Shown here one piece after another: positions 1 through 64,000 of a stretch of 64,000 nt of DNA. The stretch is from Daucus carota subsp. sativus. Its lineage: Eukaryota; Streptophyta; Magnoliopsida; Apiales; Apiaceae. Below the pieces are notes generated by a model. The model was not told where the DNA came from and ran no database searches. It was given only the letters and a program-made list of their open reading frames with translations. Positions within the stretch are counted from its first letter, which is position 1, and every line of letters starts with the position of its first letter. The stretch spans positions 1,141,131 to 1,205,130 of the forward strand of contig NC_030381.2 in NCBI RefSeq assembly GCF_001625215.2, given 5' to 3'. The translations under genes and the position numbers were made by a program.

Positions 1-1
1 T

Positions 2-1119
2 GGTAAGCGATTTGATTCTAGTAGCAGTCCTGAGGATTTGCATATCAAAGAAGCCATCAAAAGAGTCTTGTATCTTGGTGGTGTATTTGTCGTGTCCGAT
101 TTCATTCCAAGTCTTGAATGGCTGGACTTGGGAGGCTATTTAAACTCTATGATGCATACTTCCAAGGAAGTCGATGGTATTTTGAAGAAATGGCTCGAAG
201 AGCATGTCCAGAAAAGAAAAGCTTGCGGTGCTAATGTTATCGACACTGATTTCATGGACGCAATGCTGTCAACTATCGGCGTGGATGACAAATCTATGGG
301 ATATGACCGTGATACGATTATCAAGGCAACAATACAGGTAAGACATTAGTTGATAGATGCCGATACTAACGCACATATAGTCAGTACTACGGAGGTATCC
401 TTGGCACACTCCAATGAAAAGTTGCAGTATTGTAATGTAATAAATGTTGATTTAAGTTAAAAATGACAATCTTACCTTGATATTTTTCTCAGGTTATCAT
501 CATGACGGGGTCAGAGAGCATTTCTGAAACACTAATATGGGCGGTGTCATTGCTACTTAACAATCCAAACTCCCTGAAACTAGCAACAGATGAGCTGGAC
601 CGCAATGTGGGAAGGCAGAGATGGGTAGCAGAGTCGGATATGAACAAGTTAACATATCTAGAAGCCATAGTAAAGGAAACACTACGTTTGTATCCACCAG
701 GGCCCTTATCAGGACCCCGAGAAGCCACGGAAGATTGTTACATAGGTGAGTATTACATACCAAAAGGCACACGTTTAGTGGTGAACTTATGGAAACTGCA
801 TCGGGATCCAAGAATGTGGTCTGAGGCTGAGCAGTTTCGTCCTGAAAGGTTTGTTGAAGAAAACAAGAATGTGAATCACAAGGGTCAGAATTTCGAGTAC
901 ATTCCATTCAGCTCGGGGAGGAGAATGTGCCCTGCAATGACATATGGGTTCGAAATGGTCCAACTTGTATTGGCCCGCCTGCTTCAAGCTTTTACTATCT
1001 CAACCACCTTGGCGGTGGATATGGAGGAGGGTTTGGGAATTGCATTGCCCAAGGTGAATCCTGTTCAAGTCGTCATCACTCCAAGGTTGCCTTTGGAGCT
1101 CTACCACCAAAATATATAA
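2..1119 (+). CDS. Cytochrome P450, CYP82-like, 5'-truncated by window edge
   Basis: Haem-thiolate monooxygenase, expected to be anchored in the ER membrane and to oxidise a specialised metabolite; the substrate cannot be inferred. Two exons are visible, 2-337 and 493-1119, joined by a phase-0 GT-AG intron (338-492). The N-terminal part lies left of the window. Exon 2 shows the family landmarks in order: I-helix motif region (TGSESIS), K-helix ExxR in KETLRLYP, PERF in FRPERFVEE, and the haem loop FSSGRRMCPA with its cysteine. The wording (SLLLNNP, ELDRNVG, ESDMNKLTYLEAIVKETL, WKLHRDPRMW) is typical of CYP82. Two positions are odd. The I-helix motif, normally AGSDTT, reads TGSESI and lacks the usual oxygen-handling threonine. 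The residue two after the haem cysteine is Ala instead of Gly. No stop or frameshift is seen. It could be a functional divergent enzyme or one losing activity. Sure of the P450 class, fairly sure of the CYP82 clan. Confidence 0.93.
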
Positions 1120-1547
1120 GCCTGCTTTCTTTTTTACCAGAACCAACGCTGCTATTTATTTCCTAGTATTATCTAGTACCTTTGAGGGGGAAGTATGGTG
1201 TAAAAGAGTTGTAAAACACTCTTCAACATACAAAATCAGCATTCAATTCATGTCAGTTTCACATGCAATAACACAAAGTTTTCATCCCAACTACTCATAT
1301 CCGATGGAATATATAAATATTTGGGCAATTGTAAATACGGAATAATAAATTTGTAGAAAATGAAATATAATTAATTAATTAAATTAAATGGTGGTTGGAA
1401 AAGTAACTTAGCGGGGAGAAAGAGTTTGAGGTGTAGGTCGAAAGCAGGAGTCAAAATGAATTAGAGTAAGCCTACCGCAGCGTTTAGTTGAACCAAAAAA
1501 GGGACACAAAATATTAGAGTAATAAACTCGAAAGCTCCGCCCGTAGG
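1120..1547. other. 3' flank of the P450 gene, no gene seen
   Basis: This stretch holds the presumed 3' untranslated region of the P450 gene followed by A+T-rich DNA up to the hAT target-site duplication at 1540-1547. I see no open reading frame of interest in it. Confidence 0.5.
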
Positions 1548-2110
1548 CAAGGTCGTAAAAATCGGAACTCGGTCCAACTCGGTTTGGTTCCGGAAAAATG
1601 AGTACTCGGAACTCGGGTGAGTACTCGGAATGAGTAATCGGATAACTAATCGGGTATTTTTTTTAATTAATTTTTTTTCTCTCATATATAGTTATATACT
1701 GATTAATAATAAAACTATCTAATAATATTAATATTTTAATAAAACACTTGAAATAATGAAGTTCAAATATAAGTTAATTGTTTGATAGTTTTTGACATAA
1801 TAATCATTCACAAGTTTTAATCATGAAACACATATACTTTCTAATTAATGTCAATACTTTACCAAAAAAAGATCAAAACATACATAAATTTACGTTTAGT
1901 CTCTTCTGAAATAATTTTCAAATAAAACAATAAAAAATTGATAAGTCAAACTCGGATATGACCTCGAGTACTCGGAGTCAAACCGAAGTTTGACCGATTT
2001 TTTAATAAATCAGTTTTGAACCCGATTACTCGGAACTCGGATCGGACGAGGGGTTAAAAACGAGTACTCGGAATGAGTACTCGGCCGACTAGGCGATTTT
2101 TAGAACACTG
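1548..2110. mobile_element. Non-autonomous hAT element with perfect 8-bp TSD
   Basis: The 563-bp element is flanked by an exact 8-bp duplication CCCGTAGG at 1540-1547 and 2111-2118. The ends are imperfect terminal inverted repeats: CAAGGTCGTAAAAATCG on the left, and CAGTGTTCTAAAAATCG when the right end is read on the minus strand. Both ends are followed by many copies of an ACTCGG-type subterminal motif, as expected of hAT transposase binding sites. An 8-bp target duplication plus CAGTGTT-like termini is the hAT signature. No transposase is encoded. Confidence 0.88.
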
Positions 2111-2268
2111 CCCGTAGGTAAAGGTTGGACTCGAAAAAGAAAGAAAAGAAAACGACACGTTGTGAACATAAGTTGGCTAGATACGACTCTTATCCCAAAA
2201 CCACATTACCCGAAGCATAGTCTTAAAAACAAGTAGTCACCAGTAACAGAATTGTGTTGTACTTTGTG

Positions 2269-5182
2269 ATGGGGAGAAGGAGAGGGAGCTCGGCGGTGAA
2301 CAAATTGTTCGCATGGGTGAGAAGGCAATCGATCAAGGTCAAAGTGTTCTTGGCTGTGACGGCTCTTGTTTCCTCCCTGCTGGCTCTCAAATTGCTCGTC
2401 AAGGATCACTCCCATTTCTTTGTTGCTTCCGAAGCTATTCACGTCTCTGGCATCGCTGTCTTGATTTTTAAGCTCACTACCCAGAACAATTGCTCTGGTT
2501 CGTTGCTCTCTCTCTCTCTCTGCCTTTTCTGTCCTTGATCAATACATCTATTTTGTTGATTCAACATATTATCATTTTTTATTATTAAAGGGCTTCATAC
2601 ATGCCATTCTTCATTTTTTGTTACCAGGGCTGACTAGGTTACCTCTTTTATTACCTTACCAAACCCACCATATTTCAGGCCATCATCACTATACTAATTT
2701 AAAACATTTTTGTTTTCGGCCACTGTGATCCCCGGATTGTTTGTTACCTTGTGTTTATCTAAATTCAAAGGATTTTCATTCCATATTACTAGATTTAAGC
2801 TTTTTTTTTATGGGATTGTAATTGTACCTTCCCTAACCAGGTCTCCTAATCCCATAAAAATCTATTTGAAATATGATCAAAATGTCGATTTTGAGGATAA
2901 TTATTCTCTCAATTGAAATAAATAAGGTGTTAGGCACCAAGTTATTATATTGCAAAACAAACATATGTATCAACAAATTAACAATGGTATTTAGCAATCC
3001 AAATTCCGTTGTTCATGATTTAGTAATCCAAATCAACTAATAACAACACTGTTTAGGATTAAGTGTGGTTATGCTAATGAGCGTCAACATCTACACTTTT
3101 TAACCCAATAAATCATGAATATTGTAATAATACATACTGCCCTCTGATTATGGGTAATTGTATACTAGTGGTGCTTTCAGGGTTCGTCTCTATCTTGAGT
3201 CACACATGGACCTATGTTCTAATTGTAGGATTAAATGCTAATCAGCAGAAAATGCTCACTTGTTTTTTTTAATGTAAAGTTTCAATTTACATGAATCTAC
3301 AGTGCTTGCAATTTAATCTGCTTTTAGATATTGATTTGGTTGCAACACTAATTGGATCTTTCATGCTCTGTTCAGGGCTCTCTCTCAAGACACAAGAGCT
3401 TACAGCTATATTCACAGCTGTCAGACTGTATTGTAGTTTTCTCATGGAAGGTGACATTCACACTGTGCTTGATTTTGCAACACTTGTTTTTACGGCATGG
3501 GTTATTTACATGATAAGGTTCAAATTAAGGTCAACCTACATAGCGGAGCTGGATAACATGCCACTATATTATCTGGTATATACATTTTACCTCCTGAATA
3601 TATTATGAATAGTTTCTTGTGTGGACAAATCTCAGTGCCTTCTCTAGCTACACATTATGTCCTCAATGGTATTTAGCTATCGTCTTCAGAATGATATATA
3701 TCATTCATTTCCTTTCAAACAGTTACAATAAGTTGTGTAACTGCAACCTATTGAGTTATGATTAATCTGTTGTTGCTGCAATTATTAACCCATTGGATAA
3801 ATGATAACACATTATAATCCGCTTTTGTCACATTTTATAATAAACTGCTACAGTCAATAGGAAAGGGCAACATATTCACTTTACTACAAGTTCACATTTA
3901 TCGAAAATTTGAAATTCAATATGTCCATTATTGAATATATAATAGAATCTTCGTTTACCTTGAAGCACTATCACACTAATGTGGAGCACTTGAGGCAGAA
4001 CTTATTAAATCATTTACTACATATGTTGGAATCTCAGGGGCTTGTAATGTAGCTGAATACATTGTTAAGATAATTCTATATGAACTATGAGATTAATTGT
4101 TTGTATCATATACATATCAGTTTTTTTATGCAACTTTGTGCCTCACTTCGATGAAGTGCGTGCGCCCCTCGGCTCCAAGAGGCTTATGCTTTTGACAACA
4201 CTGGGGCAAATGTATCACCTTTAAGCTATTAAGTTTAGTCTTGACAGTTGTCTTATAGGCTCATAAGGTGTTACTAAAGTTGTCTTAGAGTTGTCAAATA
4301 AGTTAATTGCTGCATTAACATGTCTCTCTCTCCCTGACAGGTGGTGCCTTGTGCAATCCTAAGCGTATTGATCCACCCATATACACAGCACTCGTTTGTC
4401 AGCCGAATCCTTTGGGCATTCTGTGTCTACCTGGAGTCTATTTCAGTGTTGCCCCAGCTTCGCATGATGCAAAATGCAAAGGTCTATATGCCTTTATATA
4501 TTTGGTTATGGCCCATTATGAACAGATTAATATATCTTTTTTTTTTCTTTTTTGTGTTCCAGATGATCGAACCATTTACAGCCCATTATGTGTTTGCACT
4601 TGGCATTGCTCGATTTTTGGGATGTGCACATTGGATATTATCGGTTAGTTTGTCTCTTTAATACCACATGGAAGTTTAAATGTGGTTATATTTGTGTGTT
4701 TCTGAACATATTAAAGGTTTGTTATCCATTATCTACATTCTCATGTGATTCCATAGGAACTAGACAAAGTTTATCTTTATCAGTAGTTCTTTGTGAAGTC
4801 AGAAGGCGGAAGTTATGTGTTGCTACGACGAACATATGAATTATATGGAACGATCTTTATTTGTAGTGAAATATATTAAACTGTGTTCAATTCACTAAAA
4901 AAGATAATGCCTGCAGGTTTATGATACTGCTGGAACATATCTGTACTTGCTTGGAAGCGGGTACTTTTGGCTACCAATGGTTCTGCTCTCTGAAGTTGTT
5001 CAAACCTTTATCCTGGCTGACTTCTGTTACTACTACGTGAAAAGGTTACCCCTGTATTTTTGTGCTCCCACTTCCTGTGTCTGAATTACAAGTTTATGAT
5101 CACAATTTGATCAGAATGTACATCTTTCTTATTTTGCAGTGTTGTCAACGGTCAGCTTCTAGTCAGCCTCCCTCCGGTTTAA
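2269..5182 (+). CDS. ERD2/KDEL-receptor-like seven-transmembrane protein
   Basis: Member of the plant ER-lumen-protein-retaining receptor family, in the longer ERD2-like subgroup with a basic N-terminus (MGRRRGS). True ERD2 proteins bind HDEL/KDEL cargo in the Golgi and return it to the ER; the role of the longer plant paralogues is less clear. Exons: 2269-2497, 3376-3575, 4341-4481, 4563-4643, 4917-5044, 5140-5182. All junctions are GT-AG, the frame is continuous, and the product is 273 residues. Landmarks are HFFVASEAIH, GLSLKTQELTA, the arginine-rich loop IYMIRFKLRSTY, VLPQLRMMQ, MIEPFTAHYVFALG and FILADFCYYYVKS. Hydrophobic segments cover most of the chain. ATG 2269 is chosen because the family starts with MGRRRG; the frame is open a few codons upstream. 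Intron 1 begins with a CT run. The gene looks intact. Confidence 0.93.
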
Positions 5183-5838
5183 GATAAAGTTTAATTATTA
5201 TAGTCACATATGTGCAAGTTAGTATCAAGTATCTGTCAATGCAACATTTTACAACTGGTAATGAAACAAACATGAAAGAAGTATCAGGAATTTGTCGATT
5301 TTGTTGAAACAAGATATCGCATCTTCTTTTTGCTTCTTTATCTTTGAATAGAAATAGTTACCGGTATGAATATTTAAATCTGTGCAACTCTGGCAGTAGT
5401 GGAACTCGACCCCAGGTTACTAATGATGTTTTTTCGTCCTTTGTCATGCGGGAAGAACATATAAATTTGGCTTTGCTCAGGTTATGAGTTATGACATTAC
5501 CGGGGAAAAAGATGATGTTAAAACTGTAGCATAATTACTCTTTCTTGAACAGTTTCGATGTTTACGAATGCTCTGTTATTATACTTTATTTAAATTTAAA
5601 AAATATAATTTTAAGAATGTGGAGGTGATGAGAAAAAATAATTAGTTTGATTTTGGGGTTAAAATATTTAAGTAAGTGATATTGAAAGGACGAAATATCA
5701 TATAAATATTATTAATAGAAAATGAATGCTTATTAAATAATAGAATAATTAAATTAATATGTGTAAATAATATTGAAAATATATAGAAATAATTAAAGAT
5801 GATTAACGGAAAAGATAAACTTATCAATACCCTTTATT
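5183..5838. other. 3' flank of ERD2-like gene and A+T-rich DNA
   Basis: The left part is the probable 3' untranslated region of the ERD2-like gene. From about 5570 the sequence becomes very A+T-rich and leads into the tandem repeats. I see no gene here. The left end of the Helitron that ends at 7391 may lie here or further right, but I could not place it. Confidence 0.4.
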
Positions 5839-6182
5839 AATAAGCGAAACCACATTTCAGTGGAACATCGGTACCAAAATACCAAAATTTGGTCACTTTT
5901 ATATTGATTAGGACAGTGAAAGACTTCTATATTGATTAGAATTTTATGAAAAGACTTCTATGTTAATTCGGATTTTATTATTAAAAATTTTAATATTGGT
6001 TAAGATTATTAATAAGCGAAACCATATTTCAGTGGAACATCGGTACCAAAATACCAAAATTTGGTCACTTTTATATTGATTAGGACGGTGAAAGACTTCT
6101 ATATTGATTAGAATTTTATGAAAAGACTTCTATGTTAATTCGGATTTTATTATTAAAAATTTTAATATTGGTTAAGATTATT
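5839..6182. repeat. 172-bp tandem duplication
   Basis: Two head-to-tail copies, 5839-6010 and 6011-6182, both begin AATAAGCGAAACCA and are nearly identical (single-base differences only). The near identity points to a recent duplication. It lies upstream of the Helitron end at 7391 and may be part of that element. Confidence 0.9.
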
Positions 6183-6349
6183 ATACTGCTATATAAAAGA
6201 CTTATGGTGTTTAGGATTTTGTAATATAACATTTATACGGAACAACTCTATAAATCTTTTAGCATGCTTCAGAATTCAAATAAATAAGGAGTTCATATTG
6301 ATATTAATATAATATTCTATCAATAGAATAATAATGTCAACGAAATTAT

Positions 6350-6955
6350 TCGTTTTAATTTTTAAAAATCATGCAATTTAATTTACGAAATAAATTTATA
6401 AATTTTTTATTATATTTCAGAATTAAAATAAACAAGATTCAATATTGATACTAAAGTACCCAAAAACTTGGTCATGTGTTTTTTTAATAATGATAATTAT
6501 TATCATTCGGTGTTTTTCAGAATATTGCGATAAAGACGAATAAGGAGGGGGTAACACTAACTTGACAAATAGAAACTCAAAGAAAATAAAGTCATTGTCC
6601 ATATTGCAACATATAATAGAAGAACCGAAACTCTAGACATACGTCAGATATTTGTTTTAATTTTTAAAACTCATACAATTTAATTTATAAAACAAAATTA
6701 TAAAATTTCTATCATATTTCAGAATTAATATAAAAAAGATTCAATATTGATACCAAAGAACCAAAAAACTTGGTCATATATTTTTTAATAATAATAATTA
6801 TTATCATTAAGTGTTTTTCAGAAGATTGCTATAAAGACGAATAAGGCGGTGGTAACACTGACTTGACAAATAGAAAGTCAAAGAAAATGAAGTTATTGTC
6901 CATATTTCAACATATAATAAAAGAACCAAACTCTAGACATACGTCAAAATATTTG
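6350..6955. repeat. ~303-bp diverged tandem duplication
   Basis: Two related copies at about 6350-6652 and 6653-6955 share the ordered blocks TTTTAATTTTTAAAA, TTCAATATTGATAC, AACTTGGTCAT, TAATTATTATCATT, AAGACGAATAAGG, TAACACT..CTTGACAAATAGAAA and CTCTAGACATACGTCA. They differ by scattered substitutions, so this duplication is older than the 172-bp one beside it. Nothing coding is seen. Confidence 0.8.
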
Positions 6956-7364
6956 ATATCAAATTACTTTTGAAAGGTTAATTAATTTGTCAAACTACAA
7001 TATTATAAACGAACTTATATATGTTGATCTTGAATATTATTTTCACAATTTAAACATCATCAAACAGCATAATGATTTTACTAAAATAAAATATACTGTT
7101 ATAGTTAAGTTCCACGAAATCCGCATTTATGCAGCAATAAGTACCAGTCATAATATTTTAGTTTAGTCGTAAATAATATCGTTATGAAATAAATTTAAAG
7201 TATGATCAAATTTTAATATATAGAAAGTCTTATATTAAATAACAATAATTTAAATATCATTTAAAAACAATAATTTAAGTAATTATAATAAAAATATGAG
7301 AATGTAATTAAAAAAAAGTTTTTTTTCTTTTAATAAATAACAAATTTTAAAATTTTATTTAAAT

Positions 7365-7391
7365 CCGTGCTTGGCACGGGTTATCAACTAG
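7365..7391 (+). mobile_element. Helitron 3' terminus (hairpin + CTAG), plus strand
   Basis: A 6-bp stem, CCGTGC (7365-7370) and GCACGG (7374-7379) around a 3-base loop, is followed nine bases later by CTAG at 7388-7391 and then T. A subterminal hairpin followed by CTRR, inserted before a T, is the Helitron 3' signature. The same hairpin sequence recurs at three other places in the window. The 5' TC end of this copy could not be placed; the A+T-rich repeats of 5.8-7.0 kb probably belong to it. Confidence 0.78.
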
Positions 7392-7700
7392 TATAAAATA
7401 AAAAAATCTATTTCTATATATTAAAAGGGGACTAAGGTCAAAATGAGCCAATAAAATGCCCGTGAAATTACATATTTGCCCCTAAATTACACATAATTTC
7501 TATAATGCCATGGCCCCTTTGTTTTCTTCCTGCTCTCTTCCAGTTCCAATTGTCCATATGCTCTTTGCCTGAGCTCAGATAATCTCTCCTTCCTCTCGCT
7601 TCTCTGCAGTGTTGGATCGCCGCTATTAGATTGTGTTATGGGTGGAGCTTTCGCTGTTAGTGTGTATATAAATTGAATTTGGAGGCAGACCATTTGCCCC

Positions 7701-10700
7701 ATGGATAGTTCCTCGAGAAAACGTGGTAGGCCAAAGCTTTGCGTGACCAAGGAGGTTCTAGAGGAGCACAGGACGCAAAAACGCTTGCAGAATGCCGCGC
7801 GTCGTGGCCAGGTATGTTTCCGGAGATCGTCAATTCTCGTGTTGTGTGTGTGTTTGCATCGGTTCCGCAGTTGAATTTGTGGTAAGCAATTGAATTTGTG
7901 GTAATGGCCGGTTTGTGTGAAATAACCGAGGTGCTTGCATCTATATCATTTCTGCCATCTATTTATATCTTCTGTTACTCTTTCAATCAACGGCAGAGGC
8001 CTATTAATAATACTGTAAGAGAAAGTATGTGATTAATAATAAATATGTGTGTGTGTGTGTTTTGCCTCAGAAATTGAATTAGGTGAGCTCAGTTGCTCAC
8101 AAAGAACTAATCAGCAATTTTAGAAGTTGACCATAACAAGATTTACTCAATAGGTCTAAAACAATATAGTCAATACCTGTTCACTTGAAGCAAGTGGTGA
8201 AGAAGGATATTTTGATTTCAATTTTTTAGACAGTTATAAAATTCTTCAGGCGTGGGCTTGTATATTAAAATATAAAAATTGTCAAGAAGAAAGTGCTGAT
8301 ATTCTATAAGTACTAAGTTTCACTCTGTGGAAGTCATCAAGTGAATGTAAGGTATCTATAGCTTCTCATGCCAAATTCGGAAAATTAACATGAAGTCAGT
8401 ATTAGCCTTATCTGCTGTTCTTGCCCTCCTCTTCGCGGAACCAACAGTTTATATGTATACATTACTATACCAAATTGCCAAATATAGCAAGCAGTTTAGG
8501 TGGACACCTGTTTATAACATGTGCTAGATGGTAAGTTTGTCGCCTTCTATTCCTATACTAACTCTATATATGATTCACTTTATAAAAACAAAGATGTACG
8601 TTTTATTTCGAGCTTAAATATCAAGAGCGTTTTTATTTGGACCTCCATTTTCATTTTTCTTCTAGCAATGTTGGTTGGTGAACTACAAATAATAGCCTCA
8701 TTAATTCGGAATTTATTTACCTCTCCCTTTGCAACTTGAAAAACATCCTGGTTTGAGCAAGATCAAATGCCCGGCATCCCGGTGGGCGCTCATGTATTCT
8801 ATAACATAATAAAATCCTGATTCGCCACTCTTCAAAATGTACCTGAGGTAGACTTGATTATGTCTGTATGAACTTAGTTGGTAACTTAATTCTATTGTTG
8901 ATGAAGCATGTATAGCCCTTGGGTCGTACGTATGGGGTAGTCTATTGCCTGAAGTTGAAGCGCCATAAGTGTTTTTCAATGAAACCTCTACCTTATCGTT
9001 GCTTGAATGAATTGTGTTATGCAATGATCCCTTTAGCCTGTTTGATGCATTTCCTGTTGATCTTTTTTCATCTAATGTTGGTTTTTAATCTTCTATCAGT
9101 TGACTTCGCAAACAAAAAAAATAATAGAAGGGTACTACTGGTGATATCTAGGCTGGCCTCCTGATAAGCTCCAGTGAATGTCCTATTGATTTCTAGGGAG
9201 AAGTTTCCTCTTCCTGTTTCAGCTGACTTAAGGCGAAGAAAAAATATGAATGTTTTGAGTTTATTGTCTCGCTGACTTATTTCTTCTCTGAATAAAATTT
9301 GTCGTCAAAAGTTTGTTAGGCTACGCTGTGTAAAGATTAGGTATGCAGCTTAGAGCGCAAGCTTTGATCATTCGGGCTTATAAAGTTAATAAATCATAAC
9401 ACAGCTCTATTGTTTTAGGCTTACAAAATTATATGTACATCAATGGATAAAACTTTTAATTTATTATGAAATAAAAAACGCAAGTAAGCCAGTGAAGCTT
9501 GTATTAGTGATTTCCCAGCCAATAAAATGGTTTGATTTGCCATTGGCTCACAAATCATTGACAATGAGTGAGCAGAACTGAGAACACATTCTAAGTCTGA
9601 GGTATCTATTGCCTACGGTTTTATAAAGATTCTGGCATTTATATGCAGGGTCAGCCACCAGGACATCTCAGGCTGCAATTCCTCAAGGTAAAAATTTCTT
9701 AGTTTGTGGCTTATTATATTGCTGAGTAAAGTTTTCATCAGTAACAAAGCTTTGGTTCCTTGATGTATTTGAAAACTCATTATGACTCTGACTTGCTCTC
9801 CTTAAGTCCAACCACCAATTGAGTTAACCGAATTATTTTGGGGCACTTGGATGTCATTTTTAATTAATCAAGTCATTTATATTTTCTATCAGAAATTTGA
9901 CTTTATATGATTTGATCTTTACTTCATTTTTACTTGCTTTCCTCCCTAATTATGACTCGGGAGCAGGGCGTTCATGTAACTAATTATTTATTCATACCAT
10001 GAGATTTTCAATAACAGCTTTACCAATTATAAAGTTAATAATTCATAACACAGCTCTATTGTTTTAGGCTTACAAAATTATATGTTCAGCAATGGATAAA
10101 ACTTTTAATTTATTATGAAATAAAAAACGCAAGTAAGCCAGTGAAGCTTGTATTAGTGATTTCCCAGCCAATAAAATGGTTTGATTTGCCATTGGCTCAC
10201 AAATCATTGACAATGAGTGAGCAGAACTGAGAACACATTCTAAGTCTGAGGTATCTATTGCCTACGGTTTTTAAAAGATTCTGGCATTTATATGCAGGGT
10301 CAGCAACCAGGACATCTCAGGCTGCAATTCTTCAAGGTAAAAATTTCTTAGTTTGTGGCTTATTATATTGCTGAGTAAAGTTTTCATCAGTAACAAAGCT
10401 TTGGTTCCTTGATGTATTTGAAAACTCATTATGACTCTGACTTGCTCTCTTTAAGTCCAACCACCAATTGAGTTAACCGAACTATTTTGGGGCACTTGGA
10501 TGTCATTTTTATTTAATCAAGTCATTTATATTTTCTATCAGAAATTTGACTTTATATGATTTGATCTTTACTTCATTTTTGCTTGCTTTCCTCCCTAATT
10601 ATAACTCGGGAGCAGGGCGTTCATGTAACTAATTATTTATTCATACCATGAGATTTTCAATAAAAGCTTTACCAATTCTAGCTGGAGAACAGAACATAGA

Positions 10701-13264
10701 GAACTATCAAACCAGGGGAAAAGGAAACAAGAGCCAATCAGTAGATGAACTAAATTAAGAGAAAAAATATGAATATTTTCAATTTATTGTCTCCCTGGCT
10801 TATTTCTTCCCTGAATAAAATTTGTAGTCAAAAGTTAGCTAGGTTACACTGTGTAAAGATTTAGTGTGCGCCTTAGAGCGCAAGTTTTGAAGTTCATTTT
10901 GTGTACTACTACTTTGTTGATGCTCTGCTATTTGGAGTAGTGATTGATATTTAATGTTAGGTTCCTAAGCCCAACGGCTAATCTATTAGATTTCTTACCC
11001 TATACATGCATTTAAATCTTGAAAAAAAGAATTAAAATCTACTAATCATTTTTTGATTTCTGAGCATTGTTACTACCAATAAAATGCATCATATTTCTCT
11101 ACATTCTTTCTTAAGATTGTTAGTTTGCTTTTATATATTAGAGCTGGACACAATGCATTTAAGTTGAAGGACTTATGATCCTCAGTGCAGTGTTATGAAG
11201 TACTTGTTTTGTATCATACACTGATCATTATAGCATGAGATTGTGTGTCATTCAGGCTCCAGCAGATTTATATGACTACTTGCTTAGAAATTTAGTTTTG
11301 TAGATGCTACGGACATTAGAATTCCTGAGGACTCACTTCAGTTAACATAATGAATGCGTGTTTAAAAGATTCTGGCATTTATATGCAGGGTCAGCAACCA
11401 TGACATCTCAGGCTGCAATTCTTCAAGGTAAAAATTTCTTAGTTTGTGGCTTATTATATTGCTGAGTAAAGTTTTCATCAGTAACAAAGCTTTGGTTCCT
11501 TGATGTATTTGAAAACTCATTATGACTCTGACTTGCTCTTTTTAAGTCCAACCACCAATTGAGTTAACCGAATTATTTTGGGGCACTTGGATGTCATTTT
11601 TAATTAATCAAGTCATTTATATTTTCTATCAGAAATTTGACTTTATATGATTTGATCTTTACTTCATTTTTACTTGCTTTCCTCCCTAATTATTACTCGG
11701 GAGCAGGGCGTTCATGTAACTAATTATTTATTCATATTTCATACCATGAGATTTTCAATAAAAGCTTTACCAATTCTAGCTGGAGAACAGAACATAGAGA
11801 ACTATCAAACCAGGGAAAAAGGAAACAAGAGCCAATCAGTAGATGAACTAAATTAAGAGAAAAAAAATATGAATATTTTCAATTTATTGTCTCCCTGGCT
11901 TATTTCTTCCCTGAATAAAATTTGTAGTCAAAAGTTAGCTAGGTTACGCTGTGTAAAGATTTAGTGTGCACCTTAGAGCGCAAGTTTTGAAGTTCATTTT
12001 GTGTACTACTACTTTGTTGATGCTCTGCTATTTGGAGTAGTGATTGATATTTAATGTTAGGTTCCTAAGCTCAACGGCTAATCTATTAGATTTCTTACCC
12101 TATACAGGCATTTAAATCTTGAAAAGAAGAATTAAAATCTACTAATCATTTTTTGATTTTTGAGCACTGTTACTACCAATAAAATGCATCATATTTCTCT
12201 GCATTTTTTCTTAAGATTGTTAGTTTGCTTTTATATATTAGAGCTGAACACAATGCATTTAAGTTGAAGGACTTATGATCCTCAGTGCAGTGTTATGAAG
12301 TACTTGTTTTGTATCATACACTGATCATTATAGCATGAGATTGTGTGTCATTCAGGCTCCAGCAGATTTATATGACTACTTGCTTAGAAATTTAGTTTTG
12401 TAGATGCTACGGACATTAGAATTCCTGAGGACTCACTTCAGTTAACATAATGAATGCGTGTTTGTGCTAAATTTTCTTTGTTGTGCAACTACAAATAAGG
12501 AACAATACAAGAAATTGGCTACCTGGTAAGCATGAGGTCCTAATGTGCATATTCTTAGGACTGACAAACTCACTGTTAACCCCTAGCAACTGCTATAAAA
12601 AAATACTTAAATTGTAGGTTCTACGACGGACATGCGAGGCGACAATAGTGGCGGTGATGGAAGGCGAGGGATGGTACTACAATTGTTGCCCACGATGCGC
12701 CCGCAAAGTACAGACTACTGAGGGGAAGTATTACTGCACATTCTGCTCTAAGGAGGCCGGAGACTTCAAGCCACGGTAATTTAACTGCAATCATCCTTTA
12801 GCATGAATGCCAACCACATTTGCATTCTATTAAAAAAACTAAGGATACTCATCAATTGAATACAGGTTCAGACTTACCGTCCGAGTGGAAGATTCAACAG
12901 CCCAAACAACTTTCACCCTCTTCAATAAGGAGGCGGAACAGATCGTCGGCATACCAGTGGACAAAATTATCGACGAGCTTCCAGAGGTGACACAAAATTT
13001 AGCAACAGGCCAATTCATATATAACTTCGACGCCATTAACTCTTGTACTGTTTGCAGGGCACTAACATTGCAGAAATACCCCCGGTCATTAGGAACATAA
13101 TTGGAAAGCGTTGCGTGTTCGATGTCAAGATTAATGAATATAACACTGTCTGCGGTTACGAAGATTACACGGTGTTTCGCCTTAAACTAAGCCACCAGAC
13201 GGAACAGGCCTCCACCAGCAACAAAGACAACACAGACAACTCAAAGAAACAGAGGGTCAACTGA
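7701..13264 (+). CDS. Helitron-borne RPA1-like (replication protein A large subunit) gene, incomplete model
   Basis: The 3' part is clear: exons 12618-12775, 12866-12986 and 13058-13264 join in frame with GT-AG introns. They encode the C-terminal DNA-binding domain of RPA1: GEGWYYNC.PRC and YYCTFC form the zinc ribbon (two CxxC pairs), followed by the OB-fold wording VEDSTAQTTFTLFNKEAEQI and IIGKRCVFDVKINEYN. RPA1 binds single-stranded DNA in replication and repair; Helitron copies are thought to assist transposition. Upstream, exon 7701-7811 (37 codons, AT-hook-like KRGRPK) and exon 9649-9687 (GQPPGHLRLQFLK) are phase-0, bear good splice sites and may be the start of the same or another Helitron gene. 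The N-terminal OB folds between them and 12618 are not found. A further small exon may end at the GTAAGC donor near 12523. Probably not a complete RPA1. Confidence 0.6.
9379..10676. repeat. 649-bp tandem duplication containing a small exon
   Basis: Copies at about 9379-10027 and 10028-10676 are nearly identical. Each contains a CAG acceptor, a 39-base segment coding GQ(P/Q)PGHLRLQF(L/F)K, and a GTAAAA donor (9649-9687 and 10298-10336). The second copy keeps the reading frame, so exon 2 of the Helitron-borne gene is duplicated with its splice sites. Confidence 0.88.
10269..12460. repeat. 1.1-kb tandem duplication overlapping the 649-bp one
   Basis: Units of about 1092 and 1100 bp (10269-11360 and 11361-12460) start TTTAAAAGATTCTGGCA and end GTTAACATAATGAATGCGTG. 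They are nearly identical, with a few substitutions and small indels. The second unit carries a third copy of the 39-base exon at 11389-11427, in which a CCA-TGA change places a stop codon in the frame used by the other two. Two successive unequal-exchange events, the 649-bp one first, explain the nested structure. Confidence 0.87.
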
Positions 13265-13532
13265 GGAGGTCCAGGAACAGGCAAAATCAAACACTACAAA
13301 CCACGATAGCATCGTCAGCTTAGTTATATTGCACATTCCTTAGCAACATTACACTATGCACTAGATCATCTACTACACATGCATCAGAACTTTAAACACA
13401 TGCACATATTTCTCTTGCTTCAGCATTTTAAGCCTTCACAAATAGCATTACTTAAGAATATGTTCTTTTAGTGTTTATAATATATGGCAGCAATACTTCA
13501 TGTCATTATTATCGATGATTCCGCTAAATTAG

Positions 13533-15342
13533 ATTCTCCCAAGTCATTTTTTTTTTTTGACAGAAATACACTTGCTCGTATCGATATACGCCAATACTCC
13601 GAGGAGTTTCTTTCATTCAAAAAAGCTTATCATCTAACCGAAAGACATGAAAATGTCTCCGGAAGCTTAGACAATAAGACCTTAATGTCCGAAAAGAAAT
13701 CGTCCCAATTTGTAAGACCACGCCACCTGAAACAAATACGATCCATTAATAACAAGAAAATTAATAATAATAAATTTAATAATTAAAATCAGTATAGATT
13801 ATCAAAAAATGGTACAAGTAGAAGAAATGATATATATAAAATATTTTGACAAAAAGAAGATAAAATAAGAAAGAAAACAGAATAAAAAATATATCTAACC
13901 AAAGGGAGACCCTTTGGCTAGATATATAACAAAATAAATAATTACTAAGAATAATTAATAAAATGTATTAAAATAAAACTATAATTTTCAAAAAATATCT
14001 AATATTTTAAATAAAAAATTAAATTAAAATTAATAAACAAGCCAACAAAATGGCACCAAATTGCCGATTATTAGGCCAAGAATATACGCCATCAATTATG
14101 GCCACCCATATACGGTACGAACAAAACCATGAATCAAGACTGCAAATAAATATACACCGGTTAACAAATTGCATTAAACTCTAATCAATGAGAATTAAAG
14201 CATTTAGAGCATATATTTAAAAGCAATTACTCGAGAAAAAATAAAATTCAAGATTAGCAACAATCAAGTGAGTCAAAATGGTAAACAAGCCATAAAAATG
14301 GCATCCAAACTTGAACAAAACCATTAAAGGCATAATAAAGTCATAATTAATGACTCCCATAAATTGTAATAAATATTCATAAAGAATATCCCTCCGATTA
14401 CAATCACAATTTAAAAGTAACTGTTCTATTTAAAGAAACAAATAATGAATAGTCAATAAAAGAGAAACCCGTAACTAAGGCCAGTCCAATTTACAAATAA
14501 ATTATTGCCTAAAAATCAACCAATCATAATAATTATGGATTGAAAAACGTAACGGATTCGACCTTCATTACATTCATTATAACAAACACTAGACCACCAG
14601 CACTGCTACCGACAAAAATGTAAAAATCACATAGATCAATATCCCAGAGTAACAAGCATCAACACTTCAACAGAGATCTTATAAGAATGAAACCTTTCTC
14701 AGAGGGTAGTAAAGTCAAATTAAAATTCAGAAACCAAGCCTGAGAATATGTAAAAGTCTTAAACTTAACCTACTAAACAACATCCACATCCACTCAACGA
14801 TTGCACAACCAATTCACAGCAATGACAAGAAACCAACAAGACTAGACTATAATCATCAATATATAACACACATAGATGGATAGAATACACACATAACACA
14901 CATAATATACAATTATACATAAAAGATGCACAAAAAAAGAAATTTTGAATACAAAAAACACATAACAAAAACCCATAATAAACTCATTAAAATCAACAGG
15001 AAAACCATGAAAAGATTGTACCTTGATCATGATCAAACATATAAATCCACTTACAAGGTCAGCAGATGGATCTATGGTCAAAATCTTGACAAATCAAAAT
15101 GAGACCACCCCGCCCTAGAGTACCCGCCCACGAGATAATCAGAGTACCGCACCGTCGTGGTGCCGAGGAGAGAGGCAGAGTCGCCGGGATGGTGCCGATC
15201 GGCGTCCAGACATCTATGATCTTTATGTCTGGCTTCAACGGCCATGAAAGTAGTGATTCGATGTAGTGGAGAGAAGAATAAAGAGAGGATACTTGACTAT
15301 GTTAGTCCAGAAGAGGAGATTAGTTATTCTCCCAAGTCATTT
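13533..15342 (-). mobile_element. Poly(A) retroposon with 17-bp TSD, minus orientation
   Basis: The exact 17-bp repeat ATTCTCCCAAGTCATTT occurs at 13533-13549 and 15326-15342. The 1.78-kb insert between begins with a T run (about 13550-13558), so it is a minus-strand element with a poly(A) tail. Its 3' portion (13560-13730) resembles the tails at 27.8-28.9 kb and 52.5 kb, sharing GGACATTAA, GTTAGATGATAA and TTGAATGAAA in element orientation. The 5' portion (about 15090-15240) is comparatively G+C-rich. A long perfect target duplication plus poly(A) indicates target-primed reverse transcription driven by a LINE. I see no reverse transcriptase in it, so it is non-autonomous or 5'-truncated. The 65-codon frame at 15244-15441 runs across the right border and is not a gene. 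Confidence 0.8.
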
Positions 15343-16132
15343 ATTATAATAGAAGACAAGCATTTTGAGGAGTTTAGTTTACTAAACCAATACTATGGGG
15401 CCCGTCTATTCGAATATTTAAAAATACTGTGGAAAGGTTAGAGTATAAACAAATTTAAGACGCATCACCATATTAATTAACATATATGAAATATTATCAT
15501 AGCACATAATTACGATTGCGTAAAATATAATTTCTTGTGGGTAGAAATATGTTTTACAACTATTTTCAAACACTGTCAACAATTTTTTAAAATCATTATA
15601 ATGGATAAATTTGCTAAATTAATTAATCCCAAGCTCGAAAAAGGAGGTAATTTACTATTATATATTGCCATAACTATTTAAACGAAAATATTTTTTCATA
15701 TCATGTTACTTACAACTAATTTAATATAATAAAAGACATTCACTTAAAATAACTGATTTCACTGAATTACAGCACAAAAAATTATAACAAAGCATCGTAT
15801 TAATTTCATACATAAAATATTATCATGAACAGTATTTGATCTATGTGAACTAAAACTTTTGGTGTCCGCTAGAATATATTTGTACATAACCGATTTTGTT
15901 CCCTAAAAAATTTATAAGATGTTCATCTCTTCCAAAAATTAATCACTGAAATTAAATAAATGAGTAATGAGACAATATCCAAATAAGATGCAAACATTTT
16001 AAAAAAATGAGATAAATTTTTTTTATACGCTTCTCTTTTTTAAATAGCTATATAATATGGAATATATGAAATGCAGTTTATGAAAATTATGTAAATAGCG
16101 AACGTTACAAAATAAATAACATATAGCAGGCT
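15343..16132. other. A+T-rich Helitron interior, no gene seen
   Basis: This A+T-rich stretch between the retroposon and the subterminal repeats shows no coding potential. A short phrase near 13500-13545 (GATTCCGCTAAATTAG) has a diverged relative near 15610-15630, which suggests an older duplication. Confidence 0.4.
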
Positions 16133-16500
16133 CCGGAGTTTGTTTCACAGCAAATTACACGTATTGCACCAGCGAATGAGTTGACTCAAACACAATCTTC
16201 GACCTGCACTGCTATACACGCATCGGGACGTTTGAACAAATACAAAACTTCATATAACTTCCGCTCCTAATCTCAACTACTTGGATCGTTTCAGCCCAGC
16301 AAACGACGATTTGCACCCGGAGTTTGTTTGACAGCTATATCAGCATATTGCATCAACGAATGAGTTGACTCAAACACAATCTTCGACCTGCACTGGTATG
16401 CAGGCATCGGGACATTTGAACACCCACAAAAAATCATATAACTTTCATTCCACATCTCCTTTACTTGGAGCCTCTCAACCCCAGCAAACAACGATTTGAA
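16133..16500. repeat. 184-bp tandem duplication next to a Helitron 3' end
   Basis: Two copies at about 16133-16316 and 16317-16500 share CCGGAGTTTGTTT, GAATGAGTTGACTCAAACAC, AATCTTCGACCTGCACTG, GCATCGGGAC and CAGCAAACGACGATTTG-type blocks with scattered differences. They sit directly upstream of the hairpin and CTAG of the Helitron at 16508-16537. Confidence 0.85.
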
Positions 16501-16729
16501 CAATAGCGCCCGTGCCTTGCACGGGCTTCCACGCTAGTTAGTTTAGAAATGAATACCAAGAGATTGACGCGCATGAATATTTATGTGAAATAAGAGCTGG
16601 TTTAGCACCGAGAAAGAGAAGCGGGCTGGGTCCGACTGAGAAAGAGAGCCCATCTCTGTAAAAGCTGATAAAAGTCATCCAGGTTTTGAGCTACAGGTGT
16701 CCACTCCCCATTGGCTTGTGGGGACTCAC

Positions 16730-16960
16730 CTCGTACGTGGCCATCTCCTTTGATGCAACGCGTCCCAGAGTGAGGCACGTTTAAAAAACAGAGAAGTATG
16801 ATTCCACGTCGAACACGTGTCACATCTATGCCTTGATGCCTGATTTTCCGGATTTTAATGAGGCCGCTAAATCTTCTGCCATCTCGTAGTTAAGCCGCTA
16901 AAAACTCTCTGGTAATAAAATAAACACAACGTTACGTGTCTTCCTCCTCCACGTGTCATG
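16730..16960 (+). promoter_or_regulatory. Cluster of ACGT-core ABRE/G-box motifs
   Basis: Upstream of the NINJA/AFP-family start codon lie CGTACGTGG (about 16731-16739), ACACGTGTC (16813-16821), TTACGTGTC (16932-16940) and CCACGTGTC (16949-16957). CACGTGTC and ACGTGTC are the core of ABA-responsive elements bound by ABI5/AREB-type bZIP factors. Such a cluster 100-350 bp before the start fits an ABA-inducible gene, as is known for AFP genes. The function here is inferred from motif content only. Confidence 0.6.
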
Positions 16961-17066
16961 CCTCCCTTGTCTTTATCCTCTTCTCCCCCTTGTTCTTGTT
17001 CTTATTATTATTACTAGTTGTGAATATTCTTGCATTAATTCATAGTTTGAGACGAAGAAAACAAAA

Positions 17067-19177
17067 ATGATGCAAGTTTCGACTAGTCTTAAAACGGAAG
17101 AAGATGAGAATGAGTTGAGTCTGGAGTTATCTATTGGAAGAAAATGTTACGACAAGAATAGCACCACAATGTTACCTCGTAAATCTTCGGATTTTGCAAT
17201 CTGCCCCAAATCGCAATTAGATGACCTTGTATTCAAACCAGATATTCATGCTTTGAGGCGACAAGAAGCTCGAAAAAAGAGAGACCAAAAGCTCAGATTT
17301 AAATCCACATTAGGAGGAGGAGGAGGAGGAGATCGCAACGGGAATGCTTGTTGTGTAATGAATCATGAGGATCATGGTATACTTGACGATGAGGAGGAGG
17401 AGGAGGAGATGCCGCCACGAAAGAAAGAGAAATGCCTAGGCCTTTCGGGTGATAATAATATAACTCATAACAATGTGGTTTCGAATTGTGGACCGCGAAA
17501 ACAAGAGAAATTACTAGTGAATGATTTCAAACTCAAGATGAATCGGGAGCCGGGTTTGATGGGTGAATCTCCCTGCCCCTACCCAATGCAATATGTCCCG
17601 TTTACGAATGGATTTGTGTATCATCCCCACGGGGTGATGCCTTCAGTAGTCGACAAGGACAAAAGGGTTGGTTTTGCAAGTGCTGCTGGTGGAAATGAGT
17701 GCTTGGACAAGGACAGGAGGGTTAGTTTCGACGTTGCAGCTTGCCGGAGTTTCAGGCCTTATGACACCTGCAGGAATTTAGAGATGAGTGTTGTAAATGG
17801 CAAATCAGATGCTTCTTCTGGAGGCAGTTCCCCTGCTGTTTCAGATCATCACAACTCAGCTCTGCAAGGTATATGTATATGTTAAACATCCAATTTGTTT
17901 CTCCATTGCTGGTGATCAATTTCTTATATTTCAAATTGTTTTAACATTTGTTTCGCGGTAATGTTGTCAGCTCTAATATATACTTTGTTTTTATTCTGTG
18001 GATTCATAAAAGCACTATTGTCTCGCTAATTTTTTGTATATGAACTAGTGCCTTGTGTGGATATACCCAGCTGGTTAATACCAATGGTATACACAATTGT
18101 CTAGCTAAGATCCCCATGTTTTCACATACATTTTGAGGGACTTTATGCAAACTGCACCTATAACCTTTAGTAAATATTGTGGCACCATGCTTTTGTAGGA
18201 AGAAATTCATAGAAGAGGTTCATATTAGTGTTAAGCTCATTGGAACCTTAGAAACCTGCAGATTGATGTAAAATTCCAGCTATTTGTTAGCTTGTGTGCA
18301 TATCTCTGTCAAGCTTACAAAGTTGCCCAAGTCATTTTGCCTAGGCTATTCTGGTCATGTGAAATACATTCTGCTAATAGTTTGTTTCATATATGAAGTT
18401 TGCCTAGGACTGTTAATCATGTAAGATGTTTGATACATTCTGCTCGTATTTTGTTTCATATAGGAAGTTTGAAGTTAAATTAAACATTAAACAATAAACA
18501 CTAGAAAGTGCTGAATCTTTGTGAAACAAGGTGGATAGTGGTCTATTCCATCTGTCATAGTTGGATTGTATATATCGGATATTTAACAGAGCAATATGGT
18601 TCCATTCTTCCTTGCAGGTGGTAGCAGCTCAATCAGTTTTCAACAAGAAAGTCGAAATGTCTTTGGTGCAGGCAATGGACCAAAGAGGTCTGAAATCAAA
18701 AGCTGGAATGCAATGGGAATGTGTTCTAATGAAGTCAAAGTTAGAACAAAAGCAAATCACATAGTAAACACGACATTATTAGGTAACATTCAAGTTAGAG
18801 AATTAAGGTGCAATGAAGAGCCGAAACCAGCTGCTACACTTGAGGATCCGACTTTAAGCACCAAGAACCCGATTGACCCTGCCCTGCTTAAGAAAAACAT
18901 AAGCAATGCGGTCATCACCAAGCCTCTAAAGACTCAAAGTGAATGTAATAGTGCTTCGCCTCTCCCCCAAATGCCTTGTGTATCGACGACAGGAAATGGC
19001 CCCAACGGAAAAACTATCACCGGGTTCTTGTACAGGTACACCAAAACAGAAGTTTGCATTGTCTGTGTTTGTCATGGAACTTCATTTTCACCAGCTGAGT
19101 TTGTGAAGCACGCTGGGGGCGTAGATGTAGAGCATCCGCTTAGACACATCACTATAGTACCCTCCGATTTGACATAA
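17067..19177 (+). CDS. NINJA/AFP-family co-repressor adaptor protein
   Basis: Nuclear adaptor that recruits TOPLESS-type co-repressors to transcription complexes. NINJA acts with JAZ proteins in jasmonate signalling; AFPs act on ABI5 in ABA signalling. Two exons, 17067-17868 and 18618-19177, join at a GT-AG intron through a split glycine codon and give 453 residues. Visible features are an EAR motif (ELSLELSIG, residues 16-24), a basic NLS (LRRQEARKKRDQK, about 63-75), a six-glycine run (83-88), an acidic run (107-114), a second basic patch (PPRKKEK), the Ser-rich middle motif (SSGGSSPAVSD), and the C-terminal family domain of about 60 residues (TGNGPNGKTITGFLYRY, CVCHGTSFSPAEFV, HAGGVDVEHPLRHI). 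The tyrosine and cysteine positions typical of the C-terminal domain are kept. Length fits NINJA better than the shorter AFPs, but the assignment between them is open. The ABRE cluster upstream suggests ABA control. Confidence 0.92.
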
Positions 19178-20362
19178 CCGATGATGTAATTTAGCTCCTA
19201 TTTCTTGCCATATGAAGGAAGAGGATTGTAATATGTACAAGACCATAATGAGGTTTTAAAATTAGTTACCATATTACACATTAGTTCAGTTTGGATCATG
19301 TATATTACATTCTGTAACCTGTCTAACTTGAGATGCCTGCTTCCAGACTTAACAAGTCTCCAACTTCCAGGTCCGTAAATTTCAAGTTCTTGGGACTCAA
19401 ATATCAGAATTACTCATCATGTTACAAGAATACGTTCATTACTTTGGGTGATTGTTTTTCAGTGTTTGTGAACTAGTTAATTTTAAATTAGGAATAAATA
19501 TCAATTTACTCCATTCAAATATATTAAAATTATCATTCATTTAAATATTAAATCAATTTGGTCGATAATTTGATATGTATCAATTTTATTACAAAATTTT
19601 AAATTAGTGATCAAATTAAATTAATTTTAAAACGAGTAACTGATATACTTAAATTAAATAAATGATAAATTTGATATTTATTTTTTTTAATTTTAAAGTG
19701 TGTGAACCGGTTGATTTTTAATCCATACCAATCCACGAGCTAAACAATCCACATTTGTAATAACTATACTTCTCCGGACCATGTTATTATTTTTATTTGT
19801 TAGTTTATATTATTTAATTAAAATTCAACTCATTGATATTAAAATATTAATAAACTGATGTCAAAATTTAAATTATAAATAATAAATTACAAATTATATA
19901 GCTGATTCGCAAAGTTAATAATTAAATAATATAACAACGTCAGAAGATTAATAAGAGAATAAAATAATAAGAGAAGTTTTATTGCTCCATCTTGTATACT
20001 AGGGTTGAACACCGTTCCTATGATTTGAGTATATAAACAGATAAAATACAGACAACAATACTGGTTTTAGTCTCTACAGCAAAATCATAAAAAACACACA
20101 CATTTCTACTGCTGTAGCCTGTAGGGAGGCTCTCTCTTTCTTTCCTCATTCGTTCAAGATCCCCCCGTAAACCCTAAATCCATCTTTGAGAGAGAGAGAG
20201 TGCAGCTGCTTGTTTGCTTAATTCTCATTTCAATTCTCCGATCCAGGTATCCAACACAACACCTCTCTCTCTCTCTCTCTCTGATCTTTTTTTTACACAT
20301 AAGATTGTATTATCTGATTTTTTTTTTTATTTTTTTTTTGCCCCTTTAGATATCATTCACAG
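19178..20362. other. Intergenic and G3BP-like gene leader
   Basis: The left part is the 3' flank of the NINJA-family gene, and a probable MITE lies at 19490-19690. The right part (about 20100-20362) has CT-rich and AG-rich tracts and is the likely promoter and 5' untranslated region of the G3BP-like gene. No other gene is seen. Confidence 0.45.
19490..19690. mobile_element. Probable small MITE (Mutator-like?)
   Basis: The left end (GAATAAATATCAATTTA) is repeated inverted at the right end (AAATTTGATATTTATT). Both sides carry AATTTTAAA, which could be a 9-bp target duplication. The region is very A+T-rich, so chance matches are possible. Confidence 0.45.
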
Positions 20363-22095
20363 ATGGCGGCTGAGGCACCTGCTGTCACCCCTCAAATTGT
20401 ATGTGTCTTTAATTTATATCTTTAGTTATAGCTTCGAGTTTGCATCTTTATATGTTTCTGTTGCTCAAGTTTGCATCTTTATATATTCTGTAGCATCAAG
20501 TTTGTATCCTTTTTCTTTTTCTTTTTTTAATAAATTTTAATTGAATGGGGTTCTTGGCTTTTGGACTGCGATGTGTTTTGGACAGGTTGGGCATGCATTT
20601 GTTCAACAGTATTACCTTATACTTCATCAATCCCCTGCGCTTGTACATCGTTTTTATAAGGATATCAGCAAACTTGGTCGTCCTGAAGATGATGGTACCA
20701 CGAGTATCACTACCACCATGAGTGTAATCATCCCTTACTTCCTAGCTTTTGTCCTTACTAATTTCGTTTGTTTTATAGTCTTTGTGGTTGTGATATGGTA
20801 TTTACATGTGAAATTGCATTCCCACTTGATGTTAATCTATTTATTGTCTAGTGATTTGTTTATGGAGAATTGGGGTTTTAGAATTTTGAGTTGGGTGCTT
20901 ATGTTGCCATATCTCACAGGCTATCAATGAAAAGATTTTATCCCTCAACTATGGTGAATTTAGGGCAGAGATTAAAACAGTTGATGCACAAGAGTCACTG
21001 AATACTGGGGTTCATGTCCTTGTAACTGGTTACCTCACTGGAAAGGACAATGTGGTGCGGGATTTTGCTCAGACTTTCTTCCTTGCACCACAAGAACGAG
21101 GGGGCTATTTTGTGCTTAATGACATGTTTCGATATCTGGAGAAGGCTAATCAGCCTTATGAAGATCAGGTTCTCAATACTGAGTATGAGGTTCCTGTCGC
21201 TGTTGAGCAAGGTAATCTTTGATCTCAGTGCTTTGAGTTTCATCTTGTGTATAATTTATGCTGGATAGTGGATATACAATTTTAACTTTGCTGTGTTTAT
21301 TTACTTGCTTGTTTGTTCTATGCAGAAGCGAATCCTGTGCAGGAGGATCACATGACTGAGCGAAATGATGCTTTGGCATCGGAGCCTAATGAGGAATCAT
21401 TACACAATGTATCTGAGAATGGAGAAATAAAATTTGAAAAAGAGGAAGAGGCTGTAGCTGAGATGGTTGACGAAGAGCCAGTAGCTGAGGTTGTTGACGA
21501 AGAGCCAATTGCCGAGGTTGTTGACGAAGAGCCTGTAGCTGAGGTTGAAGAAGTACGAGTCCAAGAGGTTATCCAAGAATTGCCAAATAATTCAGAGGCG
21601 GTTGTTGAATCTAATACTAAAAGTGAAGTACCAAAAAAGTCTTATGCTTCTATAGTAAGTTTCTGAGCAACATACGAGCTTGACATTGATTTTTTTTTTG
21701 TATAAGTATTTAATGTTCATTGACATAAATTATGTCCACAAACAATGTTTATGTGTTTCTTTCAAGGCCTTTAATGCTCTATATGACATCCATCCAGACA
21801 TACTGTCTTAGCTTTGAAGGAATAAATATAATAGGAAGAAAATATTTCCATGGGTTTTTATGCTTTGATGTGTAGGTGAAAGATTTAAAGGAAAAAGGTC
21901 TACCTTTCTCATCTCCAGCACCTGTGTTGCGTAAAACTCCACAAAAGAGTCGAGAGCAACAAATGAAATCTACTCCGCCTGCAAGCTCAACTACTGATGT
22001 GTCGGCCTCTATTTTAAATTCTGCTGAAAATGTGAACCAAGATCTAGAATGTAACTTAGTTAACCTTCATGTGTACACATATCTATATCTCAGCG

Positions 22096-22151
<56 letters not shown>

Positions 22152-25100
22152 TAACTTCCAGGAATCTTTTTGTTGGTCTTGCTTCTAAGTAGTATATTAT
22201 TCTGTTGTCTTTGTTCAGCGGAAAGCTACTCTATATACATAAAGGGTCTTCCATATAATGCCACGCCTTCTCTTCTCGATGATGAGTTTAAGAAATATGG
22301 TACTATAAGGAATGGTGGCATTCAAGTTAGAAGCAAGGTATGACCGTTTGCCCCAGTCATTTTAATTTTCACCTGAAATTTCAAGCTATTTAGTTATACT
22401 ATTGTCTCTGCAGCAAGGTTTCTGTTTTGGCTTTGTGGAGTATGAGGAGGCAAGTGCCGTGCAAAGAGCGATTGAGGTATATCAATTCCATTGCTTATGC
22501 AAAATTTTGGATTCTATGAAACCCATAATATTCTCTTAGATGGCATCATGGCATTTACAAGTTGGTGATGACAAGATCTGTTTCCTATATCTTAGTTATA
22601 TACTTATATTTGCTTTTAGCCTTTACTCTATGTGTATAGATATATTTGTATGTATGTATTGAGCTAAGTTGCTCGGTAATTAGTTAGCTAGTTAGTTTCG
22701 TTTATAGCTATTATAGCTTGAATAAGCAAGAATTAATGTGAAGCTACCCTTCATCGTATTGTTTAGGTGGAGTGATAAAGTAAAAAGAAATTTAATTGAA
22801 ATTATTGTAGCTTAATCAACTTCAAATCTAGAAGCTATAAGACCCAAATTTTATTTTGGGCAGCGCAGATAGACCTGCATATAAAGAAGATTGAGAAAAA
22901 TAGAATATTACTTGGTCAAATGAATCCTCAAATCAAAATGTCATGCAACACATCCTATTCTGAATTATCTTTATGTAAAAGGCACTTAGTAGATGTGTAG
23001 GAAATCCATGAGGAAGAAGAGAAAGAGTTTGAGGGTGATGAGATCATTATGACAATCTTGATGAAGATTTTGAGAGCATAGATATGAAATATTTAATTTA
23101 TCAAGTAAAATGAGCATAATTTATCTTATAGAATGAGCATACTTTAGTTACTATTGTTATTATGGACACAAGTTCTATCTCGACTCTTGTCGATTACATT
23201 AGTAAAAACAATAATGCGGCTTGTTTTATAATATCATTGTTATCTACGTTTTCAATATATCGTATTATAGTTTCTACACAAACACGCACATGCACATAGG
23301 CCTTGACATAATTATCCGAAACCGATCCAATCCGGCTGTTTCAAACCATTCAAACTGAAATTTTTGGTTTAGAATGGATTGGTTTGGTTCCGGTTTTGAT
23401 ACTTAGAAATCGAAAATTTTCGGTTTTCACTTTTAAACCGACCGAAATAAATATTCTATAAATAATATTTTTATATATTAATTTAAATATTTAAGTGTCG
23501 CCCATTATCGTTGTTGTTTCTCCGTTGGAAAACCATTCTCCACTTTTATCTCCATCTTATTTATTACTAATTAATAATCAATAGTTTTTTCTTTGAATAA
23601 ATAGTTTATTTATTTTTTATAGTTAAATGAGTTATTTTTCTTCTTAACAACAAACAAGGGTAACACCTAGAATTATTTATATTGGAGAGTTATATAAATA
23701 TCATCTTTATATTTTATCTATGTTTTTTGTCAAGAGACAAATAAGAGTAACCTAAAATTGTTTATTTTAGTTTAGTAGTAGAACATAATATTTTTAAAAT
23801 ATTTTGGTATTAAGCCGAAACCGACCGAACCAGTCCGTTAATATTCGGTTCGGTTTGGATCGGGTCTTTTAGCATTTGGTTTGGGTTCGGTTTCTAGATT
23901 TTCAAAGCCGAAAATCTCGGTTTGGTTGGGTTTAGACCTCTAAAACCGCCCAAATCGAACCATGCTCAGCCGATGCACATATTGAGTTTTTATGTATTTT
24001 GCACATGTGCCTCGGATACTTTTGCGCTTGGTGTGTGTTGCACGTTTAGTAAGTACGGTTCTTGTTTTATTTTACTGGCTTAACGGCTTCAGTTAACCAG
24101 TCGGGATAGATTAGTGATTTTCGTCCTTCCATTCTGCAATTTGCCTGGTTCATTTAAACTAGAGGGCCAGAGGCATAGCTGTAAATACAGTAAGTAGATG
24201 GATAGATCATGTACTCTCTTTTTATTCATTCAGTGAAGAAGTTTGTTGGTCAATATTCTCTTCATTTTATAACATGTACAAACTGTAGCTTGAAATCTTG
24301 TGAAGGATGAAAGTGAGAAATTATATATGGATATTAGAGAAGTCGAAGATATATAAATAATGGCTAGATTCTTCATGGTGTATGCTACAGATTAATATTA
24401 GGTATATTACATATATATGAACAAAAAGAAAACAAAAAAAAAAAAGCAATAGGCTGTATCTTAATGTTAACAATGTCTGAACCAACAGCACATCATAGGT
24501 GGACGCTTATTAACAAGCGTCAGTGTCCACTAACGCATAGCTGTGAGCCGACTCGTATAACTAGGTTGCTAGTCCTGCACTGTTACTGATGTTTAGTAAA
24601 TGTCCACTAACGCATAGCTGTGAGCCGACTCGTATAACTAGGTTGCTAGTCCTGCACTGTACATGGTGGACGTTTTTATATGTTAATTGCTAGTCAAAGG
24701 TCCTGGTAATTTGAATTCTAAAAGCCAATAATTGAAAGAGTGCATTTAACATCTCTTGTATCTTACTATGTCATTGGATTTCTTGTACATCAAGGTTTCA
24801 CGTGTGTTCATTTATCTTCATAACATGTATATCAAATACATCTTAAAGTTACTCTACACGGTGGTCATATGTTATAAAATCCATGATCCGGTCCTCTTCA
24901 TATACATGTCAAATTCATATTTATAGTTACCACACTTACCTTCAAATGCTCTTTACAAATAAGCCATTTCAAACATTTAGTGTGTGTTATTTTTAAGTGA
25001 ATTTTGTGTAAACAATTTAGCATGGTATGTATACAGAAAGTGATCATATTTGATGTGTAATTTTGTTGTCTTAGCCTGTTTACATTTATGTTACATGTTA

Positions 25101-25773
25101 CTGAACTTTTAGCACATTGGGGGTTGCATGTTTCATGTCGACATTCCCAATTTATTATGTATCATAAATTTGTTCTTATGTGTTTTCTTGTTTTGTCCTC
25201 TGTAAATTAGGCTTCACCAATATCGATGGGGGGACGCAAAGCAATTGTTGAAGAAAAGAAATCCACAAATTCAGGAGGTGAGCTTTTAAGTTGTAGTTTC
25301 TTCTGTTTGTACACAAATGAAGACGGAAATGGAACGTAAGCTATTATATAGTAACTATTACTCGTGAAGCCCAATTTTTAGAAGCACAAAGCATGTCCAG
25401 CTTTACTTTATTTGAACAATTTTAGTGGTTCATCTTTGATAAAGAGTGTTTCTTCAATGCAGTAAATAACCGTGGAAGGTTTCCAGCTGGAAGGGCAGCT
25501 AATTTCAGGAATGATTCTGGATATAGGAATGAGGGCATAAGAGGGCGTGGAAACTATGGGCCTGGCAGAGGATACGGCCGAGGAGAATCTAATGGCAAGA
25601 CAGAATTCAGTAACAAAGGCAACTATCGAGGAGGTTCAAGCAATAACATGAATAATGGGTACCAGAGGGATGAAAATTTGGGTACTAGTGGCGGACGCAT
25701 GGTCCGATCTAATGGTATGCTTGGTAGTGGAAATGGAAAAAACATGGCACCAAGGGTACCTGCTACCGCTTGA
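20363..25773 (+). CDS. G3BP-like RNA-binding protein (NTF2 + RRM + RGG)
   Basis: Plant relative of Ras-GAP SH3-binding protein, a stress-granule and mRNA-binding factor. Nine exons: 20363-20398, 20586-20723, 20920-21211, 21326-21654, 21876-22050, 22219-22337, 22414-22476, 25211-25277, 25463-25773. All introns are GT-AG, the frame is continuous and the product is 509 residues. The NTF2-like domain is at about residues 13-130 (VGHAFVQQYYLILHQSP, FRYLEKANQP). An acidic linker follows with four imperfect copies of VAEVVDEEP. The RRM at about 325-390 has RNP2 SIYIKGLP and RNP1 QGFCFGFVEY. The C-terminal 100 residues are Gly/Arg/Asn-rich (RGRGNYGPGRGYGRG). The start is the first ATG in the leader and matches the family's short first exon. 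Intron 7 is 2.7 kb and hosts a hAT element and a 77-bp duplication; intron 5 has a long TA repeat. The gene looks intact. Confidence 0.94.
22096..22150. repeat. (TA)n microsatellite in intron 5 of the G3BP-like gene
   Basis: A near-pure TA dinucleotide run of about 55 bases begins just after the exon 5 donor at 22051. It is likely to be length-polymorphic. Confidence 0.95.
23298..23972. mobile_element. Non-autonomous hAT element in G3BP-like intron 7
   Basis: A 675-bp insert is flanked by an exact 8-bp duplication ATGCACAT at 23290-23297 and 23973-23980. The left end reads AGGCCTTGACATAATTAT. The right end read on the minus strand is CGGCTGAGCATGGTTCG, a weak inverted match. Both ends are rich in CCGAAACCGA / TTCGGTTTGG motifs, the usual hAT subterminal repeats. 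No transposase frame is seen. Confidence 0.82.
24524..24661. repeat. 77-bp tandem duplication in G3BP-like intron 7
   Basis: The block beginning TGTCCACTAACGCATAGCTG and ending TAGTCCTGCACTGT occurs at 24524 and again at 24601, identical over about 60 bases. Flanking GGTGGACG and CGTCCACC-like words (near 24498 and 24666) hint that it lies inside a small inverted-repeat element. Confidence 0.8.
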
Positions 25774-26451
25774 CTGATCTAGTATAGATACGGTTGTGGA
25801 ATATTGGTTTTATGTTTCTCATCACTGTAGTGATTAATTTGTCGGTAGCTTCCAGCAAAGCAAGAGGATTAAAGCAAGCTGCTGGATATCTTTTGGGTGA
25901 TTAGCTCTCTTAAAATTTAGAGAAATTGTCTTAACCTTGTTTTTTTTTGGGTTTCCCCTGGATGGGCGAGTCGGACTAATAGGTGGATAGGAAAAGGTGA
26001 GTTCAGGAAAAACAGCTTTCTTTTTTTAGTATATTGTTGCAAGTCGTAGTTGAAGGAAGGGTCATTATTATTAGCATTCGGATTGTGAATGTGTTTTTTC
26101 TCCATTGTGTTTGATATTTATATATTATGCTATCCATTATGGCATTAACTGTTGGATTGGTTTACTTCAACTGCATCAAGTACTTAACTGTTGGTCTGGT
26201 TGATTGGGGTCACGGTTGCTGGTAGGCTGCAACCTGAAAGAAAGGTGTTACAAAGTTGATATGTCAGTCAACTCGATATTATGATTATAATTAGGGTTTT
26301 TTTTTAAAAAAAAAAAAGATAAAATACCTATGTTGCAAAACAAACAAATTCAAAAATATGGCGCTTAAAAATTTTCCTTTAAATTATGCAGCTCAACATT
26401 TGAAATGTATCTGGTTTGATAACTGAGTTGTGTTGAGTATGCTGCTTGTAA
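25774..26451. other. 3' flank of the G3BP-like gene, no gene seen
   Basis: This holds the probable 3' untranslated region and downstream DNA up to the Mutator-like MITE. No convincing reading frame is present. Confidence 0.45.
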
Positions 26452-27007
26452 GGGTTAATTATCAAGTTGGTCACTGAAGTGAGCTTAATGTATCAAGTTG
26501 GTCACTGAACTCAAAACGGTATCAAGATGGTCACTAAAGTCACCATAAATTATCAAACAAGTACCTTGAAATATGAGTTCAAGTAGTAAAAATATTATTT
26601 ATAAAATTTTGCATATTATTTTTAAATGTTACCACAACCAACTAAAAGGTTATGACTTCTAGTATTTAAAATAATATATTTATATTTTATCAAGTTTATT
26701 TATAATTTATATTTTATTATATAGTTATTGTCTTTGTTTTAATTAAAAATAAATAATAAATAAACTTGATAAAATCTAAATATATTATCATAAATATTAG
26801 AAGTCATAAACTTTTACTTGGTTTTGGTAACACTCAAAAATAATGTGTAGAACTTTATAAATAATATTTTTACTGCTTGAACTTATATTTCAAGGTACCT
26901 GATTGATATTTATGGCCACTTCAGTGACCATCCTGATACCGTTTTGAGTTCAGTGACCAATTTGATACATTGAGCCCACTTCAGTGACCAACTAGATAAT
27001 TAACCCC
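26452..27007. mobile_element. Fold-back Mutator-like MITE with 9-bp TSD
   Basis: A 556-bp element is flanked by an exact 9-bp duplication TGCTTGTAA (26443-26451 and 27008-27016). Almost the whole element is one long imperfect inverted repeat: GGGTTAATTATCAAGTTGG from the left matches GGGGTTAATTATCTAGTTGG read in from the right, and homology continues for roughly 250 bases to a short A+T-rich centre. The arms also carry three internal copies of GGTCACT(G/A)AA. Long inverted repeats with a 9-bp target duplication are characteristic of Mutator-like elements. Confidence 0.88.
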
Positions 27008-27181
27008 TGCTTGTAATAATGTCGGGCTTCCAAGTCAGCCCATGAACTCGTATAGGCAGGAGACGTCCTTGTAAGGATGATCAACTAGAACTAGACTGTA
27101 GCCCTAATGCCCGAGATACATATAAAGAAGTTTTATCGAATTCATAGATGAGTGTCAGAGAAAAGACTCTCTCCAAAGGTA

Positions 27182-27432
27182 CTCCCTCCGTCCCAGTCAA
27201 TAGTATACATTGGGGGACGGGGACGCGGCACGGACTTTAATGCTTCAATATAGTATAGTTCTGTAAATTATTTTTAAGATTTTCTTTTTTTGTATAAAAG
27301 TATAACATTTATATTTTTATACAAAAAAAGAAAATCTTAAAAATAAGTTGTGGAACTATGTTTTATAATAGCCTTAAAAAGCGTGTCGAGCAGTGAAAAA
27401 GAAACGTATACAATTGACTGGGACAGAGGGAG
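27182..27432. mobile_element. Stowaway-type MITE
   Basis: Termini CTCCCTCCGTCCCAGTCAA and, inverted, CTCCCTCTGTCCCAGTCAA flank 251 bp, with TA on both sides (27180-27181 and 27433-27434). CTCCCTC(C/T)GT ends with a TA target site are the Stowaway (Tc1/mariner) signature. The centre is itself a palindrome around TTTTTTGTATAAAAGTA. Confidence 0.93.
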
Positions 27433-27702
27433 TATGATTGATGGCATATTATTGGCTTGTAAGGGCAATTATGTGCCACTTTGTTGGCTCCAATATGTGC
27501 CACTTTGTTGGCTGCAATTATGTGTCATTTTGTTGGCTTGTTAATAATTGTTATTTTATATTTTTAGTATATTAATTTTTTCCTCCGTGTCTCACCAAAG
27601 ATCCATCTTTGGTTGAGACTTTAGTTAATTCCTTTTCACTACTTGAAATGATACACACATGATTTTAATAATTATTATTTATTGGATATATTATCCTTTA
27701 TT

Positions 27703-27707
<5 letters not shown>

Positions 27708-27761
<54 letters not shown>

Positions 27762-28164
27762 CAGTCATATATATGGACTTATATTGTCCCTGTTTCATTT
27801 GTTTATATTTTCAGGATGCTTGGAAGAAGACGGGTTTTTCTTTTCGGACATTAAAGTTTTATTATCTAAATTTCCCTGGTCATCTTGCATGTCCGATGGT
27901 TAGATGATAAACTTTCTTGAATGAAATAATTATCACGGTGAATTGGCGAATCATATCGGTTGAGATTCATTCTCATTTCAAAAAAAAAAAAAAACAACAA
28001 CAACAACTAGAACTAGACTAAGCTTATATGCTGCATAAAGTTTCAAAGAATGATCATTTGCATTCAACTAAAATTTTATTGTTAATTGGCGACATTGTAA
28101 TTGATCGAGTTTACAAGGCCATATTGAGTGACGGAGACAAGGAAGTCTTTTAAAGGGGGTCTTC

Positions 28165-28216
<52 letters not shown>

Positions 28217-28619
28217 CAGTCATATATATGGACTTATATTGTTCCTGTTTCATTTGTTTATATTTTCAGGATGCTTGGAAGAAGACGGGTTTTTTTTTCG
28301 GACATTAAAGTTTTATTATCTAAATTTCCCCGGTCATCTTGCATGTCCGATGGTTAGATGATAAACTTTCTTGAATGAAATAATTATCACGGTGAATTGG
28401 CGAATCATATCGGTTGAGATTCATTCTCATTTCAAAAAAAAAAAAAAAAAAAAAACAACAACTAGAACTAGACTAAGCTTATATGCTGCATAAAGTTTCA
28501 AAGAATGATCATTTGCATTCAACTAAAATTTTATTGTTAATTGGCGACATTGTAATTGATCGAGTTTACAAGGCCATATTGAGTGACGGAGACAAGGAAG
28601 TCTTTTAAAGGGGGTCTTC

Positions 28620-28655
<36 letters not shown>

Positions 28656-29076
28656 CAGTCATATATATGGACTTATATTGTCCCTGTTTCATTTGTTTAT
28701 ATTTTCAGGATGCTTGGAAGAAGACGGGTTTTTCTTTTCGGACATTAAAGTTTTATTATCTAAATTTCCCCGGTCATCTTGCATGTCCGATGGTTAGATG
28801 ATAAACTTTCTTGAATGAAATAATTATCACGGTGAATTGGCGAATCATATCGGTTGAGATTCATTCTCATTTCAAAAAAAAAAAAAAAAAAACAACAACA
28901 ACAACTAGAACTAGACTAAGCTTATATGCTGCATAAAGTTTCAAAGAATGATCATTTGCATTCAACTAAAATTTTTTTGTTAATTGGCGACATTGTAATT
29001 GATCGAGTTTACAAGGCCATATTGAGTGACGGAGACAAGGAAGTCTTTTAAAGGGGGTCTTCATATATAATATATA
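27708..29076 (+). repeat. Three-unit array of a poly(A)-tailed sequence separated by TA runs
   Basis: Three nearly identical units (periods about 455 and 439 bp) start at TA-dinucleotide tracts near 27708, 28172 and 28625. Each has the order: TA run, AATCAGTCATATATATGGAC, GGATGCTTGGAAGAAGACGG, TTTCGGACATTAAAG, TTGAATGAAATAATTATCACG, ATTCATTCTCATTTC, an A run of 14-20 bases, CAACAACTAGAACTAGAC, and GGGGGTCTTCATATA. The part before the A run matches the retroposon tails at 13.6 kb and 52.5 kb, so a retroposon insertion with its flank was later amplified as a tandem array. Differences are mostly in the lengths of the TA and A runs. Confidence 0.88.
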
Positions 29077-29781
29077 CTAGCCTTTAACCCGTGCGAAGCA
29101 CGGGCGGGTATATAGTTCGTAATTTATTATTTATAATTTAAATTTTAACATCATTTTATTAGTATTTTAGTATTAATGAATTGGATTTTAATTAAATTAT
29201 ATTATTCAACTGACTATATTTTCTTCCGATTACTTGAAAATGGACAAACCCTCAAGATTTTAGTACATTTAATCCGAATTTAGTACACGTAGATTTAAAA
29301 ATAAAAAAAATCAGAAAATTCAAATCTTTTCCAAACATAGCCGATCGTTTAATACTTTTGAAAGATTCAGTAATCTAATCAATCGAATTTTAACGTAATT
29401 TGTAATCTTGATTTTTTTGACGACAATAATTTTTAAGATTAGAGTTAAAAAGAGTTATGTATTGGTTCGTGTTTATATTGAAATAGAACACGTTAAAGTT
29501 AAAAAAAAAGTTATATGAATGTTCTTGTTAAAAGAAAATATTCAAAATTGTATATTTATAATCTTATTTATAACATTATTATAATCTTTTTAATGAAATA
29601 TTATATGATAATGTATTGTTATGAGTGTTTTTAGTATTTGAAACTGTTTAATAATATAATACTAATAGACTCCACATTTGTAGACTTGTAGTACCAAAAG
29701 GAGAGTACCAAACCAAAAAATATAACTAAAATCTTGGACTACAAATTATACCCATGTTGGCTTATTATAGTATAATATAGA
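29077..29781 (-). mobile_element. Short non-autonomous Helitron, minus strand, both ends visible
   Basis: Read on the minus strand, the element starts TCTATATTATACTATAAT after an A (29782) and ends with the hairpin CCCGTGC-TTC-GCACGGG, seven bases and CTAG (29080-29077), followed by T (29076). Start, end and A/T insertion context all fit. At 705 bp with no reading frame it is a non-autonomous copy. Its 3' end abuts the TA repeat that closes the tandem array. The hairpin is the same as in the other three Helitron ends of the window. Confidence 0.82.
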
Positions 29782-30550
29782 TTACTTGTTAAAATCAAAA
29801 GTATTAAAGGACTGGAATATTTTCTAGCTTGAGCGAAAAACATTCAGTATGCTACATGATAATTGCTAATAATTATCTGCTGGTAACTCTATTCAGTATG
29901 TAAGCGTTGCAGATCAGCCGTTCTAGTCTTCATATTCTGAAAATGCTGAATAATTATTTCATTATTAATACCCGTAAAGAGATTTTTTTTCAATATAGCA
30001 CACCTAACAATTAATAAAGAATAATCACCTGTCTTGTCACGTAAATAATCACCCGTCCTGTCACATAAATATAACTTAATGACACAAAACGCTCATTCCA
30101 CTGTAGCGGTTGCAACCAATTAAACAAGAATCAACTCAATCAAAGACACACTATTGAAAAACTTCTTTACACACTAGTGAAAAACTTCTTTAGTAAACCA
30201 CTTGAACCATCTTATTTACAAGTTCGCCTAAATTTTACAACTTTGAAAACGTTTCATTCCTTCTCATTTTAGAAACCCACATTTTCAGTTCCATTTTAAA
30301 CTCCATTTGATCAGATAATGAAAACTCTTCTGGATATATACCTACAAAAATTCCCCAAACTAGGAGGGGCCAGGGAGCCCCGGATGGCCGAATCCCCCTC
30401 CCTCCGTCACTGGCCATATTGTCACTGCATTTTCCGCAAGATCTAGGTTTCCCCTTCCTCATAATCGAAACTAAAGTATGGGTGGCAAAATCCTGACAAA
30501 AAAAAAAGTATGGGTGGCAAAATGAACTTAAATCGTAACTCCATGAAGCG
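29782..30550. other. Intergenic, no gene seen
   Basis: A+T-rich DNA with a more G+C-rich patch at 30360-30420 (GGAGGGGCCAGGGAGCCCC) that looks like a transposon remnant. A short direct repeat, AAGTATGGGTGGCAAAAT, occurs at about 30474 and 30507. No gene is supported. Confidence 0.4.
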
Positions 30551-31730
30551 CCTGTGCCTTGGTGTATGCTTTTTGCTGTATGCTTTTTGCTGATGATATT
30601 GTATTAATAGCTGAGTCTCGGTATGAGGTTAATGTAAAGCTAGAACAGTGGCGTGCATCGCTGGAGGGTTATGGGTTGCGTTTGAGCCGTTCTAAGACTG
30701 AGTACCTTTGCACCAATTTCAGCGAGGAGATTCACGAGGAGGGTGTATCTGTATGTATTGCGGAGTCTCGTGTACCACAAGTTAATACCTTTAAATACTT
30801 GGGTTCTATTATTCAGAGTAATGGTGATATTTCTGCGGATGTGACTCATCGTATTTCGATAGGATGGTGTCGATGGAGGGCTGCTACTGGTGTCTTGTGT
30901 GATAAAAGTGTACCGTATCAGTTGAAAGGTAAATTCTATCGAGTAGCGATCAGACCGTCATTGCTATATGGTTCTGAGTGCTGGCCATTAAGAAAAGCTC
31001 AGGAGCGTAGGCTAGAGACAGCGGAAATGCGTATGTTGCGTTGGATGTGTGGTAAAACCAGGACAGATCATATACCAAATGTTACTTTTCGACGCCTTTT
31101 AGGTGTGGAGGCTATCTCTAAGAAAATAAGGGAGGGGCGTTTACGTTGGTATGGACATGTTCGACGAAAATGTAACTCGGCCACGGTTAGAAGAGTTGAA
31201 CATATATCGGTTCGGGGTAAGAGAAAGAGAGGTCGGCCCCGTCGGACGTGGGCTGATCAATTAAGTTTAGATATGGGAGCCCTAAATCTCACGGGTGATA
31301 TGACAGTAGATAGAAATGATTGGAGAAGACGTATTAGAGTAGTTGAGACTCGGTCTCGTGGCGTCTAGAGGTTTTGATTGTCATGACATTATGTTTTCAG
31401 AACAGGTTCAGATTATTGATGGACATAGGAATTAAATACAAAGAGGTTTTGAGTGTTATGGCTATATACGGTGACGAAGAGGTTCAGCTCTTTCATTGAC
31501 AGACGAATTAGAGGTAAAGGTGAGTCCCATGTGTTCGCAACCATGGGCTCATGTACTATTTACATATGTATCATATCACACCATACTTTGTCTTGCACTA
31601 AGCTGGGGGTCTGCACGGAAACAGCCTCCCTATTCTTTAGAGTAGGGGCATTGTCTACGTACATTTTACCCTCCCCAGACCCTGCTTTAAGCGGGATATA
31701 CTGGGTTTGTTTGGTTTGGTTTGGTTTTCT
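30551..31730 (+). mobile_element. 5'-truncated RTE-type LINE with reverse transcriptase C-terminal half
   Basis: A frame running to the stop at 31366-31368 encodes the second half of a non-LTR reverse transcriptase: the catalytic FADDIVLIAES at its start, then LEQWRASLEGYGLRLSRSKTEY, TFKYLGSIIQSNGDI, IRPSLLYGSECWPL and MLRWMCGKTRTDHIPN, ending in a basic tail (VRGKRKRGRPRRTW). The wording is that of plant RTE-clade elements. The 3' untranslated part (31369-31730) ends with the RTE-like block TTTACCCTCCCCAGACCC and a short (TTTGG)n tail. A 14-bp tandem duplication (30564-30577 / 30578-30591, GTATGCTTTTTGCT) interrupts the frame immediately before the two catalytic aspartates. Nothing of the endonuclease remains, so the copy is dead. 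Confidence 0.9.
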
Positions 31731-32420
31731 CTGGCTCTAGTTCAAGGGTGGTGCAGTTATGAAAACGCTGCTGCGTTCCGAACTACACATATACCAGCAG
31801 GGCTGCACTAATTGTCAAATTGATTCTCAGGGAGATTTAAATGTTATCTTTATGCATATCAAAACAAAATAAGCTTTTAACACCTGCAAACCTAAAGTTA
31901 TCAGAATCGCATGTCCAATATAAATCCTTACAAAGTATCTCTTAGCATAGTTGGGTTGATGTGATTGTATAAGAAATAAAACAAACCACAAGCCAGCAAT
32001 CACTTGTATACTTGACTTGACAGCAGAACTTACTTCACAAGCTTCAGGACAATCATCCTACTAAATCTAACCCATCCATCCCAAGAATATTTGTTAATAC
32101 AATGAGATATATTTCTTAACTGCCAAATTGTATCACAAACAACTTTTATGTATATATTTATTAGTAAACAGCAATTTCAAGCAATGTTCTTGATAAACCA
32201 TTCATCATTTCAAAAAAATTAGTGTAACCACTATGAACAATTAAGAAGCATAGCATAGAAGATTGCTATGTTGCCGTAGACACAACTTCTACAGAAATAA
32301 ACATGAGCACTAAATTTAAGTAAAAGTGTAAAGAAGCATGAGCACCATAATCCAGATGTTTGCAGTTGGACTGCGCATTGGCAGATCCTCCGACCTTGGC
32401 TTCAACCTTGGTTAAAATCT
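31731..32420. other. Intergenic and 3' untranslated region of the GAUT gene
   Basis: The right part is the probable 3' untranslated region of the minus-strand galacturonosyltransferase gene. No other gene is seen. Confidence 0.45.
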
Positions 32421-34692
32421 TTATAGACCGAAATTGCAGTCCTGTATGAACTCATTATCATAATCAACATACTTTGTCCATATTGAGCGAAACTGGTTCA
32501 TGGCAATATCAAGCCATGGTTTCATGTTCCCGTTAAAGTGAACCACTGCAGCATTTCGAATCTCTTCCATGTTTATGCTTGGGTTGTACCCAAGACCCAA
32601 CACATGCCAAGATTTGTCTAGTGGCTTGGTTGTTGAGTAGAATGTGATCAGGCCTGGTGGCAACGTCCCCAATTTCCACAAGGTCCGGTTTTCATTCTGC
32701 AGAGAAACATGAACACTAATCAGTCTATGTGAGGAAAGAAAAAATCAACCGAACCCACAACCTCAAGAAAGCAAATGGTATAGAACAGACTAAATCCAGA
32801 GTAGTGGAATATATGGGTAGAGGTAGCACCGAATTAGATAATAATTATAAACAGACTGATTAAGACTTCCTTAATAATGAAACAAAAAGACAAATCGACT
32901 ACATTTACGATATGATTAATGTAGATTCTTAAATTAAATGTGCTAATTAAGACTTCAAAATCTAAAGGACGCACAAAAAAGGTAATAAAAATACAATATT
33001 ACATAACATAATAACATAGTATGTTTGTCAATCTCCGTGAGCTAGAAATAATGAATTGGAAATAACAGAATTACTTGAATCTAATAATTTACAAAACAGT
33101 TTCTAAGATTCTATGTCTTACCAGATTCTGCCAGTAATGGTACTGCTCAGTGCACTTCTCTTTCCTCCAAGCATCCAGATCAAAGAAGTTCATCCCATAA
33201 GCCCACGCACATGCCTTTGGGCTGAAATTCTGTTTGATCAGTGGATGAGAAAAATTCATGTATTGTGCATACCGATGAAAAGACCCAAAGCACGTCTCAA
33301 CAGCTCCGTTCACCTTCCCGTCCATATCTATCTTCCAAAGTCCGGTCAAATCCTTCTGGACAATAATATCATCATCCAAAAACAAAATCCTATGCAGCTT
33401 CGGGTACAATTCAGGCAGATAAAACCTGATATGATTCAATATAGACAAATACTTTGGGTTCCTAAACTTCATATTGGTTGTGTCTTTGGTGGCATTCTCG
33501 AGTTTGTTCTCAAAATAGAACTTGAGCAGATTTGCAGATTCAAGCTGGCGAAGAACCGGAACATAAGAAGAGTTCAAGAATTTGTAGTCTTCAACTGCCT
33601 TGACCTCAACATGGGCGCCATTGTAATCCCTCATCTTAAACATAACTTGCATAGCTCCGAGATTCATTTTATCAGTGACAACATGAAAAACATGCTGACT
33701 AGGATCTTTCGCATTCTTCACAGCCGAATTCACCACCACCGAAGCTGCAATCACATTATCAGAGAAAATTGCATAGTGATATAGGTTTGGATCTTCAATT
33801 ACAGGCGGAGTTTCCTTCCCCTCATCAGAATACTTATCCGGATTGGCAATCCTCTCTTCCATGAGCCTCATCGTAACACAATGCAAGCTCTTGGGGATGG
33901 ATTTAGCAGCAATCAAACTGGAAAAAGCCCCTTGCTTCTTAGCCTTAGTCAACTGCTCATTCTGAGCAAAGATGGTATCTTTTAACTTCTGAATTTTGAG
34001 TTGATTATCAAAAGACTCTTTGGCCTCGGTGATGACCTGTCTGGTGAGCTTAATACGCTCCTTGACCTCCTTCTCAAACTGCCTGAGAAGTGATTCGTCA
34101 ATGGAACTAGAGTCGGAGCTGTGCAGCGGTTGGTAAGCAGGGCTGGAAAGGAGATAGGTATAATTACGGGAGAGATCAGCAAAAACACGAACAAGCTTGG
34201 AGTTTTCAAGCTTGAGCTTGCGGGCGTAGGAAGCGTAAGCAAGCACAAGGGATTTGTGATCATCAGCCTGCTTACGGATCTGATCGAGACGGGGTCTGAG
34301 AGGATCAGACTTGAGGGCCAATACAGATCTTGAAGTATGAAATGATAATTCAACTCCATTATAAGAAGAAGCATCAGCATCATGATGATGATTATAAGCA
34401 ACGGCCTAATAAATCCCAAAGAGAGCAAAATTAAAATTAAAATCAAGGAAAGAGTGATGTGATTAATGGGCAAAGTGAGTATTAATTGAATTACTAGTAA
34501 GTGAATAGATGAATATTAAAATCAAAGTGGTAGAAACACAAAGGGGATTGATTAATTTAATAAGGAGAGAATGAAGAAGAGACTTACTCGGGGGAGATCG
34601 GAGGAGAGTGTGATGAAAAGGAAGAGTAAAGTGGCCACGGACAAGAGGAGGAGGAGCTTCACGGCGGATCCAAGCGGCGTCGTGCTGCCCAT
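32421..34692 (-). CDS. Galacturonosyltransferase, GAUT8/GAUT9-like (GT8 family)
   Basis: Golgi type II membrane glycosyltransferase of CAZy family GT8, implicated in making pectin homogalacturonan from UDP-galacturonate. Minus-strand exons in order: 34692-34588, 34405-33122, 32696-32421. Junctions are GT-AG and phase 0; the product is 554 residues, the usual length of GAUT8/9. The first exon encodes a short cytoplasmic end and a single membrane anchor (about residues 11-30, VKLLLLLSVATLLFLFITL). The stem carries the family blocks ALKSDPLRPRLDQIRKQADD and SRNYTYLL. The catalytic domain shows YHYAIFSDNVIAASVVVNS, NHIRFYLPELYP, the DxD-type motif in LFLDDDIIVQKDL (about residue 375), CFGSFHRYAQYMNFSHP and CAWAYGMNFFDLDAW. 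The end is WKLGTLPPGLITFY, HVLGLGYNP and VVHFNGNMKPWLD. All hallmarks are present and no damage is seen. GAUT8 versus GAUT9 cannot be settled by eye. Confidence 0.95.
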
Positions 34693-35062
34693 TTCCCCAA
34701 ATCTTCTTCCTCTTGTATCTTTTAAGATTCACTGATTTGCTTGTTGCTTAATTTGCTTAAATTCTTCTTCTCATTTGGAAACCACCGAGAGAGATGAGTG
34801 GAATTTTAACAATACGAATAAAGCAGTGGTACGACTTATGAGTATGAGTAGTGATGCACCGACACAAATGTGAAATGTACCTCCAAGATCAAATTATTTC
34901 TCGACTCCAGATTCATTTCATCCTCATTTTCTATTGTCGCCGAAGCTGACTTTGTATTAAAAAAATTTGGCCCCTCCGCATTATAGTTAGAATGATATAA
35001 AATTCTGATTAAATATTTAATTATAATTTTAAAATTTTATATTATTATTTATTTAAACGGGA
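34693..35062. other. Promoter region of the GAUT gene
   Basis: Upstream flank of the minus-strand GAUT gene. The leader just before the ATG is polypyrimidine-rich on the minus strand. I see no clear regulatory motif. Confidence 0.4.
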
Positions 35063-35546
35063 TGTCTAACCTGTGCGCTAAGAGCACATGATAAGTCATA
35101 ATAACTATCATTAAGTATCCTTCATGTTGCATGAATATCAAGTGTATGTGTATGAAGTTAGTCAAAATTTTATTAAATGCTAACTATATATTTACTTTTG
35201 ATTTATTTTTCAAAATTTATATTTATAACAAAATATTATTTTATTTTAAAAAAAGTCAGAGAATATAGAATAAACTTTTTGTCAAATTTTATATGAAAAT
35301 TATAATTAATTTCATCCTACAAATAATTACGAGGCCCCCTGCATGCACACTAATTTTCTAATTAAAATCAGCCTTCTGACTAAAATTAGACAATTTAATA
35401 TTTAATAATAAATTTATGATTTTTTTATTATTTCAAAATATAATGATAATATAATATAAGAGTAAATAAAATATAATGTGCATTATCTACAGAAAACTAG
35501 ACACAGTAAATGTTCTTAATCTGTGCCAGAGGGCACATGTTAGACA
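35063..35546. mobile_element. MITE with ~30-bp inverted termini
   Basis: The left end TGTCTAACCTGTGCGCTAAG is matched, inverted, by TGTCTAACATGTGCCCTCTG from the right end; both then continue with a GCACA-type block. The 484 bp between are A+T-rich and non-coding. Flanking duplications are not recognisable, so the superfamily (perhaps Mutator-like) is open. Confidence 0.7.
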
Positions 35547-35615
35547 AGACCTTATTTAAATTATCATAAATAAAATATTATTTTTATAATAATATTTTAT
35601 TTATAATAATGATTA

Positions 35616-35981
35616 GAGCATCTCCAACCATTGAAAACCCTTAGCTAAAAGATGAGTTGACATACCATAAATTAAAAATTTTAACCACCAGCTCGAAAAA
35701 CTCATATTCCAACCATACGGAGCTGTTGTCTATGATTTTAGTCAACCTCCTACGGATGACTAAATTTGTCGAACATTTACATGTCTGTAAGAAATCTGTA
35801 GGAAGACATCATTTATTACCATATTAAACTGATATATTCAATTTTAATAATCTAAAATATTAATAACATACTATTTTTAAATTATAACCAACCAATATAG
35901 GAATACCAAGCAAAATGTCTTAGATTTAACAAATTTTACATAATGTTTTACCTGTCCCATTTAGCCAACGCCGCTCAAGAT
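35616..35981. mobile_element. Decayed Tourist-like MITE, relative of the 54459 copy
   Basis: It starts GAGCATCTCCAACCATTG after TTA. It then follows the 54459-54852 element along its length (CCCTTAGCTAAAA, TTGTCTATGATTTTAG, TTTGTCGAAC, CTGTAAGAAATC, TTATTACCATATT). The right terminus is damaged (GCCAACGCCGCTCAAG instead of GTTGGAGATGCTC). Confidence 0.78.
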
Positions 35982-36676
35982 TCTTAACAATAATCTTCCT
36001 CTCTTCTGTTTTGCGGTACTAAATGCATGCTCGCTGTTAATATTTGTAAAATACAAGTATTTGTGATAGATTTTAGCATCTATTATTATAAAGATGAATC
36101 GATTTCCATTTCATATTTTGTTAAACTTAAAATTTTATAGTGTAACTGCATTTCAGCGTCCATGAGTATAGCAGTAATGAGATCCGTGATTCATGTTTCC
36201 ACCACATCTTAGATTTACGTTTCTACCGCATCTTCTTTCTATAATATTCTGCACATACATTCTTACGGCCTCTTAGCGAATCGGGTCGAGTCGGAAATCT
36301 GCCATGACAGTAATTAGTTAAAAATGTGGGTTGACATGATGATACAGGGAGGTTCTGTCTCCATTGCTCTAACTTAATTCCTTTCAAAGCACATATAAAA
36401 GGAGGTAGGTCGATCACCTTATCTTAACCATTGGATTTCAAACAAATACTACTCCTAACTGCATCACAAATTAAGTTTAGCCTCTGAGAAAAGACAAATT
36501 AGTACAAAACAAAGAATAATTTCTCTAGTGACTAATATTTACTTGGCAAATTTGTTATTAGCAAAAGATAATAATTAATACAGTAACATGTCAAGAGTTA
36601 AGAATTGTAAAATGAATATCCAATAGTTCATTTATAGTGACAAGTTTTGTCATAATAAATGTATTTTAGTGCTCCC
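35982..36676. other. Intergenic, no gene seen
   Basis: A+T-rich DNA between a decayed MITE and the 3' end of the UBA-PUB gene; the right part is probably that gene's 3' untranslated region. The 64-codon frame at 36223-36417 has no recognisable motif. Confidence 0.4.
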
Positions 36677-39600
36677 TTAGCTTGATATAAGCCCAAAGAA
36701 GGGGTTTGTTATTGCAGACTCTAACTGTGTCCCGGCTGACCTGAATGTTTCAGCCTCAAATTTGTCTCTAGAAAGGTATAAAAACTTGTCACCTTCTGTT
36801 CTCTCAAATCCACATAGCTCAAGAAAATCAACGCCTTCTTTAAAACGCCCAACTCTGTCCTGCCATTTGATTCACAAACGATGACATTATTACCAAGATA
36901 TCATATTCAGCTTCAACTTCCTACATTATATTGTTGATCCACAACTATGATTTGTTTAAAAACCAACCACAAATCTTGGATTACTCAGTCGAATTCTCCG
37001 GAACCTTTCCTCGCCAGGGTCCTTGGTAACATTTGTGATGTAATATAAAAGAGTCTGGAAGGCCTTCCTCACTCCGGCCTCATCATGCTAGAGCCAGCAA
37101 AGTAATATATGATAAAGTTTAGTAAAAGTAAAAAATGATGTCTTGGCACTGCAAAATATTATAAAGCTGCCACCACTTCTATAGGCAAATGAAAGGTAAA
37201 TTGTATAAGCTTTCCCTTTCAAAGAAGTTACCTCCCAGTTATGAGGTCGATATATCCATTTTCTTTGGATACCAGAATTATTGAAGATAAATTTTTTTAA
37301 TGATCACAGCAGATGATTCTTACAGCTAATAATTTCATGTCATACTATCAGAGAATCTAAAAAAAAACAAAAGGCAGGAGAACTACCTTGTTCTTTCGCC
37401 TCAGAGATCGTAAACATTCACTCATAAGCTCTGCCTTTGTAGTAAACTTCTTAGGTAACTGAACAGCCTTAGGCAATGGATCCTACATATTAAAGGGGGT
37501 ATGTTATTAAATTTAGTTATCATAGGCATCACTATCAAGTGAAGATACATCATACCTTTTGCTTTTGAATCATAGATATGGCAGGGTAGACAGATGCCAG
37601 ATCATCCGGAGGCAATTCAAGTTTACTTCTTCTTTCTAACTATATGTTAACAAAATTAAATGTATAAATGACTTCTGGATATTGAACTCAGGTGCAAAAC
37701 TACAAGAAACCATGTATAGAGAACACTACTGATGAGTAAACCGACGACTCCATAACTTGTCTCAGTTTAGAGAGGTCTCAAATCTTTGAAAGACAGAGAA
37801 AATTTCGTGCGCGCCAGACAGTTAAAAGTGAATCAGTGAAGTAGTACATTTTTAAGTTGCTTATATTTTAGGCAAACACCTTATCTTGTTGTAGTTTTTG
37901 ACGAATTTTCTCTCGTGCTCTCTTCTCTTCCGCTTTCTCTGCTTCCTTCAAGGCTATAAAGCTACAAATTATAAATTGATGTAAGTTTCCAAGTGTTTGG
38001 CGAAGAAAATAGAAAGTTGCTTATTTTTATTATGTGTTTCTGTGACAGACCGTTTTCTCTCATTTTCTTCAGCAATTCGTTTAGCCTCCAGCAATTCCTT
38101 ACTTCTTTTAATCCTCTCCTACAGTGCAAGCGATAGCCAAGAGAAACAAGGCCACAAGCAATATGTCATATAGAATAACAAGAGAATGTAGGATGTACTT
38201 AACCATATATACCTTTTCTCTTTCCGACTGCTTCTCTCCTATTCCTGTTCTCCCCTGTGCCCGATTTCTGAATTGGCAAAACAAGCTATAAACAAGATGA
38301 CAAGAAAGCAAAAAAGACAGCTTTATAGCTAAAATTTTCCTGATTTACGAGTGTTTATGGATTAAAGCAAGCAAGAACGGAAGTTAACTTATGATAAAGC
38401 AATAGCATCAAAGAGCATTTCATCATTAAGAGAACATTGAACATACCTCAGTTCATGTGCTTTTAATTTCAATTGTTCAGTCATAAAAAAAGGTCCAGGA
38501 GCTTGGACTTCAATGTTCACTGGGATCTGTATGCACATGAGAGAACAATGATAGTAAATCCTTCACCATGATAATTTGTATATAGGTTTTGCGTTGCAAA
38601 TTAAGTTTTACTCTTTAGTATGGCCATGTGATCACAGGCCCAAACCTTAAGTACAAAAAAAGGTAAATGGAAACAAAGGGAAGCTCATAAGTTATAATAT
38701 TCTATAATAAAATTTGAAAGCTCAAAGCTTGATGACTGATACATCTCAGATATTTATGTATATGCCACACATGTATATAAAAAATAGAAACGTTAAAAAA
38801 AATTGTTGAAGCTACTAGGAACTGTAAGAGCTTGTAACTCAACTGAATATATGGTGAAGCAGATGCAGAGTGAATTTCTCTAAGACAACTAATACATGAT
38901 ATATATATTAAACAAACAAATTCAGTAAATTTGCTACAATCGTTTCTTCTGGCTGCTATAGTTCATACAAAAACTCAAGTGACTTTTAATCTGTATGTGC
39001 AGGTTTCTTAATTATTTTCCCCAGTACTGTAAGATCTAACTGGGAATTTATTTCCAGTGTACACTTTCGAGTAACAAGTAAGGAAGTCATGAAGTCCAAA
39101 CTAATATTCCTAAAGAAGGATAACAAGTAATATGACTACTTGTAGTTGTTTATTATCATAAATTCGCAAATGAAGACTCATCAATGCCAGAGGATTCCAA
39201 TCTTCTTCTTCTTACTTTAAATATTTGTCTGGAGGCAAAGCATGATATCTGTAAACCGGTTGACATGCAAATTATATTTAAAAGTGTATTGTCTCTCTTA
39301 AAGCTTCACAAACAGACATGAGCCTGTTTGGCTACTACTTTATTTGTCAGCTTCTGACTTATAAATCAGAATCAGCTTATTCGTACCGTTTGTGTAAAAA
39401 AACATAAGCCAACTTCTGACTAAAAAACCATAATTTGAGAAGTTGAAAATCCTAACTTCTTCTAGTGACTTTTTTTATTAATTTTTTTAAATTTGACTTT
39501 ACAAAAATGTATAGGATCGGTTTAAAATATAATTTATAATATTTTATAATTATATTAATAGTTTTTATACCTAATAAGTTGTAAATTTCAAAACATATTA

Positions 39601-40095
39601 TCCATACACATAAATTAAAAGATACTTTTCACTTATAAACAACTTCTCATTTATAAGCAATAATTCCTTTTAAGCTAAACCAAACGGCCTATCTGCTATT
39701 GAATATGCACAAGCACTATCAACAATACAATTAATTACAGCTACACTAAAGAGTTGTAAAGCTATATATGCATTTCCGTCCAGATGAAAATATGTACCAA
39801 GGGCATCTCATCTATGTCGGCGTCAGTCTCATGATCAATGACCCAATTTATAGCATCCACAAGACTAGAATTACCTGCACAGAAGAAACATAACGAATGA
39901 TATGAATAGATACCAAATTTATAGGAATTCTGTGAAACACCAACTAGAGCATTCAAATATATATATGCATTTAGGTGCATTTGCTACGATAATGTACCAA
40001 CCACAAAAGTGAAGAGCTCTTGTTGCTCGGTTTAGCGGAAAACCCATTGCCTGAAGCTCTTCAAGCAGTTTCATATCAACTTCCGGAATAGCCAT
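36677..40095 (-). CDS. UBA and PUB (PUG) domain protein
   Basis: Plant protein pairing a ubiquitin-binding UBA domain with a PUB domain, the fold that binds the C-terminus of the p97/CDC48 ATPase; a role in ubiquitin-CDC48 protein handling is likely. Ten minus-strand exons: 40095-40002, 39874-39798, 38526-38447, 38267-38213, 38118-38051, 37961-37880, 37639-37556, 37482-37387, 37087-36968, 36859-36677. Every junction is GT-AG with matching phase; the product is 312 residues. UBA is at about residues 5-45 (LLEELQAMGFPLNRATRALH, LVDAINWVIDHE). A charged helical middle follows (ERIKRSKELLEAKRIAEENE, RAREKIRQKL). The PUB domain fills the C-terminal third (VRKAFQTLLYYITNVTKDPG, FRRIRLSNPRF, GVDFLELCGFER, PFFGLISS). 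Start ATG 40095 matches the family's MA(V/I)P opening. A likely 5' untranslated exon lies at 41702-41860, separated by a MITE-filled intron. The gene seems intact. Confidence 0.9.
39321..39690. mobile_element. MITE in intron 2 of the UBA-PUB gene
   Basis: The left end AGCCTGTTTGGCTACTAC is matched inverted by AGGCCGTTTGGTTTAGC from the right end, with further inverted similarity inward (AAGTTAGGATTTTC-type and CTTATAAA blocks). The interior is A+T-rich and non-coding. GGCC(T/G)GTTTGG ends are common in plant MITEs; the target duplication is unclear. Confidence 0.68.
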
Positions 40096-40552
40096 ACCCA
40101 ATGTAAAAAATTCCCCTACTTGATAATAATACAAAGTCAAATTTTGAATGGTCTAGGAGAGAGCTTTTGTTTTTGTTTTTTTAGCTAACCGTCCAAGAGA
40201 TAGTTGTCCAATCTAACAATACAAATAATGTGGTAACGAAAAAGAATAAGGGATAAAGTCGAAGAATAAATCAGAAACCAAAAACTAGATTTGTTTCATC
40301 AAGTAAACTCTCGCAGACATATCTCAAACTAAAATGTGAGCCAGGCTACATAGCATATGCAGGACATAATATCCAATCAATATATAATCGCAACATATGA
40401 ACCAATGGATTGTTCTTAATAAACTAAAGCAGTTGAATAAAATAAACTAAGCACTTGAATTAAATGAAAGCTCCATCACGAACTAACATTAACAAATACT
40501 GATTCACACTAGAAACCAAGCCTCAAAACTGAAAACAACAAAATGCATTTAT

Positions 40553-41538
40553 GGCCTGTTTGGAAGCATGGATTTCATTTGAAATTCTGAATTTGATCAA
40601 ATAACTTGTTTGGGAATTTGAATTTGGATTTCATTTCAAATCCAGACATTCAAATACCAATATAAATCTGAGAATTTAAAATGACAACTAAAATCCTGTC
40701 ATTTGAAATCCATCATTTAGAGCAAGTCCAATGCTAGATGCTATATATCTATTGCTATTGCTATAATATAGCACCAAAAAACACTTTTTGGTGCTAAAAT
40801 AAAACTTGCACTCCAATGCTAAGTTCTATAACTAGTTTCAAATTTAACCAACTCATCAACTTTTACCTAACTTTTATATAGAACCAACTCATTAACTTTT
40901 ACCTAACTCATTAACTCATTAACTAGTTTCCAATTTCTAGTTATTGATGATGTGGCAACATGGATGGATCCATCCTTGGTTTCAAATATAGAACCAAGGA
41001 TGCATCTAAGAGCAAGTCCAATGCTAGATGCTATATATCTATTGCTATTGCTATAATATAGCATCAAAAAGTGTTTTTTGGTGTTAAAATAGAACTTGCA
41101 CTCCAATGCTAAGTTCTATAACTAGTTTCAAATTTAACCAACTCATTAACTTTTACCTAACTTTTATATAGAACCAACTCATTGACTTTTACCTAACTCA
41201 TTAACTCATTAACTAGTTTCCAATTTCTAGCTATTAATGATGTGGCAACATGGATGGATCCATCCTTGGTTTCAAATATAGAACCAAAGATGCATCTATG
41301 CATGGATGCATCCAAATATAGCACCCCTTTGGAGTTGAGTTTTTTTACTTTTGATGCTATAATATAGCAATAGAACCAAGTATAGCATTGCATTGGAGTT
41401 GCTCTAAGCATGGATGCATCCAAATATAGCACCCCTTTGGAGTTGAGTTTTTTTACTTTTGATGCTATAATATAGCAATAGAACCAAGTATAGCATTGCA
41501 TTGGAGTTGCTCTTAAAATGAAATGCATCCAAGCGGCC
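40553..41538. mobile_element. Outer MITE split by a Tourist-like MITE
   Basis: The outer element has termini GGCCTGTTTGGAAGCATGG and, inverted, GGCCGCTTGGATGCATTTC; the word ATTTCATTTGAAAT recurs near its left end and centre. Its right arm is separated from the rest by the insertion of 40720-41512. TAT on both sides may be its target duplication. It lies in the presumed 5' leader intron of the UBA-PUB gene. Confidence 0.7.
40720..41512. mobile_element. Rearranged Tourist-like MITE with duplicated left and right halves
   Basis: TTA at 40717-40719 and 41513-41515 flanks the insert. It starts GAGCAAGTCCAATGCTAG and ends, inverted, GAGCAACTCCAATGCAATG. The left half occurs twice (from 40720 and 41010, period 290 bp) and the right half twice (ends at 41404 and 41512, period 108 bp), so the insert has four potential termini. 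A TTA/TAA target and GAGCA termini point to the PIF/Harbinger (Tourist) group. Confidence 0.8.
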
Positions 41539-41701
41539 TATTAAATTAATTACGAAGTTAGTCTAATAACAAACAATTAGCATAGAGTTGAGCAAACAAC
41601 TATACATGATCCAAAAGAATGGATGAGGGCACAATGTTACAGAACAAAATATGAATGTCGAGAATCAGAAGCCATATAGAAGAACAGAATGAAACTCAGA
41701 C

Positions 41702-41860
41702 CTTGATAATTGTGAAGAGTTAAGGGGAATGAGCAAGTGATTTGAGGGTTTGCTAGGACGAAGATAAACCATTGCCATCTGAAAGAGGTGACCGGCACTT
41801 GAAAACTTGCAGATGCTTATTCTTTTCTTGCACTCTTCATTTTTGTGCACCCTTTCTCAG
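41702..41860 (-). other. Probable 5' untranslated first exon of the UBA-PUB gene
   Basis: On the minus strand this segment ends TTATCAAG followed by GTCTGA at 41701, a plausible donor, and lies upstream of the coding exons. An acceptor-like TTATTATCAAG occurs near 40116, just before the coding start. Transcript data would be needed; the assignment is inference. Confidence 0.4.
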
Positions 41861-42158
41861 CTCTGATCAAACATTTTATATGCTTTTTTTTTTCCATTCC
41901 TTAATTTAAAAGAAAATTATTTATGATATTTATAAAAAAAATTAAGAATAATTTATGAAATTACACATTATTATAAATATTTATTCAAAAATAAAAATGA
42001 ATATAATTTTTAAAATACTTTATACATTTTTTGAAATACATAATATATGTTTTTTAAACTTTTGATATAATTAAAATTTTATATTAATAACGTTTTTGTC
42101 TTTTGAAAAAAAATTCGAAGATGAAATTTTCCGACAGATAAATCTACATAACTGAAGA

Positions 42159-43707
42159 TAGGGGTGCTCATAATCTGACAAAACCGATTAAACCGACCCA
42201 ACCTGCTCTTACTTTTAACCGACCCAACCCGATATTATTAAATCGAACTTTAAATGGGTTAAATATTTAAAACCCCGAATTAAATGGGTTGGTTTAGGGT
42301 TTTGATAATTTTTAATCCGTTCCAACCCGACATATATTATGTACTAACGAGCCATACTACTAGTTTACTAATCGACTTAGAAGTTAAGATTTTTTGATAT
42401 TAATATGTTACATACTCAAATTATGAATTATATTTAATATAATGATGTTTAATTTATATGTAATGTAATTTAGTTTTTTGGATTGTAGTGTAATATGGTG
42501 TGTATATGTGGTGATCAATTGTTTAATTGCATACTAGATTAAGTTAACGGGTTAATAGGCTAAAATATAATCAAACTGACCCAAAACTTGCAATTGAATT
42601 ACTGAACTCAAAAAGCTTGCAATTACATTATTCAAGAAAATGAAACTTGTATTTAAGTAATGGTCATTAACATATATAAGAGGATAAAAACTGAACTTGC
42701 AACTTATAAAACTTAATTCAATCCCAACTTGCATTTACATAACTAAATTTATAAAAACTTGTAACTAGGTACACTGAAATAATAATAAACTTTCATATGC
42801 GGCACTCAACAAAAATAAACTTGCAATCACTCTCATCTCTCTATCAATCTATCTCCTTTCTCAATCTCAACCATTCTCCTATCTCTTCTTTCAATCTTTT
42901 TTGATATTTACATGTTTTGAATTATAATATAAAAATAATTTTTTTTGATGAGTTTTGATATTGAAATTTTATGATAACGTCCTAGAAAAGCAGAAAATCA
43001 GCTTTCTCCAAAAGTATATGCAACAACAATGTCAAACGTAGCCTCAATCTCTCTCATATCTCCACTCTATTCTCCCAGTTTCTCTCAATCTCCCCCCCTC
43101 TCGATCTCTCTCGTAACGCAATCTAACAATATTATCCTGAATACTATAATATAATTGTAACACAGTTATCTTTTTTATGATTTTGATAAGTACAAAGTTG
43201 ATTTCAATTGTTAATTTTTATATTTAAAACTAAATAAATAAATTTTAATTTAGTAAACAAATGTATATAAATGAAAATATGTTATAATTTTATAATTTTT
43301 GACTTTGATTACCTAATTACAAGTTAAGAATCAGTTCAGTTATGTGATTGCAAGTTTATATTATTTCAGCTAGTTAATTGCAAGTTTATATTAGTTCAGT
43401 TAGTCGAGTGAAAGTTTTTTGAGTTCAGTAACTCAATTGTAAGTTTTGAGTTAGTTCAGTGACCTAATTGTGATTTTAATTCTTAGACTTCTAAATTATT
43501 TTATTACCGACCAATAAATACAAATTTATATTACACTAAATTTTGTTTATAATTAACCCGATCAACCTAACTAATCCGATTAAACCGAACTAACCCAACC
43601 CGATTTTGATAAAGTTTACGATGGGTTCAAATTTTATAAACCCGATCTAATTAGGTTGACTTACTAATTTGTGAGTAACCCGCTCAAACCAAGCAGCTGG
43701 CACCCTG
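42159..43707. mobile_element. hAT-type element interrupted by a fold-back element
   Basis: The left end TAGGGGTGCTCATAATC is matched by CAGGGTGCCAGCTGC read in from the right. Flanks ACTGAAGA (42151-42158) and GGTGAAGA (43708-43715) agree at 6 of 8 positions, a worn 8-bp duplication. Subterminal CCGACCCAACCCGA / TCGGGTTGG motifs fill both ends. About 900 bp of a second element occupies the middle, so the original hAT element was near 650 bp, similar to the one at 23298. Confidence 0.72.
42575..43475. mobile_element. Fold-back element nested in the hAT element
   Basis: The left arm repeats ACTTGCAATT(G/A) words with TTACTGAACTCAAAAAG. The right arm carries them inverted (CTTTTTTGAGTTCAGTAACTC, AATTGCAAGTTTATATTA). 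The arms contain GGTCACTGAACT-type phrases like the Mutator-like MITE at 26452. Borders are approximate and no target duplication was fixed. Confidence 0.55.
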
Positions 43708-43963
43708 GGTGAAGAGTATGCGAAAATATAGCATCGTGTCATAAAACAATAAAGTACATTCTTTTAGCTAAAGTAAAGTATTTTAAAGGGGCCATCTCTG
43801 AACTTCTCTAGAAACGTTTGGAACTTGAAAGAAACACATCACTGTATCTATGTATGTATACACCACAGGGAAACCCCTTTAAACATTGTTGTTTGTAGCT
43901 TGTCACATCTGTACAAACTTCATTGAATTATAGTAAGAGATTTTACGGTTTGATACTCTATAC

Positions 43964-46431
43964 ATGGATGTGTTAGAAGAAAGAAAATTAATGATCAATC
44001 TGATATGCCCATATGTTTCCTTATCAAAAGTTGTCGAATTTAAGGCTTTGGAAGATGAAAGAATTGATCTTGGCTCAATTTCAAGAACATTTGGGCTTGA
44101 CCCGCTAACAATCAGGATAAATGGTCACTTCATTAGTAGAGGGGTTGATTTTATAGCTTCTTCTGTTACTTGGAAGTCTTTGATTTCTTTCTTCTCTGCT
44201 AGAGGTTTTTCAACTGGAATCTCCGCCATTGAGCCACTCAGAGTTGATGGGAAGCTCTGCAAAGTTGGCACCAAAAGTAAGATGAATTCTATGTTGTTCT
44301 TGTCTTGTTTCTAGGTGTTTGATAATATGGTCTCATGAAATAACTAGAAATCTTTGTGGTTTTTGAGGATGAATTTCCTCTGGTTGATATATTATGGTAT
44401 AGTGTGACACTTCCTGCATCAACAAGATCAATAAGACAATGGTTATGCATGTTTGCAGATAAGTATGTATGATATAAGTTCTCTCGGTAGTTAGAGCAGA
44501 TATCTCAGTTCTCAGCTTTAAGTGTAGACACAAGAGTACAAAACAATACTTTTAATAGGAGAGTAATTTCTCTTGTTTAATAGGATAGTATAGAGTATAG
44601 ACAAGACCCCAATCTACAAGATGCTTAGTAGGAAACTTCTACTTTCTCGTTAACAAGGTTATGTCAGGAAGAGCAAATTATGACGAGTAATCATTGACAG
44701 CGGATAGTTATGTATGTTTTAAGTCCTTAGTTTAATAAGAAGTAGCAGATATCGAAGCTTGATAGTATAGACACAGGATAAAGCCCGTGATATGGAATGT
44801 TCTCGAACACGATAGTGATAGTATAGGCAAGACCCGGAAAATCTTTTATAGTATTGACAAGACACTTATTAGAATTTTTCTCATTATTATATTTCAGAAA
44901 TCGTGATATGATATCTAGTTCTTCTGTTGAACAAGAACAGAATAAAAATTTCATTGTTTGAAGCTTAAGATTACAGAGAAAATTATTAAATCTGAAAGTG
45001 TCTGGCCCAAAACTAACCAAGAAATTTCATAAAGAACTTGCAGATTTCAGACTTCTGTATGAACTCACATTACTCTAAAACTACAGACTAGTAGCTTGAG
45101 ATATACATACAATGTGTATGTGTCAAGTGAACAGCACTACCTTGCTTTGTGGGCTGGACTTCCGGTTATAACCAACTTGCAAACATGTTTGAGTACACAG
45201 CCTTTGACTTTACTATTGCTTGCTTCTCCTATTCCTTGACTTCTTTCTTCCAAGCAGTTATATTCAACATATTTGCATAAGTTGCAGTTCTATTAATTGC
45301 GTGAAATTTGACTGTAATTTTTTTTAGGAGTCCATGATACAGCAGGTGCAGAGAACATAATACACGGCATCAGTGAATGGGAAAACAAACAACCTGTAGA
45401 CAAATATCTTAACCTTTTCAAAAAGTCTAAATTCATAGGCTCAGGTAAGGTCTTCTATCCGAACATCTATGCACTAATAAAATGTAAAAGTTAACATTAC
45501 AATTATATTACTTGTCACTGTTTTAAGATCTTCTTTGAGGCCCTATAGTTGTACAATTGGATATCAATTTAGTCACAATTAGTCTTGATCGGTAGTACCA
45601 GAGACTAGATACCCTTTGTTTAAATAAACTTCCAGACTGTAATTTAATGGATACTGAGCCTTGTTTTTCCAAGCTACATTACTGAAAAGAATAACCTTAC
45701 TAAATGTGAAGGTTCTTGCATAAAGAAAGAGCACAATCTTGATATTGACGGCCGGCGAAGTAAATATGATGACATCGGGTTGAAAAGAAAGAACCAGCTA
45801 GACTCCGTCCAACCGCAAAAGAAGTTGCGAATGCATGAAACTAGCCTAGGTATGCTTCTCCTGGAAGGGGTGGAGGCAGGGGGTGGCCGGCAGGTGCGGC
45901 TGCAACCCCAAACCCCGGATTTAACGTTAAATCAGTTATAAAATCTAATTTTTTTGTTAAAAAATTGGTAATATAAGGATAGTTTTAATCGAATATTTGA
46001 GATTTGCCCCCTCGAAAATAGGTATTTTTAATGGATATATAATGAAAAAAGTGTTAAAATCAATGTTATTTTTGAAAATTTTGTGAATTCAACCTTAAAA
46101 GTTTAAATTATATTCATTTTTCTTACAGTTTTTCTGTTTTTAAATTAATAAAATCGCACAAAAATATTCTTAAAATTTATATTCTTCTACTAAGTAAGTC
46201 CGCAAAATACCCCCCCTCGTTGTCTGGAACCTGGCTCCGTCCCTGCCTCCTGGTTTGCCTCTCCATTTTTCTTTCTCACCTTTAGGAGTGAATATACAGT
46301 TGTAGCTCTTTTCCTATAGTTAAAGGAGTACCTGGCATGTCTTATGCTTATTGTTTGTTTTCTATACAGGCTCAAGGAAAAAGGAATATACCCTTTCAGC
46401 TTTAGACTATGCCAGTCCTATGCAGCTATAA
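43964..46431 (+). CDS. Unrecognised plant protein, four exons, 209 residues
   Basis: I cannot name this protein. Exons 43964-44276, 45328-45444, 45712-45849 and 46370-46431 join in frame with GT-AG introns (the phase is kept at each junction). The first 105 residues look folded and conserved: an acidic start (MDVLEERKLMINLICP), then VVEFKALEDERIDLGSISRTFGLDP, LRINGHFISRGVDFIASSVTWKSLISFFSAR-like wording and a DGKLCKVGTKR end. The C-terminal half is polar and basic with probable nuclear-localisation patches (GLKRKNQ, PQKKLRMHE, GSRKKEY). No membrane segment or signal peptide is seen. A nuclear role is a guess from the basic patches only. The start codon is the only ATG in a long upstream-open frame. 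Intron 3 contains a 10-bp-TIR insertion (45872-46250). Confidence 0.72.
45872..46250. mobile_element. Possible MITE in intron 3 of the 43964 gene
   Basis: Perfect 10-bp inverted ends, GGAGGCAGGG and CCCTGCCTCC, bound 379 bp whose outer parts are G+C-rich and whose centre is A+T-rich. No target duplication was found. Confidence 0.5.
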
Positions 46432-48167
46432 ATTGTAATCAGTAAAATGTGAAGTAGATTTTCACGAAGGGAGGTAATTGTACAAGTCAACAGTCCTTGC
46501 AATACGAGATAGTCATGACTTCTTTAGGACTCATAATCATGGTTATTAGTTGTACCTGGAAACTAAAACTGCATATAGTTCATGAGCCAAGTGCTGTGAG
46601 CGAGTAGTTTCTGGAGTGTTGTAAACTGTACTACCTGTTAACAGAGGCAGCTTCTGCCTGTGGTGTCTCCCATCAACCTCTTTCATATGTCTAGTAAATC
46701 TACCAATTTTTGTGTGCAATATAATTCATACGTTCTGATATATTAGTTTCTACTGTGATTCTTGATTTCATGATTAACAAATGAATTAATTTTCGATGGT
46801 TCTCACTTGTTAATCAACCTTCGTCTCTTTGATATGTTTTTTTACTATGGAGTGACCACATGCAAATTTAAATTCTGGAATGTCTTGGAGTTCTAGGACC
46901 ATCCTAGTGAATGTCACCAGTTTTGGTTATTTTCCGACTCTCTGCCCTTGATGCATTTCGGTATGGGGTGTTTTGTTAATATCATCCCTATTTTTAAGTT
47001 AAAAATGTGCGTGTTACATCCGTAGGTGCTGCATTCAAACATGTGCCAAAGTGTTACAAAGTATATCCTTGACAATAACATTCAAAAGAGTATTTCATGG
47101 TTTATCATTTTAATGGTGAGACACTGACATCTGCTAGAAATTTAAATGCCCCTACTACTAGTCTTTTTCTGTATCTCTTCATAAATCAACCTGATATCTC
47201 TAGAGTTTATTTCATTCAGTACGAAGTTACAGGATTCTTGTCATCTTCAATGGTAAAATATCAGTGAAACTTCTTAAATCCGAGCTTAATAACACATCTG
47301 ATATAGGCAACATTATTGTTTACATGCTGGTTCCTGTCAGACCAGCTTTTCTTGGCTGCATATAAAGAAAAAAACTTGAAAAACTACCTAGAGGAATCCT
47401 CACTGTTTCGTCGAGAATCCTAGCCTGTTACGCTGTGCAGGATCTTCAAGTTTTGACAGTCACCATTATACCTCCAATATCCTCCATTGTATAGCCCCTC
47501 ACCCTGCCAGTTTCTGCTCTGCAGCAAGCTGCATTCCCAGCATTGGCTCAAGTGATCGAAAGAGGACGTGTTGCATCGGACTGGAACGAGCCCATGAAAG
47601 CCCTTGTGACAAAGTGAAAGCCATATCAAGTTTATTGGAGTAGCATTTCAATCTGAAGTTCTTTTTGGTATGCTCCGCAACTTCAAATCCTCAGTTGACT
47701 TCTCAATCACTGATTGAAATAAATTTCCCTTTCTTTTTCATTTATTCATAAACTGTTTCCATTATTGGTTGTTTCCACAAATCAACATATACCAATTGGC
47801 CATCCATGTTCATCTAAAACTCTAAAAGTACTCCATGAACAAACAGAAGTTTAATTCAATCTGCCTCAAATTCCACACTTGAAAATACAATTAACATCAC
47901 CATTTAGAGGATTCTAAGCAAATTTCATGCTAGATCATCTGTCTTTTTAAACCTAATATAATCACCAAAACAAAAGAAACAAGAAATAACAAGGAAAATT
48001 GCAGAAAAGACGACAAATTGTAGATGACTCTTGAGTACATCTTCTTCCTCAAGCAAGTTGCAACTAAGCCATCTTGATGACTACATGCCATATATAAAGC
48101 TTCCATAACATTCCCTTTATCGTCTTGTAAATCTGAAAATGATGAATATAATATAGCGAAGATTGAG
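46432..48167. other. Intergenic between convergent genes
   Basis: The left part is the 3' flank of the 43964 gene and the right part the 3' flank of the RING gene. A patch at 47410-47640 has a more gene-like composition, with short open frames on both strands (for example 70 codons on the minus strand from 47629). I recognise no family and cannot place splice sites, so no gene is called. Confidence 0.4.
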
Positions 48168-48881
48168 TCAGAAAATATCAAGAATCTCCAAAATGAAGCC
48201 ATTACAGATGGGACAGTTCCCTCTTTGAACATAAAGCTCCCTTGAACATAACCTACAAAATGTATGTCCACAAGGTATAAAAGCTGATCCTTTATGCCTC
48301 TCCATACAAACACAACAATCATTCACCTCACCACTTCCACCATCATTTTCGACCTCAACTTCAACTTGACCAGCCTCATCTTCGATCACATAAGCCGGTT
48401 CATTCCCCATTTCCCTATCCGTCTCCGCCAACAACGACATCAACGACATCCTAAGAGGCCCTTCTCCCTCTGTCTCCTGCTCCTGCTCCTCCTCCTCCGA
48501 CAGTGAACTTAGACTTCTTTGCAACCGCAGTGACGATGATCGAATCCTACTCGATTCAGATTCAATATCGGGGTCTGACAAAATCCTTTGATGATGACCA
48601 TGATTATTTATTCGTTGCAATGCGGCGGTTGCGCGTTTGAGTCGGAGCTTGTCACGAAAATTTGTCCAAGTGATCTTACTATCTCCTGTTGAGTCCGCTT
48701 GTATTATATCCAGAAGTGTACGGCCTGTTGATCTACTCCCTGGTTTTTTTTCCAGATTAAGAACACTGCCTATTGTCAAATGGCTACGACTGTTCTCATG
48801 ATCTGTATATCTCAGTAATTCTCCCAGCTGGGTCGACGTTTCCGGCGACCGGAGGCTCTGACTGCCCATTCGCTCCCACAC
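48168..48881 (-). CDS. C3HC4 RING finger protein, probable E3 ubiquitin ligase
   Basis: Single-exon gene of 237 residues (ATG 48881; a second ATG four codons in, at 48869, is also possible). The C-terminal 50 residues form a RING domain with all ligands in C3HC4 spacing: CVCMERHKGSAFIPCGHTFC, then RLC, then CPIC, ending in EILDIF. RING domains recruit E2 enzymes for ubiquitin transfer, so an E3 role is expected; the target is unknown. The middle is low in complexity: a Ser-rich stretch (SESSRIRSSSLRLQRSLSSLS) and an acidic run (EEEEQEQETEGEGP), then an acidic patch (QVEVEVENDGGSGEVND) before the RING. A Thr/Leu-rich segment (TGRTLLDIIQADSTGD) precedes a basic helix. No membrane segment is seen. 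The intact single frame supports a functional gene. Confidence 0.88.
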   Translation of the reverse strand: MWERMGSQSLRSPETSTQLGELLRYTDHENSRSHLTIGSVLNLEKKPGSRSTGRTLLDIIQADSTGDSKITWTNFRDKLRLKRATAALQRINNHGHHQRILSDPDIESESSRIRSSSLRLQRSLSSLSEEEEQEQETEGEGPLRMSLMSLLAETDREMGNEPAYVIEDEAGQVEVEVENDGGSGEVNDCCVCMERHKGSAFIPCGHTFCRLCSRELYVQRGNCPICNGFILEILDIF

Positions 48882-49885
48882 TGATGGATGATTTACAAAA
48901 CGATGGCCAGGGGTTCAGTGTTAGTGATTTTCTTGGCAAACCCAGATGGGGAACTTGGTGATTTTATTGGGGAGAAAATTAAATGAAGGGATCAAGAACG
49001 GAACAGCATAGTACTACTATGCTGCTGAGATCTCCAAGTGAAAGTTAATCAATGGGGACCAGGTTTTAGTTTTTCGAGGCAGAGAGAGTATTACTGCTGG
49101 CAAGAGATGTAGTTATGATTTGGAGGGAAAGTAGGAAAGAGCTATTCATATGGGCATCCACGGCGTGGATTTAATCAAAAATATAATTAACATTTTGTAT
49201 CAAAATTATTAATACTGCATAATGCTGAAAACTATTATTCCCTTAGTCTCTTTTCATTTTATCAATGATAGAAATTTATTTTTTATTTATGATGTTAAAT
49301 AAGTTAATAATTATCAAAATATTATATTATTTTAAAAAATATTACATAACTAATACTTAATTTATTATATTTCCTAGATTACCTTTTGTGCATCTATCTC
49401 CTAAGACTCCTAGTAATTATTTGGCTTGTCAGCTTGTGCTTAATATCTCTACTATTAATAAATTGGGCTGGCAGGTTGGATGTTGATTAAGTAATGGCCC
49501 AATAGTGAAGTGGTTAAACAGATGATTTATACTATCAAACATTATGGGCTGGTCGGCCACCTATTGGGTTAGTTGTTGAACTTGTACATGTTTATTTCCC
49601 AACTACCCGGGTCAATATTGATTAATTAATGATGAGTTATAGCATATCAGCATGTATTCTTTCGATTTAATATATTTCTAGCAAATATTATGTTCTTGGG
49701 CAGATAGTTGGCAGAGTTTTTATTTATTTCAGTGACATTTTCCCTTTTATAAAATATAATATATAATATTTATATAATACTTCTAACTAATTAGTAATTA
49801 TCATTTTGGTAATTATCATTTTGTGATGGTGTTATATCTTTTTTAAAATATATACGTAAATAGATCTATATCATATTATATCATA
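48882..49885. other. Promoter side of the RING gene, A+T-rich
   Basis: The first 250 bases are the probable leader and promoter of the minus-strand RING gene. The rest is A+T-rich DNA with no recognised gene or element. Confidence 0.4.
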
Positions 49886-50111
49886 CTCCATTCATCCCAT
49901 TTAATTCTCTACGTTCATTATTTAGCACGCACTTTGATACTTTTATAAAATATGGTTTAATAATTTATTTTTAAGATTTTTTTTGAATAAAAGTTTAATG
50001 GTTAAATTTTTATTTAGAAAATATACAATACAAAAATAAGTTATGAAACTATATTTTGGAGTAGCTTTGAAGAGCGTACCGCTCCCCTACAACTTAAGGG
50101 GATGGAGAGAG
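49886..50111. mobile_element. Diverged Stowaway-type MITE
   Basis: Bounded by TA (49884-49885 and 50112-50113), with ends CTCCATTCATCCCATTTAA and, inverted, CTCTCTCCATCCCCTTAAG. The interior shares the ATTTTTAAGATTTTTTTTG-like block and the AACTATATTTT phrase with the Stowaways at 27182 and 50890. Confidence 0.8.
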
Positions 50112-50355
50112 TATCAAATAATCAAAAGTATATATTACAAGTTGTCTTGTTTAAAGATAAATTATAAAATTTATCAAAAGAAAAGATAAATTATAGATAG
50201 CTTCACTCTTTGTTTTTTATATAATATAATATAAAATGATAATTGAGTCGAATCTAGTTAAACTCGTCTTAAATGGTATTTAGGATAAAATATTGAATAT
50301 AATTTAATTTAAATTTTTTTGTTTTAGTTTTCAGTGGTGATTTGTTGTCAAGTTA

Positions 50356-50391
<36 letters not shown>

Positions 50392-50889
50392 ATTATTTGT
50401 ATATATATCTGTATAAATCTATTTCCCTTAAAATATAAATATTTAATAATAATAATTATGATTATTATATATAGGGTCAGTATCTACATAAAATCATGCT
50501 ATACTTGAAATTTTTGACATTTTTAAATATCATTAGACATAAATAAAGTATATTTTTAAATTTATTGTAATCATGGAATTGATGACGGACGGGTCTCATC
50601 GATATTAAATTCCTACTTCTCAATATTATTTCGGATTATTATAGTGTACTAGCTTATAACCCGTGCAATACACGGGCGGTTAACATATTTGTTATTTTAT
50701 CGTATATATTTTAAATTTATCTAATTTTATTGTAAAAATCAAATTATGATAGAATGACGTGGTTAAATAAATGTTTTATTTAACAGTTGGAGAAATTCAT
50801 CATAGTTAAGTCCGTCAAATGACTAATTAAAAATTAGGTCGAACATATATATTTTAATGAGAATGTTAAAATATTTTTTTAAAATGCTA

Positions 50890-51139
50890 CTCCCTCTGTC
50901 CTTTTCATTTCTTTACAGTTTTTTCACACCGCTCGACACGCATTTTAAGGCGCATATAAAACAAAGTTCTCAAATTTATTTTTAAAATTTTTCTTTTTTT
51001 ATAAAAATTTAAATATCAAATTTTTATTCAGAAGAAAAAAATGTTCAAAATAATTTATCGAACTATGTTTTACGAAAGTATTAGAATGAATGCCGAGCCC
51101 CCGTCCCCCAATGTAAACAAATGAGGGGGACCGAGGGAG
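50890..51139. mobile_element. Stowaway-type MITE nested in the Helitron
   Basis: TA-flanked (50888-50889 and 51140-51141), with ends CTCCCTCTGTCCTTTTCATT and, inverted, CTCCCTCGGTCCCCCTCATT. It is 250 bp long and non-coding. Confidence 0.9.
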
Positions 51140-52459
51140 TATAATTTAAGTAGACCTATAAACTCAGATATAAACTTTCCTATCAACCTTTTAATATTTC
51201 GTTATTAATAATATGGTATCAAACATATTATAATTTAAAGAGACGCATGAAATCAAATATCGACCAATCATACTAACCTAAATTTAATGTTTTGGTTTAA
51301 TAAATAATAAAAAATATACAATAACATGTTATAAATTCAAGAGCTCCGTGGGTTACCAACTGATTCATCAAACTCAACTAACTGACCAACCAAGTGAACT
51401 TTTTATTTTCGACTTTAATAGTGTAATAATATATAGTATATGATAGATTTGTAATATTTCTTTTAATGTGAGATCATTAGATTATTTACAAATAATGTTA
51501 TTAATGTATTTTGTTTGAATAATATCACATGTTATTTATTAATAATCATATTTAATGATATTATATTTTTATATATATGGTGCCCGTGTTAATTGGAAAA
51601 ACCCGGTTTTTTAGCTAGAAAATCTAAAAAAAATAATGCGTTTTGATTAAAAAGGCAATTACTATGTTGCTCGATATTATTTTAGAATATTGAGTTTTTT
51701 GAGCTAAAAAATATATAAACAATAATTTATTTTAGTTAAAAAGAATAATTGGTTATATATATAGATAGGCACGTACTTCGGCCCAAGTACCGACCGCCCG
51801 ACCAATATAATAATACTCTCTCTGTTTTTTATTATTTAACATTTAGACTTTTGGTACACATATTTACGTATAAATATGTCGCTCATGTCCGTATTAATTG
51901 TAAAAGGTTAATTTTTTAGTTAGAAAATTTATAAAAATATAATATATTTTAGTTAAAAAATGTAGTTACCATGTTTTTCAATGTTATTTTAGAAAATTGA
52001 GTTTTTTAATCAGAAATATAAAAAAGGTAATATATTTCAATTTAAAAGATTAATTGGTTATATAGATAGGCCCGTACTTTGGCCTAAATTAAAAAGAATA
52101 ATTGGTTATATAGATAGGCCCAGAATAATTGATTATATAGATAGGACGTATTTTGGCCCAAGTACTGACCTAACAAACTTTTAATGTTTCGGCTTTAAAA
52201 GAATTATTAATTGGTAAAGAATAACTGATTATATAGATAGGCCCAGAATAATTGGTTATATAGATATGCCCGTATTTTGGCCCAAGTACTGAACTACCAA
52301 ACTTTTAATGTTTCAGCTTAAAAGGATTATTAATTGGTTATATTTATAAGCCCGTACTTTGACCTAAGTTAAAAAGAATAATTAGTTACATAGATAGGCC
52401 TATAAAAAAGCCCGTATTTTGGCCCAAGTACCGACCGACCAAATTTTTAATGTTTCGGC

Positions 52460-52650
52460 TTTTTTTTTTTTTTTTTTTTTTGAAAATGAGAATAAATCTC
52501 AACGAGAATCGGCAGTTCACCGTGATGATTCTTTCATTCAAGAAAGTTTATTATCTAACCGTTGGACATGCAAGATGACCGGGGAAATTTAGACAATAAA
52601 GCTTTAATGTCCGAAAAGAACACCGGTCTTCTTCCAAGAATCCTGAAAAT
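52460..52650 (-). mobile_element. Poly(A) retroposon tail, same family as 13.6 and 27.8 kb
   Basis: A run of about 24 T opens the segment. It is followed by the minus-strand version of the tail seen in the 27.7-29.1 kb array: CGTGATGATTCTTTCATTCA, AAGTTTATTATCTAACCG, TTGGACATGCAAGATGACC, AGACAATAAAGC, AATGTCCGAAAAGAACACC and CGGTCTTCTTCCAAG. The far end of the insert was not located. Confidence 0.75.
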
Positions 52651-52917
52651 AAAACAAGAGAAACAAGAAGAATATAAGTCGATATATTTAACGCTTATAT
52701 CAAAATATTCCCACAATCATGATAACTCATGATTGAGACAATTAAACTCTTAATTAAGGCATAATAATAAAATATTAATGTCCTTAATTAAGACACAATT
52801 AAGACCCTCAAATAAGGCACAATTAACGCTCTCAATAAAGAGGCACAATTTACTCCCAAGAGGCACAATTTACGCCCTTAATAATAAATAGGCTTTAATA
52901 GTATAGTATAGTATAGA

Positions 52918-54458
52918 TGTGACTTACCTTCAAAGAAAGAGAGATGATGGACAAATTTAACTCTAAAATTATTATCAGCCTTTAGTTAATATTTACATAA
53001 AATGTGACAAAATTGTTCTCGCGTGATTAAACCAATAGTTATAGCATCGACGATACTTGGCTTCAAATAATAAATTGAGGGCATGAAGTTGCAAAAATCA
53101 AAACACAATCACTAAAGTGCAAAAGCATTATAATACATACCACTAAAGCGTAATTTACTCATTCCACGATTAAACAAAAATGGCGCCACAATAAAAATGG
53201 CCGAAAATGGGCAAGTAATTGCAGGCAGGCAAAACAGGCCTCTCCCTCTTCTTCATTGTCTGCATATCCAGCCCGCTATTACTCTCAACCAAGAATTTGA
53301 AATTAATTTCTGTAGTTTTGAAGCACAGATACAAAATTGAGAACAAGCAAGAAGACGAAGCAAAAAATACTCTATACTCACTTGAATTAGTTTTGGGTAA
53401 ATTAACACTTGTTTATATATTTAATTATAGATAGAGAGGCCTAGCTACAAATCGGTATCGGAAAATTCAAAATCCAGGTAATTCTAAGCCCTATTATCAG
53501 GACTTGTACAAACCCTAGATTGAAAAGTAGTCGTTGAATTTCTAATTCAGGGTCATTTATGTAATTACAATTTTGTACATGATGTGGTTTAACTTTTTGT
53601 TAATGCATATTATTTGATCAAATATATATGTTCTGTATCTTTAGAAATTTGTTGTTCAGTTAAGCTACTCGACTTATTGTGAGTTTGCTGCTGTAATGAA
53701 CTGGGGGGATCATTGCGATATCAGTGCTTTAGTATATGTTTGTATTGTACTTGTGAGGATTAAATGTTATAGTGCTGAAAATGGACTTGCATCTGAGAAT
53801 TTGATTAAAAAGACGAAGATAATTATGATGTTATAGTTTTGATCTTGGATTACAAGTATACACTTTCCCGTCTACTCAATTGCGTTCTTGGCTTCATAAG
53901 TTATATGATCAATGCATAGTTACCTGTGAGTTGTGTCATCCTACACTGGTTAGTTGGTTAATTATTAAATGCCTGGCATAAGTCTACAAGACTAGCCTTT
54001 CAAAAAAAGAAAAAAGTCTACAAGACTATGTCTATCATACACCAGAATTTCGGCTCAGGGTGTTATGTTATTAATTTTCTATTGTGCTCTGTTACCCCCC
54101 TCATTTTATGTTTAATTTGATTTGCTAATGCATTTTGGAAACTATGAGAAGGTTTAAATTGTATCTATATGTATGTTATTGTGTATAAGTGTCTAAAGAC
54201 CCTCCCAAAGGATTTACTCTTGTGAAGTGCTTACACTAAAAATATCAAGTAGGCATCCTATTAGTAGTAGTCTGTTCTCAAATGGTCATCTGAATTACCA
54301 ACTTGTTTTTCGCATGTTTGCACAGAACTATTTTTTACAGAACATAAAAACAAAAGCATTACATATCCCACTTAAGATTGTTAAAAATTTAAATTTATCT
54401 TTACAGCAATATTTGATGTGGATTTATTCTATATATACACCCTTTTTTTACTTGCTAA
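52918..54458. other. EAF1-like promoter and leader region
   Basis: From about 53150 the sequence becomes gene-like. AAATCCAG followed by GTAATT at 53478 is a good splice donor and may end the first untranslated exon of the EAF1-like gene. The following intron would run to the acceptor TTGCTTTTAG at 55489. No other gene is seen; the short frame at 53219-53434 lacks any known motif. Confidence 0.45.
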
Positions 54459-54852
54459 GAGCATCTCCAACCATACAAAACCCTTAGCTAAAAAGTGAGT
54501 TGGCATTCTAAATATAAAAAATTTAGCCAACCTCTTGAAAACATCACTCTCCAACCACATGAATCTGTTGTCTATAATTTTAGCCAACCTCTTATGGATG
54601 GTTATATTTGTCGAACCTCTACAGACCTGTAAGAAATCCGTAAGAAGACCATGCATCATTTATTACCATATTGAACTGATATATTCTATTTTGACAAACT
54701 AAAATATTAATAACATACTATTTTTAAATTATAGCCAACCAATATAACCAATACCATTGAAGTATAATGTCTTACAGGTTCAACAAATTTTACATAATGT
54801 CTTACAGGTCCAATTTAGCTAATGATTATAGCCAACGCCGTTGGAGATGCTC
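54459..54852. mobile_element. Tourist-like MITE with TAA TSD
   Basis: Termini GAGCATCTCCAACCATAC and, inverted, GAGCATCTCCAACGGCG bound 394 bp. TAA occurs on both sides (54456-54458 and 54853-54855), as expected for PIF/Harbinger elements. It sits in the presumed leader intron of the EAF1-like gene. A decayed relative lies at 35616-35981. Confidence 0.88.
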
Positions 54853-55013
54853 TAAGATACTTTTTTCAATTTTTTAATACTTTTTTCCATTTATTAAAAT
54901 TGTTCTAAAAAGGCAATCTAACTTCTATTTCTGTTGTACGTATTCAGTATAACTTATTTCTATAGATGATATTGTCAATTCCAAGGAATAGTTACATATG
55001 CCTTGATGCTCAC

Positions 55014-55036
55014 ACACACACACACACACACACACG
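55014..55036. repeat. (CA)n microsatellite
   Basis: A pure CA dinucleotide run of about 23 bases in the presumed leader intron of the EAF1-like gene. Confidence 0.9.
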
Positions 55037-55513
55037 AGAGTTAGGTTCTATGGAGTCCACATTTAAGCTAGAGTTTCGGAGTACCGTTCATAATTTTTTT
55101 ATTTAATCATATAAAATATCTTTGATTATCAAAATATATATATAATTTGTCATTTATAGGTAATCTTAAACAACATTATCAATTAAATGTTAACATCCTT
55201 TAATTGTAATAAGCATTAAGATCATTGTTCTGCTTATTAATTATTATATAGAACATAGTGTTCTACGATCTATAAAAGTTGTTGTTGTGCATGTTGATTA
55301 CGTTGTAGAACATAATCTATCTTCAGGTTGTCGGATGTTTAAAAATGTTATTGAGCAAAAAAAATTAAAATTGAAACTTTATCCAATTTTGAAGAACGTG
55401 GACTCCAATGGACCAATACTCCACTTTAAATGTGGACTCCATATAACTTCACTCATATATATTGAATGTTTATTATTTTTTGCTTTTAGGAACCTGATTG
55501 ATTTTAAACAAAT

Positions 55514-56005
55514 GGGACTGAATAACATTTAGGAGTTAGGAAAAAGAATGAGTGGATATACTTCAGGTTCCGGTCACTTAGTCCATGCCTTGTTGGCTAT
55601 ATAGAAGTTATTGTTTGTTCTCGAACCGATAGGACTAAAAAACATTTAGGCGTTTGGAAAAGGAATGAGTGGATATACTTCAGGTTTTGGTCGCCTAGTC
55701 AATGCTGACGTTGGTTAAATGGGAGTTATTGATTGATCTCGAGTCGATAGGATTGAAAAACATTTAGGCGTTTGGAAAAGGAATGAGTGGATATACTTAA
55801 GGTTTCGGTAGTTCGGTCTCTTAGTCAATGCTGACGTTGGTTCAATGGGAGTTATTGATTGATCTCTAATCGAGGGAACTGAAAAACATTGAGGTGTTTG
55901 GAATAGGAATGCGTGGATGCACTTCAGGTTTCGGTCACTTAGTCAATGCTGACATTGGTTCAATGGGAATTATTGACCACAAAGGCGGTGCTCCTACCGA
56001 GTTAC
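55514..56005 (+). repeat. Four tandem copies of the EAF1-like start-codon region
   Basis: Units of about 117-126 bp repeat the pattern: GGGACTGAATAACATTTAGG-like head, TTGGAAAAGGAATG, an ATG, G(A/T)GGAT..ACTTCAGGTT, TCACTTAGTCAATGCTGAC, and TTCAATGGGAGTTATTGA. The ATGs are at 55548, 55665, 55783 and 55909. The first three open short frames that end at in-frame stops after 18, 17 and 5 codons. Only the last continues into the gene. All four would lie in one exon if the acceptor at 55489 is used. Confidence 0.87.
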
Positions 56006-59000
56006 CTCCTCATATAGCAGTGATCGAGGATACTATATCAAAGCTCAAGTAAATTTACTTTCATCCTGTATTATAACTCTATCTATTCTACTTCTGTATC
56101 TGGTGAAGTCTCTTTGTACTTGATTAGGTAATATGTCTGGCAATTATCTTATCAACAGGCAGCATAATGTGTCTTACGAGGAGGCGAAGAGGCAATTAGA
56201 CTTTCTTGAGAAAGTAAGTAGCTTATGTTTGTACACCATCGCGGTCTTCAAAATCAATCTTGAATTTCTCCTGCTGTGTTGACCAATAAATTATTATCTT
56301 CAGGGTGGGGATCCCTTGGACTTCAGAGCTAATAGTGCATCTTCACTTAGCGCACAATCTACTTTGCTAATGGACCACAGGCATGACCACTTGGGGACCA
56401 GGTATAAGTTGTTTGGCAGTGTATGTATCAACTATTATTTCACTTTATGTTTTTTCCAGTTGTTCAACTGTGCAATGTGATATTCTGTAATTTCAGTATC
56501 GTAAAAGATAGGCTTGCAGTAGCTGCTTCACCTCCTAAGGATTCCATAGAGAGTAATAGTAAGACACAGGCACCCCTAGATGATAATACTGGAAGGAACG
56601 ATTTTCTCAAAGGTGAAAGAAATTGTAAACATTCTCCTAGGAGAATTATTGGCCAATTTGAGAAATCTTTCCGGTTAGGTGGTATCGAGAATTCCAAAGA
56701 GTCAATTGACTCTGCTGCTTCCGGGCTCCGAAGAAAAGCATATAGACAAAGGAATAGATCACGGTCAAGTCGTGATGGTACTCAATCAAGTTTGTCTGAT
56801 ATGGTGTCATCTCATGGTGTTCATACTCATTTACCTTCTCAATATGCTGCAAGGGATGCGCATGGATTGGTAATTAATGAAGATAATCAGAAGGACTATG
56901 ATGTCTGTCTAAAGTCTATTTTGAATTCAACAAGTCCAAATTACAATAGTGCTCCCAAGAAGAAAAAACTCAATAGATTTGAAGCAGCTGGTGGTGTACA
57001 GAGTTTACATTCAAACGTTGACATGGTCAGAGGTGGTGTTCCTGATGCTAATGCTTCCAATAGTTTGCCTGATAACCAGCATAATGAATATTCAGACTCT
57101 GCTTTACGGGTAACTCATGTTAATAAGGCTCAGTTCGAAGATTCACAGGAGGTACACAAAAAGGCTGATTTAGCAGGCCATAAATGTGCCTCTTTCTTGG
57201 GAAAGCCAAAAGTTGAAGGTCAAGTAAATCTTGCGCAAATGAAAGGGATTATTCGTATAAAGGGAGAGAAAATGAGCACATTGAATGAACATCAAATTGG
57301 GAATGCAGTATGTGGGGCCAGGGGCCTGAATTTAGAGTCATCTTGCAACCAAACAAGTCTTGTACTAGAGAGAAACCTTGATAGTAAATTTTGTACAAGT
57401 ATAAGAATCGGATGCTCCAAAGGGAATGATGATCAAGAAACTGTAGCAATTGAGGACACACCATATAAGGGAGGTAATAAATTGAAGGAAACTGACGTTG
57501 CCAAATTTAAAGAGGCACGTGATATTACTAGTGACAATAATAATTGCTTTCGCGAACAGAAAAATGGTTATATTTTGAAAAACAAGCAAGCATTAAATGA
57601 AAATTTATCAGGATCTTTAATTGAGTTGGATCGAGTTCCTACTGTGGGAGTTGTGCCAGATTCTTTTACTTCTCAGGGAAATAAAAGGCTTTCAAATAGT
57701 TTATCAGATCCTGGCTTCATCAGTAAATATGGAAATGCTTATACCTCTGAGCTTCGGTCTATAATGGAGTCCTCTATTCAAGAAACTTCCGATACTAAAT
57801 TGTCTTCTAGGGTTTGTGCTGTTTTACCTGAGCATCAAAACTGTCACCAAGTGACCTCCAAATTGGCAACTATGGAATGTAAAGACTTAATTTTAGAAGA
57901 CGAGCGGATGACAGAGGTAGTTTTTTCTCTATTTAATATATGAAATTTACAGATACAAATTTATCTACGTGGTCAGCATTGATTGTTGTTCCTTGTCTGA
58001 GATATCTTTGGTACACATTCCAAATGCAAGAGAATTACTGATATATCAGCTCATACGCTGTCGCTGGAGTTTTGTCGAAGATCTCAATGGGATTTTGTCC
58101 TTGAAGAAATGGCATGGCTGGCAAATGACTTTGCACAGGTCAGATCATGTATTTCTTTTTCTCTTTTTAACATCTCTCATTTTCTTCTCAGGCAGCGTTT
58201 TTCTTGCAAACTGATGTGATGTATACAATCAACTATTTCAGAACCTGCCTTCAGCTTATCTCCCTTAATAATGTTATATGTTCTTAGGAGCGAATATGGA
58301 AGATAAGTGCTGCTTCTCTAATAGGCCATAAAGCTTCTGCTGCTTTTCCATTGAAGTCTCATGAACAAAAATCTTGTAAAAGGCAAAAAGAAGTAGCCCA
58401 TTACTTGGCAGAAGCTGTTGTCAACTTCTGGCGTGCCATAGAGGTTGTTCTTGATCTCAGTTTGCAGTCTTTTTCTCTAAATACCTAAAAACTTGGATTT
58501 GTGTGTGGGATGTCAGTTTTACCTGCCTTTTGGATCCTTGTCGATTCACGATACATATTTTAGCTTCTATTTCTTATGGATTTATGGGTGTGTGCTTTAT
58601 CCAATATTGCAATTAATATATATTTATGAACTTGGGTTCATATAAACTTTTCACTGTACACGTATTGAAGAGGGGCTCATTTGTTTGGAATTTTTGATTG
58701 TTGCTCTTTTTCTGGAAAAGACTTTATAAATCCTTTAAACCTTTGAAGGGAATGGTAGTTTGCAGCGTTAATTTTAAATATTTCCATCTTGCTTTTTGGT
58801 GGTGTCAGGAGAGAAACAAAGATCAGAACTTGCACAAACCTGGAAAAGATTTCTCGCATGCAATCCAGCGATATGCTTTAAGATTTTTAGTATACAATAC
58901 CTGTACCGTGCAACCTGCCCAAGCAGACTCTCCTATAATACTGCACAGGATATCTGATCAAAACATTCAAGACATGTCATGGGATACTTATTTAAAGGAG

Positions 59001-62000
59001 GTAGATGACACTATTTCTGCTCTTACATGTTCTTTTGTATAAGTTCTGATCTTACTTTTTGGATCAGTGACAAGCTTTACACATTCTTGTAGGAAAACCT
59101 CTTCTATTCTGTTCCTACTGGTGCAATGGAAGCCTACAGAAAATCTGTTGTGTCCAGTTTGCTGCAGTATGAGGTAAATATGTCGTATTAAAGTTATCAA
59201 ACAGGACAACTTGGAAGTTGATATCTGTGTTTTTGTACTTGATTCACTTCGTATCTTAAAATGTTTTAAATACACAAAATTACTTTCAGGCAACCAACCA
59301 CCTGAGCTTACATGGCTGGGTAACATGTCCTTAGCCATGACTTCCACATTTGTGAAAGCCTGTTATCTGTAAACAACATGCTAAGACACTGGCCAAGAAT
59401 ATATAGGATTGTCTGTTTGCCTCTTAGTGTTTTTATCAGGCTAAAGATCCATTTATAATTTTTGTTTGGAATTATTTATTACATGTCATCTCTTTTTCGC
59501 AGAGCCTATAAAGAACTTTAATGAGGTAACATTCTTATTGCCTAAGAGCACCTTTGGGAAGCATTTTTTATTTTGTCCATTTCTGTTTGTTTGGCTCACT
59601 GCTTCTCACATCTCTGACGTTAACTGTATTTGTTTGAAAAATAATTTACATCTCTACTTAGAAGGGACTTCAGTAAAAGAAATACCTTTGTACTACTTGA
59701 TTATTTTCTTCTATAACAGTCTTGACTTGGCTGATGCTACTCAATGGTGTTGTGCTTCTTTAAATCTTCTCGATATCATAATCACGAGTCATGAAATGCT
59801 CGACTTCAGCTATGAGATATTTCCTTATTATGTATTTATCCACCTTAATGAGTTTTCCTTATTTCTCAGAAAACTGGCAGCATGAAGGAGGAAGTAGAAA
59901 CAACTTGCCATGACACTCTAGCAGGTATTATGAGCGTGTAAATTGTATTTTAGTTGCTTTTAGTTCACTGTGTATTATCTGATTCGTCATCTTGCAATAC
60001 AATTATGATGAAGTTGGGAACCTCTTCTCTGTAGTTAATGCGAAACGGTGTGCGGACACGCTAAATGTTTCTATTCCAACAAAACGTGTGAGGACTGCTT
60101 CGCGTCAAAGAGTTCCAAGTCAATTTACTGAAACTTCTGGTTGTGTTCAGGCACAAAGTAAGACATATGCTTCTAGTGGGGACACCACCTCTTTTCTGGA
60201 TGACCAGAGCACATTATATGGTGGATTGCACACACCAAATACTTATGATTCTGCTGAAATACTACATGAACCCAAGAAAAAGGAAGCAAACATCATGGTA
60301 AAATTCTTCCCTCAGAATTTTCAATAGAGGAAACCTTAGTTCCTTGTTCATGGCAGATATCAGCAAAATGAATGAATGCTATGATCTGCCATGAATGAAT
60401 GCTATGCTTTGTAATTATACTGTCTCAGAAGTAGTCAACTTGATACTTCTTTTACAAGAAATATGATTTCCATTGTTGGTCGAGTGCTCTTTGCACTCTA
60501 TGTTAGTCTAAAAGCTTTTGTTTACCTGTTACAGAGAGAAAATAATAAAAGGAGTCTAGATACTCATGAACTTGAATCTAATGGAAGCAACGGTATCACT
60601 TCTATTCATCATTTAACTTGATGACTGCCTAATGTGTAAATAAATGGTCAGATCCTTTTTTTTTCCCCCCTTAGCTTTCTGTGAAGGTGGACTGGAACGG
60701 GGCCGCAAAAGCAAAACACTGAAGGTAGTCTAGGGGAATGACAGAGCAGATTTCGTATCAGGAACCTGCCCTATTCTAGTTACACTAACTTATATAGCTT
60801 TTATATATGTATAGATAATGCAGGCCCCTGGGGGTCAACCGGGTTTAGGAAGTCCATGGTCATTATTTGAAGACCAGGTTATGTTCTTATTTTCCAAATT
60901 CTGAATTTTTGCATTAATGAATTCTCACAGGTTGTATATATATAATTCTGTTGTTTATCATTTATATGAATAAATCAGGCTGTCTATAATACAATGTTTT
61001 TGATCTTCTAGGCCCTCATGGTTCTGGTGCATGATATGGGTCCAAATTGGGAGTTTGTCAGTGATGCTATTGGCAGCATTTCACAATGCAAGGTAAAATA
61101 GATATACCTTGTATATATGTACTTAGGGCTTTTTTATCAGTGTGTATATCTATATGGACAACTCAAATTTGTAGATATATATTTTTATTGCGTTTTTATA
61201 AATTGGGGTTAGTTCTATTATTATTATTAATGTTATTGTTATTATTATTGTTATTGTTGTTCACAATCAGTAGCATTGTTGTTATTTGCAGTTGTAAACT
61301 TCAAAATCAGTAGCACTTTTCACATAATCTGTTTCTTTTGTAGAATATTCGACTAAAACTGAAATAAGAGAGATGAATTATCAATTATCATAGTTGGTTT
61401 TTGTATTTAATATGTTCAGTGCATCTTCCGCCAACCTAAAGATTGCAAGGAGCGTCATAAGATCTTAATGGATAGCCCTGCTGGTGATGGAGCAGATTGT
61501 TCTGAATATTCAGGGTCATCACAACCATACCGGTCAACTTTACCTGGCATACCAAAGGCAATTGTGTTATTTTTTTTTAGTTTATATTTATATCTGATAT
61601 ATCGATTGAGGCCTTGCTAATCTTATTTTCTAACAAGTACCTTATGCTTTCCTACCAATTGTTATATCTATTGCTAAGCAGATGCTATATTTTACACAGG
61701 GTATTGCCAGAAAGTTATTTCAACATTTGCAAGGGCCAATGGAAGAGACTACAATCAAATTTCACCTGGAAAAAGTTATTACACTTGGAAAAAGGCAGCA
61801 TTGTAGGACTAAGGTGTGGTCATTTCCAATTAAATACCTAAATGTACTTTAAAATTATCAAAACATAAACCACATTGTGCTTTTAGCTGCTTTAACTGTG
61901 GTCGATCTTTTTCTTTTTTCTGATGAGTATGACAGTTTGGGACAAGTTAAAGTACCTGGTCTTGAAAATCCCTTGCAGCATTTAATTCCTGTTCTCTATC

Positions 62001-64000
62001 CCTTGTCCTTTTCCTTTGTGTAACTTGCTTATCTTACCATCTTGCTAGATTGCTTGTGTAGTTTTTAAAATTAAAAAATTAGCAAGTCAACATTATTTTG
62101 ACAGCTTATTCCTCTTAATGACCGCTTAATCTGCTTAATCCATTTAATAGTCCGCTTAATCTTCAAAAACGCTTAATCACCCGTTTAATACAAAATCGAA
62201 GCGCTTTAGACCCTGATTCCGCCTAGGCGGCCGCTTAATGCGCTTTTTATTACTATGGTAGTAATGAGCTAGTTCCCCAAATGTCTAATATTACTTTGTT
62301 TCTGATGCTATGGTTGACATTATGTGTGTGTGTGTGTGTATTATTAAATTATATAAATAACGCAAATACTCTTAAGTTTGTACCTCACGTTTTTGATCTA
62401 GAACGAACCCTTTAAGTACCTTACGAAACTGACTTTATATATCAAACAAAATTAAATTGGTGATTGTATAATCTTCAGACGACTGCTGATTAAATACATC
62501 TCTATATTGGAGTTTTAAATTTAACAAAGGTCTCACATTTATGCGATTGTGTGGCATGCTTATAATCTGGTGCTTCAAGTGAAGCTATGTAAGATTACAT
62601 CTATTTACAAGAAGACTGAGGAGTCAAATGGGATTTTTGAGAATTATGATTTGAAAAGAATAATCTGGATCATGTTCGGGAGTAATTTAAAACTATGTTG
62701 TACATGATTCCATGCTTCTATTCACAGTTTTTAGCCAAATTGTGCATTTCTTTCTGTTCTGATTGTTTATGCATTAGATTGTTGGTGTGAGCCCTTAAAC
62801 CTCTTGTGGTGCTTTGCTAGGTGATGCTCAACTTTGTCTTTTAATAAATAATGCATCCACTTTAAGATTTTTATAATAAGCCGCCCTCCTAACACCTTAA
62901 GGTTTTAGGAGAATTGATAACTTAACATGGACCCTGCAATTGTGGATTTGATTAGATATGCTAGTATAGGCACTTCCCCCTAGTCTACTATATATATGGG
63001 ACCTTGTAACTCTAATCTAGACATATTAAAAAATATTTTCATATGAGTTCCGCTATATTCCCAATAGATATGTTAACTGCAATCTTTATAGCATACACTA
63101 CTCCGTACCACTTTCATCCTCAAGAATGTCTTATGGTCCCACCTTTTTGTCCTTAAAAGGCTTTAAAAGAATAATTATGTAGTTTCTGGTACTGAAACAG
63201 AAAAGTGAAAGGGTAAATTTTTTGTTGTTTTAGTTTGCTCGCAATAGCATAATGTTGTAGGCAAACCTTAGAGAAAATAAAGGTCAGAACTTCTATCACC
63301 TAAGGAATCCTACTGTTTTATTTTCATTTCTGTTTTTTATGTAAAAATGCACATACTGCTACATGTTCTAATTTTGAAAAAGTTTTAGCATTTTTTTAAT
63401 GTAGTAATTTTGCCTTTTTTTCAGCCGACCCAAAATCTAGATCATCAAAGACAAACGATGATTTCTAAGCTTCATACGCAAGTTTCACAAGGGAGTACCA
63501 TAGGAGTGCCTCCAACTGGGGGGTCAAGTGCCTACCCCAATCTGAAAACTCAGACTCCAAGCCACTTGTACCCACTCCATCACTTGCCACATCCAATGTC
63601 TACACACCAATCCCGTGTGCTTGGTAATTCTGATACCCCCCATCTTCAAAAATTAAATCAGACAAGTAATACAGATCATCAAGCATGTGTGAGTCGCTTG
63701 GCTAGAGAAAAACATATTAAGCAGCAACCATTATTGCAACAACAATATGCTACATCCTGTGCTTTGATGCCAGCTGTTCAAAGGAAGTCTCAGTTACCAT
63801 TATCATCTCCGCAAGATATTTCTTTTCAGCCACAGACTTCTTCTCCACCAGTGTCCCTCTCACAAATGAACCCATTTTCAAAGCATTCCCGGGGGCATCA
63901 ATTGCCACCTCAAGGGGCAGGCATTAATCCACAAGTTGGCAGAGGGTTAACCAATCAAATGGGGAAGCAGCAAGAGTGTCAACCACAGCAACAGCAATTT
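55909..64000 (+). CDS. EAF1-like chromatin protein (HSA + SANT/Myb), 3'-truncated by window edge
   Basis: Plant relative of EAF1, the scaffold of the NuA4 histone acetyltransferase complex. Exons: 55909-56048, 56159-56213, 56304-56401, 56497-57916, 58031-58138, 58288-58443, 58809-59000, 59093-59173, 59870-59924, 60035-60297, 60535-60592, 60675-60724, 60824-60877, 61012-61092, 61420-61557, 61700-61813 and 63425-64000 (open). Landmarks are the N-terminal SYEEAKRQLDFLEKGGDPLDF, the basic RRKAYRQRNRSRSSRDG, the HSA domain (RRSQWDFVLEEMAWLANDFA, WKISAAS), PTKRVRTASRQRVPS, the SANT/Myb repeat (SPWSLFEDQALMVLVHDMGP to CKERHKILMD), KLFQHLQGPMEE, and a Gln-rich tail with GLTNQMGKQ. Oddities: the exon 5 acceptor is ambiguous and the best one drops about four family residues; the donor at 61558 is GC; and family sequence between the QHLQGPMEE region and the Gln-rich tail is largely missing, with a 1.6-kb intron in its place. 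It may be a shortened paralogue. The frame stays open throughout. Confidence 0.86.
62100..62240. other. Transposon-like patch with repeated CGCTTAAT words
   Basis: In the last large intron of the EAF1-like gene, (C)GCTTAAT(C) occurs about seven times within 140 bases, followed by GCCTAGGCGGCCGC. Clustered short motifs like this are typical of hAT-type subterminal regions, but I could not find the matching end or a target duplication. Confidence 0.4.

Follow-up and report, generated by a model that had tools for sequence, protein, structure and literature searches.

Four tandem copies of the start region in the putative leader of an EAF1-like gene of Daucus carota

The window analysed here, a stretch of 64,000 nucleotides from Daucus carota subsp. 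sativus, contains an EAF1-like gene whose start region is present in four tandem copies (Table 1). The gene model that begins at the ATG in 55909 comprises 856 codons in 10 exons without any stop codon, and over this modelled part the gene looks functional. For the last modelled exon an alternative acceptor, giving 60014 instead of 60035, also leaves the frame open. Exons after 60297 were read in pieces only, and the 3' end of the gene lies beyond the right end of the window. An HSA domain was identified at residues 587-635 (Pfam PF07529, E 5.1e-08; score 33.6 bits, cut-off 23) and a SANT/Myb-like domain was found downstream of it (PF13921, Myb_DNA-bind_6, E 1.5e-06, 28.7 against a cut-off of 22.9); PF00249 scored 24.1 on the same piece, slightly under its cut-off of 24.4. 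A search of the PDB gave seven weak matches (Myb, CEF1, p400), the best with an E value of 0.1, and the 130-aa SANT piece matched 6 viral and 53 prokaryote stretches, none of which was confirmed as a relative. One probable GC-AG intron was noticed within the gene at 61560-61700 (CCAAAG/gcaatt ... cacag/GGTATT), with the GC donor near 61563.

PIE1/SWR1 and p400 carry an SNF2 ATPase between the HSA and SANT domains. No SNF2 ATPase was detected by Pfam in the pieces of 750 and 130 amino acids that were scanned; the remaining regions, 59870-60297 and 60298-60820, amount to less than 1 kb, and hence offer too little room for a whole ATPase. In the order of its domains (HSA, then SANT/Myb), with no ATPase in the two scanned pieces, the gene is like the plant EAF1 proteins, the NuA4 scaffold represented in Arabidopsis by AtEAF1A/B. 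The domain order fits the plant EAF1 type as characterized in the available portion of PMC7047200, where the AtEAF1 proteins are described as having conserved HSA and SANT domains and their genes as lying in tandem. The present locus differs from this arrangement: no second EAF1 gene was found within the window by tblastn (E 0.01), the only matches outside the exons of the gene itself being two of the repeat units, and it is the start region that occurs here in four copies. The first residues of the protein presumably resemble the N-terminus of Arabidopsis EAF1.

Table 1. Features of the EAF1-like gene and of the array at its start (lower-case letters, intron; slash, splice border).
Feature	Coordinates	Strand	Remarks
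Putative 5' leader exon 1	53220..53477	+	ends at donor CAG/gtaatt
Putative leader intron	53478..55489	+	holds two terminal-inverted-repeat elements
Predicted leader plus first coding exon	55490..56048	+	holds all four units
Unit 1 (U1)	55495..55611	+	117 bp; copy of 5' leader and start
Unit 2 (U2)	55612..55729	+	118 bp; secondary acceptor before 55633 inside
Unit 3 (U3)	55730..55855	+	126 bp, 8-nt insertion; secondary acceptor before 55751 inside
Unit 4 (U4)	55856..55976	+	121 bp; working copy, runs on into gene
uORF 1	55548..55604	+	18 codons, MSGYTSGSGHLVHALLAI; frame shifted into TAG by a 1-nt deletion absent from units 2-4
uORF 2	55665..55718	+	17 codons, MSGYTSGFGRLVNADVG; TCA to TAA at codon 18
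uORF 3	55783..55800	+	5 codons, MSGYT; TCA to TAA at codon 6
Main start plus first coding exon	55909..56048	+	MRGCTSGFGHLVNADIGSMGIIDHKGG...; donor CTCAA/gtaaat, in-frame splice to 56159
Further EAF1-like coding exons	56159-56213, 56304-56401, 56497-57916, 58031-58138	+	
Further EAF1-like coding exons	58288-58443, 58809-59000, 59093-59173, 59870-59924, 60035-60297	+	
SANT/Myb-like domain exons	60821..61813	+	open in pieces

An earlier sequence-only reading of this DNA had described four tandem units, each bearing a start codon, and this was confirmed. Tandem Repeats Finder delimited an array at 55515-55976 (period 118, 3.9 copies, 82% matches), a repeat search returned four copies with spacings of 117, 118 and 126, and after alignment with MAFFT the units showed pairwise identities of 75-91%, the closest pair being U2-U3 (107/118) and the most distant U1-U4 (88/117). 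Alignment and exon model also support that reading: each unit repeats 5' leader sequence together with the initial ~23 codons of the intact EAF1-like gene. The array had been placed at 55490..56048; the units, whose borders are cuts at a constant distance 5' of each ATG, start at about 55495 and the fourth ends at about 55976. Of three local alignments that included the flanks, two set the left edge of the repeat at 55495 and one at 55507. Its right end lies inside the MGVID codons, and the coding sequence from there (~55976) to 56048 is unique. When up to 3 mismatches were allowed, a 25-nt core at the upstream ATGs occurred three times, whereas 100 shuffles gave an expectation of 0.00; the core of U4 is too divergent to count among these matches. 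The earlier statement that all the ATGs stand in the same context is true as a similarity and not as an identity, the codon after the ATG being CGT in U4 and AGT in units 1-3. Units 1-3 also share TAT where U4 has TGC; with the Arabidopsis EAF1 N-terminus (MHGC...) taken as outgroup, we assume that TGC is ancestral and was kept in U4.

The reading frames of the units behave as had been proposed: the first three close after 18, 17 and 5 codons, and only the one from 55909 enters the gene, remaining open for 47 codons up to the splice site. The frames diverge among the copies through a 1-nt deletion in U1, a nonsense change in U2 and an 8-nt insertion plus a nonsense change in U3, and a comparison limited to the copies gave no indication of purifying selection on the uORF peptide. 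A purine is found at -3 in the three upstream unit ATGs as well as at the true start, and the distances from each stop to the next unit ATG are 60, 64 and 108 nt. The count of three upstream mini-ORFs holds for those opening at the unit ATGs, but nine ATGs and not three precede 55909 in the predicted leader exon (55512, 55548, 55585, 55665, 55702, 55719, 55783, 55828 and 55845; those at 55548, 55665 and 55783 are the unit ATGs equivalent to 55909). At least nine ATGs are present in 46% of the windows of equal size taken from the whole stretch, so this number is not unusual. A longer N-terminus beginning at one of the upstream ATGs was ruled out within the exon by in-frame stops, the nearest being the TAA at 55867.

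The ends of the repeat point to a possible origin. Both breakpoints carry TTGA (TGATTGAT at 55495 and ATTGAC near 55972), and a microhomology event is suggested by this shared motif. A segment of ~118 bp, covering the last part of the 5' leader and the initial ~23 codons, would have been duplicated in tandem within one exon through this short homology, and further duplication would have raised the number to four copies, the last of which alone would have remained joined to the gene. The junction TTGAT/TGATC places an in-frame TGA right after codon 23 (MGVID/TGA) following U2 and U3, and in U2 this TGA, further downstream of the present stop, is still in the frame of uORF 2 (MGVID*). After U1 the junction position is mutated and the TGA is no longer read in that frame. 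Since the junction TGA is in frame, an upstream copy would probably have been closed as a uORF of 23 codons as soon as it formed, instead of extending the N-terminus; two of the three junctions show this. Later mutations would then have cut the three uORFs to their present lengths. U1 and U2 have in common a C-to-A change where the codon-18 stop lies, so that the lesion of U2 may predate the split between these two units. The unit tree was not resolved, with three informative ungapped columns (two for U1+U2 and one for U2+U3). Jukes-Cantor distances range from 0.10 (U2-U3) to 0.30 (U1-U4), and if 7e-9 substitutions per site are assumed to occur each year, the divergence of the units would date back some 7 to 21 million years, as a very rough estimate.

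One important question is whether the array forms part of the mature mRNA. Splice matrices were built from 14 acceptors and 12 donors of the gene itself, with borders picked by eye; neither the acceptor before 55490 nor the donor at 53478 was included in the training sets. This acceptor scored 11.91 and ranked first among 117 AG sites, and the donor scored 9.93, first among 164 GT sites in 53200-56048, although in a leave-one-out analysis two of the 14 training acceptors scored below 0, so the acceptor matrix is weak. The two top ranks make it likely that one predicted leader exon carries all four units, and the homology among them starts at ~55495, 5 nt inside this exon, indicating that the copies would share one acceptor. 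The putative exon 1 upstream comprises 258 nt without ATG, a property matched by 514 of 63743 overlapping windows of equal size, the stretch having been picked post hoc; its left edge at 53220 is simply the border of this ATG-free stretch, also picked post hoc, and the true edge may differ. On sequence grounds the predicted leader intron, 53478-55489, thus has good support. It contains two MITE-like elements, at 54455-54856 and 55038-55454, with terminal inverted repeats of 17 nt at 94% and 42 nt at 81%; the second element ends 35 nt before the predicted exon.

The top-ranked acceptor is thus the one that had been put forward at 55489 to join the four copies in a single exon, but acceptors inside U2 and U3 could drop some of them. 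Those before 55751 (7.3) and 55633 (7.2) rank 5th and 6th of the 117 AG sites and outscore 12 of the 14 acceptors of the gene in the leave-one-out analysis, whereas U4 lacks an equivalent (the AG before 55875 scores -0.23). Use of the site before 55633 could shed U1 with its uORF, and that before 55751 could shed U1 and U2 with theirs. If these or later acceptors were preferred, or if transcription started within or after the array, the array would be mostly absent from the mature mRNA and would represent largely intronic or promoter DNA. We regard this as unlikely: the acceptor before 55490 is far stronger than either internal one, both of these still retain uORF 3, and the best acceptor past 55783, located before 55825, is weaker (24th with a score of 3.03, a range into which several true sites also fall) and would itself retain the ATGs at 55828 and 55845. 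An assembly artefact, by which the number of repeats would have been miscounted, is extremely improbable. Errors in copy number are usual in short tandem arrays, but the units differ at 9-25% of their sites and have distinct indels and stops; four such units could not result from miscounting one, so that any doubt would concern no more than the copy number.

Provided that the predicted splicing of the leader is correct, the array should lower the translation of EAF1. According to the accessible part of PMC5972666, uORFs permissive for reinitiation in plants usually have fewer than 16 codons, a limit that uORFs 1 and 2 slightly exceed; uORF 3, with 5 codons and located 108 nt 5' of the main ATG, fits the size and spacing for reinitiation. 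From the scanning rules, the purine at -3 of the upstream ATGs and the length of uORFs 1 and 2, reduced translation is expected, and ribosomes would arrive at the true start through leaky scanning or through reinitiation, the latter mainly following uORF 3. The array might also be a selected multi-uORF switch that keeps EAF1 translation low and releases it when reinitiation rises (e.g. through eIF3h/TOR), making NuA4 dosage dependent on conditions. In its favour, the three ATGs persist with their purine at -3, the stop-to-ATG spacings are those given above, all three uORFs were shortened, and eIF3h is reported in the available text of PMC1896003 to support multi-uORF leaders in Arabidopsis. 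In a neutral simulation with 12, 4 and 2 substitutions for U1-U3 relative to a TCA-type unit (the 12 counted by eye), early closure of all three ORFs had a probability of ~0.04 (0.585 x 0.131 x 0.495, 0.038), a value that treats the lesions as independent although U1 and U2 share the codon-18 change. Survival of all three ATGs, in contrast, is expected in ~0.44 of the cases (0.574 x 0.841 x 0.919); with 9, 4 and 1 substitutions the two values were 0.53 for ATG survival and 0.04 for early closure. In the four-unit alignment 39 of 117 columns are variable, and a permutation test revealed no clustering of the conserved ones (p 0.61). The predicted RNA structure of 55490-55930 is ordinary (z -0.42; 30 of 100 shuffles fold equally well). 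Differences around the ATG were fewer than elsewhere between U1 and U2 (3/44 against 22/73, p 0.0025) and between U1 and U3 (p 0.0185), the 44-nt core used in these tests having been selected after the alignment was viewed; the other four pairs missed 0.05, U2-U3 narrowly (p 0.0516). This is a hint, in two of the six pairs, of constraint or gene conversion near the ATG. There is no good evidence that the arrangement was kept by selection, early closure being a mild point in favour, and the switch is quite improbable. The evolutionary status of the array is most likely neutral or mildly deleterious rather than that of a selected switch. We consider it probable that the array represents neutral or mildly repressive uORFs that were generated when the start of this very gene was duplicated in tandem.

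Serial short uORFs precede the main ORF of yeast GCN4, and the same order is seen here; compared with GCN4, two of the uORFs are longer (17-18 codons) than is usual for reinitiation. The leader is also like the plant leaders with several short ORFs before the coding sequence of a regulator (AtbZIP11, CLV1, AS1 and the ARFs), as presented in the accessible parts of PMC5972666 and PMC1896003. Unlike in those leaders, the three uORFs are here near-copies of the start of the main ORF, and their origin by duplication is visible. The origins of uORFs are described as poorly known in the available section of PMC2075485, which names fragmentation of the main ORF, random gain of ATGs and relocation or fusion as possibilities, and tandem duplication has been proposed for some Drosophila uORFs (PMC2276209, in the part available). 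In comparison with these origins and with conserved-peptide uORFs, the source is here the start of the main ORF itself, and the copies do not share one peptide frame. No tandemly copied start codon or start region feeding uORFs appeared in the titles and abstract openings among the literature matches listed, and the accessible parts of PMC4358907 and PMC8755797 contain no mention of duplicated or upstream EAF1 starts.

The locus may be a readable case of another origin of uORFs, in which the start of the main ORF is copied and closed at the junction. A more general route is an unlikely extension of this: part of a gene, including its start, would be duplicated in tandem and would thereby yield, in a single step, an array of decoy starts with an in-built stop, which would here tune the dose of the NuA4 scaffold by copy number and possibly vary between accessions. 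A natural series of near-identical starts in one leader would suit tests of leaky scanning and reinitiation in plants. For annotation it is a caution that the first well-placed ATG need not be the true start.

Tandem duplication is not restricted to the EAF1-like gene. Tandem Repeats Finder detected eight arrays with a period of at least 100 bp in the window, the start array included, covering 4222 of 64000 bp. This indicates that local tandem duplication is common here and that an array at a start region is not extraordinary. Five of the other duplications (5834-6183, 6343-6955, 40719-41298, 41295-41532 and 52093-52338) have periods of 108-301 bp and copies 88-98% alike, so some of them are recent. 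At 27710-29076 there are three copies of a ~455-bp unit with 95% matches, each opening with a long TA run, and directly 3' of them lies ACTAGCCTTTAACCCGTGCGAAGCACGGGC, which we take to resemble a Helitron end. Two copies of a ~184-bp unit at 16133-16540 are followed by GCCCGTGCCTTGCACGGGC...CTAGTT, presumably similar to a Helitron 3' end. A shorter repeat of 27 bp, GAAGAGCCAGTAGCTGAGGTTGTTGAC, is present in 3.8 copies at 21445-21547 and could encode EEPVAEVVD in one frame.
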